Positions 1-64,000 of a DNA stretch of 64,000 bases are shown here, one piece after another (the first letter of the stretch is position 1; every line of letters starts with the position of its first letter). Position numbers and translations under genes: made by a program. Origin of the DNA: Candidatus Izemoplasma sp. (GTDB lineage Bacteria; Bacillota_I; Bacilli_A; Izemoplasmatales; Izemoplasmataceae); contig JAXKVY010000001.1 of NCBI GenBank assembly GCA_036172455.1, forward strand, positions 372,001-436,000, written 5' to 3'. The notes below the pieces were generated by a model. That model did no database searches. It was not told the origin of the DNA and worked only from the letters and a program-made list of their open reading frames with translations.

Positions 1-216
1 CGGCACCTAATTGTAAAATATGGAATGTATCCCGTAAACTTAGAATTTTGCGCACCGAATCGACACAATCTGCCATCGAAATCTTATTTGACCATTTTGA
101 TTGTTGACGGTAAGCAATCTCAGCAATTTCTTTGACCGTTACTGTTCGTTCATTCAGTGTTGCAATATTCATATTTAACATTTCATCTCGCGAATAAAGC
201 GACCGTTCTTTCATAA
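1..216 (-). CDS. PgpA/YutG-like protein, N-terminal part (runs off left edge)
   Basis: The reading frame opens at the ATG complementary to 214-216 behind a strong AGGAGG site (222-227) and stays open to the window edge, giving 72 residues. They resemble the N-terminal part of the firmicute YutG family (phosphatidylglycerophosphatase A-like), which starts with a helical segment of the type 'ERTVTVKEIAEIAY' followed by 'ISMADCVDSVRKIL'. PgpA would remove the phosphate of phosphatidylglycerophosphate at the membrane, but the catalytic part is not in the window. The gene lies 45 bp downstream of fmt and may have its own promoter. Assignment rests on remembered family resemblance only. Confidence 0.5.
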
Positions 217-242
217 TGACCTCCTAGTAATAATGTAATTAT

Positions 243-251
243 ATTATATCA
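243..251 (-). promoter_or_regulatory. Extended -10 promoter for the PgpA-like gene
   Basis: The minus strand reads TGATATAAT, an extended -10 element (TGn then TATAAT), about 25 bases before the start codon. No good -35 hexamer is visible 17 bases upstream, which is usual for extended -10 promoters. Confidence 0.5.
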
Positions 252-261
252 TAGAAATTGC

Positions 262-1206
262 TTAATGAAACACTTTTCTTAAGGTTATTAGTTTACGACC
301 TGCCCCGTTAAGAAACTGAATTGATGGCATTTTTATCTTCCCTGCTAATTGTACTTCATAAATATCAAGATACCCATCTTTCACTTTAATGGTAAAGAAA
401 CGTTTTTCAATACCGACTACTGTCCCATTTTCAAGCGCTTCATCTTCTTTTTTTAGTGGCTTATCTGAAACACGAGCATCATAGATTTTAAGCCGTTGAT
501 CATCAATCTTTAAATAACATCCTGGCTCAGGTAAAAAGGCACGTAATTGACAGTCAAGTTCATCCTTTGACCGGCTAAGATCCAATCGCTCTTCATACTT
601 TTTAATATTATAGGCGTATGTAACCTGTGTCTCATCTTGTTTAATCCGAGGCGCTGTTCCGTCAATAATACTTGGTAGCGTGTCCAATAGCAGGTCACGT
701 CCAAGTAAACTCAGTTTATCAAACAACGTTCCTGTTGTATCCTCGTTAGTAATAGGAATCGAACGTTGAGCGATGATATCTCCACTATCCATTGCCATTG
801 CCATATACATGATGGTTATTCCTGTTTCCTTATGACCGCGCATAATAGCTCGCTGAATAGGTGCGCCACCACGTAACTTCGGCAATAAACTACCATGTAC
901 ATTTATTGCGCCAAGTGGGGGCGCAAATAGTACTTCTTTGGGTATGATTTGGCCATACGCTGCTGTGATGATGATATCTGGTTGCGTTTCAATAATGTGA
1001 TCATAATCGGTTTTAATTCGGTCTGGTTGAAACACAGGAATGTCTAACGATTTCGCAGTAATTTTAACTGGGGGTTCTTGCAAGCGTTGTTTTCTCCCCA
1101 CTTTTTTATCTGGTTGCGTGACAACTAAATCAACGCCATATTGTTCATGAACAGCTTGTAAAATTGGAACAGCAAATTCAGGTGTTCCCATAAATACTAC
1201 TTTCAT
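262..1206 (-). CDS. fmt: Methionyl-tRNA formyltransferase
   Basis: This 314-residue protein transfers a formyl group from 10-formyl-THF to Met-tRNA(fMet), producing the initiator tRNA. The N-terminal Rossmann start 'MKVVFMGTPEFAVPIL' and the catalytic loop 'SLLPKLRGGAPIQRAI' (about residues 106-121, with the Asn-His-Ser of 'INVHGSLLP' just before it) are diagnostic, and the length equals that of the family. A C-terminal OB-like domain follows from about residue 210. It sits 12 bp downstream of priA in the same direction, the usual priA-fmt neighbourhood of Bacillota. Confidence 0.96.
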   Translation of the reverse strand: MKVVFMGTPEFAVPILQAVHEQYGVDLVVTQPDKKVGRKQRLQEPPVKITAKSLDIPVFQPDRIKTDYDHIIETQPDIIITAAYGQIIPKEVLFAPPLGAINVHGSLLPKLRGGAPIQRAIMRGHKETGITIMYMAMAMDSGDIIAQRSIPITNEDTTGTLFDKLSLLGRDLLLDTLPSIIDGTAPRIKQDETQVTYAYNIKKYEERLDLSRSKDELDCQLRAFLPEPGCYLKIDDQRLKIYDARVSDKPLKKEDEALENGTVVGIEKRFFTIKVKDGYLDIYEVQLAGKIKMPSIQFLNGAGRKLITLRKVFH

Positions 1207-1218
1207 TTCAAATCACTC

Positions 1219-3558
1219 CTATAATAAGTTTGGATGACGGTCTATTGCAATAATACATTCATCATGGTAAGTATCATATACATTTTGTAACACATCATGA
1301 ATGTTATGTTCTTCTTCATATTTGATTATAATTTGTGCTCTATAGCGATTATTTATACGGGCAACTTTTGGTAAAACTGGTCCTAAAACTTGTGGATTAT
1401 TCAACGCATCCTTACGTATTTTTAATACAATTTTAGTCCCTATTTTAAGGACTTTTTTAACGTCTTGATCACTGACTATTATTTGGACCAATTGTTTTAT
1501 TGGGCGATAACCACTTAACTCTCTAATCGCAATCTCTTCTTTATAAAAGCCGATGTAGTCATGCCGTTTGGCATACTGTATTGCATAGTGATCTTCGTTA
1601 TAGGTTTGAATCACCACTTCACCTTGAATCTGATGTCTCCCTGCCCGACCGCTGACTTGCGTTAATAATTGAAATGTTTTTTCAATGGCTTTGTAATCTG
1701 GTAAATGGAGTGACATGTCCGCTGCTAATACACCAACCAGTGTGACATTCGGGTAATCTAATCCCTTCGCAATCATTTGCGTTCCGATGAGTATGTCCCC
1801 TTTATGTTCAAACTCATGCAAGAGTTTTTCGTGACTATTTTTTCGTGTCGTTGTGTCTCTATCCATACGGATGACACGGGCACTTGGAAACATCTTTTCA
1901 ATGAGTTCTTGTACTTTCTCAGTGCCAATCCCCATATACCTGATATGGGTACTTTGACAACTTGGACACACGCTAGGATTTGATGTTTCATGGCCACAAT
2001 AATGACATTTTAAATGATTATCACGTTCGTGATAAGTCAACGAAATATCACAATTAGGGCACATAATTACTTCACCACAACTACGGCACATCACAAAAGT
2101 CGAGTGCCCACGTCGATTTAATAATAACATCATTTGTTCGTTTTTATCTAACCTATCTTGAATAAGTGTATGTAATCGTCGCGATAAAATACTTCGATTA
2201 CCGGATTTAAATTCTTCTGTCATGTCTTCAATGTAGACATCAGGCAACGTTGTTTGGTTAGCGCGTTCAGGTAACTCTAATAAATGATACCGCCCATTTA
2301 AGGCATGATAATAACTTTCAATTTGTGGTGTAGCACTCCCGAGTACAAGCGGTATATCATAGGTTTTAGCACGCATTTTAGCAACATCAATCGCATGATA
2401 GGTTGGCGCAGAATCTTGTTTATAGGTATCAGAATGTTCTTCATCGATAATAATCATACCTAAGTTAGTAAATGGTGCAAATACGGCACTTCTTGCGCCA
2501 ACAACAACGTGGACTTCTTGGCGTTTAATTTTTCGCCATTCATCATACTTTTCACCAATGCTTAGATGGCTATGCAAAACCGCCACATCATCTTTAAATC
2601 GTCCACGGAAACGAGACATCATCATTGGTGTTAAACTAATTTCTGGGACAAGTACAATAGCTTCTTGACCTTTATTAACAACCTCTTCAATTAGGTTTAA
2701 ATAGATTTCTGTTTTGCCACTACCTGTGACACCATGAAGTAAAAATACATCATATTGATTGATGGCTTCTTTTATTTGATGATAAGCAGCTTCTTGCTTG
2801 GTATTAAGTGTGATATCTTTATCTAATGGTTTTGTTAGCATGTCGACTGTGCGATACGTTTCTTCTTCGAGGGTATCAATAATGCCTTTTGATTGAAGCG
2901 AGGTAAGTGTCGAGTAAGGCGCATCTGTCACATCAACCAAGGTCTTTTTAAGCACCTTTTTGTGGTTCTTTAAATAGTCAATAACAGCTTGTTGTTTCTT
3001 TCCTCTAACCGAAATGGATGAATCCATTAGGACAATATAATCTTGATAACGCTTTTGGTATTTTTGTGTAATTTCGGTCACGACACTTAATGCACCATCT
3101 TTTTCTAAGCGTTTGATATCTTTATGATGTGTGTTGTCTATTTCAGATAATTTTATCCGTTTTTTTTGTCTAAAAATACTTTTGATATGACTAGGGACTA
3201 ATGCCTTATTGTCAATCGTAACATATTTGGTATAACTTGACTTTAATGCACTCGGCAACATCGCCTGTAAATTACTGACAAGGGGACTAATATTACGGTA
3301 AGACATGTCTTTTGCTAAGCGTATAAGTTCAGGTGTTAAGGTCGGTGATAAGTCGATTAGACGCGTGATATTTTTAAGTCGATCATATTCTGAATGTGCT
3401 TTAATATCAAGCACATACCCCATCACTTTACGACGTCCAAAAGGTACGATAACACGCATACCAATGTCTATGAGTTCTTCATAAACTAACGGAATACGGT
3501 AATCATACGTTTGATCTACTTGATGGACTTTAATATCAACTAATACAGATGCGATCAT
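1219..3558 (-). CDS. priA: Primosomal protein N' (replication restart helicase PriA)
   Basis: PriA recognises stalled forks and D-loops, unwinds the lagging strand and loads the replicative helicase. The 779 residues contain the N-terminal DNA-binding domain, Walker A 'GVTGSGKTEIYL' (about 277-288), the DEEH box 'IIIDEEHSD', and the paired-cysteine zinc-binding insertion starting 'CRSCGEVIMCPNC'. Helicase motifs V/VI ('GTQMIAKGLDYPNVTLV', 'QVSGRAGR') follow. Start ATG is 8 bp after the ATPase gene upstream. Length and domain order are canonical; no lesion is seen. Confidence 0.97.
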   Translation of the reverse strand: MIASVLVDIKVHQVDQTYDYRIPLVYEELIDIGMRVIVPFGRRKVMGYVLDIKAHSEYDRLKNITRLIDLSPTLTPELIRLAKDMSYRNISPLVSNLQAMLPSALKSSYTKYVTIDNKALVPSHIKSIFRQKKRIKLSEIDNTHHKDIKRLEKDGALSVVTEITQKYQKRYQDYIVLMDSSISVRGKKQQAVIDYLKNHKKVLKKTLVDVTDAPYSTLTSLQSKGIIDTLEEETYRTVDMLTKPLDKDITLNTKQEAAYHQIKEAINQYDVFLLHGVTGSGKTEIYLNLIEEVVNKGQEAIVLVPEISLTPMMMSRFRGRFKDDVAVLHSHLSIGEKYDEWRKIKRQEVHVVVGARSAVFAPFTNLGMIIIDEEHSDTYKQDSAPTYHAIDVAKMRAKTYDIPLVLGSATPQIESYYHALNGRYHLLELPERANQTTLPDVYIEDMTEEFKSGNRSILSRRLHTLIQDRLDKNEQMMLLLNRRGHSTFVMCRSCGEVIMCPNCDISLTYHERDNHLKCHYCGHETSNPSVCPSCQSTHIRYMGIGTEKVQELIEKMFPSARVIRMDRDTTTRKNSHEKLLHEFEHKGDILIGTQMIAKGLDYPNVTLVGVLAADMSLHLPDYKAIEKTFQLLTQVSGRAGRHQIQGEVVIQTYNEDHYAIQYAKRHDYIGFYKEEIAIRELSGYRPIKQLVQIIVSDQDVKKVLKIGTKIVLKIRKDALNNPQVLGPVLPKVARINNRYRAQIIIKYEEEHNIHDVLQNVYDTYHDECIIAIDRHPNLL

Positions 3559-3566
3559 TTAATCAC

Positions 3567-4346
3567 CTACAAATTGTGCGTAAAACGCTCGGGGTCATTT
3601 AGAAAATGTCTTAAGAATGTCACATGTTCTATATCGTCATAGTTTATCTTTTGTATGATCTCACTAAATTGATAAATTTTCGCGTTGGGCAATGCCATTA
3701 AAATCGGACTATGGGTTGCGATAATAACTTGTGCTCCTGATTGTGTTAAATCATATAATAAAACCAATAACTGATACTGATTAATGGGGGATAAGGGGGT
3801 TTCTGGTTCATCTAAAAAATAGATCGCTTTATCATGAAATCGTGCTTTAAAAAAAAATAAAAACCCTTCCCCATGACTTTGTGTTTCTAATGCTTTTTTA
3901 AAAGCGCTATTCAGAGCATACAATTCTTTTTTAAAGGGCCCTAAAAGTAAACTCTTCGCATAGTCATTTTTATCCTTGTAGGTCTCACTAAGGGTGTCAA
4001 TATCACTTTGTAAAGAAACTTTCATTTTCTTCACATAATTGATATATGTAATGAAATCTTCTCCACTAAAAAATAATGATTGATGATCTCTAGCTGTGGT
4101 TGCGATGTGGAGTTGATCAGATAAGGGTATGACTGATGTAAAAAAAGTTTGATTTGGATGACTGACATTAATAGCTTTCATATGATGTGCCAAAGCTTTT
4201 AACAATGTACTTTTCCCACTACCATTATCGCCAACAAAAATAATGCTTTGATGATTCAAATCAAGCGATTCTACCTTGTTAAACGCTTTAATATCAAAGG
4301 GATATCCTAACGGTTTATTCTTTGGAAATATGACATCTTTAATCAT
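3567..4346 (-). CDS. AAA/ABC-type predicted ATPase (RecF/SMC-like fold)
   Basis: A 259-residue soluble ATPase of the COG3910-like type. Walker A is 'GDNGSGKSTLLKALA' (residues about 38-52), Walker B with the catalytic Glu is 'IYFLDEPETPLSP', and the switch histidine lies in 'VIIATHSPIL'. There is no transmembrane or nuclease domain. Its start overlaps the end of the HAD gene by 8 bp, so the two are probably translationally coupled. The biological role of this family is not established; a job in DNA repair or stress would be a guess. Confidence 0.8.
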   Translation of the reverse strand: MIKDVIFPKNKPLGYPFDIKAFNKVESLDLNHQSIIFVGDNGSGKSTLLKALAHHMKAINVSHPNQTFFTSVIPLSDQLHIATTARDHQSLFFSGEDFITYINYVKKMKVSLQSDIDTLSETYKDKNDYAKSLLLGPFKKELYALNSAFKKALETQSHGEGFLFFFKARFHDKAIYFLDEPETPLSPINQYQLLVLLYDLTQSGAQVIIATHSPILMALPNAKIYQFSEIIQKINYDDIEHVTFLRHFLNDPERFTHNL

Positions 4347-5124
4347 CGATAAACCCTAACATTTTAAGGCCTTCATATATCCCATTCTCATCAATTGATG
4401 TGGTAATATACTTTGCGGCTGCTTTTGCGTTCTTAGATGCATTCCCCATCGCAACACTGTGTGGAATGAACTCTAACATTTCAATATCATTTTCACCATC
4501 ACCAAATGCATACGCCTGTTCAAGGGGGATTTCTAAAATCTCTAAGATGGTTTTAATGCCTTCTTTTTTATTCATTCCTTTTGATAAAACATCAAATCCA
4601 TCACCTAGCCAGGGGACAACATTCAAATCATCTAATGCCTCCATATATTTAGGATGATCAGTTTGTTCACAAAACGCCCACATTTGATAGATCCGATTTG
4701 TTTTATAAAAATCAGGATTTACTTCTGGCACAGTCATGCTGGCGAGTTCAAACGCACGCTTACCTTTTTCATCAACAATATTGAGTGTTTCAGAGTGTTC
4801 CCCTAAAAAGCCGTATTTTAACGCGTTATCTTCAAATATCGTCACGATTCGTTCTACGTCATCATCACTTAAAGGATTGCGGAAAATAGTCTCATTATCT
4901 TTAATAATAATTTGACCATTAATGAGGATAAAAATATCAACATATTCTTTTATCTCTTCAATAATGTGTAACATATAAAATGCCCGACCAGTCGCAATCG
5001 CGATTTCTACATTAGGCGCTTCATGTAGTTTTTTTAATGCGTTTATTGTACTGGTTGGGATTGATTTTGTATTCGGATCATACAGTGTACGATCAATGTC
5101 AAAAAAGATGATTTTATCTGTCAT
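4339..5124 (-). CDS. HAD-superfamily Cof-type phosphatase
   Basis: A 261-residue haloacid-dehalogenase hydrolase of the Cof/YkrA type (class IIB cap). The catalytic nucleophile motif is 'FFDIDRTLYDP' (Asp9 and Asp11), motif II lies in 'EIAIATGRA', and motif IV is 'FGDGENDIEML' near the C terminus. These enzymes dephosphorylate small sugar phosphates or nucleotides such as FMN; the substrate cannot be read from sequence. Start ATG follows GAGGTG with six bases between. It is the first gene of the leftward operon that continues through the ATPase, priA and fmt. Confidence 0.88.
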   Translation of the reverse strand: MTDKIIFFDIDRTLYDPNTKSIPTSTINALKKLHEAPNVEIAIATGRAFYMLHIIEEIKEYVDIFILINGQIIIKDNETIFRNPLSDDDVERIVTIFEDNALKYGFLGEHSETLNIVDEKGKRAFELASMTVPEVNPDFYKTNRIYQMWAFCEQTDHPKYMEALDDLNVVPWLGDGFDVLSKGMNKKEGIKTILEILEIPLEQAYAFGDGENDIEMLEFIPHSVAMGNASKNAKAAAKYITTSIDENGIYEGLKMLGFIDD

Positions 5125-5142
5125 TTACAGCACCTCTTATTC

Positions 5143-5172
5143 ATTATAACACGAGTCATGGAAATGTCACAA
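5143..5172 (-). promoter_or_regulatory. Promoter of the HAD-priA-fmt operon
   Basis: Minus strand: TATAAT (5143-5148) preceded by TGt (extended -10), with TTGTGA (5167-5172) 18 bases upstream. It lies about 20 bases before the HAD start codon. Confidence 0.65.
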
Positions 5173-5222
5173 TCTATCTAGTTGAAAACCTTTACGATTC
5201 TAAAAATGATTAAATGAGATGT

Positions 5223-5251
5223 TTGAGTTTCTTTTTTAGTGGTTATATGGT
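5223..5251 (+). promoter_or_regulatory. Possible promoter of the RNase J gene
   Basis: TTGAGT (5223-5228), 17 bases, TATGGT (5246-5251): four of six matches in each box. It is the best candidate in the 190-bp divergent gap, but weak. Confidence 0.35.
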
Positions 5252-5314
5252 AATATATGTATGACATATAAAAATGAAAATATATATGAAAATAAATAAT
5301 GAAAGGAGGCAATT

Positions 5315-7006
5315 ATGACAAAAAGTGAAACAGGACTTAAAAATCATGAAGTCGGTGTTTTTGCCCTAGGTGGTCTTGGAGAAGTCGGGAAAAACATGTA
5401 TTGTGTCGAATTCCAAGATGAGCTCATTGTTATTGATTCAGGTGTTAAATTTCCAGATGATTATCTACTTGGAATTGATTATGTTATCAATGATTATACT
5501 TATCTTTTTGAGAATCAAGATAAAATCAAAGCGCTCATTATCACCCATGGTCATGAAGATCATATTGGTGGGATTACATTTTTATTACGGCAAGTTAAAA
5601 TCCCTAAGATATATGCTAGTGGTATGGCCGTCGGATTGATTAAAAACAAACTCAAAAAACATCGTGGGTTTAGATCTTCGTTAATTGAATATCAAGAACA
5701 TGAACAAATTGTATTTGGTAAACTAAGCGTAAGTTTCTTTAGAACGAACCATAGTATTCCCGATTCATTTGGAATTGTTGTCCACACCCCACAAGGGATT
5801 GTTGTACATTCAGGTGATTTTAAATTTGATTTTACGCCAACTGGACCTGATGCCAATTATCAACGTATGGCAGAACTCGGTAAAGAAGGTGTTCTCTGTT
5901 TATTAAGTGATTCAACCAATTCAGAACTCCCTGCTTTTACCAAAAGTGAAACAACTGTCTCAGAAAATATTAAAGATATTTTCACTAAAATTGATGGTCG
6001 GGTCATCGTTGCGACCTTCGCTTCTAATGTACACCGTGTTCAACAAATTGTTGAAGCCAGCATTGCGACCAATCGTAAGATTGCAGTCTATGGTAGAAGC
6101 ATGTTGAGAACCGTTGAGGTTGGTAAGGAAATGGGGTACATTAAAGCTCCACAAGGTACCTTTGTCGATATGTATCGCATCAGCAAAAAAGATAAACGTC
6201 GTTTAACGATTATTTGTACTGGAAGTCAAGGTGAACCTTTTGCAGCACTCAGCCGTATCGCTGCAGGGACACATCGTCAAATTAAAATTAAAGAAGGCGA
6301 TACTGTCATCTTTAGTAGTTCACCGATCCCCGGGAATCAAATTGGTGTTAACAAAACAATTAACGGGTTATTCAAACGTGGTGCGAACGTCATTACAAAC
6401 TCACCATTAACCGACACTCATGCGAGTGGACATGCAGGACGTGAAGAGCAAAAACTTTTACTAAAGTTATTGCGACCTAAGTTTTTCATGCCAATCCATG
6501 GTGAATATCGCATGCTTAAAATACATGCCCAAACTGGCTTAATGACAGGCATTAAAAAAGGCAATGAATTCGTCCTCGATAACGGACAAGTTCTCGCGCT
6601 TACCAGCAATTCAGCACGTGTCAGTGGTCAAGTACAATCAGGCAATGTGTATATTGATGGTGGTGGCATTGGTAATATAGGAAATATCGTCATTAAAGAC
6701 CGTAACATGTTGAGTAAAGATGGTCTATTAAGCGCAATTGTAACAATAGATGAAGAGAAAAACACCTTAATTGGTAAACCTGTTATTATTTCAAGAGGTT
6801 TTATCTATATGCGAGAAAATAGTGACATGACAGAAGAAATGAGTAATTTAGTTAAGACAGAGATTGAGAAAAAATTAAAGCGATCAAAAAGTCTTAATAT
6901 TAGTCAAATTAAACGTCACATAACGAAAATATTAAACAATTATATTTACAATACAACCGAACGTAGCCCAATGGTTATGCCCGTTGTCATGGTGACAAAT
7001 AAATAA
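5315..7006 (+). CDS. rnjA: Ribonuclease J
   Basis: A 563-residue beta-CASP metallo-beta-lactamase ribonuclease with 5'-3' exo- and endonuclease activity, central to mRNA turnover and rRNA maturation in organisms lacking RNase E. The metal-binding motif 'ITHGHEDHIGG' lies near residues 76-86, with 'NHSIPDSFGIVV' and the later 'DTHASGHA' (beta-CASP) and 'PIHGEYRM' motifs. Start ATG has a clear AAAGGAGG site. It is monocistronic: a hairpin terminator begins on its stop codon. Whether it is RnjA or RnjB cannot be decided here. Confidence 0.95.
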   Translation: MTKSETGLKNHEVGVFALGGLGEVGKNMYCVEFQDELIVIDSGVKFPDDYLLGIDYVINDYTYLFENQDKIKALIITHGHEDHIGGITFLLRQVKIPKIYASGMAVGLIKNKLKKHRGFRSSLIEYQEHEQIVFGKLSVSFFRTNHSIPDSFGIVVHTPQGIVVHSGDFKFDFTPTGPDANYQRMAELGKEGVLCLLSDSTNSELPAFTKSETTVSENIKDIFTKIDGRVIVATFASNVHRVQQIVEASIATNRKIAVYGRSMLRTVEVGKEMGYIKAPQGTFVDMYRISKKDKRRLTIICTGSQGEPFAALSRIAAGTHRQIKIKEGDTVIFSSSPIPGNQIGVNKTINGLFKRGANVITNSPLTDTHASGHAGREEQKLLLKLLRPKFFMPIHGEYRMLKIHAQTGLMTGIKKGNEFVLDNGQVLALTSNSARVSGQVQSGNVYIDGGGIGNIGNIVIKDRNMLSKDGLLSAIVTIDEEKNTLIGKPVIISRGFIYMRENSDMTEEMSNLVKTEIEKKLKRSKSLNISQIKRHITKILNNYIYNTTERSPMVMPVVMVTNK

Positions 7007-7035
7007 CGATGATGCAAATGCATCATCGTTTTTTT
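7005..7035. terminator. Bidirectional intrinsic terminator between rnjA and kamE
   Basis: Eleven-bp stem (7005-7015 with 7020-7030), AAAT loop, then T7 on the plus strand. The minus-strand version is followed only by ATTTATTT. The last codons and TGA stop of kamE (7023-7025) lie inside the hairpin. Confidence 0.9.
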
Positions 7036-7796
7036 ATGAGTTCATTGACAAAGAAACTTGCTACATCGTTCGCATACTTCTTCGGACCAAAGCCCGCATC
7101 AAAGCCTAGTTCTTTGGCAAGTTTATGAGAAATACGTGGACCTCCGACAATGACGATAAACCGTTCTCTTAACTTTTCTGCCTCTAGCAATTCTATAAAA
7201 GAAACAAGGTTTTTAATATGGACATCTTTTTGTGTCACTGTCTGACTAATTAAGATGACATCTGCTTCTTTTTTTAATGCTTCTTCGATAAGGACTTCAT
7301 TGTCTACTTGACTGCCTAGATTATACGCATCAATGTGCTTATAGCGTTCAAGACCGTAATGTCCTGCGTACCCTTTCATATTCATAATGGCATCAATCCC
7401 TACCGTATGCGCATCGGTGCCTGTAGAAGCTCCGACAACAACTAATGAACGATCAAAATGGGTTGCGATTAAATCGTCAATCTCTGCCATAGATAAGGTT
7501 TCATGGTCTGCTTTTTCAACTGTTATCTTAGTCACATCAATACTATGGGATAATTCGCCATACAGCACATAATATGTAAACGTTGATGACACTGTTTCAC
7601 TTGCGACAACTAAAGGATCAATTAATCCCATTGTCTTTGCTAGTTCTTTTGCGGCTTCTTCTCCTACTTCATCGTTGGCGATTGGTAAGGTGAAACTTAA
7701 CTGAACACGTCCATCATTCATGGTATCCCCATATGGTTTGAGACGTGTTAAGTCCAATGTTTTATCATACGTTTTATCACTTATATCATAACCCAT
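7023..7796 (-). CDS. kamE: Lysine 5,6-aminomutase, beta subunit
   Basis: With KamD this adenosylcobalamin- and PLP-dependent enzyme moves the terminal amino group of beta-lysine from C6 to C5, giving 3,5-diaminohexanoate. The 257 residues carry the B12-binding Asp-x-His-x-x-Gly motif 'DAHTVG' (residues 128-133), and Lys141 in 'MNMKGYAGHYGLER' is the expected PLP-binding lysine. The start overlaps the kamD stop by 11 bp and has GGAGG in kamD. It is the last gene of the lysine operon; its final codons form part of the terminator shared with rnjA. Confidence 0.93.
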   Translation of the reverse strand: MGYDISDKTYDKTLDLTRLKPYGDTMNDGRVQLSFTLPIANDEVGEEAAKELAKTMGLIDPLVVASETVSSTFTYYVLYGELSHSIDVTKITVEKADHETLSMAEIDDLIATHFDRSLVVVGASTGTDAHTVGIDAIMNMKGYAGHYGLERYKHIDAYNLGSQVDNEVLIEEALKKEADVILISQTVTQKDVHIKNLVSFIELLEAEKLRERFIVIVGGPRISHKLAKELGFDAGFGPKKYANDVASFFVNELIKKR

Positions 7797-9357
7797 TGTT
7801 TGCCTCCTTTATCGCCCGTTTCATTTCATCTAAAACTGGATTGACATAACGTTCATCCTTTTTAATAACACCTTCTAATCCTTTTCCACCATCACGAGAT
7901 CGTTTAATCCCCGCAAATGTACCTTCTTCAATCGCTTGGAATAATCCTTTTTGATCAATGTCTTTCAAAAGATGTGTTGCATCCTTTAAGACATCTTTTG
8001 CGCGCGATTGAATAATACCATCCTTCTTAAATTCAATATCTTGATAAAAATCTTTCATCGTATTTTCGATATACCGTGCATTATCAATAGCTAAATAGCG
8101 ATCACTCATAAATGGTGTATGCACAGCTTCAGTTAGCATACCGAGTAAATGAATCCGTTGTTTTGTCGTTGTGGTGACGATATTAAATAATGTATTTTGT
8201 GCATAGCCTTTAAAAATATTGCCTGTCATATGTTTCGTTGGTGGCATATATTTTAGTGGGGCATCAGGAAAGATTTCTCGCGCCATTTCGGCTTGCGCTA
8301 ACTCATATAAAAACCCATTTGGTAAGTTAGGATCTATTTCAAACGCATGGCCAAGTCCTTGTAAGTGCGATGGCATTAAGGCTTTAAACGCAAATTGCTC
8401 ATTTATAAACTGACTTGCTAAAACGGTATGGGCTTCCTCATAAGCATCACTGGTGGTTAAATAATTATCTTCACCTGTATTAATAATAATGCCCGCGTAC
8501 GCATTAATGACACGACTGAAATATTGATCAATGAGTGTGCGTTTCATATTAATGTCACGGAAAAGCACACCATATAAAGAATCATTTAACATCATATCTA
8601 GACGTTCTAATGCGCCCATTGCGGCAATCTCTGGCATACATAACCCACTGGCGTAGTTAACCAGCATGATGTATTTATGTAACTCATCTCCAATGTCATC
8701 GAGTGCGTTTCGCATAATGTTAAAGTTCTCTTGTGTGGCGTACGTGCCCCCAAATCCTTCTGTGGTGGGACCATATGGTACATAATCTAATAATGATTGG
8801 CCCGTGGTTCTGATTACAGCAATCACATCTGCGCCATTACGTGCAGCTGCTTTAGCTTGCGTGACGTCTTCATAAATATTTCCCGTTGCGACAATCACGT
8901 ATAGTAACGGTTTATCTGGATCTTGCAAGGCCTCTATTTTCTTACTTCGGTATGTTTTCGCTGTTTTAATTTGATCTAACGACGCATTGATATGAGGGTG
9001 TAATAACGGCATGATTTCATCATCGTTTACCATTTCCACACGGTCTAATTGAATCAGTTCTTGATCTAATTCCTTGGCAATTTTTTGTGGTGAGTATCCG
9101 GTTAACTTCACTAAACTTGCCATATATCGACTAACACCTAAGGACAAATCACCATGTTTTTGGATATAAGACACAACGATATTCGGATAGGGTACATCAA
9201 TGTCATTAACACCATCAATCCCTAATAGACGACACACAGTCCGCTCAACAGATACTGTGGTATATTGATCGATAAAGGTTTGCGTATCTTCTGCGATTTT
9301 CTTAGCATGTTGTCTGGCTTCTTCTATCGTTTCAATCGAAAGATTTAGTTTACTCAT
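7786..9357 (-). CDS. kamD: Lysine 5,6-aminomutase, alpha subunit
   Basis: Catalytic TIM-barrel partner of KamE, 523 residues from the chosen ATG (9355-9357), which has an AAGGAGG site; the open frame extends 15 codons further upstream but into kamB with no ribosome site. The sequence starts 'MSKLNLSIETIEEARQH' and contains family-typical segments such as 'YVPYGPTTEGFGGTYATQE'. It overlaps the kamB stop by 8 bp. It acts on the product of KamA in the cytoplasm. Length and context agree with the clostridial enzyme. Confidence 0.93.
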   Translation of the reverse strand: MSKLNLSIETIEEARQHAKKIAEDTQTFIDQYTTVSVERTVCRLLGIDGVNDIDVPYPNIVVSYIQKHGDLSLGVSRYMASLVKLTGYSPQKIAKELDQELIQLDRVEMVNDDEIMPLLHPHINASLDQIKTAKTYRSKKIEALQDPDKPLLYVIVATGNIYEDVTQAKAAARNGADVIAVIRTTGQSLLDYVPYGPTTEGFGGTYATQENFNIMRNALDDIGDELHKYIMLVNYASGLCMPEIAAMGALERLDMMLNDSLYGVLFRDINMKRTLIDQYFSRVINAYAGIIINTGEDNYLTTSDAYEEAHTVLASQFINEQFAFKALMPSHLQGLGHAFEIDPNLPNGFLYELAQAEMAREIFPDAPLKYMPPTKHMTGNIFKGYAQNTLFNIVTTTTKQRIHLLGMLTEAVHTPFMSDRYLAIDNARYIENTMKDFYQDIEFKKDGIIQSRAKDVLKDATHLLKDIDQKGLFQAIEEGTFAGIKRSRDGGKGLEGVIKKDERYVNPVLDEMKRAIKEANNGL

Positions 9358-10360
9358 ATGTTTCCTCCTTGTCAGTAACGACATTGATAATCGGATAATC
9401 AAATGCCTGTTCGAATGCTTTTTTCATGTTTGTTGGATCAAAGGCATACCCTAACGTATCAAAGGGATTAATCGCAATAAATGGGATGTTGACTGTATTC
9501 CGAGTGACTAGATGGACACCAATAGTGTCCAAATAGGTAATATATTTGGGTGAACACAAAATATTGACAGGATCATTTACAATCAATGTTTTACCTTTAA
9601 ATAAGGTTCTATGTTCTAAGCAAAAAGCGCATAATGCATCATTGATTGCGCCGTTTACCTGGAGATACTTAAATGTCTGGTTTATCACTTTAAGTAGTGA
9701 TTGTGGATGTAAACTGAGTGACTCTTTACTCTCATATATTATTTTATAATCATGACTTAATAAGGCCCACTTGGCATCTTCTAGTTTCAGGGATGGATGA
9801 TGCGGAATCGTTAAGCTATTGACAACAGAGCTAGTATCGTTTATCAATCTATTGAGATCTTGGCTATAAGCCGCACCACTAACAACTATTACGGCATCAA
9901 CTAACTGAGATGTGACAAAAGATTTTCGAAATAATGCACCATCTATCAGTATTTTATAGGCATCTAATTCTAAAAATATATCTTTAATACGGGCAAGTGC
10001 ATAATTTGATGAAGGTCCCGCAACTAAGACAGTCCCCGTTCTTTTTACACGGCCGATAATAATCACACCAAGGGGTGTTCTGATATCTGTTTCGACGAGT
10101 ATTTTAATGTCCGCAGTGGATTCTTTTAAAGCGTCTTTTGCGGTTGCAACAAGCATATCTTCATAGAGTATGATACGCGGTTTCACGCGTTGAGTTAATG
10201 TATCATATGCCTCACCATCTAAGCCAATCGATGTGATTGCGATTGACTGTGTTTTATATTCTTCTAGCAAACTGTTTAATACGGTTGTTTTACCAGCATT
10301 TTTACTCATTCCAATGATGCCGATGGCATCATAAGAGCTTAAGCGGTTGGACAGTTTCAT
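9350..10360 (-). CDS. kamB: KamB-like lysine 5,6-aminomutase reactivase subunit
   Basis: A 336-residue protein with a P-loop 'GIIGMSKNAGKTTVLNSLL' near residue 15. In clostridial lysine operons the gene between kamA and kamD is kamB, annotated as part of the reactivating factor that exchanges damaged B12 on the 5,6-aminomutase; the partner is the MutS-like ATPase KamC. Here kamC is absent between kamB and kamD. The start overlaps the kamA stop (ATGA), so translation is coupled. Function is from family context; the P-loop is seen directly. Confidence 0.75.
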   Translation of the reverse strand: MKLSNRLSSYDAIGIIGMSKNAGKTTVLNSLLEEYKTQSIAITSIGLDGEAYDTLTQRVKPRIILYEDMLVATAKDALKESTADIKILVETDIRTPLGVIIIGRVKRTGTVLVAGPSSNYALARIKDIFLELDAYKILIDGALFRKSFVTSQLVDAVIVVSGAAYSQDLNRLINDTSSVVNSLTIPHHPSLKLEDAKWALLSHDYKIIYESKESLSLHPQSLLKVINQTFKYLQVNGAINDALCAFCLEHRTLFKGKTLIVNDPVNILCSPKYITYLDTIGVHLVTRNTVNIPFIAINPFDTLGYAFDPTNMKKAFEQAFDYPIINVVTDKEETYE

Positions 10361-11565
10361 GAACTGCGTTTAATATGTGTTAATTCTTTTGCGGCAACAC
10401 AATCTTCGCAATCGCAAGCATTATCGTATGATGTTGGGCCATAGTATGTTGCGATTTTACCTTCATAATTACGTAAAATTGTTTTGCCTGGTGCTTGGCT
10501 TAAGACATAGTTTGGCATCACTGGAATTTTACCGCCACCACCTGGCGCATCAACAACAAATGTTGGTACAGCAATCCCACTAATATGCCCGCGTAATCCT
10601 TCAATAATTTCAATCCCTTTACTCACTGGTGTACGGAAGTGTTCAATTCCTTTTGTTAGGTCGCATTGATAAATATAATACGGTCTTACCCGGAGTTTGA
10701 TTAACCGTTTTACCAGTTTTTTCATGACATGTACACAATCATTGACACCTTTTAATAATACACTTTGATTACCAAGAGGAATTCCTGCGTCCGCAAGTAA
10801 ATCAAGGGCATGTTTTGTTTCTTCGGTTAACTCTTTATAATGATTGAAATGCGTATTAACCCAAATAGGATGATACTTTTTCAACATATTCACGAGTTTA
10901 GGGGTTATGCGTTGTGGCATCACAACTGGCGTTCTTGATCCAAGACGGATAACGCCGATATGATCAATCTTTCGTAGTTCTGAAATGATATATTCTAACC
11001 GTTCATCACTGACAAGTAATGCATCCCCACCACTTAAGATTACATCATTCACTTCTGGATGTTCTCGAATATAGGCAAGGGCTTGTTCAACATGATCCAG
11101 TTTACTACCAGAATCTTGTTGTCCTGCAAAACGGCGTCTGGTACAGTGCCGACAATACATACTACACATATCGGTAATCAGAAATAAGACACGATCAGGA
11201 TATCTGTGTGTTAATCCAGGGGCAACACTATCCGCATCTTCATGTAACGGATCATCAGAATCATGGATCCCATAATGAAGTTCTTCCATTTGCGGGATAG
11301 CCTGTAAGTAAATTGGATCCCGTTTGCCTTTTTCTGGGTTAATTAACGTTAAATAATATGGGGTGATTGCCATTCTAAATGTTTTTAACACATTCATGAT
11401 CGCATGTTCTTGTGAGTCTGACAAGTCCATAAAACGTTTTAAATCTTCTGTCGTCTGTATTCTATTTTTAACTTGCCAATGCCAATCATGCCACTGTTCA
11501 TCAGTCACATTAGGAAAATATTGCATCCGTCTTTTTGTGTAATTATCGTATAATTTTACTGTCAT
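10357..11565 (-). CDS. kamA: Lysine 2,3-aminomutase
   Basis: A radical-SAM, PLP-dependent enzyme that converts L-lysine to L-beta-lysine, the first step of lysine fermentation. The 402 residues contain the iron-sulfur motif CxxxCxxC in 'TDMCSMYCRHCTRRR' (Cys134, Cys138, Cys141) and the glycine-rich PLP-lysine region 'VDAPGGGGKIPVMPNY'. A cysteine cluster near the C terminus ('DCEDC') fits the structural zinc site of the family. Nearby beta-lysine catabolic genes argue for catabolism, not osmolyte synthesis with AblB. Confidence 0.96.
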   Translation of the reverse strand: MTVKLYDNYTKRRMQYFPNVTDEQWHDWHWQVKNRIQTTEDLKRFMDLSDSQEHAIMNVLKTFRMAITPYYLTLINPEKGKRDPIYLQAIPQMEELHYGIHDSDDPLHEDADSVAPGLTHRYPDRVLFLITDMCSMYCRHCTRRRFAGQQDSGSKLDHVEQALAYIREHPEVNDVILSGGDALLVSDERLEYIISELRKIDHIGVIRLGSRTPVVMPQRITPKLVNMLKKYHPIWVNTHFNHYKELTEETKHALDLLADAGIPLGNQSVLLKGVNDCVHVMKKLVKRLIKLRVRPYYIYQCDLTKGIEHFRTPVSKGIEIIEGLRGHISGIAVPTFVVDAPGGGGKIPVMPNYVLSQAPGKTILRNYEGKIATYYGPTSYDNACDCEDCVAAKELTHIKRSS

Positions 11566-11576
11566 TATGATGCCTC

Positions 11577-12602
11577 CTAAATATAAATTTGTTCAAACAA
11601 TTGTTTGATTTTAGGTTCTGTTTTCACTAAGTTCAATGTAAAGTCAGCATGATCTTTTGTGTACCCATTACCGATTAACATCTGAACATCTTTTATTACC
11701 CCTTCTGCGCCTAAAGCTGCTTTTGTGAAGGAGGTTGCCATACTAAAGAAATAGACGATTCCATCATCTTTTGTACTGAGAATAGAGCCCATTTCAGTGT
11801 TATTCACGTTAACAACATTGATGGTAACATCAGCTAAATCTGGCGCGACGTCTTTAATTGCGTTATAGACATTCATCGCATCAGTCGCATCGGCTAAAAT
11901 AATCTCATCACATACATGATGTTCTTCTAAGAATGCGATTTGTTTGGTTTCATTAACAACGGCGATGACTTTTCCATCTTTTCCAACACTTTTTTTCGCT
12001 TGATATGAACAAAGTAATCCACTTTTTCCTGCGGCGCCGATAATAACAACTGTATCACCTGGTTTAACGAGTTTATCTACTTGCGCAGGTGCGCCCGCAA
12101 CATCTAATGCAGCAAGGGCAACGAGTTCATTTAAGTCGTTAGGGATTTCAGCATAAATACCACTTTCAAACAGAATCGCCTCGCCTTTGATTTTGACTTG
12201 GTCTGTCTTTAAATTAATATCAATAATCTCATCAATCTTTAATGGGGTTAATGATAAAGACACAAGGGTTGCTATTTTGGTGCCGACTTTTGGTGATGTT
12301 GGGAAGTCTTTTCCGACTGATTTGACATACCCTAGCAACATACCACCACTGCCTGTCACGGGGTTTTGCATTTTACCGCGATTTGAGACAATCTCTAAAA
12401 TCATCTCTTTCATTTTATCTTTATCACTTTTACAGGCCTCTTTTATTTGAGTAAATGATGCACTATCAATATTTAATGTATCTACTGTGATCAGTAATTC
12501 ATTGGGATACGGTGTCATTGTGTTATCTAATTTCGTCGCCGCTTGAGGTAAGACTCCTTTCGGCTTGATAACACGGTTGGTTCCATACCGACATGTTGTC
12601 AT
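11577..12602 (-). CDS. kdd: L-erythro-3,5-diaminohexanoate dehydrogenase
   Basis: This 341-residue NAD-dependent dehydrogenase oxidatively deaminates 3,5-diaminohexanoate to 3-keto-5-aminohexanoate with release of ammonia. The Rossmann fingerprint 'VVIIGAAGKSGLLCSY' is near residue 175, and the N terminus 'YGTNRVIKPKGVLPQAA' is typical for Kdd. The gene overlaps kce by ATGA, so the reaction order and gene order match: Kdd product is the Kce substrate. Confidence 0.92.
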   Translation of the reverse strand: MTTCRYGTNRVIKPKGVLPQAATKLDNTMTPYPNELLITVDTLNIDSASFTQIKEACKSDKDKMKEMILEIVSNRGKMQNPVTGSGGMLLGYVKSVGKDFPTSPKVGTKIATLVSLSLTPLKIDEIIDINLKTDQVKIKGEAILFESGIYAEIPNDLNELVALAALDVAGAPAQVDKLVKPGDTVVIIGAAGKSGLLCSYQAKKSVGKDGKVIAVVNETKQIAFLEEHHVCDEIILADATDAMNVYNAIKDVAPDLADVTINVVNVNNTEMGSILSTKDDGIVYFFSMATSFTKAALGAEGVIKDVQMLIGNGYTKDHADFTLNLVKTEPKIKQLFEQIYI

Positions 12603-13429
12603 TGTGTTGCCTCCTTTAGTCGTAAAATATGTCTAGCTTCTTCTACTGTAGCGATGGGTCTATTGTGTTTATGGGCTAATTTAACAACTGCTTCAACAAG
12701 TTCTTGATTCCCTTTAGCAAGTTCGCCTTTTTTAAGATAAATATTATCTTCTAAACCAACACGTACATGGCCACCATCTTGAATGGCTAGTTCCGCAAGT
12801 GATAACTCATACTTGCCGATTCCTGTGATTGTGTAAGTCGCTTCAGCGGGTAAACTTTGGGTTAAAAAGGTAAAATCACGTTCTGTGCCTTGTTGGCCAG
12901 CACGGGTGCCTAAAACAAAACTAAAATGAAGAGGGGACTTTATTATGCCCTCTTTATGTAGTTTTAAGATGTGATCAAGATGCATTTTACCAAAGCATTC
13001 TAGTTCTGGCATGATGTTGTTAGCATATATTTTTTCTGCGAAATAAATGATGTCTGACTCCGTATTCTTAAAAAATTCATTACCCCCAAAATTAACGGTC
13101 CCGCAATCAAGCGTACACATTTCAGGATGTAATGCAATTGGGGCTAATCGTTCATCATTGGTCATCCCAACCGCCCCACCAGTAGAAGGTTGAATAATGA
13201 TATCACCACAGCGTTTTTTAATAGCGATAATCGCTTCTTCAAAACGCTCTTTAGATTGCGTTGGTGTGCCATCATCCTCTCTTACATGCAGGTGAATTAT
13301 ACTCGCACCTGCTTGTTTTGCAAGATAAGCTTCTTCGGCGAGTTCTCTGGTTGTGTAAGGAACATATGGATTATCATCTTTAGTTACTTCTGCGCCACAA
13401 ATAGCCGCAGTGATTACGAGTTTCTCCAT
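12599..13429 (-). CDS. kce: 3-keto-5-aminohexanoate cleavage enzyme
   Basis: Kce (formerly DUF849/BKACE family) condenses 3-keto-5-aminohexanoate with acetyl-CoA to acetoacetate and 3-aminobutyryl-CoA using a Zn-bound TIM barrel. Family motifs are visible: 'SIIHLHVREDDGTPTQ' with the zinc-ligand His-x-His, 'PSTGG' and 'HVRVGLEDNIYL'. The start at 13429 ('MEKLVITAAICGAE') is preferred over the 17-codon longer frame because that extension lies in kal; an AAGGAAAA site overlaps the kal end. The product is 276 residues, normal for the family. Confidence 0.93.
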   Translation of the reverse strand: MEKLVITAAICGAEVTKDDNPYVPYTTRELAEEAYLAKQAGASIIHLHVREDDGTPTQSKERFEEAIIAIKKRCGDIIIQPSTGGAVGMTNDERLAPIALHPEMCTLDCGTVNFGGNEFFKNTESDIIYFAEKIYANNIMPELECFGKMHLDHILKLHKEGIIKSPLHFSFVLGTRAGQQGTERDFTFLTQSLPAEATYTITGIGKYELSLAELAIQDGGHVRVGLEDNIYLKKGELAKGNQELVEAVVKLAHKHNRPIATVEEARHILRLKEATQ

Positions 13430-13433
13430 ATTA

Positions 13434-13811
13434 TCATTGATTTTCCTTAGGCACAATACACGTTCCTTCTGCGTCGGCAACTAAGATTTTATCATCTAAG
13501 ACACTGGCCGCAGATGGGCCAATCTCTGGATTAGCAGTAATCACTTTGTACGCTTTAAAGCGCATTTTACGCGAGGTGTTGCCAACATGGGTAATTTCAC
13601 CAGTGACTTCAATGTAATCCCCAGCATAAAGTGGTGCGTAAAAATTTACACTTTCATATGCTCGAAATAAGCCTTCATCTCCATCATGACGAATCAATAA
13701 CTCTGTCGCAACATCACCAAATAATTTTAATGTGTGTGCTCCATCGACTAAGCCACCACCATAGTGTGCTTCTTGGGTTGATAGACGCATTCTAATCATT
13801 GCTTTTTCCAT
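13434..13811 (-). CDS. kal: 3-aminobutyryl-CoA ammonia-lyase
   Basis: A single hot-dog-fold protein of 125 residues that eliminates ammonia from 3-aminobutyryl-CoA to form crotonyl-CoA. The conserved block '[19 protein letters not shown]' followed by '[15 protein letters not shown]' identifies Kal. It abuts atoA without a gap and is 4 bp before kce, inside the same transcript. Its product feeds the butyryl-CoA branch, whose dehydrogenase is not in the window. Confidence 0.92.
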
Positions 13812-14471
13812 TTAATTCACCACCATTTGTTTTGGATTATCGATTATTAAGTTTGCTTCTGTATGTGCTTGTATGTCTTCTAAAGTAAACATTGGATTGT
13901 ATTCTATCAGATGAATCCCATCATCTTCAATGGTCATAACGCCCATTTCTGTAATAATCATGTCAACTTCATGTTCAGCGGTTAATGGTAGAGTACAGCG
14001 TTTCAAGATTTTAGGATTACCTTTATTGGTGTGTGTCATGGCGATAATCACCTTTCTTGCCCCAGTGACTAAATCCATCGCACCACCCATACCAGGTACA
14101 AGTTTTCCCGGTATAATCCAATTAGCTAATGACCCTGTCTCATCCACTTGTAAACTACCTAAGACGGTCATATCGACATGGCCACCACGAATAATACCAA
14201 ATGAGGTTGCGCTATCAAAATACATACCCCCAGGTTGCAATGTAACCGGTTGGCCACCTGCATTAGAAATATCTGGGTCAATATGGTCTTCATCAGGTTT
14301 AGGTCCTAAGCCTAATAACCCATTTTCACTTTGAAGATAAATTGTCATATGCTTTGGAATATAATTCGCTACAAGGGTGGGAAGTCCAATCCCAAGATTG
14401 ACAACATCCCCATCATGTAACTCTTGAGCAACGCGCTTTGCGATAAATATTTTTGTTTCTTGTTTATTCAT
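13812..14471 (-). CDS. atoA: Butyrate/acetoacetate CoA-transferase, subunit B
   Basis: Beta subunit (219 residues) of the type I CoA-transferase that in lysine fermentation moves CoA from butyryl-CoA to acetoacetate. The catalytic glutamate lies in the hallmark 'SENGLLGLGP' and the oxyanion loop is 'GGAMDLVTGA'. The ATG at 14469-14471 has AGGAGG directly upstream and is preferred to the ten-codon longer frame. It overlaps atoD by 8 bp. Confidence 0.93.
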   Translation of the reverse strand: MNKQETKIFIAKRVAQELHDGDVVNLGIGLPTLVANYIPKHMTIYLQSENGLLGLGPKPDEDHIDPDISNAGGQPVTLQPGGMYFDSATSFGIIRGGHVDMTVLGSLQVDETGSLANWIIPGKLVPGMGGAMDLVTGARKVIIAMTHTNKGNPKILKRCTLPLTAEHEVDMIITEMGVMTIEDDGIHLIEYNPMFTLEDIQAHTEANLIIDNPKQMVVN

Positions 14472-15117
14472 GGCTTTCCTCCTGACAAACATAATCAACA
14501 AATATATGTGGTGTCATCACATTGTCAGGATCAATGTGATCAACAACCTTGCGGCTATAAGCGATTGTTTTATCCGCAGCCATAGCCATTAAAGGATTAA
14601 AGTTGCGTGTTGTTTTTGCGTAAACAACATTCCCATATTGATCCGTTTTATCTGCTAAAATTAAGGCAAGATCTGCGCTTAGAGGGGTTTCTAATAAATA
14701 GGCTTTATGATCAATTTTAATAATATCTTTCCCCTCTTCAACAATGGTTCCAACACCTGTTGGTGTCAAGAATCCACCGAGTCCGTGGCCTTTAGCGCGA
14801 ATTTGTTCAGCTAGTGTTCCTTGTGGTACAAGCGTTACTTGCATTTTTTCTTGGCTCATTAGTTTTCCCGCATAAGGGTTTAAGCCTATATGTGAAGCAA
14901 TTAAGTGCGATACTTGATTATGCTTAATTAATTTGCCAACACCTTGTGATTCAAAGCCGGCATCATTACAAATAATCGTTAAGTTTTTAACCCCTGATTT
15001 GACGACTTCATCAATTAATGCTTCAGGGGTGCCAACACACATAAAGCCACCAACCATAAGGGTCATCCCATCAAAGAGATGCGTTGATACATTATCTAAT
15101 GCTAAGTGTTTATTCAT
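14464..15117 (-). CDS. atoD: Butyrate/acetoacetate CoA-transferase, subunit A
   Basis: Alpha subunit (217 residues) partner of AtoA. The N-terminal 'DGMTLMVGGFMCVGTPEALID' region and 'HIGLNPYAG', 'GTLAEQIRAKGHGLGGFLTP' are typical of AtoD/ScoA. The ATG at 15115-15117 gives the usual length; the longer frame would run into the MaoC-like gene. The start overlaps that gene's end, so coupling is likely; the ribosome site is only AGGAA. Confidence 0.93.
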   Translation of the reverse strand: MNKHLALDNVSTHLFDGMTLMVGGFMCVGTPEALIDEVVKSGVKNLTIICNDAGFESQGVGKLIKHNQVSHLIASHIGLNPYAGKLMSQEKMQVTLVPQGTLAEQIRAKGHGLGGFLTPTGVGTIVEEGKDIIKIDHKAYLLETPLSADLALILADKTDQYGNVVYAKTTRNFNPLMAMAADKTIAYSRKVVDHIDPDNVMTPHIFVDYVCQEESHE

Positions 15118-15550
15118 CGTTATGTTCCTGTTTTTTGGGTGGCATGACTTCAGCTTCACCAACAATCACAACCTCACCATCTTGATTCACAGCTTTACAA
15201 TCTAATGTCACACGATTTTTATCAGTATTAATATGCGTGACTGTAATGGTTGCGGTAATGACATCGTTAAAATACACCGGGTTAGTAAATTTAAGTGATT
15301 GCTTAGTATAAATTGTGCCATTCCCTGGCAATTTTGTTCCAATTAGTCCTGAAAATAGTGATCCTACTAACATACCATGACTAATACGTGTTTTAAACAT
15401 GGTTTGTTTCGCGTAGTCTTCATCAAAATGTGCCGGGTTATGATCTTGAATAATGTCTCCGAATTGTTCTACATCTTCTTGTGTAATTGTTTTTGATTGA
15501 CGTGCTTCATCACCAATCTGAATGTCTTGAATCGATTGTCCAATCTTCAT
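15110..15550 (-). CDS. MaoC-like (R)-specific enoyl-CoA hydratase
   Basis: First gene of the lysine operon: a 146-residue hot-dog protein of the MaoC/PhaJ type. The hydratase motif is present as 'DHNPAHFDEDYA' (catalytic Asp and His) followed by 'SHGMLVGSLFSGLIGTKLPG'. It would interconvert crotonyl-CoA and (R)-3-hydroxybutyryl-CoA. The ATG at 15548-15550 follows AAGGAGG and lies just after the leader terminator; the frame upstream is the riboswitch leader, not coding. A MaoC gene is not a classical component of lysine fermentation, so its role is inferred. Confidence 0.85.
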   Translation of the reverse strand: MKIGQSIQDIQIGDEARQSKTITQEDVEQFGDIIQDHNPAHFDEDYAKQTMFKTRISHGMLVGSLFSGLIGTKLPGNGTIYTKQSLKFTNPVYFNDVITATITVTHINTDKNRVTLDCKAVNQDGEVVIVGEAEVMPPKKQEHNDE

Positions 15551-15573
15551 TTTTGTAACCTCCTTTAAAATAT

Positions 15574-15603
15574 AAAAAAGCTGTTTATGTCTCCATAAAC
15601 AGC
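15574..15603 (-). terminator. Leader terminator of the lysine operon (riboswitch expression platform)
   Basis: Ten-bp perfect stem (15594-15603 with 15580-15589), GAGA loop, then U6 (15574-15579), located between the lysine aptamer and the first ribosome site. Transcription must pass this hairpin to reach the operon. Confidence 0.88.
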
Positions 15604-15614
15604 TCATCATTTAA

Positions 15615-15760
15615 ATGACAATGGGTAAAGCGTCCCTTTATCCATCAAAATATAATCTGTGGTTGACTATATTTTTCGGCGTTCAATGCCTTCACAAATT
15701 CCTACAGGTCCACACCATACACACAAATATGTTACCCATTGAACGCTCCTCTGTATCATC
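15615..15760 (-). promoter_or_regulatory. Lysine riboswitch (L box) aptamer
   Basis: The leader shows the L-box signature in order: P1 5' strand AUGAUA (15754-15759), 'AGAGGAGCG', a perfect ten-bp P2 (15737-15746 with 15679-15688), 'GUAGGAAU' and 'GUGAAGGC' in the P2/P3 arm, then the core 'GCCGAA' (15675-15680), a P4 hairpin AAAAUAUA/UAUAUUUU closed by 'GAUGG', a P5 hairpin UAAAG/CUUUA, and the P1 3' strand UGUCAU (15615-15620). The same order occurs in the Bacillus lysC and Thermotoga aptamers. The downstream genes degrade lysine, so lysine is the expected ligand. Confidence 0.82.
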
Positions 15761-15774
15761 CCTTAACAACCGTT

Positions 15775-15803
15775 ATTATATAGAATAATGTAAGCGTTGT
15801 CAA
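15775..15803 (-). promoter_or_regulatory. Consensus sigma-A promoter of the lysine operon
   Basis: Minus strand TTGACA (15798-15803), exactly 17 bases, TATAAT (15775-15780): a perfect match to consensus in both boxes. Transcription would start near 15768, just before the riboswitch. Confidence 0.95.
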
Positions 15804-15842
15804 TACTTATTTATAGGCTTTTATAAAATATTGTTCCTGCCT

Positions 15843-15868
15843 AAAAAAAAGAACACATAACTGTGTTC
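15843..15868 (-). terminator. Intrinsic terminator upstream of the lysine promoter
   Basis: GAACACA (complement of 15862-15868), GTTA loop, TGTGTTC, then T8 (15843-15850) on the minus strand. An outer pairing GCCUAAA/UUUAGGC flanks it. It insulates the lysine operon from transcription of the exonuclease region. Confidence 0.88.
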
Positions 15869-16062
15869 ATCCTTTAGGCATCAATGAGTGAAAAGTGATC
15901 GTGAAAATGATGGTGAAATCGATCATTTAGGTGAAGTATCGTTTTGTCTCATCAATGGATATTAGCTTCATTCGAAGGCTGTGTTATATCTTAATGATTG
16001 ATTAGTATGTTAGACATTGTCATCATTACCCTATCCTGTTACATGAGTATTTTCAAACAATA
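15869..16062 (-). ncRNA. Structured non-coding stretch, candidate small RNA or 3' UTR
   Basis: These 194 bases have no plausible gene. On the minus strand they fold into several stems: UAAUGAU/AUCAUUA (16022-16028 with 15992-15998) enclosing GAC-AAU-GUC, CUUC-GAAU-GAAG, a ten-bp stem with two G-U pairs (15948-15957 with 15879-15888), and inside it UGAUCG/CGAUCA. A UUCAC motif recurs four times. The stretch ends in the terminator at 15843-15868. I do not recognise the family; it may be a free RNA or the 3' end of the exonuclease transcript. Confidence 0.35.
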
Positions 16063-16935
16063 TTACCTTTTAAGATTCATCCGCAATTTGCCATTCAAGA
16101 CGCGTTTAAAGCCTTTGTAAATATCGAATGTGGCTTTGGCATCTTCTAATGCATCATGAACTTGTTGCCGTTTAATATTTTGATACAGTTTAAGACAGTT
16201 AAATAAACCAATATCGTTTTGTAAATGGAAGTAGTTTTTATGAAGCTGTAATAGGTTAATATACCGTGTCACTGGTTTAAGGGATGGTAAATCATTAACA
16301 CGGTATCCATCTCTTAATGCTAAATAATCGTTTTTACCCCAAATGAAAATCGCTGGGTTGTATTCATTTAACATTGCTTCAAAGTGTTCATAAAATTCGT
16401 GAAAACTAATCCCTTTATTGACATCTTCTTGGGTGATATTCAAAAACTTTTTGGTACGTTTTGTAATCGATTTATGTCGCGTAGGTTTCACCATTGTTTC
16501 ATAACGTTGAATAACATTATCATTCTTATCAACTAACAGGTATCCTACTTGAATCACTTCTTGAACAAATGTTTTATCGACATAATATGGATGCATACTC
16601 ATCTCTAAGTCTAAAAAGCATTTGTAGTCTAAATTATTCAGCAAATCACGCGTTTCATGTTTATGTTTACGGGTATCATAATAGACAATATTTTCCCGCT
16701 TACGAATCGACATAATCCGAATAAAATGATCAATTGTTTCAACTTTTACACCTGAACGAACACGTGTTTGATCATCGTATATTTTAAACTGAACAAAGCG
16801 ATTAGGTGTTAAGTATTTTGCCATATCACTAAAGAGTGATCGTTGAATGTAATAATATCTTATGGCGCGTTTGTGTTTGATTGCGATAATACGATCATCG
16901 GGATTAATCGCATATATTCTTCCTGTGATAACCAT
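16063..16935 (-). CDS. DEDDh 3'-5' exonuclease (DnaQ/KapD-like)
   Basis: A 290-residue protein with an N-terminal module of about 100 residues rich in beta strands (possibly OB-like) and a C-terminal DEDDh exonuclease domain. 'CFLDLEMSMHP' supplies the first Asp-x-Glu pair, 'IFIWGKNDYLALRD' the middle acid, and 'HDALEDAKATFDIY' the final His and Asp. Such enzymes trim DNA or RNA 3' ends; substrate is unknown. The gene is 3 bp downstream of uvrC, in the same operon. Confidence 0.82.
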   Translation of the reverse strand: MVITGRIYAINPDDRIIAIKHKRAIRYYYIQRSLFSDMAKYLTPNRFVQFKIYDDQTRVRSGVKVETIDHFIRIMSIRKRENIVYYDTRKHKHETRDLLNNLDYKCFLDLEMSMHPYYVDKTFVQEVIQVGYLLVDKNDNVIQRYETMVKPTRHKSITKRTKKFLNITQEDVNKGISFHEFYEHFEAMLNEYNPAIFIWGKNDYLALRDGYRVNDLPSLKPVTRYINLLQLHKNYFHLQNDIGLFNCLKLYQNIKRQQVHDALEDAKATFDIYKGFKRVLNGKLRMNLKR

Positions 16936-16938
16936 AAT

Positions 16939-18696
16939 TTACTCCTTTTTTAATGCGTAGATTAAGTTTTGGGCTTGGGGCTCAGTTAATCCTAAAGCTT
17001 TTAACTCTTCTAAACTGACTAACTTCATTTTATGTATTGTTTTGTATTTTTTCAATAGTTTTTCCTTAGTTTTTTTACCAATCCCTGGAATATCGTCTAA
17101 AACAGAGTTGAAGATGCCTTTTGATCGGACATTCTTATGATAATTAACCGCAAATCGATGAGCTTCATCTTGAATCCGCGTGAGTAGATGAAAGGCATCT
17201 GAGGTTGTTTTAAGCGGCACACTTTCAAAGTTCTCTGTCAATAAATGATTGGTTGAGTGACTCTTATCTTTCACAAGTCCAGCTAAAGGAATATCAAGAT
17301 TAAAATCGCTTAATATTGATTTTGCCGCTGTGAGTTGTGGCTTTCCCCCATCAACTAAAATTAAATCAGGTTTCGGGAGGTCATTCATTAACACCCGGTA
17401 ATATCTACGATAAAGTATTTCTTTCATCATCGCAAAGTCTGAATCTGTTTGGGCTTTTTTAATTTTGAATTTTCGGTAATCATTTTTACTTGGTTTGCCG
17501 TCTTTAAAAACAACCAATGAACTGACTGCATTACTACCAAAAAGATTTGAGTTATCAAAGGCTTCGATGTGATGTGGGGTTGGAATATGAAGTTTTTCAC
17601 CGATTCTTTCAATTGCGCCAATCGTTCGTTCATATTCACGTTTAATGACGGTACGTTTTTCTAGTAACGCTTGTTTGGCATTATCAATAGCTAGTTGAAG
17701 CAACTTCGCTTTGGGTCCTCGTTTCGGGATATGGATTTTTGTATTTAAAAATTCTTGTAAGGAAGCATCATCTAATGATTCTGGAATAAAGACCTCTTTA
17801 GGGATTGCTTCACGATCATAAAACTGCGATAAGTAATCGATTAATGAGGTAATCGGATCGGTATAGATTTCAACCAGTTTTTGATGTCTTGCGGTGATTT
17901 TACCATTTCGAATGAAAAAGATTTCAATTGATAATAAGTGATCATCATCATAGTATCCAATCACATCCCGGTCTTTCATATCATTTAGATTGATTCGTTG
18001 TTTTTCTGTCGTTGTTTTAATATCTTCAATCGTTTTTTTATATTCATTAGCGCGTTCAAATTCTAATGCTTCACTCGCTTGATACATCTGCGTTTCGAGC
18101 GTTTTTATTACAGCTTTTGTATCCCCTTTTAAAAAGCGTCTAATATCGTCAATGATTGGTTTATAATCGGCTTTTTTGATTGGGTTGATACATGGTGCTA
18201 GACATTGTCCTATATGGTAATATAAACATTCTTGTTTAGGGAGTGTGTCACACTTTCTAAGGGGATATATTTTATTGAGTATACGGACAGTTTCTCTAGC
18301 TGCTTTAACGTTAGGATAGGGACCAAAGAGTCGGCCACTTTGTTTTTTAACATTCCGTGTAATAATCAGTTTGGGATGCATCTCATTCGTGATTTCAATA
18401 TATGGATAGGTTTTATCATCCGTTAACATAATATTATATCGGGGATTATATTTTTTGATTAAGTTCAGTTCTAATAATAACGCATCTAACTCACTTTTTG
18501 TCATAATATAAGAGATATCAGCGATATTCATCACAAGTCGAGCTGTTTTAGCATCATGGCTTCCTGTGAAATAAGAGGCTACCCGTTTTTTTAAATCTTT
18601 GGCTTTCCCAACATAAATAATTTTCCCATCGGCATTTTTAAACTGATAAGACCCTGGTTTATTTGGTATTAAGGCAATTTTCTCTTTTAATGTCAT
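16939..18696 (-). CDS. uvrC: Excinuclease ABC subunit C
   Basis: UvrC makes the two incisions flanking a UvrB-bound DNA lesion. The N-terminal GIY-YIG domain ('GSYQFKNADGKIIYVGKAKD'), the four-cysteine region ('CDTLPKQECLYYHIGQC'), a UvrB-binding segment near 200-235, the RNase H-like C-terminal half ('IEAFDNSNLFGSNAVSSLVV', 'LVDGGKPQL') and the terminal helix-hairpin-helix are all present. The ATG at 18694-18696 is preferred over a GTG three codons earlier because GAGGTG sits six bases before it. The tetR stop overlaps this ribosome site. Confidence 0.96.
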   Translation of the reverse strand: MTLKEKIALIPNKPGSYQFKNADGKIIYVGKAKDLKKRVASYFTGSHDAKTARLVMNIADISYIMTKSELDALLLELNLIKKYNPRYNIMLTDDKTYPYIEITNEMHPKLIITRNVKKQSGRLFGPYPNVKAARETVRILNKIYPLRKCDTLPKQECLYYHIGQCLAPCINPIKKADYKPIIDDIRRFLKGDTKAVIKTLETQMYQASEALEFERANEYKKTIEDIKTTTEKQRINLNDMKDRDVIGYYDDDHLLSIEIFFIRNGKITARHQKLVEIYTDPITSLIDYLSQFYDREAIPKEVFIPESLDDASLQEFLNTKIHIPKRGPKAKLLQLAIDNAKQALLEKRTVIKREYERTIGAIERIGEKLHIPTPHHIEAFDNSNLFGSNAVSSLVVFKDGKPSKNDYRKFKIKKAQTDSDFAMMKEILYRRYYRVLMNDLPKPDLILVDGGKPQLTAAKSILSDFNLDIPLAGLVKDKSHSTNHLLTENFESVPLKTTSDAFHLLTRIQDEAHRFAVNYHKNVRSKGIFNSVLDDIPGIGKKTKEKLLKKYKTIHKMKLVSLEELKALGLTEPQAQNLIYALKKE

Positions 18697-18701
18697 TCGT
18701 G

Positions 18702-19295
18702 TCACCTCGAAATATGTCGATTTTCAAATAGCGCCATCGATACTTGGCGAAATGTTTGTGAATAAATTGTAGCCAGTTCATTAGGTGCTTCTTGTTTCCC
18801 CCGTTTATGCCAACGTGATAAGAGTGTCCATGCACTTGAGGCAACAATTTCTAATGTGTACGTTTCGGCTGTTGTGTTATTAATCATAATCGGGTAGAAC
18901 TGATCTTTAAAATACGTAATTAACTTTAGTATACCATTTACCATCATATAATCACACTTTGTCTTTAAAACAACGTCTACCATTTCTTTTTCTTGGTTGA
19001 TTTTTTCAAAGAAATAACGAATTAAATATTGTTCATCTTCAGGCATGTCACTTGAGTACAAAGAAACTAAATCATCATATAACTGACTAAAAAAAGACAG
19101 TATTTTAGCTTCAACCACATCTGTCATTGAATGAAAATGACGGTAAAATGTTGCGCGTGAAATTCCCGCTTTATCGATCAGTTGAGAAATTGTTATTGAT
19201 GATACTTTTTTTGACTTCAATAACTGATGTAATGCTTCAAATGTCCACTCTCTCGTATATCGAACACGGACATCTTCTTTCTCATTTTGAAACAT
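18702..19295 (-). CDS. TetR/AcrR-family transcriptional regulator
   Basis: A 197-residue repressor with an N-terminal helix-turn-helix ('ITISQLIDKAGISRATFYRHF', residues about 33-53) and a variable ligand-binding domain of the TetR C-terminal type. The ATG at 19293-19295 has AAGGAGG; the longer open frame crosses the promoter. It is divergent from the RND pump gene across a 119-bp gap, the standard arrangement for a local drug-pump repressor, and is cotranscribed with uvrC. Confidence 0.88.
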   Translation of the reverse strand: MFQNEKEDVRVRYTREWTFEALHQLLKSKKVSSITISQLIDKAGISRATFYRHFHSMTDVVEAKILSFFSQLYDDLVSLYSSDMPEDEQYLIRYFFEKINQEKEMVDVVLKTKCDYMMVNGILKLITYFKDQFYPIMINNTTAETYTLEIVASSAWTLLSRWHKRGKQEAPNELATIYSQTFRQVSMALFENRHISR

Positions 19296-19305
19296 ATTTG
19301 GCCTC

Positions 19306-19390
19306 CTTGTTTCACAAGTTTCATAACGCTTTATCTTCTCTATAATATAGTTTATCATAATAGTAGGTTTGAGACAATTGTTTCATAACG
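19306..19390. promoter_or_regulatory. Divergent tetR/RND control region with repeated operator-like sites
   Basis: The 11-mer GTTTCATAACG occurs twice (19318-19328 and 19380-19390). Each copy is preceded by a palindrome: CTTGT-TTC-ACAAG (19306-19318) and TGAGACAATTGTTTCA with one mismatch (19370-19385). TATAAT lies at 19341-19346 between them. This looks like a pair of TetR operators, one next to each start. Confidence 0.5.
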
Positions 19391-19414
19391 ATATGTGTGT
19401 ATAGGAGGGTTATT

Positions 19415-22258
19415 ATGTCGATTATTATTAGATTACGATGGGTTTTCATCTTACTAGCGATTGGGCTATTGGCGGTTGGTATGTATTTAACCACTGATAT
19501 TCCCAAACAAGAAATGCCCACAATGAAAACACCCTATTTGCTCGTGTCAACTACTGTTGATCCAAATCATCAGTCACTTGATCAAACCATTCAATCGATC
19601 CATGACTATTTAGAAGACTTTGAAGAGGTTAATTATATCAAAACACGGCATATCCAAAACACCGTGCTTTTTGAGATTGTTTTGTCATATGATACCAGTA
19701 ATGTTAACCGCCTTAAAGAGACACTAACAAACGGGATGAAAACATATGAAAACGGAGCTATTACCTCTGTTGATAAAATCCATTATGTGGCGAGAAATAG
19801 CATGATTTTTATGATAACTGGCGAGTTAGATACGTTAAATATAACCGCTAACACATTAATTGATGAACTCAGTGACTATGATGATATCATTGATATCTCA
19901 CAACATAATATGTATTCTGAACAACTCGAGATTGTCTTGCATCCTGAGTTATTATCTCAATATAATATTAGTCCACTTACGGTTTACAACATCTTAGATA
20001 GTCAAGAGGCTATGACAGATCATATTATTGATGACACCACACTCACGACTATCAAGCAAACACCACTACAAGCAAATCCATTAGTAACACTAGAGGATGT
20101 GGCATCATTCAATATTACACCCGGAACACAAACGACATATAATGATGATGTTTCTGTGATTGTTGCGGCTAACTTTAAAGATGGAATCGACTATACCGTC
20201 TATGAAACTGAAATACAAAATCTAATTACTGAAATTGAAAACACGTCCAATCATACAATAACGCCAATCGTTTTCTTACCTGAAGATGTCAATGATCAAT
20301 TCAATAATTTATTGATGAGTGTCTTATATGCAATCGTTATTGTCTTTTTTGTTATTATGTTAGGCCTCGGAATAAGACAGAGTCTGATTGTTGTTGCAAT
20401 TGTGCCTACAATTGTTTTCACAACCATCATTTGGCTATATGTATTAGGCTATGAACTTCATAAGTTATCGATCATTGGCCTCATATTGTCGATTGGGATG
20501 ATGGTTGATAATGCGATTGTCCTAACAGAAGGTACAAAAACATTTTTAGAACAAGGTTACTCAAAAGAACGTGCTAGTATGGCTGCGATTAAGAAAAACT
20601 TCTGGCCAATATTTACCGCAACACTCACCACACTGATCGCGTTTGGTAGTATTATTTTTATTCCTGGTTTCGTTGGCGAACTTATCCGTAGTTTACCTGT
20701 CACAGTCCTTATTACAATCGCACTTAGTCTTTTGATAAGCGTTATTTTAACGCCTATTTTAGCGATGTTTTTCGTTAAAACAAAAACCCATAAAAAACGT
20801 TCTTATGGCTGGTTTGATGATGCGATTAAACGCAGTATACATCACCCTTATTTAATCCTCTCAGTCATACTTATACTAGGGACTGTGATAGGATATTTCA
20901 CAGTCACAACACGGGATATTAATCTTTACCCAAGTGAAGAAAAAACAGACTTTTATGTCAATATTATCAGTGAAGATGAAAGGTCTTTAAGTGAGACAGT
21001 CAATCAATTAGAGATAATTTTCGATCAAAATGAATATATTACCGGTGTCTCAACAGCATTTAACACCGACTTGCCACGTTTTCATTTTAGTCAAACTGCC
21101 TTACCTATGCTTACTCCAAGCGCTCGATTATATGTCAATACTACCTATCAAAAAGCGGATATGTTAGCGTTTATTGAAACATTTGATTTAACTCCGTTTG
21201 ATGATAGTGTCACAGTTGAGATCAAAACACTAAAACTGAGTCCGCCAGATGCCCCACTAGAAGTAATCCTCACTGGTGAAAACGCAACTAGTGATGTCAA
21301 TCATATTTATACCCTTTTACAAGATGATGCGCGAATCGATACGATTTATAAAACAACATCTATGACAAAGGAGAGTTTGCGTCTCAGTCCTCTTCAATCT
21401 ATGGATGAACACACATCACAAGAACAGCTTCAGTTAATGAATCGACTATTAATACAGGAAACAATCTTGCAAACAACCACAAATAATAACACGATTCAAA
21501 CAAAATTAATGATTGACCATTCTCAAAACATAGGTATTATTCCATTAACAAGTTTAAGTGATGGGTCTTCATATCCGCTCACGCAACTTGTCACATTTAA
21601 TCAAGAACCGACTGATATTATTACATATTATTATAATAATCATCCAGCTGGATATTTATCAATTACACCGCATCATAATCGCGACATTGTTGATATAGAA
21701 GCAACTATTTTAGAAGAAATTTCTAATAATACAGAAGTTGAATTTACTGGTGAAAATGAACTCTTCATTACGTTATCAAATGCCCTTTTAATTGCTGGAG
21801 GAATTGCCATCGTCATTATGTATTTATTGTTAGTTTTACAGTTTCGTCATTTCATTTATCCATTAGTCATCTTTACCACTATACCACTTGCGTTTATTGG
21901 AAGTTTAAGTGGACTATTAATTTTTGATTATGATATCACTGTATCCGCATTAATTGGTATGGTGAGTTTAATTGGCGTAACGGTTAATATTGGTATCTTA
22001 CTGATCGAAGAAATTATTAAGCAAACACAATTATTGCCCCTAGAAGCTGCTTGTATTATTGGAACGAAGCATCGTATCAGACCCATTTTATTAACCAGTA
22101 TGACCACCATTTTAGGTCTTATCCCATTATATATAACAGGAGGAGATTTCTTTAGACCACTGGCAATCACATTCATATTTGGCATGATTTTTGCGACACT
22201 TTTAAGCCTATTTGTCATTCCAATGATGGTTTATCTAAGCCGTAAAGCAAAAATGTGA
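19415..22258 (+). CDS. RND-family efflux permease (AcrB/SwrC-like)
   Basis: A 947-residue inner-membrane proton-driven pump. TM1 is at the N terminus ('RWVFILLAIGLLAVGMYL'), followed by a porter domain, six TM helices from about residue 300, a second porter domain and TM8-12. The TM4 motif 'GLILSIGMMVDNAIVLTEG' has Asp-Asn where AcrB has Asp-Asp. No membrane-fusion protein is adjacent. The ATG at 19415 is preceded by AGGAGGG; the six-codon longer frame is less likely. The divergent TetR probably controls it. Substrates cannot be inferred. Confidence 0.88.
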   Translation: MSIIIRLRWVFILLAIGLLAVGMYLTTDIPKQEMPTMKTPYLLVSTTVDPNHQSLDQTIQSIHDYLEDFEEVNYIKTRHIQNTVLFEIVLSYDTSNVNRLKETLTNGMKTYENGAITSVDKIHYVARNSMIFMITGELDTLNITANTLIDELSDYDDIIDISQHNMYSEQLEIVLHPELLSQYNISPLTVYNILDSQEAMTDHIIDDTTLTTIKQTPLQANPLVTLEDVASFNITPGTQTTYNDDVSVIVAANFKDGIDYTVYETEIQNLITEIENTSNHTITPIVFLPEDVNDQFNNLLMSVLYAIVIVFFVIMLGLGIRQSLIVVAIVPTIVFTTIIWLYVLGYELHKLSIIGLILSIGMMVDNAIVLTEGTKTFLEQGYSKERASMAAIKKNFWPIFTATLTTLIAFGSIIFIPGFVGELIRSLPVTVLITIALSLLISVILTPILAMFFVKTKTHKKRSYGWFDDAIKRSIHHPYLILSVILILGTVIGYFTVTTRDINLYPSEEKTDFYVNIISEDERSLSETVNQLEIIFDQNEYITGVSTAFNTDLPRFHFSQTALPMLTPSARLYVNTTYQKADMLAFIETFDLTPFDDSVTVEIKTLKLSPPDAPLEVILTGENATSDVNHIYTLLQDDARIDTIYKTTSMTKESLRLSPLQSMDEHTSQEQLQLMNRLLIQETILQTTTNNNTIQTKLMIDHSQNIGIIPLTSLSDGSSYPLTQLVTFNQEPTDIITYYYNNHPAGYLSITPHHNRDIVDIEATILEEISNNTEVEFTGENELFITLSNALLIAGGIAIVIMYLLLVLQFRHFIYPLVIFTTIPLAFIGSLSGLLIFDYDITVSALIGMVSLIGVTVNIGILLIEEIIKQTQLLPLEAACIIGTKHRIRPILLTSMTTILGLIPLYITGGDFFRPLAITFIFGMIFATLLSLFVIPMMVYLSRKAKM

Positions 22259-22287
22259 CAATATATCACTTTTTTACAGTATTGATG

Positions 22288-22315
22288 TTTACAAACCTTG
22301 TCAAAATGGTATACT
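22288..22315 (+). promoter_or_regulatory. Promoter of the MATE transporter gene
   Basis: TTTACA (22288-22293), 16 bases, TATACT (22310-22315) with TGg before it as an extended -10. It lies 24 bases before the start codon. Confidence 0.6.
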
Positions 22316-22338
22316 AGATTAGTGAGAAGGTGACAATA

Positions 22339-23787
22339 ATGAGTGTCGATGATAAAAAACGTTACTTAATTTTAAAAGATCCCAATATTTACAAAGGACT
22401 CATTTTACTAGCATTTCCACTAATGCTAAACAATTTAATTAGAACTTTACATGATTTAATTGACATGTATTTCGTATCCAAAATTGATGGGTACGCATCT
22501 GAAGCTATTACCTCTATTGGCGTAACATTTCCAATTACATTTACCTATATATCATTAGGGATGGGGCTCAGTGTTGCAGGGACTGCATTAATTAGTCAGT
22601 TATATGGCTCTAGCCAATTTGAAAGAAGTCGTGAATACGCAACGCATCTGGTTATGATTGCGTTAATAATTGGACTCGTAATGAATGTCCTTGGTTTCTT
22701 TCTAGCAAGTCCAATTATGCATTTAATGGGTGCGGAAGGATTCACATTAGAAAACAGTATAGGGTATTTACGCATACGTGCATTTGAACTCCCATTTCTA
22801 TTTCTATTTTTTGCCTTTACTGCCATTAGACAAAGTAGTGGTGATACGATAACACCCGTTATCTTGGGGGTTGTCGCAATGGTTTTAAACACCATACTAT
22901 CTCCGATTATGATTGTTGACCAGCTTGACATTTTTCAAAATGTCACGGTGTTCAATAGATCACTTGCTTTTACAATAAACGGATTTGATTTAGGTGTTCG
23001 CGGAGCCTCGTTAGCCACTGTCATTGCCAATGTTGTGATTATGCCATTTGCGTTTGTGTTGTTGCTAAAATCTAAGACAGGTATTCATATTTACAGTCGC
23101 TATTTAAAACCGAATATTGATATTGTGAAAGAGATTATTTCAACCGCAATCCCCGCATCCTTTGGCCAAGCTATTACAGCGATTGGATTTGGTGTTTTAA
23201 ATGGTTTCATTTTATCATATGGTGAAGAAACCGCCGCAGCTTTTAACATTGGGAACCGTATAGCTAGTATGTTCTTACATCCTGTTATGGCTATAGGTGG
23301 CGTACTTAGTGCTTATATTGGACAAAATATTGGTAATTTAAATCCTAAAAGAGCAAAAGAAACCTTTTATAAAGGTTTACGCTTAAGTCTTGTATTAATG
23401 ACATCAATGGCTGTAATTGGATTCTTTGTAAGAGAACCCATGGCAAAAATTTTCCTTGCCGATAACCCGTTTGCACTAGACTTGGCTGTCACTTATATGT
23501 ATTACTTGTTTATAGGGTTACCATTAATGGCGATTTTCCAAACCTATATTGGTGTTTATAACGGAAATGGTAAAACACATTTGACATTCTGGCTCGGAAT
23601 CATTCGCTTATGGGGTATCCGGATTCCTTTAATCTTAGCCTTCAAAAATCTTACCGATCTCGGAAGTAGTGGTATCTGGTATGCAATGTTAAGTAGTAAT
23701 ATCATTATCGCAGTCATTGGATTCTTCTTATATAAACTCTATATTACATTCGAACCGAAAGTCCAAATCAAACCTACAATCGCGTAA
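22339..23787 (+). CDS. MATE-family multidrug/Na+ antiporter
   Basis: A 482-residue, twelve-helix transporter. The family start 'GLILLAFPLMLNNLIRTLHDLID' and 'GASLATVIANVV' in the sixth helix are typical of MatE proteins, with the internal repeat of two six-helix bundles. The ATG at 22339 has AAGGTG six bases upstream; a GTG at 22330 is in the ribosome site itself. It has its own promoter and ends in a hairpin terminator shared with the convergent rbfA operon. The exported compound is unknown. Confidence 0.92.
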   Translation: MSVDDKKRYLILKDPNIYKGLILLAFPLMLNNLIRTLHDLIDMYFVSKIDGYASEAITSIGVTFPITFTYISLGMGLSVAGTALISQLYGSSQFERSREYATHLVMIALIIGLVMNVLGFFLASPIMHLMGAEGFTLENSIGYLRIRAFELPFLFLFFAFTAIRQSSGDTITPVILGVVAMVLNTILSPIMIVDQLDIFQNVTVFNRSLAFTINGFDLGVRGASLATVIANVVIMPFAFVLLLKSKTGIHIYSRYLKPNIDIVKEIISTAIPASFGQAITAIGFGVLNGFILSYGEETAAAFNIGNRIASMFLHPVMAIGGVLSAYIGQNIGNLNPKRAKETFYKGLRLSLVLMTSMAVIGFFVREPMAKIFLADNPFALDLAVTYMYYLFIGLPLMAIFQTYIGVYNGNGKTHLTFWLGIIRLWGIRIPLILAFKNLTDLGSSGIWYAMLSSNIIIAVIGFFLYKLYITFEPKVQIKPTIA

Positions 23788-23801
23788 ATTAACTATAAAA
23801 T

Positions 23802-23835
23802 AAAGACTAATTTCAACTATGAAATTAGTCTTTTT
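23802..23835. terminator. Bidirectional terminator between the MATE gene and rbfA
   Basis: Fourteen-bp stem (23802-23815 with 23820-23833), ACTA loop, T run on the plus strand; on the minus strand the hairpin is followed by TTTATTTTAT. Confidence 0.9.
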
Positions 23836-23845
23836 CGTTATTCAT

Positions 23846-24193
23846 TTATTCGTCATCATCCGGTAACACTTTTTTCAGTCCACGTTCAATGCGGTTACCA
23901 TACTCAAGTGATTCATCGTATTTGAAATGAATCTGAGGGCTTTTGCGCATATGAACCCGTTGCGCTAACAAGGTTCTAACATATTTTTTAGAATGTTCTA
24001 ATGCACGGCGTGCTTCTTTCTTTTTCTCATCATCACCTAAAATGGTATAGTAGACAGTTAAATGACTATAATCATTTGTTAATTTTACGGCTGTAATGGT
24101 AATAAATCCAATCCGATCATCTTTAACATCGGTTTGATAAATTTTTGAAAGTTGACGTTGAATGTCGGTTTGTAGATGTTCTACTTTACTCAT
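23846..24193 (-). CDS. rbfA: Ribosome-binding factor A
   Basis: RbfA (115 residues, KH-like fold) assists 16S rRNA 5'-end maturation and 30S assembly. The start '[20 protein letters not shown]' and the block 'VYYTILGDDEKKKEARRALE' followed by 'VHMRKSPQIHFKYDESLEYGNRIE' are characteristic. Its ATG overlaps the infB stop by one base (TAATG), so it is translationally coupled as last gene of the nusA-infB operon. Confidence 0.95.
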   Translation of the reverse strand: MSKVEHLQTDIQRQLSKIYQTDVKDDRIGFITITAVKLTNDYSHLTVYYTILGDDEKKKEARRALEHSKKYVRTLLAQRVHMRKSPQIHFKYDESLEYGNRIERGLKKVLPDDDE

Positions 24194-26019
24194 TATGTAC
24201 GTTTCACTTCACGTTCGACTGATGCTTCGATGACATCGCCAACTTTAATATCGTTGAATCGTTCAATCATAATACCACATTCAAATCCACTTCTGACTTC
24301 TTTCACGTCATCTTTAAACCGTTTTAATGATGCCATTTTACCTTCAAATACAACGATTCCATCTCGAATGACACGCACTAAACTATTCCGTTCAATAGTT
24401 CCGCTTGTCACATAACATCCTGCGATTGTACCGACTTTAGAGATTTTGAATGTATCTCTAACTTCTGCTTCTCCGGTTACCACTTCTTCATATACTGGAT
24501 CTAACATACCTGTTAAAGCTTGTTCTATCTCATCTAAGGCTTTATAGATGATGTTATAAAGTCGGATGTCAATACCTTTTTCTTTCGCATTTTCACGTAC
24601 TTTTGCTGGTGGACGGACATTGAAACCAACAATAATTGCCCCACTTGCAACAGCAAGCGTTACATCGGTATCGGTAATGGTTCCAACACTTGAACGAATC
24701 ACATCAATTTTAGTTCCTTCAACATTGATTTGTTCAATGGATGCTTTTAAAGCTTCAATACTCCCGTGTGTGTCTCCTTTGATGATAATGCGAAGTTCTT
24801 TTGTTTTCCCATCATCATAGTCTTTAAACATTTCTTCTAATGTCATTGCACGACCAACACCACGTTCTTCTTGCCATGCTCTATGTGCGCGTTCTTCTGC
24901 CACAGTACGCACTTGTTTTTCATCTTCTAAGACCATAAACGAGTCACCAGCTTGGGGGACATCATCGAGGCCAATAACCTCAACAGCTTTTGATGGTGCT
25001 GCTGCTTCTAATGGTTGATTCATTTCATCAACCATTGCGCGAACACGTCCATACGTATTTCCAACAACAAAATTATCTCCGACTTTTAAAGTTCCGTTTT
25101 TTACCAATAATGTTGCGACTGGTCCACGTCCTTTAGTCAGTTGTGATTCAATCACTGTCCCTGAGGCAAAGCGGTTAGGGTTTGCTTTAAATTGTTCCAT
25201 TTCGGCGGTAAGTTGAATCATCTCTAATAGATTATCAACACCTTCACCGGTTAGGGCAGAGAGTTCACAAAAAATGGTTTCTCCTCCCCATTCTTCTGGG
25301 ATTAAATTATATTCAGATAATTCTTGTTTTACACGATCAGGATTTGCCCCAACCATATCAATTTTGTTAATAGCGACAATGATTGGTACTTCAGCAGCCT
25401 TCGCATGATCGATTGCTTCTTTAGTTTGTGGCATGACCCCATCATCTGCGGCAACCACTAAAATGGTAATATCCGTTACTTGTGCACCACGGGCACGCAT
25501 CTCTGTAAATGCCGCATGTCCTGGTGTATCAATAAACGTAATTAAACGATTATTCTTTTTTACTTGGTATGCCCCAATATGTTGGGTAATTCCGCCTGCT
25601 TCACCTTCCGTTACACGTGTATTTCTAATCGTATCTAATAATGTTGTTTTACCATGATCTACGTGCCCCATAATTGTAACAACCGCTGGGCGTTCTTCGA
25701 GATCTTTTTCATCATCAACGATTTTCATTTCATCAAAACGAGAAACGTCTGTAATTTGTGCATCTTTTAACTCTTTACCGAATTCGAGTGCCACAAGTTC
25801 AATCGTTTCACGATCAACTGTTTGGTTTTGATTTGCCATTATACCTAAGTTCATTAATGTTTTAATAACATCACCAACAGCTACATCTAATCCTTCAGCA
25901 ACTTCAGCAACCGTCATACCATCTTCATAATATAATATATTTGAATCTGTTTCTTTATCTGTAGGAAGATTCGATAATCTTGTATCCTCTTTCTTTTGCT
26001 TTTTGATGGATTTACTCAT
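24193..26019 (-). CDS. infB: Translation initiation factor IF-2
   Basis: GTPase that delivers formyl-Met-tRNA to the ribosome. The 608 residues hold one IF2_N module ('[19 protein letters not shown]'), the G domain with G1 '[14 protein letters not shown]', G3 'DTPGH' and G4 'NKID', and C-terminal domains II-IV. It is short: the long basic N-terminal extension seen in Bacillus or Escherichia is missing. ATG at 26017-26019 has GAGGTG six bases upstream; the apparent GTG three codons earlier is that ribosome site. Confidence 0.96.
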
Positions 26020-26041
26020 CAAATTCACCTCTTTCTTAAAA

Positions 26042-26335
26042 TCATAATTCCTTTTTTATAGCATCGTTAAACCCCTTATCAAGCACCATCATCATTGCAT
26101 GATTTTGTGTACCAACTGCCTGTGATAACTCTTTTTTAGAATATTTAGTACACAGAACCAACTTGTAATGATGCGCTTTTTTGTTGACCTTATCCTTGAT
26201 ATTACTACCCGCATCTTGTCCTAAAAAGATTACGGGTTGTTGTAACTCTTTTAACGCATCTAATACATTTTTTTCACCAATCACAAGTTTCCCTGCGCGT
26301 TTGGCTAATCCTAATAACGATAAGACTTTATCCAT
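26042..26335 (-). CDS. L7Ae-family RNA-binding protein (YlxQ-like)
   Basis: A 97-residue K-turn-binding protein of the ribosomal L7Ae/L30e/S12e family. '[21 protein letters not shown]' at the start and '[16 protein letters not shown]' are typical. It lies 1 bp after rnpM and 22 bp before infB, the conserved place of ylxQ in Bacillota. Its exact cellular role is poorly defined. Confidence 0.9.
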
Positions 26336-26336
26336 C

Positions 26337-26603
26337 TCAATCTACCATGTTTAGCAATGTCTCGTAGATCTCATCTGGTACCTCTGTGTTGAGATGTTTA
26401 TTTAAACGCTTATTCTTTTGTGCTTTTTTAATCACTGAAACATCACGTTTGACATATGCGCCACGTCCATTGGCTTTTTGTGTTTCATCAACAAAAATGT
26501 TGCCATCTTTTGTTTTTACAACACGCAATAAATGCTGTTTTGGAAGACGTTCTTGTGTGATAACACACGTTCTAAGTGGAACTTTTCTATTCTTCTTCAT
26601 CAT
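26337..26603 (-). CDS. rnpM: RnpM/YlxR (DUF448), RNase P modulator
   Basis: An 88-residue basic protein of the YlxR family, reported to bind and modulate RNase P RNA. The signature 'PLRTCVITQERLPKQHLLRVV' and 'KANGRGAYVKRD' is complete. The start overlaps the nusA end by 14-17 bp (two adjacent ATG codons) with no separate ribosome site, pointing to coupling with nusA. Confidence 0.93.
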   Translation of the reverse strand: MMKKNRKVPLRTCVITQERLPKQHLLRVVKTKDGNIFVDETQKANGRGAYVKRDVSVIKKAQKNKRLNKHLNTEVPDEIYETLLNMVD

Positions 26604-27672
26604 CTATATCAATGCGACGGTAACGAATACCATCTTCTTTCGCCTGAGATATTGACTTAATTTCAATCTTCCATCCACTCGATTGCGCAGCAAGTTTGGC
26701 ATTTTGTCCACCACTCCCAATAGCAGACGTTAAATCTTTGTCTTTAACAATGACGTGAGCAAATTTCTTTTTCTTATTTGGGTTAACGGCAACAATTTTA
26801 GCCGGCTCCAAAGCATTTAATATCAATTCAATTGGATCAGGTGACCATTCATAAACATCAATTTTTTCACCTTGTAACGCATCTAAAACTTCTTTAATAC
26901 GTGCTCCTTTGTATCCAACAACTGACCCTACAGGATCAACGTTTTCATCATGAGAATAGACTGCAATTTTAGCACGGTCTCCAGGATCACGAGCTAAGCC
27001 CATAATTTCAACAGTACCATCTTGCACTTCTGGACAGACTTGTTCAACCAATCGTTTCACTAAGTTTTTATCGGTCCGTGAAACAAATACTTTTGGTCCT
27101 TTGGTTGTCATGTCAACTTTTGTGATATACACTCTTAAACGTGCTCCTTCGGAAACATCATCTGTTTTAAGCAGTTCTTTTCTTGGTAAGCTTGTCTCCA
27201 TGTTTTGCCCTAAATCTAAGGTGACAAAATCACGATTATAACTAACAACTTTTGTATTAATCATTTCGTTTTCTTTAGCTTTAAAGATTTCGTATTGACG
27301 TTCTCGTTCTAGTTGCTTTAATCCTTGTGTTAAAATTTGCTTTACACTCGAAACCGCAATACGACCAAATTCATTGGGTTTTTCTTTAACTTTTAACGTG
27401 TCACCAATTTTAATTGTTTTACGTTTTTTGCGGGCGTCTTTCAAACTAATTTCGCCAGGATTTTCTACTTCATCAACAACAGTATATTCTGCGACGAGTA
27501 AAATTTCATTTTTGTCTTCATTAAATTCAATACGTGCATTATCACTGGTTTGATGTTCTTTCTTATACGCGTTTAATAACCCTCTTGCAAAGATGTCTAA
27601 TATTTTTTCTTTTTCAATCCCACGTTCTTGGGCAAGTATCTCAAGTGCTTTGAAAAAATCTTTACGAATCAT
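26587..27672 (-). CDS. nusA: Transcription termination/antitermination factor NusA
   Basis: NusA (361 residues) contacts RNA polymerase and promotes pausing and weak-terminator release. The N-terminal domain ('FFKALEILAQERGIEKEKILD'), S1 domain (about 130-200, with 'MTTKGPKVFVSRTDKNLVKRL' at its end) and two KH domains ('VGYKGARIKEVLDAL', 'AIGSGGQNAKLAAQ') are present; there are no acidic C-terminal repeats, as in Bacillus. The ATG at 27670-27672 has AAGGAGG. The operon leader holds a hairpin that could mediate NusA autoregulation. Confidence 0.95.
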   Translation of the reverse strand: MIRKDFFKALEILAQERGIEKEKILDIFARGLLNAYKKEHQTSDNARIEFNEDKNEILLVAEYTVVDEVENPGEISLKDARKKRKTIKIGDTLKVKEKPNEFGRIAVSSVKQILTQGLKQLERERQYEIFKAKENEMINTKVVSYNRDFVTLDLGQNMETSLPRKELLKTDDVSEGARLRVYITKVDMTTKGPKVFVSRTDKNLVKRLVEQVCPEVQDGTVEIMGLARDPGDRAKIAVYSHDENVDPVGSVVGYKGARIKEVLDALQGEKIDVYEWSPDPIELILNALEPAKIVAVNPNKKKKFAHVIVKDKDLTSAIGSGGQNAKLAAQSSGWKIEIKSISQAKEDGIRYRRIDIDDEEE

Positions 27673-27689
27673 GGTTATCAACCTCCTTC

Positions 27690-28115
27690 TTATATACTAA
27701 GACGTAATTCTTGTGCATCAATCGCACTAACGTCCACTGTGTTTTTATTGTCTATTTGAATGGTTAGTAACCCATCCTTATATTTAAGTAATGTCCCTGT
27801 GAAAACTTGTTCATAGGTTTTTACAAATATTTTTTTTCCTAACGATAATTTGATTTCTTCATCATTACGTAACTCATGTTCAATCCCAGCACTCATTACT
27901 TCTAAATAATAAGGATCTTTAAATGGATCTAATTCATCGAGTTTTGTACTGACTTCTTGGCTAATCGTTTGGCAATCATCAATGGTGATACCTGTTTCTT
28001 TGTCAAGTAAGACCCGAACGAAGAATCGCTCTTTTTCACGTTCATATAACACATCATAACAATACATGTTATTGTCTGCGACTATGGTTTTAATGGCTTT
28101 TGTTATGTCTTTCAT
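27690..28115 (-). CDS. rimP: Ribosome maturation factor RimP
   Basis: A 141-residue 30S assembly factor (YlxS). 'VRVLLDKETGITIDDCQTISQE' and 'YYLEVMSAGIEHELRNDEE' correspond to the conserved N-terminal domain and the Sm-like C-terminal domain follows. The ATG at 28113-28115 is behind AAGGAGG; the longer frame crosses the leader hairpin. First gene of the rimP-nusA-rnpM-ylxQ-infB-rbfA operon. Confidence 0.93.
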   Translation of the reverse strand: MKDITKAIKTIVADNNMYCYDVLYEREKERFFVRVLLDKETGITIDDCQTISQEVSTKLDELDPFKDPYYLEVMSAGIEHELRNDEEIKLSLGKKIFVKTYEQVFTGTLLKYKDGLLTIQIDNKNTVDVSAIDAQELRLSI

Positions 28116-28135
28116 AATGGCCTCCTTTTTCAAAC

Positions 28136-28160
28136 AAAAGAGTGGGTGTGGACCCACTCT
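28136..28160 (-). terminator. Leader hairpin (weak terminator) before rimP-nusA
   Basis: Stem AGAGTGGGT/ACCCACTCT (9 bp), loop CCAC, followed by TTTTGTTTG on the minus strand. The T tract is interrupted by G, typical of terminators that need NusA. It lies between the promoter at 28180-28208 and the rimP start, so it can act on both the trmH read-through and the operon leader. Confidence 0.75.
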
Positions 28161-28179
28161 CTAACTCATATGCGTAAGT

Positions 28180-28208
28180 ATTTTACCATACTAAGGGGAT
28201 GAAATCAA
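28180..28208 (-). promoter_or_regulatory. Promoter of the rimP-nusA-infB operon
   Basis: TTGATT (28203-28208), 17 bases, TAAAAT (28180-28185) on the minus strand. The -35 box overlaps the stop codon of the preceding methyltransferase gene. The leader would be about 60 bases. Confidence 0.65.
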
Positions 28209-28915
28209 GTAAAATCGCTGATAAAGTGCATCACAATACTGCCTGCGACCCCGACATTTAAACTATCAATTTTTTGAATTGGAATTGTGACATTAATGTT
28301 CGTTTTTTCAAGAATCTCTTTTGAAATACCCGACCCTTCATTACCAACGATAATACCAACCTTTTCTGAGTGGGTTATATCCGTTAATTGTTGGTTAGAT
28401 AACGCGGTTCCTATGTAGTAATAGTCCGAATGGCTATTGATGAATTCCAAGATATTTTGTGTGATGATATTCATTTGAAAGAACGCCCCTTGTGTACTTC
28501 TCAATACTTTATCATTATAGATATCTACAGATTCTTCTAAGACAATCGTTTCAAACCCAAAAGCTAGTGCACTTCGAATTAACGTTCCTAAGTTACCAGG
28601 ATCTTGAACATGGTCACATAACAAAACTTTATCAGATAGATTAGTGTTCTCTAACATCTTACAGACCGTAACCACTCCTTGCGGACGTTTGGTATTCGCA
28701 AGTTTTTCAAGCACATGTTTACTAACATAGGTCACATTTTGTCCTTTAATCGTTTCATCAGTAGTATAAATGTGCTTTACTATCCCATGCGCTTTCGCTT
28801 CTTCGTATAAATGATAGCCTTCACAAATGAACTGTTTTGCTTGATCTCGATACTTTTTTTGATGAAGTTTGGTCACTTCTTTAATTGTTTTATTGTTTAC
28901 ACTTGTTATTTTCAT
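28205..28915 (-). CDS. TrmH/SpoU-family RNA 2'-O-methyltransferase
   Basis: A 236-residue SPOUT methyltransferase with an N-terminal L30e-like substrate-binding domain ('FICEGYHLYEEAKAHGIVK') and the C-terminal trefoil-knot domain: motif 1 'LLCDHVQDPGNLGTLIRSALAFG', motif 2 'VGIIVGNEGSGIS' and motif 3 'IPIQKIDSLNVGVAGSIV'. It methylates a ribose in rRNA or tRNA; the exact site is not readable. The second ATG (28913-28915) fits the GGTGAT site better. Confidence 0.9.
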   Translation of the reverse strand: MKITSVNNKTIKEVTKLHQKKYRDQAKQFICEGYHLYEEAKAHGIVKHIYTTDETIKGQNVTYVSKHVLEKLANTKRPQGVVTVCKMLENTNLSDKVLLCDHVQDPGNLGTLIRSALAFGFETIVLEESVDIYNDKVLRSTQGAFFQMNIITQNILEFINSHSDYYYIGTALSNQQLTDITHSEKVGIIVGNEGSGISKEILEKTNINVTIPIQKIDSLNVGVAGSIVMHFISDFT

Positions 28916-28930
28916 CAAATCACCATATCT

Positions 28931-28939
28931 ATTATATCA
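28931..28939 (-). promoter_or_regulatory. Extended -10 promoter of the RNA methyltransferase gene
   Basis: Minus strand TGATATAAT, about 15 bases before the start codon, with no clear -35. Confidence 0.5.
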
Positions 28940-28948
28940 TGAAACAAC

Positions 28949-28974
28949 AAAAAAGAAACAGATTACTCTGTTTC
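28949..28974 (-). terminator. Terminator of the thiI-rhodanese operon
   Basis: GAAACAG/CTGTTTC stem with a six-base loop followed by T6 on the minus strand. The TAA stop of the rhodanese lipoprotein (28963-28965) lies in the loop. Confidence 0.88.
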
Positions 28975-29343
28975 TCCGTCCCACTCTACAATTCCGTTTT
29001 CAAGGTTGTAGACGGTTTCAAATCCTTGGTCAACAAATATCTCTGCGGCATCGGCACTTCGATTACCACTATTACACATAATAACAACTGGAACATCTTT
29101 ATCTAATCGATCGAGTAAACTGTAGTCTTCAACCAGCATATAATAATCAATATTATAGGTAAACCCTGGAATCCGTTCTGTATAAAACTCTTCACTCGTT
29201 CTAACATCAACAAACTGATACTTCTCATTTGCTAACATGGTTTTAAGTTCTTCATTGGAAATATCTGTGTATTCTTGACTGTTGCATGCTGCTAATGTCA
29301 ATACCATAATCACCACTGATACCATACTAAATAATCGTGTCAT
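28963..29343 (-). CDS. Rhodanese-domain lipoprotein
   Basis: A 126-residue exported protein: signal peptide with lipobox 'LTLAACNS' (Cys20) and a single rhodanese domain with 'QFVDVRTSEEFYTERIPG' and the active-site cysteine in 'VVIMCNSGNRSADAA'. Extracytoplasmic rhodaneses transfer sulfane sulfur or sense redox state; the acceptor is unknown. The gene is 46 bp downstream of thiI, another sulfur-handling gene, and probably shares its transcript. Its stop codon sits inside the terminator loop. Confidence 0.9.
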   Translation of the reverse strand: MTRLFSMVSVVIMVLTLAACNSQEYTDISNEELKTMLANEKYQFVDVRTSEEFYTERIPGFTYNIDYYMLVEDYSLLDRLDKDVPVVIMCNSGNRSADAAEIFVDQGFETVYNLENGIVEWDGETE

Positions 29344-29389
29344 TTTCTCACCTCATATTTAGTATATCTATTTTTTGTTTGTAAGCAAA

Positions 29390-30613
29390 CTATAATGCAT
29401 TTTGAACTGTAAAGCCTCCGACAGTTAAATCCAAATTCAAATTTTCAGTCACATCGATGGTTTTTATTTTCGGTATGATACGTTCAATAATCGATTGATA
29501 ATCAAACCCTTCTTCTTGCCCTAAACAGTTGTTTTCTCTCGGCTTCGTTATTGGACTTTTAGGAACATACACGGTACAACAATCTTCAAAAGGACGAATA
29601 CTAATATCATAACAATCAATATCTTTACTCATTGCGATAATATCAAGTTTATCTGTTGTGGCTAAAGGTCTTAAGATTGGCATCTTAATGACATTGTTGA
29701 CAACAGTCATACTTTCTAATGTTTGTGAAGCTACTTGGCCCACACTATCACCATTAATAATTACTTGATGGTCGTGGTTATTGGCAAATTGTTCTGCAAT
29801 CCGATACATCATTCTGCGCATAATGGTGATTTGGTACGAATCATGTACATGATTTAATAAAGCCTGATGCATCTCTTCAAACGGAACCATATGAAGTTTT
29901 ATCGTATTGCCCGGCGCATAAACACTTAATTTTTTTGCCAAATCAATGACTTTTTGAGCACTTTCAATACTGGTTAACGGGGTTGATTCAAAATGAATTA
30001 AATCGATATCGATCCCTTGTTTCATAGCTTGAAAAGCGGCAACTGGAGAATCAATACCACCACTCATCATCAATAATCCTTTACCACCCATACCAACAGG
30101 GTAGCCTCCCATACCTTTTATTTTATGACAATAAATATATGCCCCTTCTCGTCGGATTTCTACATTTAAAACGAGTTCTGGGTTGTGCACATCAACGATT
30201 AAGCCTTGTGTCCGTCTAAGCACATATTTAGCGAGTTCTTTCGTAACCTCAGGGCTAATCATCGGATAGGTTTTATCAGCACGTTTGACGTCGACTTTGA
30301 ATAGGATGCCTGGTTGTGTGATTTCTTGTTTTAATATGGCTAATGATTCTTTTTTTATTGTCTCTAAATCTGTGTCTACTTTTTTAATTAAGCTATAACT
30401 TGATAACCCACTTACATGATTGAGTCCATCAATAACAACTTGTGGATCTTCACCATTCAGTTTAATATATAATCGATCGTGATTACGTTCATAACTTACC
30501 TTATCACTTTTCACTTTTTCTTTGACTAATTTATTCGCTTGTTTTACAAAAAAACGCTTATTTTTCCCCTTAAGCGTTAAATCTCCATAACGTACTAAAA
30601 TACGTTCATACAT
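29390..30613 (-). CDS. thiI: tRNA 4-thiouridine synthase ThiI
   Basis: ThiI activates U8 of tRNA with ATP and inserts sulfur. The 407 residues contain an N-terminal ferredoxin-like plus THUMP region (to about 165) and the PP-loop ATP pyrophosphatase 'GLLMMSGGIDSPVAAFQAM'. The C-terminal rhodanese domain of the Escherichia enzyme is missing, as is normal in Bacillota; the sulfur must come from a partner such as a cysteine desulfurase. The ATG at 30611-30613 has TAGGAG upstream. Confidence 0.95.
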   Translation of the reverse strand: MYERILVRYGDLTLKGKNKRFFVKQANKLVKEKVKSDKVSYERNHDRLYIKLNGEDPQVVIDGLNHVSGLSSYSLIKKVDTDLETIKKESLAILKQEITQPGILFKVDVKRADKTYPMISPEVTKELAKYVLRRTQGLIVDVHNPELVLNVEIRREGAYIYCHKIKGMGGYPVGMGGKGLLMMSGGIDSPVAAFQAMKQGIDIDLIHFESTPLTSIESAQKVIDLAKKLSVYAPGNTIKLHMVPFEEMHQALLNHVHDSYQITIMRRMMYRIAEQFANNHDHQVIINGDSVGQVASQTLESMTVVNNVIKMPILRPLATTDKLDIIAMSKDIDCYDISIRPFEDCCTVYVPKSPITKPRENNCLGQEEGFDYQSIIERIIPKIKTIDVTENLNLDLTVGGFTVQNAL

Positions 30614-30699
30614 ACTATCACTCCTAAACATCACTTATCTTAACACAATCAGTTGCATTTTGTCACGTTTTACTTTAAAATCTAGGTTAGGTGATACAT

Positions 30700-31182
30700 A
30701 TGTTTAGTGCTAAAACGATACCAAACGATAAAGAACAACAATATCGTGCCATTTTAGACGATATGCAATACTTACTAAGTAACCAAGATACCACTATATC
30801 GACATTATCAAACTTTAGTGCACTACTTAATTATTACATGACTGAGATTAACTGGGTTGGGGTGTATCTATTTGATGGTGAAAAATTGACCCTTGGACCT
30901 TTCCAAGGGCTCCCAGCATGTACATTAATTCATTTGGGTAGTGGCGTATGTGGAACAAGCGCTCAAAAACGAGAGACATTGGTTGTAAAAGATGTCCATA
31001 CGTTTGAAGGACATATTGCTTGTGACAGTCATTCAGAAAGTGAAATTGTCGTTCCAATCGTTATCAATGACTCCTTATATGGTGTCTTAGATATTGACGC
31101 TCCCATCAAAGAACGCTTTAATGAAATAGATAAACGTTATTTAGAAAAGATAATCACTAAATTGATTGACTTTTTAAGATAA
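30700..31182 (+). CDS. msrC: Free methionine-(R)-sulfoxide reductase (GAF domain)
   Basis: A 160-residue GAF-domain enzyme that reduces free Met-R-sulfoxide. The family cysteines are all present: 'GLPACTLIHLGSGVCGTSAQ' and 'HIACDSHSESEIVVPI', with 'NWVGVYLF' at the start of the GAF fold. The ATG at 30700 is chosen because TTAGGTG lies upstream; a GTG at 30691 is inside that site. It is divergent from thiI. The promoter of rpsD lies inside its last codons. Confidence 0.92.
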   Translation: MFSAKTIPNDKEQQYRAILDDMQYLLSNQDTTISTLSNFSALLNYYMTEINWVGVYLFDGEKLTLGPFQGLPACTLIHLGSGVCGTSAQKRETLVVKDVHTFEGHIACDSHSESEIVVPIVINDSLYGVLDIDAPIKERFNEIDKRYLEKIITKLIDFLR

Positions 31183-31194
31183 CTTTATTATAAT
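31166..31194 (+). promoter_or_regulatory. Promoter of rpsD
   Basis: TTGACT (31166-31171), 17 bases, TATAAT (31189-31194). The -35 box lies in the 3' end of the fRMsr gene. Confidence 0.85.
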
Positions 31195-31199
31195 GATTT

Positions 31200-31355
31200 G
31201 TGCGCATGTGTAATAAAGGCAGCTAAATAATCATTTATTAACTGCTGAATGTTCCGTAACAGGGTTGTTAGTAGTCTTTGCTGACAAGGCGAACCCATTA
31301 AAACATTCTGATTAATAGATCGTTATTACTCTTTTGTGCAAATAAATAAAAGGAG
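31200..31355 (+). promoter_or_regulatory. Structured rpsD leader, probable S4 autoregulatory element
   Basis: The roughly 165-base 5' UTR contains nested helices: GAATGTT (31247-31253) with AACATTC (31302-31308), inside it GGGTT (31262-31266) with AACCC (31292-31296), and inside that GTTAG (31267-31271) with CTGAC (31281-31285). There is no terminator hairpin, so control would be at translation, as known for S4 binding its own leader in Bacillus. The family call is from context. Confidence 0.6.
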
Positions 31356-31363
31356 GAAACACA

Positions 31364-31963
31364 ATGGCTAGATACACTGGTCCGATTTGGAAAAAAGCGC
31401 GTCGTTTAAAACATTCTATCTTAGAAAATGGAAAAGAATTAAACAAACGTCCTTATGCTCCAGGTCAACATGGACAACGTCGTTCAAAATTAAGTGAGTA
31501 TGGACAACAACTTCATGAAAAACAGAAAGTACGTTATACTTATGGTATGAACGAAAAGCAATTTAGAAAAACATTCAACGAAGCGAAAAAAATGGATGGT
31601 AAACACGGTGAAAACTTCTTAGTGTTACTTGAAAGTCGCTTAGACAATCTTGTTTATCGTATCGGGTTTGCAAAAACACGTCGTCAAGCAAGACAGTTAG
31701 TAAGTCATGGTCATGTTCGCGTTGACAACAAACGCGTTGACATTCCATCTTACCGCGTTGAACCAGGTCAAATTGTAACGTTAAGTGAAAAAGCACGTAA
31801 GTTCGAAATTGTTACTGAAAGTTTAGAACATGCTGGAAACCGTTTAGAATTTGTTAGCTTTGATGAAAACAAATTTGAAGCAACTTATGTTCGTTATCCA
31901 GAACGTCAAGAGATCTTAACTGACATCAAAGAGAACCTAATTGTTGAATTCTACAACAGATAA
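31364..31963 (+). CDS. rpsD: Ribosomal protein uS4
   Basis: A 199-residue 30S primary binding protein. '[20 protein letters not shown]' is the classic start, and the S4 RNA-binding domain '[20 protein letters not shown]' with '[20 protein letters not shown]' follows (about residues 90-150). It stands alone with its own promoter and leader, as in Bacillus, not in the alpha operon. AAAGGAGG precedes the start. Confidence 0.98.
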
Positions 31964-31967
31964 TATT

Positions 31968-31992
31968 AAAAAGCATCTTCGGATGCTTTTTT
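31968..31992 (+). terminator. Terminator of rpsD
   Basis: GCATC-TTCG-GATGC tetraloop hairpin flanked by A5 and T6. Confidence 0.93.
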
Positions 31993-32044
31993 GTTTGTTT
32001 TCCGTTGACAAATTATAATAATAACTTATAATAGATATAGCGAT

Positions 32045-32120
32045 GGAGGGTTAGCTCAGCCGGGAGAGCACTTGCTCGACAAGCAAGGGGTCGCTGGTTC
32101 AAGTCCAGTACTCTCCACCA
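32045..32120 (+). tRNA. tRNA-Val (anticodon GAC)
   Basis: A complete 76-base cloverleaf with encoded CCA. Acceptor GGAGGGT pairs with ACTCTCC, D stem GCTC/GAGC, anticodon stem CTTGC/GCAAG around loop TCGACAA (anticodon GAC at 32078-32080), T stem GCTGG with one G-U pair, discriminator A73. A35, C36 and A73 are the valine identity elements. Unusually, position 33 is C where nearly all tRNAs have U. Confidence 0.93.
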
Positions 32121-32133
32121 TCTAAGCCCGTAT

Positions 32134-32183
32134 CCGGAGATAAAAGCAGATTGTCTTACCACTGCGATATTCTCCGGTTTTTT
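32134..32183 (+). terminator. Terminator downstream of tRNA-Val
   Basis: CCGGAGA (32134-32140) pairs with TCTCCGG (32171-32177), with an inner GCAG/CTGC stem, followed by T6. Confidence 0.8.
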
Positions 32184-32241
32184 GTTTGCAAAAATGTTCT
32201 TTTTTATGTATTTTTTCACTCAAATTTGTACCCTTAAAACA

Positions 32242-32250
32242 TGTTATAAT
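32242..32250 (+). promoter_or_regulatory. Extended -10 promoter of a short unit after the tRNA
   Basis: TGT followed by TATAAT (32245-32250). It would start a transcript of roughly 200 bases ending at the hairpin at 32439-32464. Confidence 0.5.
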
Positions 32251-32284
32251 AGGGAAACCCTATTGAGACTGTAAATGAGATTTT

Positions 32285-32410
32285 ATGATCATTTTCGCGT
32301 GTGTTATTCACTCAAAATTAGGGGTAGTGGAGGTAGTGGGGGTAGTGGAAATACTAGAACAAATATACAGTTCGTTTAGAATAAACAACAACGAGCCGTA
32401 TCACAAATAG
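32285..32410 (+). CDS. Possible 41-residue small ORF
   Basis: An ATG-to-TAG frame of 42 codons inside the short transcription unit. It has only a poor ribosome site (GAG, 6-8 bases upstream), so coding status is doubtful. In this frame the tandem 9-mer reads as Val-Val-Glu/Gly repeats; in the next frame it reads Gly-Ser-Gly-Gly. The unit may instead be a non-coding RNA or the remains of a longer gene at the island edge. Confidence 0.2.
   Translation: MIIFACVIHSKLGVVEVVGVVEILEQIYSSFRINNNEPYHK
32322..32348 (+). repeat. Three tandem copies of a 9-mer
   Basis: GGTAGTGG at 32323, 32332 and 32341, each preceded by one purine, giving three 9-bp units in a G-rich strand of otherwise A+T-rich DNA. 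Confidence 0.85.
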
Positions 32411-32438
32411 ATGCAACTTATGGTATGCACATCATAAC

Positions 32439-32464
32439 AAAGCCCTTTTGGGCTTTTTCTTTTG
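32439..32464 (+). terminator. Terminator of the short post-tRNA unit
   Basis: AAAGCCC-TTTT-GGGCTTT hairpin followed by a T-rich run. Confidence 0.88.
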
Positions 32465-32498
32465 GGGTCTTATATGACCTGTTATTTATAATAGGGTG

Positions 32499-32507
32499 TG
32501 ATATAAT
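32499..32507 (+). promoter_or_regulatory. Extended -10 promoter of the TrlF-like gene
   Basis: TGATATAAT (-10 at 32502-32507), 71 bases before the start codon. A second TATAAT-like box (TTATAATAG) lies 15 bases upstream. Confidence 0.55.
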
Positions 32508-32529
32508 ATAAATAAGAAAAACTAAGGGG

Positions 32530-32563
32530 AAAACTATAAAGTCCTCTTTTGAGGGCAGTTTTT
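32530..32563 (+). promoter_or_regulatory. Terminator-like leader hairpin before the TrlF-like gene
   Basis: AAAACT pairs with AGTTTT and CCTC with GAGG around a TTTT loop, followed at once by T and the AAGGAGA ribosome site. It could attenuate transcription or shape translation of the first island gene. Confidence 0.5.
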
Positions 32564-32577
32564 AAGGAGAGAAAGAT

Positions 32578-34590
32578 ATGAAAAAATTTGATTTACATAT
32601 TCATACTGTTAGTGCATTTTATGAAGATGAGTTAATTTTTGATATTAGTATACTTAAGAAATATGTCGAGGAAAACCAGATTGATTGTATTGCTATTACA
32701 AATCATAATCTTTTTGACAAAACACAGTTTAACCATATTAAAGATCATTTGAGCATAGATGTTCTTCCGGGGATTGAAATTGATATAGAAAAAGGGCACA
32801 TATTAGTAATAGATAATAACTCGAATGTGGATGACTTTAGTACGAAATGCCAAGCTATTAGTACTATGATAGTTGATGAGAATGATTCCATCAGCATTTC
32901 TGATTTTCACAAAGTATTTAGTAATTATTCTGAACTGTTAATTATTCCTCATTATAAAAAAGATAAATCACTAAGTTTAAGCAAAATCAACGAAATTAAT
33001 CCTAACATCTCTTGTGGGGAAGTTAGCAGTGCTAACAAATGGGTAGTAACAAGAAATGCTGGCGTTCTTACACCGTTATTATTTAGTGATTCAAGAATGA
33101 ACTCAGAGTTTAAAGGTTCATTTAAACAGACATTTTTGGATGTAGATTCAATAAATATAAATTCTATGAAAGTTGCAGTTAGTGATAAATCGCGAGTTTG
33201 GTTGAATTCTGATAGAGTTATTGAGGCTTTTGTTATTGATGAAGCTGGTATTTCTGTTTCGACTAGGTTAAATGTACTTATGGGAAGAAGATCAAGTGGA
33301 AAAACACACTTTTTGAATATGATAAATGATCAAGCTGGTAATAGTGTTAAATATATAAGGCAGTTTGAGTTAACTGAATCGAGTAAAGTTGAAGAATTTC
33401 AAAAGAAAATTCAAGGAGAATTTGCGGATAGTACCAATTTGTATTTATCTGAGTTCAGGACTCTTGTAAATAAAATGCTAACTATAGATATTGATTTGGA
33501 CCTTGACGACATCTCTAAATATGTTAATACCCTAAAAGAAAAAGCCAATACAAAGTATAAAAAAGATATATATTCCAAAGTTGCAATTTACGATCATAAT
33601 ACATTTGATTTATTTGAGATAGATGAGCACAAGAAAATTATAGTTAGTCTAGATTACATACTTCAGAGCAAATTCTATAACGAAGTTCTATTCAAAGAAC
33701 TTAGTAAGAAAGATTTGCAAAAGGCTATAATTTCGACCATTAAGCAATATAGAGTAAATCGAAAAAACAACTATATTATTAATAAAACTAATGAGTTCAT
33801 TACATCAACAAAAGGGAAATTGAGAGTATTATCTAGAATTCCACAATTGCCTGAAATAAACTTTAAAAGTATATTGTATAACAAAGTAATGGTGAATAAG
33901 TTTAATGCGGTTGTACCAAAATATAAGAAAGATCAAATTGTTTTTGAGAAACCTTTATCTAAGTTTAAGTTGATTACATATAGTAAGTCATTCGATAATG
34001 TAACTGAGGCTAGGAAATTTTCAGGAGTTACTGAAGGTTGCAGAGAGATTTTTGAAAATCACTACGATGAACCCTATAATTATATGATAAAATTATCAGA
34101 ATCTTTAACATCAAATGATCTAATTTATAAGATGTTTTTCGGTGTTTATCATGAAGTGATTAATGAATATAATGTTAAACTATCTGGAGGACAAAGGTCT
34201 GAATACAGCCTAATAAAAAAACTAGATGATTGTAGGAAGTATGATTTTGTACTTATAGACGAGCCAGAAGGATCATTCGATAATTTATTTCTAAGGGATG
34301 AAATTATTAATCTTATACATGAAATATCGAACGACTCAACTGTGTTCATTGCCACTCATAATAATACAATTGGTGTTAGTTTGATTCCCAATTACATTGT
34401 ATTTACTGATGTGAAAAAAGAAGGAAATATGAAATTTAATATATATAGCGGTAAGTTTGGGGAAAAGATGCTAAAGGACAAGTATGGGAACGATGTTTTA
34501 GAGTATGATGTTTTGATTAACTCAATGGAATCGGGAGAAGAACTATACAATGAAAGGAAAGATAAATATGAAACTATTAAGAATACATAA
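32578..34590 (+). CDS. TrlF-like protein: PHP phosphoesterase fused to SMC/ABC-type ATPase
   Basis: A 670-residue two-part protein. The N-terminal PHP domain has metal-binding motifs 'FDLHIHT' (His7, His9), 'ITNHN' (His43), 'GIEID' (Glu67), 'IIPHY' (His125) and 'SDSR' (Asp171). The ATPase part has Walker A 'GRRSSGKTHF' (Lys242), a central coiled-coil-like stretch, ABC signature 'KLSGGQRSEYSL' (about 535), Walker B 'FVLIDEPEGSFDN' and switch His in 'FIATHNN'. PHP-ATPase fusions of the TrlF type occur in mobile and defence-linked loci; the substrate is unknown. The codon usage is richer in ATA/AAT than that of the core genes. Confidence 0.78.
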   Translation: MKKFDLHIHTVSAFYEDELIFDISILKKYVEENQIDCIAITNHNLFDKTQFNHIKDHLSIDVLPGIEIDIEKGHILVIDNNSNVDDFSTKCQAISTMIVDENDSISISDFHKVFSNYSELLIIPHYKKDKSLSLSKINEINPNISCGEVSSANKWVVTRNAGVLTPLLFSDSRMNSEFKGSFKQTFLDVDSININSMKVAVSDKSRVWLNSDRVIEAFVIDEAGISVSTRLNVLMGRRSSGKTHFLNMINDQAGNSVKYIRQFELTESSKVEEFQKKIQGEFADSTNLYLSEFRTLVNKMLTIDIDLDLDDISKYVNTLKEKANTKYKKDIYSKVAIYDHNTFDLFEIDEHKKIIVSLDYILQSKFYNEVLFKELSKKDLQKAIISTIKQYRVNRKNNYIINKTNEFITSTKGKLRVLSRIPQLPEINFKSILYNKVMVNKFNAVVPKYKKDQIVFEKPLSKFKLITYSKSFDNVTEARKFSGVTEGCREIFENHYDEPYNYMIKLSESLTSNDLIYKMFFGVYHEVINEYNVKLSGGQRSEYSLIKKLDDCRKYDFVLIDEPEGSFDNLFLRDEIINLIHEISNDSTVFIATHNNTIGVSLIPNYIVFTDVKKEGNMKFNIYSGKFGEKMLKDKYGNDVLEYDVLINSMESGEELYNERKDKYETIKNT

Positions 34591-34867
34591 CAAAAAAGGT
34601 GAGTATTCAAAAGATGGGATAAATTACGAGCTTATAACAGAAATCGATGGTCAAAACACCTATGATTTATTGGGTCTTATTATAGATAATGAGTGCGAAT
34701 TTGATGAAAATATTGAGGACATTGTAAATCCAGCAGAGAAGATTATTTATACTGAGATTTTAAGTAAATTGAAGGAAGTATTCGCTGAGAAAGCAGAGAT
34801 AATTCTACAGGTGGAAAATGAGTATAAAACTGTGGAAGAAAAATATTCAAAAGAGGAATTTGAATAA
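34568..34867 (+). CDS. Small acidic partner of the TrlF-like protein, frameshifted before its SEC-C tail
   Basis: A 99-residue protein starting at ATG 34568 behind AAAGGAAA, overlapping the end of the TrlF-like gene by 23 bp, so the two are made together. It is acidic and shows no family I recognise ('EIDGQNTYDLLGLIIDNECE'). It ends at TAA 34865-34867, but a SEC-C zinc motif continues directly in the -1 frame (34864-34944). The intact ancestor was probably about 125 residues. An adaptor or regulator of the ATPase is the natural guess. Confidence 0.6.
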   Translation: MKLLRIHNKKGEYSKDGINYELITEIDGQNTYDLLGLIIDNECEFDENIEDIVNPAEKIIYTEILSKLKEVFAEKAEIILQVENEYKTVEEKYSKEEFE

Positions 34868-34944
34868 AGATTTCAAATATTGGTAGAAATGATCCCTGCT
34901 ACTGTGGATCTGGATTAGAATATAAGAAATGCTGTTTAAAATAA
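34864..34944 (+). pseudogene. Out-of-frame SEC-C zinc-binding tail
   Basis: Read in the frame of codons beginning at 34864, the DNA encodes 'GRNDPCYCGSGLEYKKCC' then two residues and a stop: a complete SEC-C motif (Cys-x-Cys ... Cys-Cys). No start codon precedes it in that frame and the upstream gene stops exactly here, so one base has probably been lost or two gained (or the sequence has an error). Confidence 0.75.
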
Positions 34945-35008
34945 ATTAGAACTAAAAATGAAATTGGAAAATTAAAGTATAAATCCATTTAATAAAGAGG
35001 GTAATACA

Positions 35009-35710
35009 ATGTTAGATTATGTAGAAGTTACTGATTGGAGTATCTTTAACAAGCATATTGCTGAAAAAGGTTTTGGTATTGTTAGAGAAGTGGTAGAAAG
35101 TTTAAAAGTAGTAAAAGAGTCTGATTATATAATTAGTGATGAAGTCATTGGGTTTATTAGGTATGACAAATATTTGAGAGAAAAGCTCTACATGTATCTA
35201 TCTGTAACTGAGGAATTTCTTCGAAACGAATTATATAAAAATCTAGAGTACAAAGGATCCAAATTGATAATGTATACAAGCGATTATAAATATCAAGATT
35301 TTAAATTTATACAGAATCCAGATTATGGATACAGCTTCTTTAAAAGGTCTAAAATGCTATTCTCTGTAATACTTGATTTATTTGAACACTTTGCTCCAAA
35401 TATATTACCTGAATTTGATTTTACGATAGACGATATTAAAAATGTTGGGAAGCTAAGAAACATAGTGATGCATCACAGCCTACTAATGATTGATCAGAAT
35501 TCTACAAAAACAACAAAAAAGTCTATTGAAGAAAGAGTTGATTTAATAACTAGGTATCTGACTTCATTGATAAATATAATACCAGTTGAATACAGGAAAG
35601 GATTAATAACAGATATAAATAAGGCTAATTTAGACAATGGAATATATGGATCGAAATCCAAGCATATTTATATAGATCATATTCAGGGGGGATATGATAA
35701 TGGAGTATAA
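35009..35710 (+). CDS. HEPN-domain, Abi-like protein (putative RNase toxin)
   Basis: A 233-residue helical protein resembling Abi_2/AbiF-type abortive-infection proteins ('IGFIRYDKYLREKLYMYL', 'VTEEFLRNELY'). The HEPN ribonuclease signature Arg-x4-His is present in 'KLRNIVMHHSLL' (Arg150, His155). GAGGG precedes the start. It is followed, with an 11-bp overlap, by a nucleotidyltransferase gene: the arrangement of HEPN/MNT toxin-antitoxin pairs. RNA cleavage is inferred from the motif and family; the target is unknown. Confidence 0.7.
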   Translation: MLDYVEVTDWSIFNKHIAEKGFGIVREVVESLKVVKESDYIISDEVIGFIRYDKYLREKLYMYLSVTEEFLRNELYKNLEYKGSKLIMYTSDYKYQDFKFIQNPDYGYSFFKRSKMLFSVILDLFEHFAPNILPEFDFTIDDIKNVGKLRNIVMHHSLLMIDQNSTKTTKKSIEERVDLITRYLTSLINIIPVEYRKGLITDINKANLDNGIYGSKSKHIYIDHIQGGYDNGV

Positions 35711-36302
35711 AAAGAAAAAAGACACAAAAGAGTTTCGCTCGTTGTTCTCAGAAGCATTTAAGTATGTTAATTCTGTAATTGATGATTATAGTTTTTACTT
35801 TAGACTCATTGGAAGTGCAAAAAGGAACTTAATACTTGATAAACCTAATAAAGGATTTGATTTCGATTATCAAATTATATTCTATCAATCATTATTAGGT
35901 GAAGGATCAAATAAGTTAATAGAAATCAAGGATAGATTCAGACATGCGTTCGATGATTTCTTTATAAAAAAAGGATATAAGAATGCTGAGGATTCGAAAT
36001 CTGCAATTACTATCAAAATGCTTGAGGGAGATAAAATTCATCATTCATATGATGTTACATTGATGACTCCAAACAAAGCAGGAAGGCTTTGCATCTTCAA
36101 ATATAAAGACAAGGAGAAGACTGAGATGGGATTAAATGAGATGAAGAAGTCCGCTATGTTCAAGGATAAGTATAAAAAGATCAAAGGTGCTAAAAAGTGG
36201 AACGAGTTAAGAGATGAATATAAAAAAAGACAAGAAGAATGGAATGGTGAAAAGAAATCATTCTCAATATTGATGGAAGTAGTAAATGATATGAAGTTAT
36301 AA
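35700..36302 (+). CDS. Nucleotidyltransferase-fold protein (putative MNT-type antitoxin)
   Basis: A 200-residue protein with the polymerase-beta-like nucleotidyltransferase pattern: 'RLIGSAKRN' (Gly38-Ser39), 'GFDFDYQII' (Asp54-x-Asp56) and a third acid in 'HSYDVTLM' (Asp118). The C-terminal third is very basic. The second ATG (35700) is preferred since GGGGGG lies eight bases before it. The overlap with the HEPN gene suggests a toxin-antitoxin pair in which the transferase modifies and silences the toxin. It could alternatively make a nucleotide signal (CD-NTase-like); no matching effector is seen. Confidence 0.65.
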   Translation: MEYKKKKDTKEFRSLFSEAFKYVNSVIDDYSFYFRLIGSAKRNLILDKPNKGFDFDYQIIFYQSLLGEGSNKLIEIKDRFRHAFDDFFIKKGYKNAEDSKSAITIKMLEGDKIHHSYDVTLMTPNKAGRLCIFKYKDKEKTEMGLNEMKKSAMFKDKYKKIKGAKKWNELRDEYKKRQEEWNGEKKSFSILMEVVNDMKL

Positions 36303-36315
36303 GTAGGTGTAATGT

Positions 36316-37314
36316 ATGTTATATGACAAAATCGAAATTGGTAAAAGAATTAGAAAACTAAGAGTAGAATCAAATCTGACACAAGATGAAGCTGCAAAAT
36401 TGATAGGAGTGTCAAATAAAACTTTAAGTGATTGGGAAAAAGGGAAAACTGACTTCACGATTCAGAGATTGAAAGAAATCTCTGATGGTTTCAACATAGG
36501 CATTAATTATTTAATTCCTTTTGACTATGAAGATTTTGATGTAGATGATGTCTCATTTAAATCAAATAATTTTGGTTTAAAGAAAGTTGGTTTGTTTATA
36601 AGCATAAGTCTATTTTTGACATTCTACTTAAACTTATTTGTGCCATCTTTAGTATTAAACCCTATTATTTTAATTGAGTTTATTCTATTCTTTTGTTATT
36701 TGATATTACAAGTAGTATCGAAACTGACAAGCAAAAAAATTACGAAAAAGTATACAAGAAAAAACAAGTTAGTTTATCAATCTGTGTATACAGAGTTGGA
36801 ATTAAAAAGGCTATATAGAGAGACTGTAGAGCTTCTAATAATATCAATTTTTATAACAATTTTCTCTGCTTTTTGTATTATTGGTTTTTATTTTTCGAGT
36901 GTTACTAGTAGCGCTGAAGATATTAGTATAGTTCTTCTTTTTATAATGATATTTATTTGGGGAATTATATTATTAATATTTTTTATTAAGAATAAGCCAA
37001 TTAAACCCATTTTAGATTATTTCAGAACTAATAAATTAGTAGTGTCTATTATTCTAAACATTTACATTATTTTGATATCTCTATTATTTATGTATGGATT
37101 GATACTGAATGTAGATTCTCAGCTTCAAGTTCCAGAATGGTTTATTGTAACCATATTTACATATCTATTATTTGACATACTATTTCTGTTATTGTCAAAC
37201 TACATGATTCAAAAGTACTTTTATAAACTTGATATAATATCCATAAATCCAATTACAAATCAATTAAAAGTCCTGTATTCGATAGATGAAAAAATTCCGG
37301 AAATACCGGAATAG
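36316..37314 (+). CDS. XRE-family regulator with a polytopic membrane domain
   Basis: A 332-residue protein: an N-terminal helix-turn-helix of the XRE type ('IGKRIRKLRVESNLTQDEAA' then 'IGVSNKTLSDWEKGK', residues 7-42), a linker, and about six to seven hydrophobic helices from residue 80 onward. No enzymatic motif is visible in the membrane part. Membrane-tethered XRE proteins can release or hold an operon repressor in response to envelope signals. It follows the nucleotidyltransferase by 13 bp, so it probably belongs to the same transcript. AGGTG precedes the start. Confidence 0.75.
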   Translation: MLYDKIEIGKRIRKLRVESNLTQDEAAKLIGVSNKTLSDWEKGKTDFTIQRLKEISDGFNIGINYLIPFDYEDFDVDDVSFKSNNFGLKKVGLFISISLFLTFYLNLFVPSLVLNPIILIEFILFFCYLILQVVSKLTSKKITKKYTRKNKLVYQSVYTELELKRLYRETVELLIISIFITIFSAFCIIGFYFSSVTSSAEDISIVLLFIMIFIWGIILLIFFIKNKPIKPILDYFRTNKLVVSIILNIYIILISLLFMYGLILNVDSQLQVPEWFIVTIFTYLLFDILFLLLSNYMIQKYFYKLDIISINPITNQLKVLYSIDEKIPEIPE

Positions 37315-37374
37315 CTAATTATGTGTTGTTATCATCTTCTTAAAGGTGTAGTCTAACCTTGAGGAGGTGATTAT

Positions 37375-37539
37375 ATGAAGAAACTGATTCTAGCCTTGTT
37401 TGTAGTGACAATAATTATTCTAATGTTAAACTTCATGACAATTAATCAAATCGCAGTAAGTGCATTTACAGTATATTTTTGGATAGTAGAGAAACTACTT
37501 ATAGTGCTTTTTGAGATTTTCAACTTTGTATTAGGTTGA
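37375..37539 (+). CDS. 54-residue hydrophobic membrane protein
   Basis: A short gene with a very strong site: GAGGAGGTG five bases before ATG 37375, ending in TGA 37537-37539. The product begins 'MKKLILALFVVTIIILMLNF' and has two hydrophobic stretches separated by 'MTINQIAVSAF', then 'WIVEKLLIVLFEIFNFVLG'. I recognise no family. It is 60 bp downstream of the XRE membrane regulator and just before the IS element. Candidate roles are a small membrane toxin, a signalling peptide or a partner of the regulator. Confidence 0.6.
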   Translation: MKKLILALFVVTIIILMLNFMTINQIAVSAFTVYFWIVEKLLIVLFEIFNFVLG

Positions 37540-37585
37540 TCATATTTGCATATCAATAGTTGCAATTATTTATGATACGGCTCTG

Positions 37586-37639
37586 AACTGCACCCAAAAA
37601 CTTGGACATAGGAAACTATGAAAAAGAAAGGGTGCAGTT
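37586..37639 (+). promoter_or_regulatory. Inverted repeat over the IS orfA start region
   Basis: AACTGCACCC (37586-37595) pairs perfectly with GGGTGCAGTT (37630-37639). The hairpin encloses the first possible orfA start (37618) and its AGGA site and ends six bases before the second (37645). In several IS elements such a structure blocks transposase translation from read-through transcripts. Confidence 0.55.
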
Positions 37640-38108
37640 TTTATATGGCAAAATATTCAATAGAGTTTAAGAAGGAAGTCGTTGAGAATTACAAGAAAAA
37701 TGGTGCAGCAGAAACTATTCGTGTTTATAATGTAAGTAAGAGATCCGTGTATTATTGGACCAGTAAATACGAGAGTGGTGATTTGATGCGTAAAAAGAAT
37801 GAGACATATTCAGGAGAAAAAAACTAGAGATTATCAAGTATTATCAAGAACACGGAGCGTTTGAAACAGAGAGAAAGTATGACCTATCAGCAAGTTCCTT
37901 TTACAAATGGGAAAGGACCTTATTGGAATATGGATTTGAAGCATTAAATGAAGATGGTCGTGGAAGACCAAAAGGTCTTAAGAAAGACGTTAACAAGAAT
38001 AAGGATTTATTAGCTGAGAACCAACGACTAAGACTTGAGAATATGTATTTAAAAAAGCTGAAAGCCTTAGTCGAGAAAAGGGAAGAGCAAGAAAACAAGA
38101 ACAAGTAA
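37618..38108 (+). pseudogene. IS3-family OrfA (helix-turn-helix protein), frame broken at an A7 run
   Basis: The first part (starting 'MAKYSIEFKKEVVENYKKNG') stops at TAG 37825-37827 right after A7. A -1 shift at the A7 run restores a continuous frame through a second helix-turn-helix ('YDLSASSFYKWERTLLEYGF') to the usual leucine-zipper end ('NQRLRLENMYLKKLKALVEK'), stopping at 38108. So either one A was lost, or the A7 run is a slippery site. In the normal family the first frameshift lies at the orfA/orfB junction, not here. Confidence 0.75.
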
Positions 38109-38173
38109 AAGTCATTCTCGATATCAAGGCGAATACAAACTATACACTAAAAGAAATACTCAAAACAGCAGGC

Positions 38174-38959
38174 ATGAAGAAATCAACATTTTATGAAGTA
38201 AAGAGTAAACTAAACGATCCAGATAAAGATGAAAAAATAAAAGAGAAAATCATCATCTTAGTCGCAAAACACCACCAAAATTATGGGTATCGAAAGATTA
38301 CAGGAAGACTACGTAAAGTATACGGATTAATCGTAAACCATAAGAAAGTATATCGAATCATGAAAGAATTAGATCTTTTAGCAGTAGTTAGACGAAAAAA
38401 ATATAAATCGTATAAAGGAACAGTAGGTAAAGTAGCTAAAAACGTACTGAAAAGAAACTTTACAGCGAAAGCACCAAATCGCAAATGGGTAACAGATATA
38501 ACGGAATTTAAAGTGTGTGGAAGAAAGGTGTATCTATCACCAATCATGGATCTTTATGATAGAAGCATCATAAGCTTTACTTATGGCTTTTCACCTAAAG
38601 TTCAACTAGTAATGGACATGATTGAGAAAGCAACTCCACACAAAAAATATAGACGTCTTATAGTCCACTCAGACCAAGGATTCCAATATCAAAATAAAAG
38701 ATTTCAAAAACATCTAAACAAAAAAAGAATCAAGCAAAGCATGTCTAGAAAAGGTAATTGTCTAGATAACGCAGTGATTGAATACTTCTTTGGAGTTCTA
38801 AAAACAGAATACTTCTACAGACAGAAGTTCAAAACAATAGAGGACTTCATTAAAGGTTTAAAAGAATACATAGAATACTACAACAATGAAAGAGTTATAA
38901 CAAAACTAAAAGGAATGACTCCTATTGAATTCAGAAATCATTCCCTGTGTTTAAATTAA
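38174..38959 (+). CDS. IS3-family transposase OrfB
   Basis: A 261-residue integrase-core protein with HTH_21 ('HHQNYGYRKITGRLRKVYG') and rve domains. The DDE residues lie in 'KWVTDITEF', 'IVHSDQGFQYQN' and 'NAVIEYFFGVLKTE'. The open frame extends upstream of ATG 38174 into orfA; a -1 shift at the AAAAGG near 38073 would make the OrfAB fusion, the active transposase of this family. OrfB itself is undamaged. Confidence 0.92.
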   Translation: MKKSTFYEVKSKLNDPDKDEKIKEKIIILVAKHHQNYGYRKITGRLRKVYGLIVNHKKVYRIMKELDLLAVVRRKKYKSYKGTVGKVAKNVLKRNFTAKAPNRKWVTDITEFKVCGRKVYLSPIMDLYDRSIISFTYGFSPKVQLVMDMIEKATPHKKYRRLIVHSDQGFQYQNKRFQKHLNKKRIKQSMSRKGNCLDNAVIEYFFGVLKTEYFYRQKFKTIEDFIKGLKEYIEYYNNERVITKLKGMTPIEFRNHSLCLN

Positions 38960-39010
38960 TTATTAGTACCTAGTCCAACTTTAGGGGTTCAGTACATAAA
39001 ATCGTCTTTT

Positions 39011-39565
39011 TTATTTCGCTTTTCCTGCTAAACTGCAATCTTCATCACTCAGTTTCTTCCCTTGAATAATCCGTGCTGGCATGCCTACGGCTGTTGAATA
39101 TGGTGGTACATCTTTCAAAACAACTGAGTTCGCACCAATCTTAGCCCCCATACCCACTCGGATATTGCCAAGAATCTTAGCTCCTGCAGCAATCATAACA
39201 TCATCACAAATTGATGGATGTCGTTTATGCTCAGAATCATTTCCGGTTCCACCTAAAGTGACTTGATGATAAATAAGAACGTTTGAACCAATCTCGGTAG
39301 TTTCACCGATCACCACACCACTACCATGATCAATAATAAAGTTCTTACCAATCTTCGCAGCGGGATGAATCTCTACACCGGTTAAAAAGCGTGCGATATT
39401 ACTTAGTATTCTTGCGATTAATTTAAGTTTTATGATCCACAGTAAATGTGCAATACGGTAAAACCACACAGCATGAAGTCCCGAATGAGATAATAAAATT
39501 TCCAATGTATGTCTTGCGGCTGGATCTTTCCGTTTTAATGTCTTAATATCACTAATCATTCCCAT
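39011..39565 (-). CDS. cysE: Serine O-acetyltransferase
   Basis: CysE acetylates serine with acetyl-CoA to O-acetylserine for cysteine synthesis. The 184 residues contain an N-terminal helical part ('[20 protein letters not shown]') and a left-handed beta-helix of hexapeptide repeats with the catalytic region '[15 protein letters not shown]' and '[16 protein letters not shown]'. It is the short EpsC-like form common in Bacillota. ATG 39563-39565 has GGTGA upstream. The IS element lies about 20 bp after the stop and may have removed the original terminator. Confidence 0.94.
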
Positions 39566-39621
39566 ATATATCACCATAATTCATTTTTATTTTCGTTTTA
39601 TATGCCATTTTAATATATAAT

Positions 39622-39664
39622 AGAAAAACCGTTACAGCAACTGTTATGCTAGTGTAACGGTTTT
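39622..39664 (-). terminator. Terminator after the 197-residue hypothetical gene
   Basis: Twelve-bp stem AAAACCGTTACA/TGTAACGGTTTT (39625-39636 with 39653-39664), then T-rich sequence on the minus strand. Confidence 0.88.
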
Positions 39665-39670
39665 CACTCT

Positions 39671-40264
39671 TTATACATCTTCACCAAGTATGACTTCATC
39701 ATCTTCATACAAGAAAATACCTAAATTTTCGGCAATTTCTACATAAATGTCAATGATATTCACATACTCGTAATCAATTTTGTCAAAAACACTTTGTAGT
39801 TTTGAATTTAATAAGTCCTTGATATACAAGAAATCTTTTCTTCGTTCCATAATCATATTTTCAATGGTTGTTTCGACATAATCTAACTCATCCATATTGG
39901 GATCATATCCGTGAGATTCGAGATCCTCCTTTAAATCTGCTAGATAGATTAGGTAGTAAACCATTTCTGTGTAGTCATTAAAATCATCACAATTGGATTT
40001 AAATAAGGTTTCAAAATAGATTCTAATTACATTAAATCGTCTGTCTAAATAATTGAACCCTATTTCAAAAATGTGTTCTAAATCCTCATCAAGACCTTCT
40101 TCTGAGCAAACACTATCATAAATATGATTAATAACAGCATATACTGGTTCAAGGCGTTCATATATTAGGCTATCGTTATCCTTAAACTGTTTCAAGATAT
40201 CGTGATTCTCTAACTTCCAAGACGCATAATCACGGTAAATTAATTTATTATCCAAAGGCAACAT
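39671..40264 (-). CDS. Hypothetical acidic helical protein
   Basis: A 197-residue soluble protein, rich in Asp/Glu, Tyr and Ile and apparently all-helical ('IFEIGFNYLDRRFNVIRIYF', 'KDFLYIKDLLNSKLQSVFDK'). I recognise no family and no catalytic motif. The only early ATG (40262-40264) is inside the ZIP transporter gene, overlapping it by 17 bp without a good ribosome site, so translation is probably coupled. It is the last gene of the fba-ZIP operon. Confidence 0.75.
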   Translation of the reverse strand: MLPLDNKLIYRDYASWKLENHDILKQFKDNDSLIYERLEPVYAVINHIYDSVCSEEGLDEDLEHIFEIGFNYLDRRFNVIRIYFETLFKSNCDDFNDYTEMVYYLIYLADLKEDLESHGYDPNMDELDYVETTIENMIMERRKDFLYIKDLLNSKLQSVFDKIDYEYVNIIDIYVEIAENLGIFLYEDDEVILGEDV

Positions 40265-41066
40265 CCAATGTCATCATTACAGCAAATCCGATCATTGCTC
40301 CAATGGTGGCTATTTTTGTATTTTTCATCATTTGGCTTTCAGGGATTAATTCTTCAATGACGACATAAATCATTGCCCCTGCAGCAAAACTTAATGAAAA
40401 AGGTAATAATGTACGCATTGTGATAGCCAGCAATGCACCTAAAACCCCAGCAATAGGCTCTACCATACCACTAAATTGTCCGATAAAGAATGCCTTGCGT
40501 CGAGACATCCCTTCTCGTCTTAATGGAATGCTAACTGCGGCCCCTTCAGGAAAGTTCTGTAAACCAATACCTAATGCTAATGCAATGGCTCCACCGATTG
40601 CTACACTTGCGGCAGCACTTCCACCAGCAATTGTAGATGCATAACCAAAGGCAACGCCAACAGCTAACCCTTCAGGTATATTATGTAAGGTAATCGCTAA
40701 TACAAGCAAAATACTGCGTTGCCATTTTGAAGGTAACCCCTCTTGATGTGACGACATAACGTGCACATGAGGTAAATAACGATCTACCAATAATAGAAAT
40801 ACGCCTCCCGAAAGAAATCCAAAACTTGCTTGAAGCCATGGAATTTGATTTAACTCTTCAGCCAATTGAATCCCTGGATTAAGCAAACTCCAAAAAGATG
40901 CGGCAATCATCACACCCGCACTAAATCCTAACATACCGTTAAATACTTTTTGGGAGACATTTTTAAAGGGGAAGACTAATGATGCTCCGAGCGCTGTTAC
41001 AAAATAAGTAAATAGGGTTCCAAGTAAGGCAGCCCAAACTGGGTTTTGATAGATCCAATCAAACAT
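40248..41066 (-). CDS. ZIP-family divalent metal transporter
   Basis: A 272-residue, eight-helix importer of the GufA/ZupT branch, moving Zn2+, Fe2+ or Mn2+ into the cytosol. The metal-binding motif in helix IV is 'HNIPEGLAVGVAFG' and in helix V 'QNFPEGAAVSIPL', both canonical; a His-containing loop 'LPHVHVMSSHQEG' precedes them. The start directly follows the fba stop (no gap), so it shares the fba promoter. Confidence 0.92.
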   Translation of the reverse strand: MFDWIYQNPVWAALLGTLFTYFVTALGASLVFPFKNVSQKVFNGMLGFSAGVMIAASFWSLLNPGIQLAEELNQIPWLQASFGFLSGGVFLLLVDRYLPHVHVMSSHQEGLPSKWQRSILLVLAITLHNIPEGLAVGVAFGYASTIAGGSAAASVAIGGAIALALGIGLQNFPEGAAVSIPLRREGMSRRKAFFIGQFSGMVEPIAGVLGALLAITMRTLLPFSLSFAAGAMIYVVIEELIPESQMMKNTKIATIGAMIGFAVMMTLDVAFG

Positions 41067-41933
41067 TTAGGCTTTGTTACTTGACCCAAATAAAGCCATT
41101 TTTTCTTTAACCCCTGAAATGATTCTATCATATCCAGGTTTTAATAATTTTCTAGGGTCAAATCCTTTACCTACTTTATCTTTTCCAGCTTCTATATACT
41201 TACGTGTTGCTTCAGCAAACACTAACTGTAATTCTGTATTCACATTAATCTTTGATACACCTAATGAAATGGCTTCTTTAATCATGTCATTTGGAATCCC
41301 TGATCCGCCATGTAATACAAGCGGCATCTGACCAGTAATATCTTGAATTTCTTTTAATACATCAAAACGTAATCCTTGCCAGTTGTCTGGGTATTTTCCA
41401 TGAATATTACCAATACCAGCTGCTAACATAGTAACACCTAAATCAGCAATTTGTTTACATTCTTGCGGGTCAGCAACTTCACCACTACCAACGACACCAT
41501 CTTCTTCTCCACCGATTGCACCAACTTCTGCTTCAACGCTAATACCACGTTCATTCGCGTATTCAACAATCTCTTTTGTTTTGGCTAAATTTTCATCAAT
41601 TGGATAGTGAGAACCATCAAACATTACACTACTAAATCCAGCTTCAATACACGCTTTAGCACCTTCAAATGATCCATGATCAAGATGTAAAGCAACGGGC
41701 ACAGTAATGTCAAGATTTTTCAACATACCTTCTACCATACCAACAACAGTATCAAATCCTGTCATATAACGTGCTGCCCCTTCTGAAACACCTAAAATAA
41801 CTGGTGATTTCGCTTCCTGAGCAGCTGTTAATATTGCTTTTGTCCATTCTAAATTATTAATATTAAACTGGCCAACTGCATAGCCTTCTTTACGTGCTGT
41901 TTCTAACATATCTTTTGCAGATACAAGTCGCAT
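41067..41933 (-). CDS. fba: Class II fructose-1,6-bisphosphate aldolase
   Basis: Zn-dependent glycolytic aldolase, 288 residues. 'VSAKDMLETARKEGYAVGQF' opens the TIM barrel, 'ALHLDHGS' supplies the catalytic Asp and Zn-binding His, 'EAEVGAIGGEEDGV' and 'VLHGGSGIP' supply the remaining ligands and phosphate loop. It is preceded by AGGAGG and a near-consensus promoter and followed without a gap by the ZIP gene. Confidence 0.96.
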   Translation of the reverse strand: MRLVSAKDMLETARKEGYAVGQFNINNLEWTKAILTAAQEAKSPVILGVSEGAARYMTGFDTVVGMVEGMLKNLDITVPVALHLDHGSFEGAKACIEAGFSSVMFDGSHYPIDENLAKTKEIVEYANERGISVEAEVGAIGGEEDGVVGSGEVADPQECKQIADLGVTMLAAGIGNIHGKYPDNWQGLRFDVLKEIQDITGQMPLVLHGGSGIPNDMIKEAISLGVSKINVNTELQLVFAEATRKYIEAGKDKVGKGFDPRKLLKPGYDRIISGVKEKMALFGSSNKA

Positions 41934-41967
41934 AATTCGTTCCTCCTAATATTTTATCTTCGACTAA

Positions 41968-41996
41968 ATTATACCTTATCTACTTAATAATGTAAA
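41968..41996 (-). promoter_or_regulatory. Promoter of the fba-ZIP operon
   Basis: Minus strand TTTACA (41991-41996), 17 bases, TATAAT (41968-41973). Confidence 0.88.
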
Positions 41997-42018
41997 CTAA
42001 GACGGTATTTAAAAGCCA

Positions 42019-42627
42019 CTAATTTTCTTTAAGCACTCTATGTTTATTGTATTTAGAGACCATTGCCCAAAGGCGCAGTATTAGATACCCCAAAAAAATA
42101 ACAATATAGTAAATCTGTCTATTGTTTTGTATGAGAATGAGATGAAGTCCAAGAAGGCCATAGAATAAATAAGATAATTGGTGCAGTCGTTTCCACTGAA
42201 CATAGGTCATTTTACGCCTAACAAAATGAAATGATGTGATAAAAAGGGGCACAATAATTACCATCGCTATAAGTCCAAAAATCGGTGATAAGCTGATATT
42301 TAATATGCCTATATCGTCAAGAATATACTCGAGGTAGATGAGTGCATGTGGCAGTATAGATAGTGTTCCTAATACGGCGTACTCAGCTCTTACTTGGCGT
42401 AATTTCTTGGTAATATATCCTTTTTCTAAGACGCCTGTATACATCACAATGATAAAAAACGATATCCCTGTATACCCAAGTGTCAACACATTCACTTCAC
42501 TATCAATTAAGATCAAAATAAGCACAGCGGCAATAGAATAAATAATGTAGCGATACCGATGAATTTGTTTAGAAAACAAAGTAGCCAACAATACAAAAAC
42601 TGTTATATGAAATATAATAAGACTCAT
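42019..42627 (-). CDS. Ferric-reductase-like membrane cytochrome b (MsrQ/YedZ type)
   Basis: A 202-residue protein with about six membrane helices and no soluble domain. The pattern 'KLRQVRAEYAVLGTLSILPH' (His94) and 'WKRLHQLSYLFYGLLGLH' (His149, His162) matches the heme-b histidines of the ferric-reductase-like TM family, which carries electrons across the membrane. Its ATG overlaps the stop of the upstream signal-peptide gene by one base (TAATG), so both proteins are made together. The electron acceptor is probably the partner; no MsrP-type partner is present. Confidence 0.78.
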   Translation of the reverse strand: MSLIIFHITVFVLLATLFSKQIHRYRYIIYSIAAVLILILIDSEVNVLTLGYTGISFFIIVMYTGVLEKGYITKKLRQVRAEYAVLGTLSILPHALIYLEYILDDIGILNISLSPIFGLIAMVIIVPLFITSFHFVRRKMTYVQWKRLHQLSYLFYGLLGLHLILIQNNRQIYYIVIFLGYLILRLWAMVSKYNKHRVLKEN

Positions 42628-42809
42628 TAATCATCATCCTCTTCTTCATCGTCTTCATCATCTGTTGCCCCGGCATAATCATCAATTGTTACATAATATG
42701 TGTCATTCGTAGCGCCTGCTAATGTATCTATCGTATCATTAATCGGCTCGTTAGATAATGCCATGATACCCAAAGTTATAAAAAGCAATAACACAATTAG
42801 TTTTCTCAT
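42627..42809 (-). CDS. Secreted 60-residue peptide with two AGAT (flavinylation-like) motifs
   Basis: ATG 42807-42809 has AAGGG upstream. The product has a signal peptide/anchor ('MRKLIVLLLFITLGIMALS'), then 'DTLAGATND' and, 13 residues later, 'DDYAGATDD', ending in an acidic tail of Asp and Glu. The pattern Asp-x-x-Ala-Gly-Ala-Thr resembles the Asp-x-x-Ser/Thr-Gly-Ala-Thr site where ApbE attaches FMN to a threonine in extracytoplasmic flavoproteins. No FMN-binding domain is present. Coupled to the cytochrome-b gene by TAATG. Flavin attachment is inference. Confidence 0.6.
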   Translation of the reverse strand: MRKLIVLLLFITLGIMALSNEPINDTIDTLAGATNDTYYVTIDDYAGATDDEDDEEEDDD

Positions 42810-42836
42810 TTTAAACCCTTCTTTCATGTTATCTCT

Positions 42837-42865
42837 ATTATATACTATTTTTCGTATGGATACAA
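42837..42865 (-). promoter_or_regulatory. Promoter of the mini-peptide/cytochrome-b operon
   Basis: Minus strand TTGTAT (42860-42865), 17 bases, TATAAT (42837-42842), immediately after the pmbA terminator. Confidence 0.8.
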
Positions 42866-42889
42866 AAAAAAAGACTGTTTCAACAGTCT
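42864..42889 (-). terminator. Terminator of the tldD-pmbA operon
   Basis: AGACTGT/ACAGTCT stem with a TGAA loop, then T8 on the minus strand; the end of the T run forms part of the next -35 box. Confidence 0.9.
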
Positions 42890-42899
42890 CTTTACGTAT

Positions 42900-44213
42900 T
42901 TATTTACCTGATATTTGTAGTGATTTAATTTTAATTGATGGACTTCCGATAAATGAGAAATTCATCTTAGTATCATTACAGACTTGCGTGACATCATTTA
43001 GTAAGTCTAGGTAATTCCCCGCAACTGTGATAAGTGCGACAGGTCTGGTTTTTTTACCATTTTCAATTAAATAGCCTGATGCCTGTAAACTAAAGTCACC
43101 ACTAACGAAGTTACAGCCTGCATGTGTTCCAGCCAACTCTGTGATTAATAATCCTTTTTCTAAAGAAGCGATGGCATCCTCTAAAGATGTATTCCCTGCA
43201 TCAATATAGAAATTCGTTGGATGTATGCCATTTTTAAAGCCATTTCCAGTAGACTGAACGTCGTCTTTTTTAGCTGTTCTTAAGTCATACAAGTACCCTG
43301 TTAAGGTCCCCTTATCAATGACCTTCTTATATGTGGTTGCGACACCTTCATCATCAAAACTACCTGATTTACTTGATTTTTTCATGAATGGATCATCAAT
43401 GATAGACACAAGCTCATTTGCTATTATTTGATCCTTTTTACCTTTAAGTAATGAAACACCTTTTTGCACATTTTGAGCTGAAAACATTGGAACGTGAGGT
43501 GCTAGTAAAGCAGTCGAGGCACTATTTTGTAAAATAACTTCATACGCCCCAGATTCAACTGGTTTTGCCCCTAATAAAGCACAAGCTTTTTTAGCGCCTT
43601 CTCGAGCAATTTTCTCTAAATCAAAATCATCATAGATATTGCTTTGTTGGTATTCAATCGCTGTCCGTTGATCATCACCATCACTAGCGATAACGTATGC
43701 ACCAAATACACCAACATTAACTTTTTTCTCAAGTTTTAATCCCTTTGAGTTTTGAATTAATACGTTTGTTGTGCCATCCCCATAAAAGGCTTGAACCATT
43801 GTGACACGCTCATCTTCAGTTTTAACAAGTTCTTCTAACTTCAAGGTATCCTCTATTTTACGTTTAGGATCCACTTCTTCTAAGGCTTTATTGTATAAAC
43901 CTTCTACTTCTTTATAGTGGTCATCACCTTCATAGATAAATACTTCATCATCGTTATCAATCGCTTTTGCAGAAGCTATGACACTGTCGACAATAAATTC
44001 GAATTGATCACTATTAATGATTTCAGTAGTAACTGTCCCCATCTTTTTATCATAGATACCTTTGACAGATAATTTGGCTGTATCTGCGATTGTATATTTT
44101 TCTAATGATCCTTTAAATACCTCAATATCAAAACTTGTCCCACCAGAATAATAGACTTGTAAATCTTCAATACCTTTCTCTTTTGCTAAGGCAAATAATG
44201 TATCAAAATTCAT
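42900..44213 (-). CDS. pmbA: TldD/PmbA-family protein, PmbA (TldE) type
   Basis: A 437-residue non-metal partner of the TldD peptidase. It lacks the His-Glu-x3-His zinc motif, as PmbA/TldE proteins do, and has the shared fold (C-terminal 'GTHAGCNFVSGDFSLQASGY'). Together TldD and TldE degrade unfolded peptides and mature some peptide products. The start codon overlaps the tldD stop (boundary at 44213). Confidence 0.93.
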   Translation of the reverse strand: MNFDTLFALAKEKGIEDLQVYYSGGTSFDIEVFKGSLEKYTIADTAKLSVKGIYDKKMGTVTTEIINSDQFEFIVDSVIASAKAIDNDDEVFIYEGDDHYKEVEGLYNKALEEVDPKRKIEDTLKLEELVKTEDERVTMVQAFYGDGTTNVLIQNSKGLKLEKKVNVGVFGAYVIASDGDDQRTAIEYQQSNIYDDFDLEKIAREGAKKACALLGAKPVESGAYEVILQNSASTALLAPHVPMFSAQNVQKGVSLLKGKKDQIIANELVSIIDDPFMKKSSKSGSFDDEGVATTYKKVIDKGTLTGYLYDLRTAKKDDVQSTGNGFKNGIHPTNFYIDAGNTSLEDAIASLEKGLLITELAGTHAGCNFVSGDFSLQASGYLIENGKKTRPVALITVAGNYLDLLNDVTQVCNDTKMNFSFIGSPSIKIKSLQISGK

Positions 44214-45607
44214 TAGTTAGCCCCCTTTCGTCCACCGACGGTCATTTCAGAAACACGAATCGTTGGCTGTCCAACATCTGTTGGTATGCTACCAGATGCG
44301 CTACCACACATTCCTTGAGCACGTAATAAGTTGTTCCCAACCATATCAATTTTTTGTAGTGCATCTTTTCCTGAACCTACTAGGGTTGCTCCACGTACTG
44401 GTTCTTGAATTTCACCGTTACGTACAATATAACCTTCCATTACTGCGAAGTTAAAATCTCCTGTGGCAGGTTGAACACTTCCACCACCCATTTTTTTCGC
44501 ATACAGTCCATATTCTGTATTCTTTATGATGTCTTCAAACGTTGATTCTCCATTGTCAATATATGTATTTGTCATCCGTGATGTAGGTGCGTATCGATAA
44601 CTTTCTCTACGCCCGGAATGCGTTCCTGGTTCATCCATACGTTTGGCATTTAAATCATCAATCATGTATGACTTTAACACACCATCTTTAATTAACACAC
44701 GACGTTTTTGTTTGTTCCCTTCATCATCATATGTGGCGCTTCCCCATCCATTAGGAATGGTTCCATCATCAATCGCTGTCACTAATTCACTAGCAATTTT
44801 TTCACCTTTTTTACCCGTAAAAACACTCGCTCCTTTAGCAACAGCGGTTGCTTCTAAACTATGTCCAACTGCTTCATGGAATATGACGCCTCCAAACCCA
44901 TTATCAATAATAACAGGCATTGAACCACTTGGGCATTCTTCAGCATGTAGATTCTGAATCGCAATCCGCGATGCTTCTTTAGCTGCTTCTTCTACATCAA
45001 TTAAGTCTTCAAATATCTCAAATCCATAAAATCCGCCGGGACCATTAAACCCTTGTTGCTTTGTTTTTTCATTCGAAGCAACTGATCCTATAGCCAATCG
45101 TGTTCTGACACGTTGATCTTTAACATAGGTACCTTTTGAGTTAGCAATCCATACGTTTTGCACATAATCCGCATAACGTACTGAGACTTGTGTGATTTCG
45201 TCACTATATGCACGAGCTGCTTTATCTGCCCGTTTCAATATAGCTACTTTGTCTTCAATCGGAACCTCAGAAGGTAATATTTTCACCTTGTGCGCTTGTT
45301 CTGATTGTAATTCCCCTAATTCAACTTTGATGCCTCTTGACTCACCTTTAAATGATTGTGCTAAGTCAGTTGCCAGTTGTACTAAGTCGTCTTCTTTTTT
45401 ACTATTTGTATATCCATAAACAACATGATAATCTCTTGCAACGCGAATACCAATACCGGATATTTTTGCATTATTTACTTTATCAATTTTACTATCTAAT
45501 AGTGATGCGCTTGTTTGAAATTTGTCTTCAATAAACACTTCAGCAAAATCAGCATTTGTAGATAATGCAGCTTCTAAAACATGTGTGATAACGTGTTTTG
45601 ATAACAT
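44213..45607 (-). CDS. tldD: TldD metallopeptidase
   Basis: A 464-residue zinc protease. The metal motif 'IFHEAVGHSLEA' (His-Glu-x3-His) is intact, and the distal Cys-containing region 'QGMCGSASGSIPTDVGQPT' supplies the third ligand. GTAAGGAGG precedes the start and an extended -10 promoter lies 30 bp upstream. Organised as tldD-pmbA, ending in a strong terminator. Confidence 0.95.
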   Translation of the reverse strand: MLSKHVITHVLEAALSTNADFAEVFIEDKFQTSASLLDSKIDKVNNAKISGIGIRVARDYHVVYGYTNSKKEDDLVQLATDLAQSFKGESRGIKVELGELQSEQAHKVKILPSEVPIEDKVAILKRADKAARAYSDEITQVSVRYADYVQNVWIANSKGTYVKDQRVRTRLAIGSVASNEKTKQQGFNGPGGFYGFEIFEDLIDVEEAAKEASRIAIQNLHAEECPSGSMPVIIDNGFGGVIFHEAVGHSLEATAVAKGASVFTGKKGEKIASELVTAIDDGTIPNGWGSATYDDEGNKQKRRVLIKDGVLKSYMIDDLNAKRMDEPGTHSGRRESYRYAPTSRMTNTYIDNGESTFEDIIKNTEYGLYAKKMGGGSVQPATGDFNFAVMEGYIVRNGEIQEPVRGATLVGSGKDALQKIDMVGNNLLRAQGMCGSASGSIPTDVGQPTIRVSEMTVGGRKGAN

Positions 45608-45637
45608 ATAAATCCTCCTTACAAGTTCGTTAGGTAA

Positions 45638-45666
45638 ATTATATCATAACTATCCTAAATAGTGAA
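45638..45666 (-). promoter_or_regulatory. Promoter of tldD-pmbA
   Basis: Minus strand TTCACT (45661-45666), 17 bases, TGATATAAT with -10 at 45638-45643. Confidence 0.75.
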
Positions 45667-45682
45667 GTTATAGACACAATAC

Positions 45683-45707
45683 AAAAACGGCTATTTATAG
45701 CCGTTTT
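45683..45707 (-). terminator. Terminator of pyrG
   Basis: AAAACGGCTA/TAGCCGTTTT stem (45684-45693 with 45698-45707) with a four-base loop and T5 on the minus strand. Confidence 0.9.
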
Positions 45708-45748
45708 ATCATTTTTTGCATAAGACAATTTTAGGTAATTTGTCATAA

Positions 45749-47392
45749 TTAACTCATTTTCTTATTTTTCCTTATTTTTTTACTGTTTTCTTTCCTTTTT
45801 AAACTTGCTTGAATAAATCCTTTAAATAATGGATGCGGTCTTAATGGGCGCGATTTAAACTCGGGATGAAATTGTGATGCGATAAAGAAAGGATGATTGC
45901 TAAGTTCTATCATTTCAACAAGACCGGTAGCTGGGTTGGTTCCGCTGAATTTAAGACCACAATCTTCTAATGTTTTCTTATATGTATTGCTAAATTCATA
46001 ACGATGACGATGACGTTCTTGAATTAAATTAGACTTATAAAGTCTCTCTGCTAGAGTGTTTGATTCAATTGCACACTCGTATAAGCCCAGTCGTAATGTC
46101 CCCCCCATATCAATTCCTTCATATTGTTCTGGTAAATAATCTATGACAGGGTGTGGCGTGTCTTTATCAAACTCTGTTGAGTGTGCGCCTTCTAATTTAC
46201 ATACATTTCGAGCAAACTCAATCGTCGCTGCTTGCATACCTAAACATAATCCTAAATAGGGTATATTATTTTCACGCGCATATGTTACAGCATTAATTTT
46301 ACCTTCAATTGCCCGTTTTCCAAATCCTCCAGGAACTAAAATACCATCAACATCAGCTAAATAACTAGACATATCATTATCTACTAGTTCGCCAGCATTT
46401 ATCCATTTAATATTTACCTTTGTGTGATATGGATATCCTGCATGTTGTAACGCTTCACTAACACTTAAATAGGCATCTTGTAAAGAAACATACTTTCCAA
46501 CAAGACCGATAGTAACTTCTTGATCAAGTGTTTTTACAGTGTTTACTAGTGCTTCCCACTCAGTTAAATCAACAGAATTTGTCTCTAAATTAAAATGTTT
46601 TAAGACAAGATCATCTAAATCTTGTTCTTCTAACTTTAAGACGACCTCATATAAAACTTCTTGGTCTCTTGCCTCAATGACTGCTTCTTTACGCACATCA
46701 CAAAAGAGTGCGATTTTTTCACGAATAGAGTTTGTAATAGGACGTTTTGTCCGTAACACAATAATATCTGGGGCAATCCCAAGTTCTCTTAAGTTTTTAA
46801 CACTGTGTTGGGTTGGCTTAGTTTTCATTTCACCAGCACTTTCTAAGTAAGGCACTAGTGTATTATGGATATAAATTGTATTATTATATCCAAAATCGCG
46901 TCGTGCTTGTCTAATAGCTTCTAAAAATGGTAGCGATTCAATATCACCAACCGTACCTCCAATTTCTGTGATGATAACATCCGCATCACTTTCATTAGCG
47001 GCTTGAATTAATTTATCTTTTATTTCATTAGTAATATGAGGGATGACTTGTATGGTAGCGCCCAAATATTCTCCCTTACGTTCTTTTTCAATGACATTGG
47101 CATAGACTCTACCAGTTGTAATATTACTGGCTTGGGAGAGATTCTCATCAATAAAACGTTCATAGTGTCCTAAGTCTAAATCTGTTTCTGCGCCATCATC
47201 GGTCACAAAAACTTCACCATGTTGGTATGGACTCATTGTACCAGGATCAATATTGATGTATGGATCAAATTTTTGCATAAAAACTTTTAATCCTCTGTTC
47301 TTTAATAAACGTCCTAGTGACGATGCGGTAATTCCTTTTCCTAAACTGGAAACTACACCTCCAGTTACAAAAATAAACTTTGTTTGCTTCAT
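45749..47392 (-). CDS. pyrG: CTP synthase
   Basis: PyrG aminates UTP to CTP with glutamine. The 547 residues start with the synthetase domain ('[21 protein letters not shown]', P loop) and end with a class I glutamine amidotransferase domain (nucleophile Cys in 'YLGLCLGMQ', His-Pro-Glu in '[13 protein letters not shown]'). ATG 47390-47392 has GAGGAG upstream. An attenuator in the leader probably makes expression respond to CTP. It lies next to rpoE, as in Bacillus. Confidence 0.97.
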
Positions 47393-47426
47393 TAAAATCA
47401 CTCCTCAGAAAAATTGCTATAAATAT

Positions 47427-47460
47427 AAAAAATAGCCCTCCTAAATTAGGAGAACTATTT
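47427..47460 (-). terminator. pyrG leader attenuator hairpin
   Basis: Minus strand: outer stem AAATAG/CTATTT, inner stem CTCCTA/TAGGAG, then T6. The 5' arm is rich in C and U (UUCUCCU), able to pair with an added run of G. Confidence 0.88.
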
Positions 47461-47469
47461 AACTAACGC

Positions 47470-47508
47470 GCCCTTTAAAATTATAGCAAACGATAGTATA
47501 AAAATCAA
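47470..47508 (-). promoter_or_regulatory. pyrG promoter with GGGC initiation site
   Basis: Minus strand TTGATT (47503-47508), 17 bases, TATAAT (47480-47485), and seven bases later GGGC (47473-47470). Bacillus pyrG starts with GGGC and adds extra G when CTP is low, which prevents the attenuator; all parts of that system are present. Confidence 0.82.
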
Positions 47509-47520
47509 TGTTAAATTTAA

Positions 47521-48102
47521 TTAATCATCATACCGGTCTTCATATTTATCCATATACTCGTTATATTTTTCTTCGTCGAAATCGTCATCATAATCTTCTT
47601 CAAAGACATCTTCTTCATAATCTTCAACGACGCCTTCATCATCAAGGTTTTCATCAGCAACAACATCAACTTCTGGGACAACTTTATCCTCTTCGTCAAT
47701 CACTGTTTCAGCTGGTTCAACTTGTTTAGGATCGATAACTTCTTCCTCGACAACTTCTTTTTCAGCCGATTTAGGTTTCGATTTTTTAGCCTCTTTTTTA
47801 GGCTTTTCTGCTGTTTCTTTTGGCACTTCAACCTTGGTATATTCTTTATAATGTGATCCATCTTTGTCCCAAAGTTCAATCTTTTGGTTTTCTTTAAGAT
47901 CCCATTCGTTATCACCAACATAAATAAAGTGCGCTGATGTTACAAGATCAGCATAAAAATTATTGATTGTGTCATCTGTTTCTTGTGCTTTTGCGTCTGC
48001 CAGATCAACTGCTTTTTTATATAAGTCATAAACGTTTAATGGTGTTTTTTCCTTTTTTAGGACTTTAATTGCCGCCCCAACTAATGATAATTCGCTTTGC
48101 AT
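47521..48102 (-). CDS. rpoE: RNA polymerase delta subunit
   Basis: A 193-residue delta factor that increases RNA polymerase recycling and promoter selectivity in Bacillota. The N-terminal HARE-HTH domain ('LSLVGAAIKVLKKEKTPLNV', about residues 4-90, with 'FIYVGDNEWDLKE') is followed by a Lys-rich linker and a long, highly acidic disordered tail. ATG 48100-48102 follows AGGAGGAG. It lies upstream of pyrG and 11 bp after the DUF1934 gene. Confidence 0.93.
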   Translation of the reverse strand: MQSELSLVGAAIKVLKKEKTPLNVYDLYKKAVDLADAKAQETDDTINNFYADLVTSAHFIYVGDNEWDLKENQKIELWDKDGSHYKEYTKVEVPKETAEKPKKEAKKSKPKSAEKEVVEEEVIDPKQVEPAETVIDEEDKVVPEVDVVADENLDDEGVVEDYEEDVFEEDYDDDFDEEKYNEYMDKYEDRYDD

Positions 48103-48113
48103 TGTACTCCTCC

Positions 48114-48479
48114 TCAAATCTCACGATATTCTATGTTAATCGTCGCATCATTTACAACTGTTTTATCTTGTAATAGTTGATAATGGACAAACAACTTATC
48201 TTTCTTTTTTTCAAGCGTTAATGTTTTAATATCAAATAGAAGTTTTTTACCTAAGGTTTGGTAGGACCCTTGCGTAATAATATTTTCTTGAAACTCATAT
48301 TTCATATCAACACTGCCTTGACGAATATATTTCATTTTATTTTTTTCTAAAATAATAAAATGTTTAATTTGCTCATCATCTTGAAAGGAAAGTCGGTTAT
48401 TTGTTAAATCACCAGTTGCATTAATAATGATTTCATCATCGCCTGATGTCACTGTGCATTTCACATCGAGTTCTTTCAT
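48114..48479 (-). CDS. DUF1934 (YwiB-like) beta-barrel protein
   Basis: A 121-residue calycin-like protein of unknown function found beside rpoE or argS in Bacillota. The strand pattern 'KHFIILEKNKMKYIRQGSVD' and 'MKYEFQENIITQGSYQTLG' is typical of DUF1934. It is the first gene of the rpoE unit. No signal peptide. Confidence 0.85.
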   Translation of the reverse strand: MKELDVKCTVTSGDDEIIINATGDLTNNRLSFQDDEQIKHFIILEKNKMKYIRQGSVDMKYEFQENIITQGSYQTLGKKLLFDIKTLTLEKKKDKLFVHYQLLQDKTVVNDATINIEYREI

Positions 48480-48495
48480 TATATCACCAAACGTT

Positions 48496-48504
48496 ATTAT
48501 ATCA
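48496..48504 (-). promoter_or_regulatory. Extended -10 promoter of the DUF1934-rpoE unit
   Basis: Minus strand TGATATAAT. A second TATAAT lies upstream at 48538-48543. The 97-bp gap between phoR and this gene shows no clear terminator. Confidence 0.55.
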
Positions 48505-48576
48505 TATTTATGCTTTCAAATAAATCAATGCGTCACTATTATATAGTAAGATATCATTTCATGCAAGTAAAATTGT

Positions 48577-49812
48577 TTACAATATCATATTATCTTTGAG
48601 AGGGAGACGGATAATAAAGGTTGATCCTTTATCAATTTCAGACTCTACTGTAATTGAGCCCCCATGACGTTGAATCACGTTCTTACTAATGCTTAATCCT
48701 AATCCACTGCCACCTGTTTTTCGACTACGTGTCTTATCCACACGATAAAAGCGTTTAAAAATTCGTTCAATATTATGCTCTTCAATGCCAATACCTGTAT
48801 CACTGATCTTAATCACATAGTTCTCATCTTCGACAGAACCTTCGATAAAAATAGATCCTTGGTCTGTATAGTTAATCGCATTATTAATCAGATTGGTTAA
48901 TACTTGTCTAATTTTGTAAGGATCAATTAACAATGATGCCGGTTGCACTGTAATACTATGAGATAGGTTTTTTTTGTCCATTAAACGGTTAAGACGTGTA
49001 TAAGTCTCATTTAGGGCCTCGTGTATAGGTGTTTTTATCAGTTCTAATTCATAATCCACACGATCCATCTGAGCGATGGTCATCAAGTCCTTCAATAAGC
49101 GTTCCATCCGTAGTGACTCTTCTTGAATAAGCTCTAAAAATTCATTACGTTTGTCAACGTCAATGTCTTGGTCCCGTAATAATATTTCCGAGAATCCTTT
49201 AATGGTAGAAAGCGGTGTCTTTAACTCATGTGAGACATCGGCAGTAAATTGTTTTTGATATTTTTCGGCATTTTTTAAAATGGTTATGTCATGAATAATC
49301 ACAAAACACCCTTTAAATATTTTATTTTCATAAAGGGGGGTTGCAATTAAATCATAATCCGCACCATTATATACAATTTGACGACGCAACTTTGATTCTA
49401 ATATATATGAATGATGAACAAATTCATGTAGTTTTTCTATTGATTTTAATGCATCATACGACTTGTGATATAAATCGAGTCCAAAATAATCTTTTAAATC
49501 CTTATTTGCGAGTTGAATCATCCCTGTTTCATCAACCATTAAAAGACCAAAACTAAACGAATCAGATAATGACAACACTTGTTCTAAAGTTGCCTTTTTC
49601 TCTTGAATCGATTTATCTAAACGGTACTGTAAACTACGTACACTTGTATCTAGGTCTTCTTCTAGTGTTCGGTTTAAATTTTGAATTGATATAATATGAT
49701 AAATCATTAAGCCAATGATAAAAATACCAAGCAAAAAATCGGATGTCAGATACATCGCATGGCCTAATCCAATAGAATAAACAATTATTATTTGAATGAC
49801 ACGTCTTTGCAT
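48577..49812 (-). CDS. phoR: PhoR-type sensor histidine kinase
   Basis: A 411-residue membrane kinase with two N-terminal TM helices ('VIQIIIVYSIGLGHAMYL', 'FLLGIFIIGLMIYHII') and almost no external loop, a coiled linker, a PAS domain ('FGLLMVDETGMIQLANKD'), HisKA ('FTADVSHELKTPLSTIKGF') and HATPase ('TNLINNAINYTDQG', 'KTGGSGLGLSISKNVI'). The missing sensor domain and position after phoU imply signalling through PstSCAB-PhoU. ATG 49810-49812 has AGGTGA. Last gene of the pst operon. Confidence 0.92.
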   Translation of the reverse strand: MQRRVIQIIIVYSIGLGHAMYLTSDFLLGIFIIGLMIYHIISIQNLNRTLEEDLDTSVRSLQYRLDKSIQEKKATLEQVLSLSDSFSFGLLMVDETGMIQLANKDLKDYFGLDLYHKSYDALKSIEKLHEFVHHSYILESKLRRQIVYNGADYDLIATPLYENKIFKGCFVIIHDITILKNAEKYQKQFTADVSHELKTPLSTIKGFSEILLRDQDIDVDKRNEFLELIQEESLRMERLLKDLMTIAQMDRVDYELELIKTPIHEALNETYTRLNRLMDKKNLSHSITVQPASLLIDPYKIRQVLTNLINNAINYTDQGSIFIEGSVEDENYVIKISDTGIGIEEHNIERIFKRFYRVDKTRSRKTGGSGLGLSISKNVIQRHGGSITVESEIDKGSTFIIRLPLKDNMIL

Positions 49813-49828
49813 GGTTGTCACCTCGTTA

Positions 49829-50488
49829 TCAATCAAGTTCTAAGCGTTTAGCATTAACAAGATATACAATATTCTCAGCAATATTGGTTACATGATCTCC
49901 TGCTCGTTCAATCTGTTTTAAGACAAGAATGACACGCATTGCCTCCTCGGCTTCTTCATCTGTTTTCGCTTTTGCAACTCTAATAAATTCTTTAACATAT
50001 TTTTTATATGTAGCATCAATTTCTTCATCTGACTTACTAACTTTTAATGCAGCTTCTACATTGCGTTCTTTAAATGCCTGTACAATCTCTTTCAACATTG
50101 GAATAAAGAGATTGGTTAAATTAACAACCCGTTTAACAAACTGATCATTATCATTTTTAGTTTTGACAAGGTATTTAGCAATATTGACGGCGTAATCAGC
50201 AATCCGTTCTAAGTCATTAGAAATCTTAACAGCCGAAATAATTTGTCTGAGATCGGACGCTACCGGACATTGTTTGGCAATTAGTAAATAGGCATCCACA
50301 TTGATTGATTCTTCAAGACCATTGACAATTTTATCATGATCCATAATATGGTGTGCTAAATCAATATCATTGTCTTCACAAGCAATGACAAGGCGTTTAT
50401 AACTTTCAAGAACTTCTTGACCCATCGCGTCAACGCGATTGTTTAATTCTTCTAGTTCATCATTAAAATGTTTTCGTGTGTTTGTCAT
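49829..50488 (-). CDS. phoU: Phosphate signalling protein PhoU
   Basis: A 219-residue helical protein with two PhoU repeats, each carrying the metal-binding 'ISNDLERIADYAVNIAKY' / 'VLKQIERAGDHVTNIAEN' type motif. It links the PstSCAB transporter to the PhoR kinase and silences the Pho response when phosphate is plentiful. It lies between pstB and phoR in the same operon. Confidence 0.95.
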   Translation of the reverse strand: MTNTRKHFNDELEELNNRVDAMGQEVLESYKRLVIACEDNDIDLAHHIMDHDKIVNGLEESINVDAYLLIAKQCPVASDLRQIISAVKISNDLERIADYAVNIAKYLVKTKNDNDQFVKRVVNLTNLFIPMLKEIVQAFKERNVEAALKVSKSDEEIDATYKKYVKEFIRVAKAKTDEEAEEAMRVILVLKQIERAGDHVTNIAENIVYLVNAKRLELD

Positions 50489-50502
50489 AATAATAGTCCC
50501 TC

Positions 50503-51258
50503 CTATCCAAAGCGTCCAGTGATATAGTCTTCTGTTTTTTGATTTTTAGGTTGTGTAAATATTGTATCAGTAGAATCTACTTCAATCAACTCTCCCATTA
50601 AAAAGAATGCGGTTTTATCACTTATACGTGCTGCTTGCTGCATCGAGTGTGTCACAATTACAATTGTATAATCTTGTTTAAGGTCATTCATGAGTTCTTC
50701 TATTTTCAATGTCGCAATAGGATCAAGTGCACTGGTAGGTTCATCCATTAAGATTACTTCTGGTTCCATGGCTATTGCTCTTGCAATACATAGCCGTTGT
50801 TGTTGTCCCCCACTTAAGCCCATCGCACTGTCATTTAGACGATCCTTTACTTCGTCAATTAACGCGGCCTTTTCTAAACTTGTTTGCACGATTTCATCAA
50901 GACGCTTTTTATCCTTAATCCCTTGACATCTTGGTCCGTAAGCAATGTTATCATAAATGCTCATTGGAAATGGATTAGGATTTTGAAATACCATCCCTAC
51001 TTTTGTGCGGAGGCCTATAACATCATAATCTCGGTCATAAATATCATTATCATGATAATCGACATCTCCCATAATTTTACATCCTTCAATTAAATCATTC
51101 ATCCGATTTAAACATCTTAAAAACGTTGATTTTCCACACCCTGATGGTCCAATTAATGCGGTGACTTGGTTTTTTTCAATTTCCAAAGATATATTTTTTA
51201 ATGCTTGAAACTTCCCATAGAATAGATCTAAGTTCTCTATTTTAAATACAGTTTTCAT
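50503..51258 (-). CDS. pstB: Phosphate ABC transporter ATP-binding protein PstB
   Basis: A 251-residue ATPase: Walker A '[19 protein letters not shown]', signature '[17 protein letters not shown]', Walker B '[13 protein letters not shown]', switch His 'VTHSM'. The 'RCLNRMNDL' segment is diagnostic for PstB. It energises PstCA. Confidence 0.97.
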
Positions 51259-51270
51259 ATTATCATTCCT

Positions 51271-52473
51271 TTATTCATAACGTTTTTTAAAACGCATTGA
51301 GATTAGTTTAACAGAGATATTTAAGACAAGTACAATCAGTAAAATTACAACAGCAATCGTACTTGCTAATTGAATGTTGGCTGGTTCATCTGACATTAAA
51401 GACCAGATATGAACAGCTAAGGTTGTTGATTTTCCAAAGATTGAAATATCATCTTTAACTGCTGTCCCGATTGCAAATATAAGCGCTGCGGACTCTCCAA
51501 TAATACGTCCAATCGCAAGCAATGTAGCAGTTAAAATCCCAGGCAATGCATTCGGTAAGACGACTTTAAAAGTTGTTTGTGTATGATTCGCACCTAGTGC
51601 AAGTGAAGCATTTCGTAATGCATCTGGAACCACTTTTAACGATTCTTCTGTTGATCGAATTATGACTGGTAACAAGATAACACCAAGTGTTAGACTTCCT
51701 GAAATTAAGTTTCCACTTGTGGCGCTAGTGTATCGTACGGTTAAGGGAACAAACACTGCGAGACCCATCAATCCAAAGATAATGCTTGGGACACCTGTTA
51801 ATACTTCAACCATACTTCTTAATGTATTCGTGATTCTATTTTTCGGTGCAAATTCATTGAGGTAAATGGCTGTAAAGATCCCAATTGGTAAACTAAATAG
51901 TAAACTCATACCAATCACATATAATGTTGTTATAATTGATCCTCTAATACCGCCCCCTAGAGATGTAAATACAATCTCTCTAAAATTATCTGATGCATTA
52001 AGTTCGTTAATCATGTATTCTGCCCCATAGATTGGTAAAGCGGATGCTTTATCTTCAAACTTAATGGCAGTGACAATATTACCTACTTTAATTCCAAAAT
52101 TTTCTGTTGTGGGGTTGTTTTTATCATTTAAAGATTGCATTGGTGAATCTTTTGCGATATAAACGACGCGTATAACATTTTTCCCTTCGCGGTTTTCCGT
52201 ATCTTCAAAGGCAATGCCCCATCGATCGGAGTAATACATATTATCTTCAAGTGTATCAGGCGCTTCGGTTGTTGAATACGTTATATCACCTTCAATATCT
52301 GCATTATAGTATTTCTCGTGATAGTCATTAACTAGTAATCCAAAGTCAAGTAAATCTGAGCCGTTACGAAACACATAAATAAATATCATTGACAAGGCTA
52401 TAACAGCAATCGATGAGGCCACGTAAGTTAATGCCTGATATAAAATATCTATTTTTTTACGTCTATTTGACAT
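51271..52473 (-). CDS. pstA: Phosphate ABC transporter permease PstA with an extra extracytoplasmic segment
   Basis: Membrane permease of about 400 residues against 280-300 for most PstA. TM1 is near residues 15-37; the permease core with 'GGIRGSIITTLYVIGMSLLF' and the EAA-like loop 'ALRNASLALGANHTQTTFKV' begins only after about residue 168. The intervening 130 residues are hydrophilic and include a PDZ-like pattern ('VIRVVYIAKDSPMQSL', 'FGIKVGNIVTAIKF', 'REIVFTSLGGG'). The second ATG (52471-52473) fits the ribosome site better. It overlaps the pstC end. Confidence 0.92.
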   Translation of the reverse strand: MSNRRKKIDILYQALTYVASSIAVIALSMIFIYVFRNGSDLLDFGLLVNDYHEKYYNADIEGDITYSTTEAPDTLEDNMYYSDRWGIAFEDTENREGKNVIRVVYIAKDSPMQSLNDKNNPTTENFGIKVGNIVTAIKFEDKASALPIYGAEYMINELNASDNFREIVFTSLGGGIRGSIITTLYVIGMSLLFSLPIGIFTAIYLNEFAPKNRITNTLRSMVEVLTGVPSIIFGLMGLAVFVPLTVRYTSATSGNLISGSLTLGVILLPVIIRSTEESLKVVPDALRNASLALGANHTQTTFKVVLPNALPGILTATLLAIGRIIGESAALIFAIGTAVKDDISIFGKSTTLAVHIWSLMSDEPANIQLASTIAVVILLIVLVLNISVKLISMRFKKRYE

Positions 52474-53428
52474 CGACATTACCTACTTTCCGTTTAACAA
52501 AATTCAGTGTAATATTCGTTATTAAGATAACAATCATCAATACAATACCCACACTAAACCGTATATCATAATCAATACCAACTGTTTCTTTTAATCCTTG
52601 TAGCATCGTTGATGTCAGTGTGGATGTAATCTGGAAGAACCCAAGAGATGGACCACTTCTTGCATTCCCCGCAACTAGTGAAACCGCAGTGGCTTCTCCT
52701 AATGCACGACCAATCCCTAAAATAGCGGCGGTGAAAATACCAGACTTTGCACTGGTTAAAACAACCTTAAAATTCGTTTGCGTCTTGGTTGCCCCGAGGG
52801 CTAAAGAGCCATGAATAATATCTTTATTCACACTTCTTATCGCAACCTCACTCAAGGCTGTAATAGTGGGTAAAATCATCAGTGAGAGAACTAACACTGT
52901 TGCTAGAACACTGTTTCCTCCTTTAGATTGTACACCAAATATTTTCGCTAAGTTATAGACAAACGTTAAGATTAATCCACTTCCAAATAATCCATATACA
53001 ATTGATGGGATTGCAGCGAGTAACTCTACAACAGTCCGCATCACTTCAGCCAATTTCTTTGGCGCAATACGCGCAATAAACAAGGCCGTTAACACCCCAA
53101 TCGGTAATGAAATTAACAGTGATAAGAATGCAATATATAGGGTATTAATAATAATGAACCCGACACCATAGAGGTTAGACACAAATGCTCTTCCTTCAAG
53201 CCAGGTTGTCCCAGTTAAGAACCGCCATAAATTGACACGTCCAATACCATCATTATCTGTCACAAAGGGAATTACTCCTTCTGCGGTGACAAATACTATA
53301 ATAATGATGATAAATGACGCACTAATAATTGTGGCAAGTAAAAAGAATGCCTTGATAATGAAGTCAATCACATCATTTTTAGTGTGTATGTGTAGTTTCG
53401 ATTGTACTTTTTTTAATATATTAGTCAT
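52463..53428 (-). CDS. pstC: Phosphate ABC transporter permease PstC
   Basis: A 321-residue permease, six TM helices, with the cytoplasmic loop 'HGSLALGATKTQTNFKVVL' and 'IGRALGEATAVSLVAGN' typical of PstC. It pairs with PstA. AAGGAGG precedes the start; a hairpin separates it from pstS, probably reducing its level relative to the binding protein. Confidence 0.95.
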   Translation of the reverse strand: MTNILKKVQSKLHIHTKNDVIDFIIKAFFLLATIISASFIIIIIVFVTAEGVIPFVTDNDGIGRVNLWRFLTGTTWLEGRAFVSNLYGVGFIIINTLYIAFLSLLISLPIGVLTALFIARIAPKKLAEVMRTVVELLAAIPSIVYGLFGSGLILTFVYNLAKIFGVQSKGGNSVLATVLVLSLMILPTITALSEVAIRSVNKDIIHGSLALGATKTQTNFKVVLTSAKSGIFTAAILGIGRALGEATAVSLVAGNARSGPSLGFFQITSTLTSTMLQGLKETVGIDYDIRFSVGIVLMIVILITNITLNFVKRKVGNVDVK

Positions 53429-53452
53429 TGATATGCCTCCTTATATCGCAAG

Positions 53453-53476
53453 AAAAGCCCTAATAAATAAGGGCTG
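53453..53476 (-). terminator. Partial terminator between pstS and pstC
   Basis: AGCCCT/AGGGCT stem, eight-base loop, then TTTTC on the minus strand. The T run is short, so it may attenuate and not stop transcription. Confidence 0.6.
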
Positions 53477-53517
53477 TTTCTTGATATAATTAAAATAAAA
53501 GGTTTGAAAAATTATTA

Positions 53518-54444
53518 TTAGTCTAGGAGTTCTTCCCAAGTTGTTACTTCTCCACTATAAATATTTTTAAGATCCGCGGCTGTGACACTGTTTAATTCAT
53601 TGTTTAGATTAACAATTACGACAATGGCATCCCATGCTAATTGGCCTTGTGTTCCAGCTTCGCCAGCTTCAGAATCTTTGAATGGACGTGATGCAAATCC
53701 AATATGTTTGTAGTTGTCACCATCTTTTTCACTACCTTGTGTCCGTTTGAATCCATCTGATGATCCAGTATGATCATGCTCAGGAACAAAGTTTCCACAC
53801 TTTGGTGCAAATGCTGATGATAATGCTTCAGCGATTTTTTGAATAGAGTCTGATCCACCAAAGCGAATTACGACATCACTGTTGTCTTGAGCACATACAG
53901 GATGTTCTGCTGCAATATCATCCCAAGTTTCCGTGCTTTCTAATGCAACAGCACCTTCATTGGTAATAATATCTGCGCCATCTGTTGTTCCCATGAATGC
54001 TACAAATGCTAATACAATATTTTTTTCTGTTTCATTTGCATAATCATCCATCGCCCGTGTCACATAATTAAATGGACGTTTTAAGTCATAGGTGTTATTT
54101 ACTACATTAGGTACCGAAGGTTCTACTCCGTTAAATGCTAAGCCTTTGACATCATCATTTAATGTTGCTAATGAGATATACCCAATACCATACTCATCGG
54201 TTGTGATCGAGTTCAAAATACCTGTATTGTCTTTAATAACAAATCCATCGACTAACACACTGTCATCTTCTTCTGCTTCATCAAATCCAATACCACCCAT
54301 AAATCCGGCACGTGTACCGCTTGATGTATCTCGTGTATAAACAGTGATGTTGTTTGTTGAATCCCATCCTGCTTCGGTATTACCACATGCACTTAATGTC
54401 AGTGCAAATACAAATACTGTTACTAATACTACTAACTTTTTCAT
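53518..54444 (-). CDS. pstS: Phosphate-binding lipoprotein PstS, halves in circularly permuted order
   Basis: A 308-residue lipoprotein (lipobox 'LTLSACGN', Cys20). The usual second half of PstS comes first: 'NITVYTRDTSSGTRAGF' (residues 32-48), 'EYGIGYISLATL', 'KRPFNYVTRAMDD'. The usual first half comes last: 'IRFGGSDSIQKIAEALSS' (193-210), 'HIGFASRPFKDSEA' (247-260), 'AWDAIVVIVNLNNEL', ending 'NIYSGEVTTWEELLD' (294-308), which normally leads straight into the segment found here at residue 32. All phosphate-loop motifs are present. It is first gene of pstSCAB-phoU-phoR, behind a PhoP box. Confidence 0.93.
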   Translation of the reverse strand: MKKLVVLVTVFVFALTLSACGNTEAGWDSTNNITVYTRDTSSGTRAGFMGGIGFDEAEEDDSVLVDGFVIKDNTGILNSITTDEYGIGYISLATLNDDVKGLAFNGVEPSVPNVVNNTYDLKRPFNYVTRAMDDYANETEKNIVLAFVAFMGTTDGADIITNEGAVALESTETWDDIAAEHPVCAQDNSDVVIRFGGSDSIQKIAEALSSAFAPKCGNFVPEHDHTGSSDGFKRTQGSEKDGDNYKHIGFASRPFKDSEAGEAGTQGQLAWDAIVVIVNLNNELNSVTAADLKNIYSGEVTTWEELLD

Positions 54445-54481
54445 TTTTGTTTGTTTCCTCCTTAAATTAACTTACACACTA

Positions 54482-54535
54482 ACTATAGCATGTGACTATT
54501 TAATCTCAATTTCGTTTGTGTTAATTTTTTGTTAA
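54482..54535 (-). promoter_or_regulatory. PhoP box and promoter of the pst operon
   Basis: On the minus strand two TTAACA hexamers separated by five bases (54530-54535 and 54519-54524) match the PhoP box, followed 31 bases later by the -10 TATAGT (54482-54487). The operon should be induced by phosphate starvation. Confidence 0.78.
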
Positions 54536-54556
54536 CAAACATCATAAGCTAGTAAA

Positions 54557-54583
54557 TAAAAAGGACGAGAAATTCTCGTCTTT
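54557..54583 (-). terminator. Terminator of phoB
   Basis: GACGAG/CTCGTC stem with A/T-rich loop and a T run on the minus strand (complement of the A run near 54557-54562). Confidence 0.82.
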
Positions 54584-54597
54584 CTATAATATATATA

Positions 54598-55263
54598 CTA
54601 TACAATTTTGTATCCAATGCCACGTACTGTTTTTATAAAGTTTGCGTCCGGATCAATTTTTTCTCTCAGTTTAAATATATGGACATCGACAACTCGAGAA
54701 TCTCCATCATAACTGAATCCCCACAGATTGGTTAGAAGTTGATTTCGTGATAATGCTTTCCCTTTATTCTTTAAAAGATATTGTAATAATTCAAACTCTT
54801 TAAGTGTTACTTCAATCTTTTCATCGTTTCGAAATACTTCATAACTGCTGTTAACAATCGTTAAGTCATTGTAGTGTATTACGTCATCATTGTTCATCAA
54901 TCCTTGACGGCGTAATCCTGCCTTAATTCGGGCTAGAAGTTCTCTTGGTGAAAAAGGTTTTTTTATATAATCATCAGCTCCGACATCAAAACCTTTAATG
55001 ACATTATACTCATCATCTAATGCAGTAAGCATAATGATATATACTTCATTACCTTCATCGCGAAGCTTTTTACATATCTCCATACCATCCATATTCGGAA
55101 GCATTAAATCGAGTAATAAAATGTCAAAATGTTTTGTACTGGCTTTTTTATATCCTTCAAAGCCATCTAATGCTGAATCGACTTCATATCCCATTTGTGA
55201 AAGATCGTACTCAATCATCCGTTGAATTGCTTGTTCATCTTCAATGATTAATATCTTTGCCAT
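54598..55263 (-). CDS. phoB: PhoB/PhoP-type response regulator
   Basis: A 221-residue OmpR-family regulator: receiver domain with the phosphorylated Asp in 'DILLLDLMLPNMDG' and conserved Lys in 'DDYIKKPFSP', and a winged-helix DNA-binding domain ('LKEFELLQYLLKNKGKALSR' ... 'VDVHIFKLREKI'). It would bind the PhoP boxes seen nearby and pair with PhoR. ATG 55261-55263 has GAGGTG. It is transcribed apart from pst, between pstS and the Na/phosphate symporter gene. Confidence 0.93.
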   Translation of the reverse strand: MAKILIIEDEQAIQRMIEYDLSQMGYEVDSALDGFEGYKKASTKHFDILLLDLMLPNMDGMEICKKLRDEGNEVYIIMLTALDDEYNVIKGFDVGADDYIKKPFSPRELLARIKAGLRRQGLMNNDDVIHYNDLTIVNSSYEVFRNDEKIEVTLKEFELLQYLLKNKGKALSRNQLLTNLWGFSYDGDSRVVDVHIFKLREKIDPDANFIKTVRGIGYKIV

Positions 55264-55282
55264 AGCTAACACCTCATATATT

Positions 55283-55332
55283 ACTATATCACAATTATTA
55301 TTAAATTATAAAAAACTAACAATTAATTAACA
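55283..55332. promoter_or_regulatory. phoB upstream region with a plus-strand PhoP-box-like pair
   Basis: TGATATAGT on the minus strand (-10 at 55283-55288) is the likely phoB promoter. On the plus strand CTAACA (55316-55321), five bases, TTAACA (55327-55332) form a PhoP-box-like pair in the opposite orientation, about 30 bases upstream of the -10. Confidence 0.42.
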
Positions 55333-55346
55333 ATTCCTAACGCTTT

Positions 55347-57053
55347 TTAAACTTCGTAATCTAATTCTTCGTTGTAATAGTATTCCTGTGTAACGTTAAT
55401 AACAATATTGTTGCAGTGATCCCCGATACGTTCAATGTTAGATAAAATATCGACATATAATCCATCCTGTGTTTCTAATGCCAACTTATTATTAATCCGC
55501 ATAATATGACGTTTTCTGTTTTTGATAACTAAGCGATCAATAACATCTTCACGATCCATTACTTTTTTCGCGCTAATAGCGTCTTGTGTGTCAAATGTCT
55601 CAATCGTTAAAGCGAGGGTTTCGCTGACTACATCATATAACGTACGTAATTCATTTAATGCATCTTCGCTTAATATAATCTTGTCTTCGTAGCGGTTCTC
55701 AAAGAATTGAAGTAAGTTCGTACAATGGTCGCCAATACGCTCAAAGTCCCTTATGGTATCAACAAATGCAGCTTGATCTGAAGATGCTTGCTTATCTAAA
55801 TCATTTTGCGCTATTTTAACTAAATAGTCATGCGCTTTTTTATCAATGGTATCTAACATTTCTTCAATCTGCATTCCATTTTCAAATAATTTTTTATCTT
55901 CTTTGAAAGAGTATTTCACTGTATATTCAAACATTTGTTCAGTCAAACGCCCCATATTAAGAACAACTTTTTTAGCACTCTCAAGAGCTAATGTTGGTGC
56001 TTCATCAATTAGGTCATCATTTAACGCATCAATATCAACATTTAACGCATCAATATCAACATTGATTAATCCATCTTCCCCAGGGATGATGAGCATTGAT
56101 AACTTAACCAGCTGGTTAATAAACCAAAACATAATAAAGGTATTTATTATATTAAATCCCATATGTGCAAAACTTATCGTCATTGCGGCATCTTCGCCAT
56201 TTAGAAAAGTATCTTGTAAATATTGAATTATTGCTGTATAAGGTCTCAAAAATGTCATAAATACAAAACTTCCTACAACGTTGAAAATAACATGTACCGC
56301 CGCTGTTCTTTTTGCTGCAATACTTCCACCTAAAGACGCTAATACAGCTGTAACAGTCGTTCCAATATTATCTCCAAACGTAATGGCTATAGCCCCAATA
56401 AGCGGCACAGCTCCCGTTGTGTACAATTCTTGTAAGATTCCAATAGTTGCACTACTTGATTGGATCGTAGCAGTTGTAGCAGTCCCAACAATAAGGCCTA
56501 AAACAGGGTGTGAAGCGACCACTTCTAACGCATTAGTAAACCAAGGTTGATAAGCAAGCTGTTTTAACGCTCCCCCCATCACATCAAGACCAAAGAACAG
56601 CATACCAAATCCAAGTAATACACCCCCAAATTGACGGTATCGTTTACGCGAACTAAAGAAGACTAAGAAGCTCCCTGCGGCCATAATTGGTAATGCGTAT
56701 GCCTTAATCTTAAGGCCTAATAAAAACGATGTTACAGTCGTGCCAATATTCGCCCCTAAAATAATTCCGATTGCCTGAGGCAATGTCATTAACCCCGCAC
56801 GAACAAGTCCGATCGTTTATGCCGTTGTCCCAGAAGACGATTGTATGAGTCCTGTAATAACAATCCCAACAATAATACCTTTAATAGGTGTGTTAGTTGA
56901 TTTTTCTATAATTAATTTTAACTTATTCCCAGCAATAGCTTTTAAAGAGTCTCCCATAAGATTAATCCCATAAAGGAAAATCCCTAATCCTCCCAAAATT
57001 TGAAAAATGGTGATCTGCCAATCGATAGGCGTCACATCTGCTAGTAAAATCAT
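55347..57053 (-). pseudogene. nptA: Na/phosphate cotransporter (NptA/YjbB-like) interrupted by one in-frame TAA
   Basis: The frame from ATG 57051-57053 (AAGGAGG) encodes 78 residues ending 'GLIQSSSGTTA', then TAA (56817-56819), then continues in the same frame with 'TIGLVRAGLMTLPQAIGIIL' through the second QSSS repeat ('TATIQSSSATIGIL') to a C-terminal PhoU-like domain ('IRDFERIGDHCTNLLQFF', 'ILSNIERIGDHCNNIVINV'), 568 codons overall. The first half lies inside the conserved QSSS substrate site. Everything else looks intact. It may be recent inactivation, read-through, re-initiation at 56789 or a sequence error. Confidence 0.85.
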
Positions 57054-57083
57054 CAGTTTCCTCCTTAAGTGAATACCATACAA

Positions 57084-57152
57084 AATATATCATAAAATTA
57101 ACAATAATGAAACAATTAAATTGTTTTTTAATATTTATTAATATTATCTTAA
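57084..57152 (-). promoter_or_regulatory. Promoter region of the symporter gene with degenerate PhoP-box-like repeats
   Basis: Minus strand TGATATATT gives an extended -10 (57084-57089). Upstream, TTAAGA, TTAATA and TTAAAA (starting at 57152, 57141 and 57131) recur every 10-11 bases, a degenerate PhoP-box pattern. Confidence 0.35.
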
Positions 57153-57171
57153 CAAATCACTTAGATTACAT

Positions 57172-57193
57172 AAAAAAAGGACTTACTGTCCTT
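57172..57193 (-). terminator. Terminator of the tandem nano-RNase operon
   Basis: AAGGAC/GTCCTT stem with five-base loop, T7 on the minus strand. The stop codon of the second nrnA gene lies in the hairpin. Confidence 0.82.
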
Positions 57194-58148
57194 CTTTGTA
57201 AGCTTTAGCAAGTTTATCTGCATCTTCTAATAACAAGTCTGTACGATCCCAAGTTCCTAAACTAGCACCACTTGCCATCGCATGGCCACCACCATCATAT
57301 TTGGCAGCTAGTTCATTAATTGCAGGCCCTTTTGAACGTAATCGACATCGTACGATTCCTTCTTCATATTCCGCAAAGAGTGCCCAGATTGGACAATCTT
57401 TAAATTTGCCTAATTCATTTACTAAACTTGTTGCTTCTTCTAAATCAACATCAAACTCTTCCAAATATTTTGGCAAGATTTTAAAATAAACAACACCGTT
57501 CTCAGTTTTTTTATAGTTTTGTAATACAAATCCTTTAAAACGCGTAAAGTTTTCTGTACGGGTATCTAAATAATCATAGACATCTCTAGCATCTAATCCG
57601 GCATCATAAAGCAGGGCTACATTCCGGAAAGTATCTCCATCGACACCGCTATATTTAAAGCGGCCTGTATCGGTTAATATACCAAAGAATAAGGCATCTG
57701 CGGCTTCTTTACTTAAAACATATTCCTCTTTAAACGCATTGTATAAATCAAGAATGATTAAAGCTGCGGCTGGTCGTGATGTATCAATATATTCCACATC
57801 ACCATAGGTTTCAACCTGGATGTGATGATCCATCTTAATTGTTTTTTCACACCGTTTAAATCGTTCATCTCCCATACGCTCAATATTTGCCGTATCAACG
57901 AGTATTCCTAAGGCATTATCAAATACCGTATCATCTTTTAAAACATCGGGTACACCGATATATGAGGTGAAATCGCTCGTTTCACCAACGACGTAGACTG
58001 TTTTATTATCATAACTTGCTTCAATCATATGTTTTAATCCAAATGCTGTCCCAATCGCGTCTCCATCAGGTCTTGCATGAGGAAATACGATAATCGTCTC
58101 ATACCTTGCAATTAAATCATGGATTGTTTGTAATTTTTCTTTATTCAT
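57183..58148 (-). CDS. nrnA: DHH/DHHA1 phosphoesterase, NrnA-like (copy 2)
   Basis: A 321-residue oligoribonuclease/pAp-phosphatase-type enzyme that degrades 2-5-mers of RNA or short DNA. DHH domain motifs 'VFPHARPDGDAIGTAFG' and 'IKMDHHIQVETYGD', and the DHHA1 motif 'KYDGGGHAMASGASLG' are complete. The ATG overlaps the upstream paralogue's stop by 8 bp, with TAGGAG inside that gene. Confidence 0.93.
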   Translation of the reverse strand: MNKEKLQTIHDLIARYETIIVFPHARPDGDAIGTAFGLKHMIEASYDNKTVYVVGETSDFTSYIGVPDVLKDDTVFDNALGILVDTANIERMGDERFKRCEKTIKMDHHIQVETYGDVEYIDTSRPAAALIILDLYNAFKEEYVLSKEAADALFFGILTDTGRFKYSGVDGDTFRNVALLYDAGLDARDVYDYLDTRTENFTRFKGFVLQNYKKTENGVVYFKILPKYLEEFDVDLEEATSLVNELGKFKDCPIWALFAEYEEGIVRCRLRSKGPAINELAAKYDGGGHAMASGASLGTWDRTDLLLEDADKLAKAYKEGQ

Positions 58149-59082
58149 TATTTTGACTCCTAACTATGTGCTGGTGGAGGTCTTCTAGTAACTTAGAGGC
58201 TTCATCTAACGACTTTAAGTTACACCCACACGCTAAAGCATGCCCGCCACCACCGTATTGTTTTGCAACCGCCACAATTGGCGTTGATTTACTTCTTAAT
58301 TCAACCATAACTTCATCGCCATCTTCTGTGAAATTAGCCCATGCATCAATACCTTTAATACCACTCATTTGATTTACCATTGCTCGAGAAACCGTAAATG
58401 TTGAGACGTTAAACATTTCACTAACTTCTTCAGTGTTGGTCATATATGCGATATGGTCTTTAAATATTTTAAAGTTATTAATAAAATACCCTTTAAGTTT
58501 CTTAAAATTCAGTTCTTCAGTATAAAGATGCCCATAAATCCATTGTAGTTTCGCCCCTCTACGAAGTAAAAAGGCTGCGATTTCTAATGTGTCAGCTTGT
58601 GTACTCGGATATAAAAAGCGGCCACTATCGGTGACAATACCAGCGAGAAACGCTGTACTCGCCTGTTCATCAAATCGCAGTTGATAATCTGTCAAAATAT
58701 CAACAATCATTTCAGCACAAGCAATTTTACTTGAATCAATATATGAAATACATTCAATATCAGGCGCGTTTAAGTGATGATCAAGTACGAGTACTTGATC
58801 AGCTAGAGTATAACGATCATCACTAATGAGTCGTTTTACACAGACATCTAGTATAATTGCTAATGCGCCTTCATAAAAACTATCCTCAATCGTATCCATC
58901 TTGCCGAGAAAGTTAAAGACATTTTCATCCCCAACCGCATACACAGATTTCTTAGGATAATTTAATTCAATAACCCTTTTTAACCCCATCTGACTTCCAT
59001 AAGCATCCCCATCTGGATTGTTATGTCGATGAATGATTATTGTATCATACTCTTCAATTAATTTAATCACTTGTTCTTTCAT
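58141..59082 (-). CDS. DHH/DHHA1 phosphoesterase, NrnA-like (copy 1)
   Basis: A 313-residue paralogue of the next gene. Motifs 'IIHRHNNPDGDAYGSQMG', 'LVLDHHLNAPDIEC' and 'QYGGGGHALACGCNL' are complete, so it should be active. The second of two adjacent ATG codons (59080-59082) has the better distance to GAGGTG. The two copies differ widely, so the duplication is old; substrate specialisation (RNA oligomers, pGpG/pApA, pAp) is likely but not readable. Confidence 0.92.
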   Translation of the reverse strand: MKEQVIKLIEEYDTIIIHRHNNPDGDAYGSQMGLKRVIELNYPKKSVYAVGDENVFNFLGKMDTIEDSFYEGALAIILDVCVKRLISDDRYTLADQVLVLDHHLNAPDIECISYIDSSKIACAEMIVDILTDYQLRFDEQASTAFLAGIVTDSGRFLYPSTQADTLEIAAFLLRRGAKLQWIYGHLYTEELNFKKLKGYFINNFKIFKDHIAYMTNTEEVSEMFNVSTFTVSRAMVNQMSGIKGIDAWANFTEDGDEVMVELRSKSTPIVAVAKQYGGGGHALACGCNLKSLDEASKLLEDLHQHIVRSQNNE

Positions 59083-59107
59083 CATTTCACCTCTAAACTA
59101 ACAGTCT

Positions 59108-59116
59108 ATTATATCA
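59108..59116 (-). promoter_or_regulatory. Extended -10 promoter of the tandem nrnA operon
   Basis: Minus strand TGATATAAT, about 25 bases before the start codon. Confidence 0.6.
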
Positions 59117-59161
59117 CATTTTAAGTACGTAAGTAAGACATTTTACAGATTAATTGCTAGT

Positions 59162-60298
59162 CTAGTTCCAACGATTATAGTCGGGTTGATCATTTTCATA
59201 ATCCCAGTAATAATCAAGCAAATTACCCCATTGTCCGCGTTCATTTAAAATAGCGTCATCTTCAGCAATATGCATCCATTCATTATAAGTATACTCTCCG
59301 TAACTCAATGTTTCGCCTGCGCCGAACTCATACTTCACTTGTGCCAGACCTTGTCTAACAAGCATGTAATTTAATAAAAAGTAGTCCTCTTCTCCAGGTA
59401 GTTGAATCCAAATCCATCCAAGTAAACGTCCATGCGTATCAAGCAATCCATCTCCAGGATCTGTTTGAATAGCGATTTTCTCTGCACTCTCTAATAAACT
59501 ACAGGTGTATACACTAGCTGGTTTCCCCCACTCTTCTTCTCCACCAGGATAAGTCTCTTCTGTATCCATATTTAAGAAACGTACACTTTTTGCACTACTA
59601 TTAATCGCATCATAAATATCTTGTGGGTAATTAAACCGCCCAGTGTCGCCATCAGTGCAAGTTCTTAGTGTCACATCAAACGCACCACCACGGGGGTTCA
59701 TATAAGATTGATTAAAGAAATCACTATCTAGTAATGGACCGTTATAGTCTAAATCTAAGACACTAAAATATGTATCTGTGACCGGTGGAACATAATCATA
59801 TACTTCAATACCAATTGCGCTAATGGGATCATACATTTCCCCAGCTTGATAATCTCCAACATATCCGATAACCTCGTTATCTAATGTTTGATCGGTAGTA
59901 CTAATTTCATGAATAGTAAAGGGTAAATTTAGACCGTTAAATAGGGGCGCTATCTCCTCATAAGTAGCGTTTGTTAAATCAGGTAACTCTACCCAATCAT
60001 CTGTATATGGTGGGTAAACGATAACCTTCACCGATTCCTCTATATTAACGATATCACCAATAGAATGATCCTCATACATCATAAAAATACCGACTAATTC
60101 TTCAACTTGATCATCGGCATAAACAATCTCATAGTTGACATCTAAACGGTCTAACTCTGCTTTTATGTCTGACTCTGTCCAGTCATTTAAATCAGGTAGT
60201 GTTACCCACCGATTACTTTGATTCTCTTCAGGGGTCTCACACCCATAAAGTCCTAATGTTCCAATTACCACCAAGAGCATTAATACTACTTTTTTCAT
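59162..60298 (-). CDS. Secreted lipoprotein thermonuclease with two PASTA-like repeats
   Basis: A 378-residue protein with lipobox 'LGLYGCET' (Cys20), two PASTA-like repeats (about 32-96 and 103-168, each 'LPDL..' then '..G.IV...V.V.V'), and a C-terminal SNase domain (about 205-375). Nuclease residues are visible: 'CTDGDTGRF' (Asp216, Asp218), 'SVRFLNMDTEE' (Arg240, Asp245, Glu248) and 'DTHGRLLGWIWI' (Arg291). It should cut DNA or RNA outside the cell while anchored to the membrane. Neighbouring nano-RNases could finish the degradation inside. It has its own extended -10 promoter. Confidence 0.88.
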   Translation of the reverse strand: MKKVVLMLLVVIGTLGLYGCETPEENQSNRWVTLPDLNDWTESDIKAELDRLDVNYEIVYADDQVEELVGIFMMYEDHSIGDIVNIEESVKVIVYPPYTDDWVELPDLTNATYEEIAPLFNGLNLPFTIHEISTTDQTLDNEVIGYVGDYQAGEMYDPISAIGIEVYDYVPPVTDTYFSVLDLDYNGPLLDSDFFNQSYMNPRGGAFDVTLRTCTDGDTGRFNYPQDIYDAINSSAKSVRFLNMDTEETYPGGEEEWGKPASVYTCSLLESAEKIAIQTDPGDGLLDTHGRLLGWIWIQLPGEEDYFLLNYMLVRQGLAQVKYEFGAGETLSYGEYTYNEWMHIAEDDAILNERGQWGNLLDYYWDYENDQPDYNRWN

Positions 60299-60323
60299 AC
60301 TTTCACATCCAGTCTAACGTATC

Positions 60324-60332
60324 ATTATATCA
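60324..60332 (-). promoter_or_regulatory. Extended -10 promoter of the thermonuclease gene
   Basis: Minus strand TGATATAAT about 25 bases before the start codon. Confidence 0.6.
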
Positions 60333-60352
60333 TAAAAGATATCAATTTAAAC

Positions 60353-60382
60353 AAAAAAACACCACTTTTACAAGTGGTGTTT
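60353..60382 (-). terminator. Terminator of the giant lipoprotein gene
   Basis: AAACACCACTT/AAGTGGTGTTT stem (60357-60367 with 60372-60382), four-base loop, T run on the minus strand. Confidence 0.92.
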
Positions 60383-60397
60383 AAATGTGTGAATAAA

Positions 60398-63300
60398 TTA
60401 ATTTGTCGTGTGGCTTCCAATGTAATCGAATGTATCTTTGGCGTATGATGTCCATTCATTAATATCAAATGTTGTATTTCCCCAAAGAATACTAGGTTTT
60501 CTAACTAATGTGACATCTTCAGCAAAACTATCTCCGCCTGCATTAGCTTCTATACCAATTTGATCAATCACAACACCATTATTCAGTAATTGGATTGTAT
60601 CATCTCCGTTGAAATGAACAACACTTGGGTAAGATAATTGAACATCACAATTAGTCTCTAGATTTGTACCAGCATCAATTTGATCGGTACAAATAACTAA
60701 CACTTCACCTGATGCCAATGTGCCTGTTAAATTATAAGTATTTGATCCGCTACCATAGTTTTCCACAATACTAAAATTAGTTAGGTCTAATGAAGCACCT
60801 GTAGGATTATATAGTTCTAAAGCTTTATTATTGCCTCCACCTTCAATATATTCACTAATAAATAGATCAGGGGCATAAGCTGGCACTGTAACTGTTGATG
60901 TTATTGTAGTTGTTTGTCCCCCTACAACAACGGTAGCTGTTAAAGTCACAGTTGCATCTGAAGAGCCAAATGCAGGTCTTGTTACTGTTCCATCTGTTCC
61001 AATAACTGTTTCATCACTGCTTGCCCAAGAAATTGTTGCATCAAAATCTTCAAGAGCAGTAGGTAATATCATATCACTATATACTGTTTCACCATCAAAG
61101 TTTACTTTGTCTTCAACGACAAGTTGATTTTGTGCAGTAGTGAATTTTGGTGTAATTTCCCCAACTCTTACATCACCATAAACAGATTCTCCAGTCACCG
61201 TAAATTCAAATGTTAATACTTCATTCACGTCAAACGCATCAATATATGGAATTAATTCTCTATCAATAACAATTGGTGTCGTTCCATTTCCAGCAAACTC
61301 AGCATTTCCATGTGTATCATCTTTGGTAATAAGAGTTAAATCCATTTCAAATGTTTCACCGGAATAGTCTGAAATATTGGTTACTAAATCAGCAGGCGTA
61401 ACACTTGTTTGAACCGTGATTGTGTTCCCTGTAGATACCGTTGTTTTTAAGGTAGGATTTGTTAAAACAGTTCCTAAGTGTTCAACAGAATCAATTGTTC
61501 CAACGACAGTAACTTTGTCACCAATATTGGCATCTAATGTACCATCAATGATTAGTCCTGTACCATCTGTATCTTGAATGATAGTAACTCCCGAGTTTCC
61601 AAATGCGCTAACTACACCTTCTACATACACAGTAGTTGGTGAACCATTTGTTGTATAAGCTGTTCTTGCTGCTGCGATTGTTGTTGGCATACTAGGTACA
61701 TTCACTTCAAATGTACGTGCAGTAGTAGTGTAAGATCCGACAGTAACAGTAATTGTTAATGTAACGTCCGTTGCTGAACCAGTTGCTGGTGTAACAGTTC
61801 CGTCCGTTGCGATGACAGTTTCATCTGAACTTGTGAATGTATAAGTTTCATTGTAGTCTCGGTTGTCAAAGTCTAAGTCTGCATCTTCCATAACAGTATC
61901 AGGTACCACTAATGCATCTAAGATAGCCTCTGCTTTTTCTTCATCAGTTGGTGCCCAGTTAGCTGCATCTGTCTCTACAACCGTCACTACCGAACTTGAT
62001 CCGTCTTGTTTGTATAATACGTTACCATCTTGGTATGGAACAACTGTTAATGTGATTACTTGTCCGTCGTATTGTACTAAATTAGATTGGTTTGAATAGT
62101 ATGTTTCAATAACTGCGCCAGAAACACCATATAGATTAATATAATCTAATTCGTCACCATCGTAAATAGCTTCAACTTCAGCTGTAATTTCAACGGGTTG
62201 TCCTTTAGCTACAACGTTATTAGCAATACCTTCAACAGTACCATCTATTGTCGTTGGTAATGCCGCATCGCCAGCCGTAATTTCCCATGATACAGGATTT
62301 GCTTGGCTTAATCCGCTATAACTACCATAATATCCAATTAACTCTACAGTATCTCCTTCAGTAAGATCATCTGCGGATAAATCAGTATCACCAAAGGCAA
62401 ATCCATATCCTGCATAAACAAACATATGGTCTGTTCCGTTCGTTAAGAAGAAACCGTAGAAATCAATGTATGAAACTGTCCCAGTAATTTCAAAGTATTC
62501 ATCATCACTTAAGTTTAATGCTTCCCCAATAGTTAATGTTGGTGGCACAACTACCTCAACTGTTGCGGTTCCTGTCTCAGTACCTTTAGTAACAGTTGCG
62601 GTGAATGTCACGGTTACTTCAGTTGCTTTGTTTGCAACAAAGACACCTGCATCAGTAAATACTGATGTGTCGCTACTTGCCCAGTTTGAATATGTTGTTC
62701 CATTATTACCTGTTGTAGGTAAGGTAATGTCAGAAGTTGTTGCTTCTGGGATATTTGGTACATTGTTTGCGTCAGCTGTAACAGCTTCTGCATCAGTTAG
62801 AAGTACTTCAATATCATCTGCTGTACCATCGAATAAGACCATAACACCATCATCTGAGTGATCTGTATAATAGGTAACATCTAATATGATTTCTACACCA
62901 ATTTTAGTTTCTAATATATCCATACTTGATCCTAAGCTTGCATAGTAGAATAATAATCTGTCTCCGTCTTCATCTTCTAAATAAAGATTGTCATATCCAT
63001 CACTGTCAACGTCTTCAACAACGGTACCAGTAACAGTAAAGCGCATACCATGTACTAAAGGATCGCTTGAGTCAAGATTTAGTATTTCATCAATTGTTTT
63101 AACTGTTGCGGTTAAATCGTTTGTTCCATCACCAGCAGTAACAATTGATTCTTCTGAAATGTCACCTACTTGATACAGAGTATTGTATTTAGAATAAAGC
63201 CCTTCAACAAATACTTCATCACCAATATTAGGTAGCGGATCCAATTCTGTTCCATAAACAGCAAATGCATTTGTTCCATCAGTTAAGAAATACCCTCTAG

Positions 63301-64000
63301 AAAATACACTACTTACTGTTCCTTGGAAACTAACTGGATTACCTACTGTTTCTTCAATGATATTAGCAACAACTGTGTAGTGTGCAACAGCCATTTCTTC
63401 AGCAACAATAATTTCAAATTCTTTTGTCACTGATTCATCATTTAATGTGATAGTTGCCGTTAATGTAACAGCGGCATTTCCTTCACCTGATTCAGGGCGA
63501 GTAACTGTACCATCATTTGCAACAACGGTTGGTGTGTCAGATGCCCATGTAACTGTTGTACCATGTGCACCGGTTGCTGGCAATGTGATATCTGAAGATA
63601 CAATACCAGTAACAGGTAACAATAAGGCTTCTTTTGCTAACATGACTTTATCTAAGTCAGTCATAGTATCAGAAGCTAATACGGTTACTTCGAATGTCTC
63701 GGTTAAGGTTTCTTCCCCTAACGATACATACGCTGTTAGTGTCACTTTTTGGTCCCCTTCATAATACATTGGGACAGTGACTGTACCATCATCAGCAATA
63801 TAATCTGTATTGCTTGATTCCCACGAAATTTCAACATCGTTGACCTCAGTGGTTGGTAAAATTAAATCGTCGCTAGTTGTTTCTGGAATCGCAAGATTTG
63901 TAACTGCTTCGCTGATATCTTCTAAAATTTCTTGCGTTGTAGGCCCATCATCTGTTGGGTTACATGCAGATAATGTGACTGCACCCATAACAACTAACAC
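60398..64000 (-). CDS. Giant secreted lipoprotein: Ig-like and OB-fold repeats with lamin-tail domain (5' end outside window)
   Basis: About 1200 residues are visible; the start is beyond the right edge, but the signal-peptide end and lipobox 'VTLSACNP' are present, so only a few residues are missing. Five atrophied bacterial Ig domains (each with 'ISWESSNTDYIADDGTVT'-like cores, near residues 30-110, 115-205, 415-495, 690-780, 970-1050) alternate with about six OB-fold-like modules ('VSFQGTVSSVFSRGYFLTDG' type). A lamin-tail domain closes the protein ('LFISEYIEGGGNNKALELYN', 1053-1072). These modules accompany secreted nucleases; no catalytic domain is visible here. It is likely a surface DNA-binding protein. 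Confidence 0.85.
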   Translation of the reverse strand: MLVVMGAVTLSACNPTDDGPTTQEILEDISEAVTNLAIPETTSDDLILPTTEVNDVEISWESSNTDYIADDGTVTVPMYYEGDQKVTLTAYVSLGEETLTETFEVTVLASDTMTDLDKVMLAKEALLLPVTGIVSSDITLPATGAHGTTVTWASDTPTVVANDGTVTRPESGEGNAAVTLTATITLNDESVTKEFEIIVAEEMAVAHYTVVANIIEETVGNPVSFQGTVSSVFSRGYFLTDGTNAFAVYGTELDPLPNIGDEVFVEGLYSKYNTLYQVGDISEESIVTAGDGTNDLTATVKTIDEILNLDSSDPLVHGMRFTVTGTVVEDVDSDGYDNLYLEDEDGDRLLFYYASLGSSMDILETKIGVEIILDVTYYTDHSDDGVMVLFDGTADDIEVLLTDAEAVTADANNVPNIPEATTSDITLPTTGNNGTTYSNWASSDTSVFTDAGVFVANKATEVTVTFTATVTKGTETGTATVEVVVPPTLTIGEALNLSDDEYFEITGTVSYIDFYGFFLTNGTDHMFVYAGYGFAFGDTDLSADDLTEGDTVELIGYYGSYSGLSQANPVSWEITAGDAALPTTIDGTVEGIANNVVAKGQPVEITAEVEAIYDGDELDYINLYGVSGAVIETYYSNQSNLVQYDGQVITLTVVPYQDGNVLYKQDGSSSVVTVVETDAANWAPTDEEKAEAILDALVVPDTVMEDADLDFDNRDYNETYTFTSSDETVIATDGTVTPATGSATDVTLTITVTVGSYTTTARTFEVNVPSMPTTIAAARTAYTTNGSPTTVYVEGVVSAFGNSGVTIIQDTDGTGLIIDGTLDANIGDKVTVVGTIDSVEHLGTVLTNPTLKTTVSTGNTITVQTSVTPADLVTNISDYSGETFEMDLTLITKDDTHGNAEFAGNGTTPIVIDRELIPYIDAFDVNEVLTFEFTVTGESVYGDVRVGEITPKFTTAQNQLVVEDKVNFDGETVYSDMILPTALEDFDATISWASSDETVIGTDGTVTRPAFGSSDATVTLTATVVVGGQTTTITSTVTVPAYAPDLFISEYIEGGGNNKALELYNPTGASLDLTNFSIVENYGSGSNTYNLTGTLASGEVLVICTDQIDAGTNLETNCDVQLSYPSVVHFNGDDTIQLLNNGVVIDQIGIEANAGGDSFAEDVTLVRKPSILWGNTTFDINEWTSYAKDTFDYIGSHTTN

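Follow-up and report, generated by a model that had tools for sequence, protein, structure and literature searches.

Natural circular permutation of substrate-binding proteins is already documented. Treponema pallidum TpMglB-2 (Tp0684) is a circularly permuted sugar-binding lipoprotein (PMC4990184), and the glycine betaine- and molybdate-binding proteins form, together with CysB, a structural permutation family (CPSARST, PMC2395249). The phosphate-binding protein described here resembles the former in being a naturally permuted ABC substrate-binding lipoprotein with relatives in Gram-positives; however, TpMglB-2 has a type I fold and glucose as its ligand, and its permutation added a crossover between the lobes, whereas one has been removed here (PMC4990184). 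It shares with the latter a circular permutation among two-lobed binding proteins, which in that case lies between distant families with different ligands and not within PstS (PMC2395249). The nearest described protein is PstS2 of Streptococcus pneumoniae (SP_2084), solved in 2012 as 4H1X, which has the same permuted order and the same cut, and is collinear with our protein over the mature sequence with 28% identity; unlike the latter, it has a shorter linker and no cysteine pair. No paper describing a permuted PstS, or calling PstS2 permuted, was found among open-access papers, and the string "permut" does not occur in the pneumococcal Pst1/Pst2 paper (PMC4913102) or in the OpuAC paper (PMC2861598). 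The permutation of substrate-binding proteins is not new, and a permuted PstS has been solved as 4H1X; the newer part is a second permutant and a set of tandem genes, presented below.

The gene under study lies in the window, i.e., the whole stretch of 64,000 nucleotides that was analysed, and it is the first gene of an operon with the order pstS-pstC-pstA-pstB-phoU-phoR (Table 1). Location, strand and length of the open reading frame are as given in a preliminary description of this DNA, which also spoke of an otherwise standard pst operon; indeed, PstC, PstA, PstB and PhoU all exceed the curated cut-offs of their families. The open reading frame is intact and encodes a genuine natural circular permutant of PstS, its membership in PstS being supported by the homology of both parts, the fold, the phosphate motif and the gene context.

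Table 1. Coordinates, in the window, of pstS, its parts and the adjoining pst genes.
Feature	Position	Strand	Basis
PhoB/MtrA-type response regulator, upstream of pstS	54598..55272	(-)	matches below equivalog cut-offs
pstS, circularly permuted phosphate-binding lipoprotein, intact, 308 aa	53518..54444	(-)	homology and AF2 model
Lipoprotein signal peptide, lipobox LSAC, lipidated Cys20	54385..54444	(-)	sequence; Cys20 invariant in a 22-row alignment
Residues 32-172: normal second part of PstS (lobe 2 and C-terminal helices of lobe 1); R38-S42-G43-T44	53929..54351	(-)	homology
Residues 173-191: new linker between the former C- and N-termini, modelled as short helices; Cys184	53872..53928	(-)	AF2 model and alignments
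Residues 192-306: normal first part of PstS, ending at the former inter-lobe crossover (TTWEEL); Cys216	53527..53871	(-)	homology
pstC, permease	52463..53428	(-)	TIGR02138 over cut-off
pstA, permease	51271..52479	(-)	TIGR00974 over cut-off
pstB, ATPase	50503..51258	(-)	TIGR00972 over cut-off
phoU	49829..50488	(-)	TIGR02135 over cut-off
PhoR/PnpS-like histidine kinase	48577..49836	(-)	PnpS best match, below cut-off

The swap of the two PstS halves had been proposed from motifs alone, those of the C-terminal part occupying residues 32-165 and those of the N-terminal part residues 193-308, with the cut at the crossover between the lobes; sequence comparison of the halves, structure prediction and comparative genomics agree on both points. 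In a phmmer search of the PDB, the standard PstS of Clostridium perfringens (4q8r) was matched in two swapped stretches, residues 193-306 aligning with 6-113 of the chain (i-E 1.4e-10) and residues 33-166 with 120-243 (i-E 3.2e-11). Two stretches per protein were the rule for the standard structures 4q8r, 4gd5 and 1twy, and in the alignments shown these stretches are swapped; 4h1x, by contrast, gave a single collinear match, from residues 30-306 to 8-264. Thus, each half is homologous to the C. perfringens protein (4GD5, 4Q8R; standard order, TIGR02136-like), with which the window protein shares the phosphate motif, but the halves stand in the other order and the two inter-lobe crossovers of that protein are reduced to one.

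The family models behave accordingly, since both assume the standard order and are matched only in pieces. PF12849 (Pfam) scores 70.7 bits against a cut-off of 27, with the best stretch from residues 191-305 to profile positions 8-125; TIGR02136 (NCBIfam) is matched in two stretches, the best from residues 185-306 to positions 34-155, and although the E-value of the whole protein is 9.8e-33, its score stays below the curated cut-off of 206.6, so that permuted PstS proteins may be missed or called partial by this model. The standard order of the two parts, which the family models assume and which is unnecessary for function, is absent here, and the protein is therefore filed as a permuted PstS variant and not as a standard PstS. 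It shares with the permuted family of 4H1X the order of second part before first part, the cut at the first crossover and collinearity over the whole length, and is an ordinary member of that variant.

An AlphaFold2 model of the protein was obtained with a pLDDT of 90.9 and a pTM of 0.82. Foldseek returned 4h1x as the sole strong full-length match (E 9.7e-24), and VIA-align superposed model residues 31-307 on it with Z 27.2 and rmsd 3.4 over 252 aligned residues. The standard proteins 4gd5, 4q8r, 1twy and 4lat aligned over about 133 residues, largely in the first half of the model, with Z of 9-11. Other proteins that span the model in VIA-align, such as OpuAC (Z about 11), share its general fold but have unrelated ligands; among phosphate-binding proteins, an end-to-end match was given in both searches by 4H1X only. 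The whole model thus fits 4H1X and its first half fits standard PstS, while the second half is matched by sequence. The preliminary description had considered that the halves might fail to form the two-lobed PstS fold; the structure prediction it asked for yielded that fold with confidence, and this objection falls.

The chain is cut at the first crossover between the lobes, where standard proteins read NWxEVGGxDxxI-V and the two parts are separated by a median of 6 residues; in the window's group, permuted proteins end about 2 residues beyond the N-terminal part. The earlier statement that the final W-EELLD runs directly into the segment now at the beginning was slightly loose, as about six residues (GGxDxx) follow W-x-E-(V/L) in standard proteins. 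In the type II layout of binding proteins, a cut at this crossover leaves each lobe contiguous; because the cut is placed there, each lobe of the window protein is continuous in sequence and the chain passes a single time from one lobe to the other, around RPFNYVTR.

The residues of the phosphate site are conserved. R38, S42, G43, S198, S200, S228, S252 and D272 are invariant in all 148 distinct permuted proteins collected, and T44 is kept in 147 of them. R38, S42, G43 and T44 correspond to the phosphate motif RxxxSGT in PstS of E. coli, the protein from which the role of this motif and of the other site residues is known. These residues predict that the window protein binds phosphate. It is very probably the phosphate-binding component of a standard Pst transporter, a PstS with a natural circular permutation at the first crossover between the lobes. 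A permuted paralogue that does not bind phosphate and acts instead as a sensor or an adhesin is highly improbable, given that no other PstS was found in the genome, that the gene lies within the pst operon and that the residues of the binding motif are invariant.

As a phosphate-binding PstS, the lipid-anchored protein would most likely work as an ordinary Venus flytrap: R38, S42, G43 and T44 of one lobe and S198, S200, S228, S252 and D272 of the other would close on phosphate, which would then be handed to PstC-PstA. The membrane anchor would be attached near the hinge, and a linker of about 19 residues would join the old termini, probably pinned by a Cys184-Cys216 disulfide. Of the two cysteines previously placed near the new linker, Cys184 does lie in it, whereas Cys216 belongs to the former N-terminal half. 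Among the 148 permuted proteins both cysteines occur in 29, Cys216 alone in 6 and neither in 113; Cys184 never occurs without Cys216, a pattern that points to a disulfide holding the linker in place.

Unlike S. pneumoniae, which also has a standard-order PstS1 (4EXL/4LAT), the genome of the window organism yielded one PstS: a search for a second one, including one of standard order, found none at E <= 1 in the 1.69 Mb assembly (99% complete). The permuted order is common among other genomes. In a set of 41 genomes, made up of the organism's own and those of 40 relatives from within its order, 24 match the window protein, all collinearly; the same 24 were recovered with TIGR02136, as two half-matches per gene with the C-terminal part upstream of the N-terminal part. 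The sole standard-order TIGR02136 match in this set is a separate membrane-anchored protein in one relative (G004).

A wider census counted full-length permuted matches to a profile (A1) built from 22 permuted proteins; standard-order proteins appeared in these searches as two half-matches in the opposite order. Within the window's phylum, at least 54 of 295 genomes have the permuted arrangement; for the order of Marinilactibacillus, the class of Cellulosilyticum and the phylum of Gordonibacter the corresponding minima are 50 of 198, 48 of 245 and 5 of 198. At least 150 sampled genomes of Mollicute-type bacteria, Lactobacillales, Clostridia and Coriobacteriia share it. Among the 201 distinct ORFs of the loci retrieved, 148 have the permuted and 48 the standard order, 4 are tandems and 1 is a second permutant. 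G267 (L110 and L109) and G578 each possess a PstS of either order and are suited to direct comparison.

This distribution bears on the possibility that two partial pstS genes were joined by an artefact of assembly, as the preliminary description had considered, or of annotation. The window genome is in draft form, with 10 contigs, but the same order is found in all 24 PstS-bearing genomes at the order level, in the complete chromosome CP076020.1 (L006) of a relative, in 148 distinct ORFs and in one crystal structure; an artefact has a vanishingly small probability, and assembly error was rejected because the order is kept in independent genomes. The question of how widespread the arrangement is, raised in the same description, is answered by well over 100 genomes, and the notable fold variant announced there is a real permutant, but less singular than implied, as the arrangement is common and was already present in 4H1X.

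The history of the permutation was analysed on a tree of 98 rows, built with an IQ-TREE mixture model after the two halves had been put in one order. The permuted proteins fall into four groups, separated from one another by standard-order proteins, and 4 changes of order are required (2-4 over the bootstrap trees; mean of about 27 when shuffled). Forcing all permuted proteins into one clade costs 43.6 log-likelihood units, and linker lengths vary between groups; these results favor several independent origins of the permuted order at the same crossover. However, the AU test rejects neither the single clade (p 0.060) nor the union of the two main permuted groups (p 0.086), groups A and B (p 0.51) and groups C and D (p 0.465) can each be joined freely, and the tree has long branches. 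Several origins are accordingly a tentative reading, somewhat less probable than not, and the number of origins may be anything from one to several.

A different origin, by domain recombination that fused half-genes of separate PstS lineages rather than by permutation of one gene, could be imagined from the fact that the two halves are separable in sequence and that their trees are poorly resolved, but is very unlikely: the trees of the N-half and of the C-half give the same permuted groups, and in each of the two trees a single branch sets the window's group apart (SH-aLRT 99 and 96). No sign of mixing of half-genes between lineages was seen. DNA repeats at the halves, as a mark of a recent event, were also looked for, and only matches of chance length were found.

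Four relatives, G055 (L103), G152 (L104), G183 (L105) and G201 (L106), encode an in-frame tandem of the permuted PstS, of 593-678 aa, whose internal N1-C2 junction yields, midway along the chain, a PstS of standard order once more. The two copies of the tandems are mutual sisters on the tree; the tandems are therefore recent duplications of an already permuted gene, and were rejected as intermediates of the original permutation. A further genome, G272 (L249:4343-5272, (-)), encodes a second PstS permutant, opened at the other inter-lobe crossover. This protein has its own signal peptide, followed by the C-terminal helices of lobe 1, the N-terminal part, the restored first crossover and lobe 2, and ends in RPFMFVTRY. 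The gene belongs to an intact pst operon: downstream of it lie pstC-pstA-pstB-phoU and a response regulator, assigned by their sequence resemblance to the genes of the window. The model of the protein is confident and two-lobed (pLDDT 91.4); residues 86-309 align with 5-214 of the standard 4q8r (Z 23.6) and residues 32-203 with 140-291 of 4h1x (Z 13.4), and no chain in its list of structural matches covers the whole order.

G272 and G183 belong to the same genus (group code g82) and lie near each other on the tree, with weak support (94/64, an open fork). The G272 protein would be the product expected if a tandem permuted gene had been truncated at its two ends, and, because both tandem and re-permuted relatives exist, duplication followed by truncation is a likely route to permutation. 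That PstS has been permuted repeatedly in nature, always at an inter-lobe crossover, with one genus-level lineage containing both a tandem (G183, L250) and a second permutant (G272), is a reading we consider evenly balanced; if true, permutation by duplication and truncation would be visible in living relatives. PstS, a core nutrient-binding protein, tolerates a cut at either crossover in natural operons, and is thereby a natural test of how much the hinge connections and the position of the anchor matter to a substrate-binding protein. With its tandem and re-permuted relatives, the model that circular permutation proceeds through duplication can be tested directly.

Two further observations concern other genes of the window. 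The gene of a Na/Pi-cotransporter with a PhoU-like C-terminal part (window 55347-57083, (-)) contains one in-frame TAA at about 56817-56819 and is open in the related loci L002-L005, in a comparison that covered part of the loci; it is either a pseudogene or the result of a sequencing error, and with this gene interrupted the organism may import phosphate mainly through Pst. At 57183-59085 (-), two adjacent tandem genes, which share a few bases where they meet, encode, from reading of the sequence, putative DHH-type (NrnA-like) phosphoesterases.
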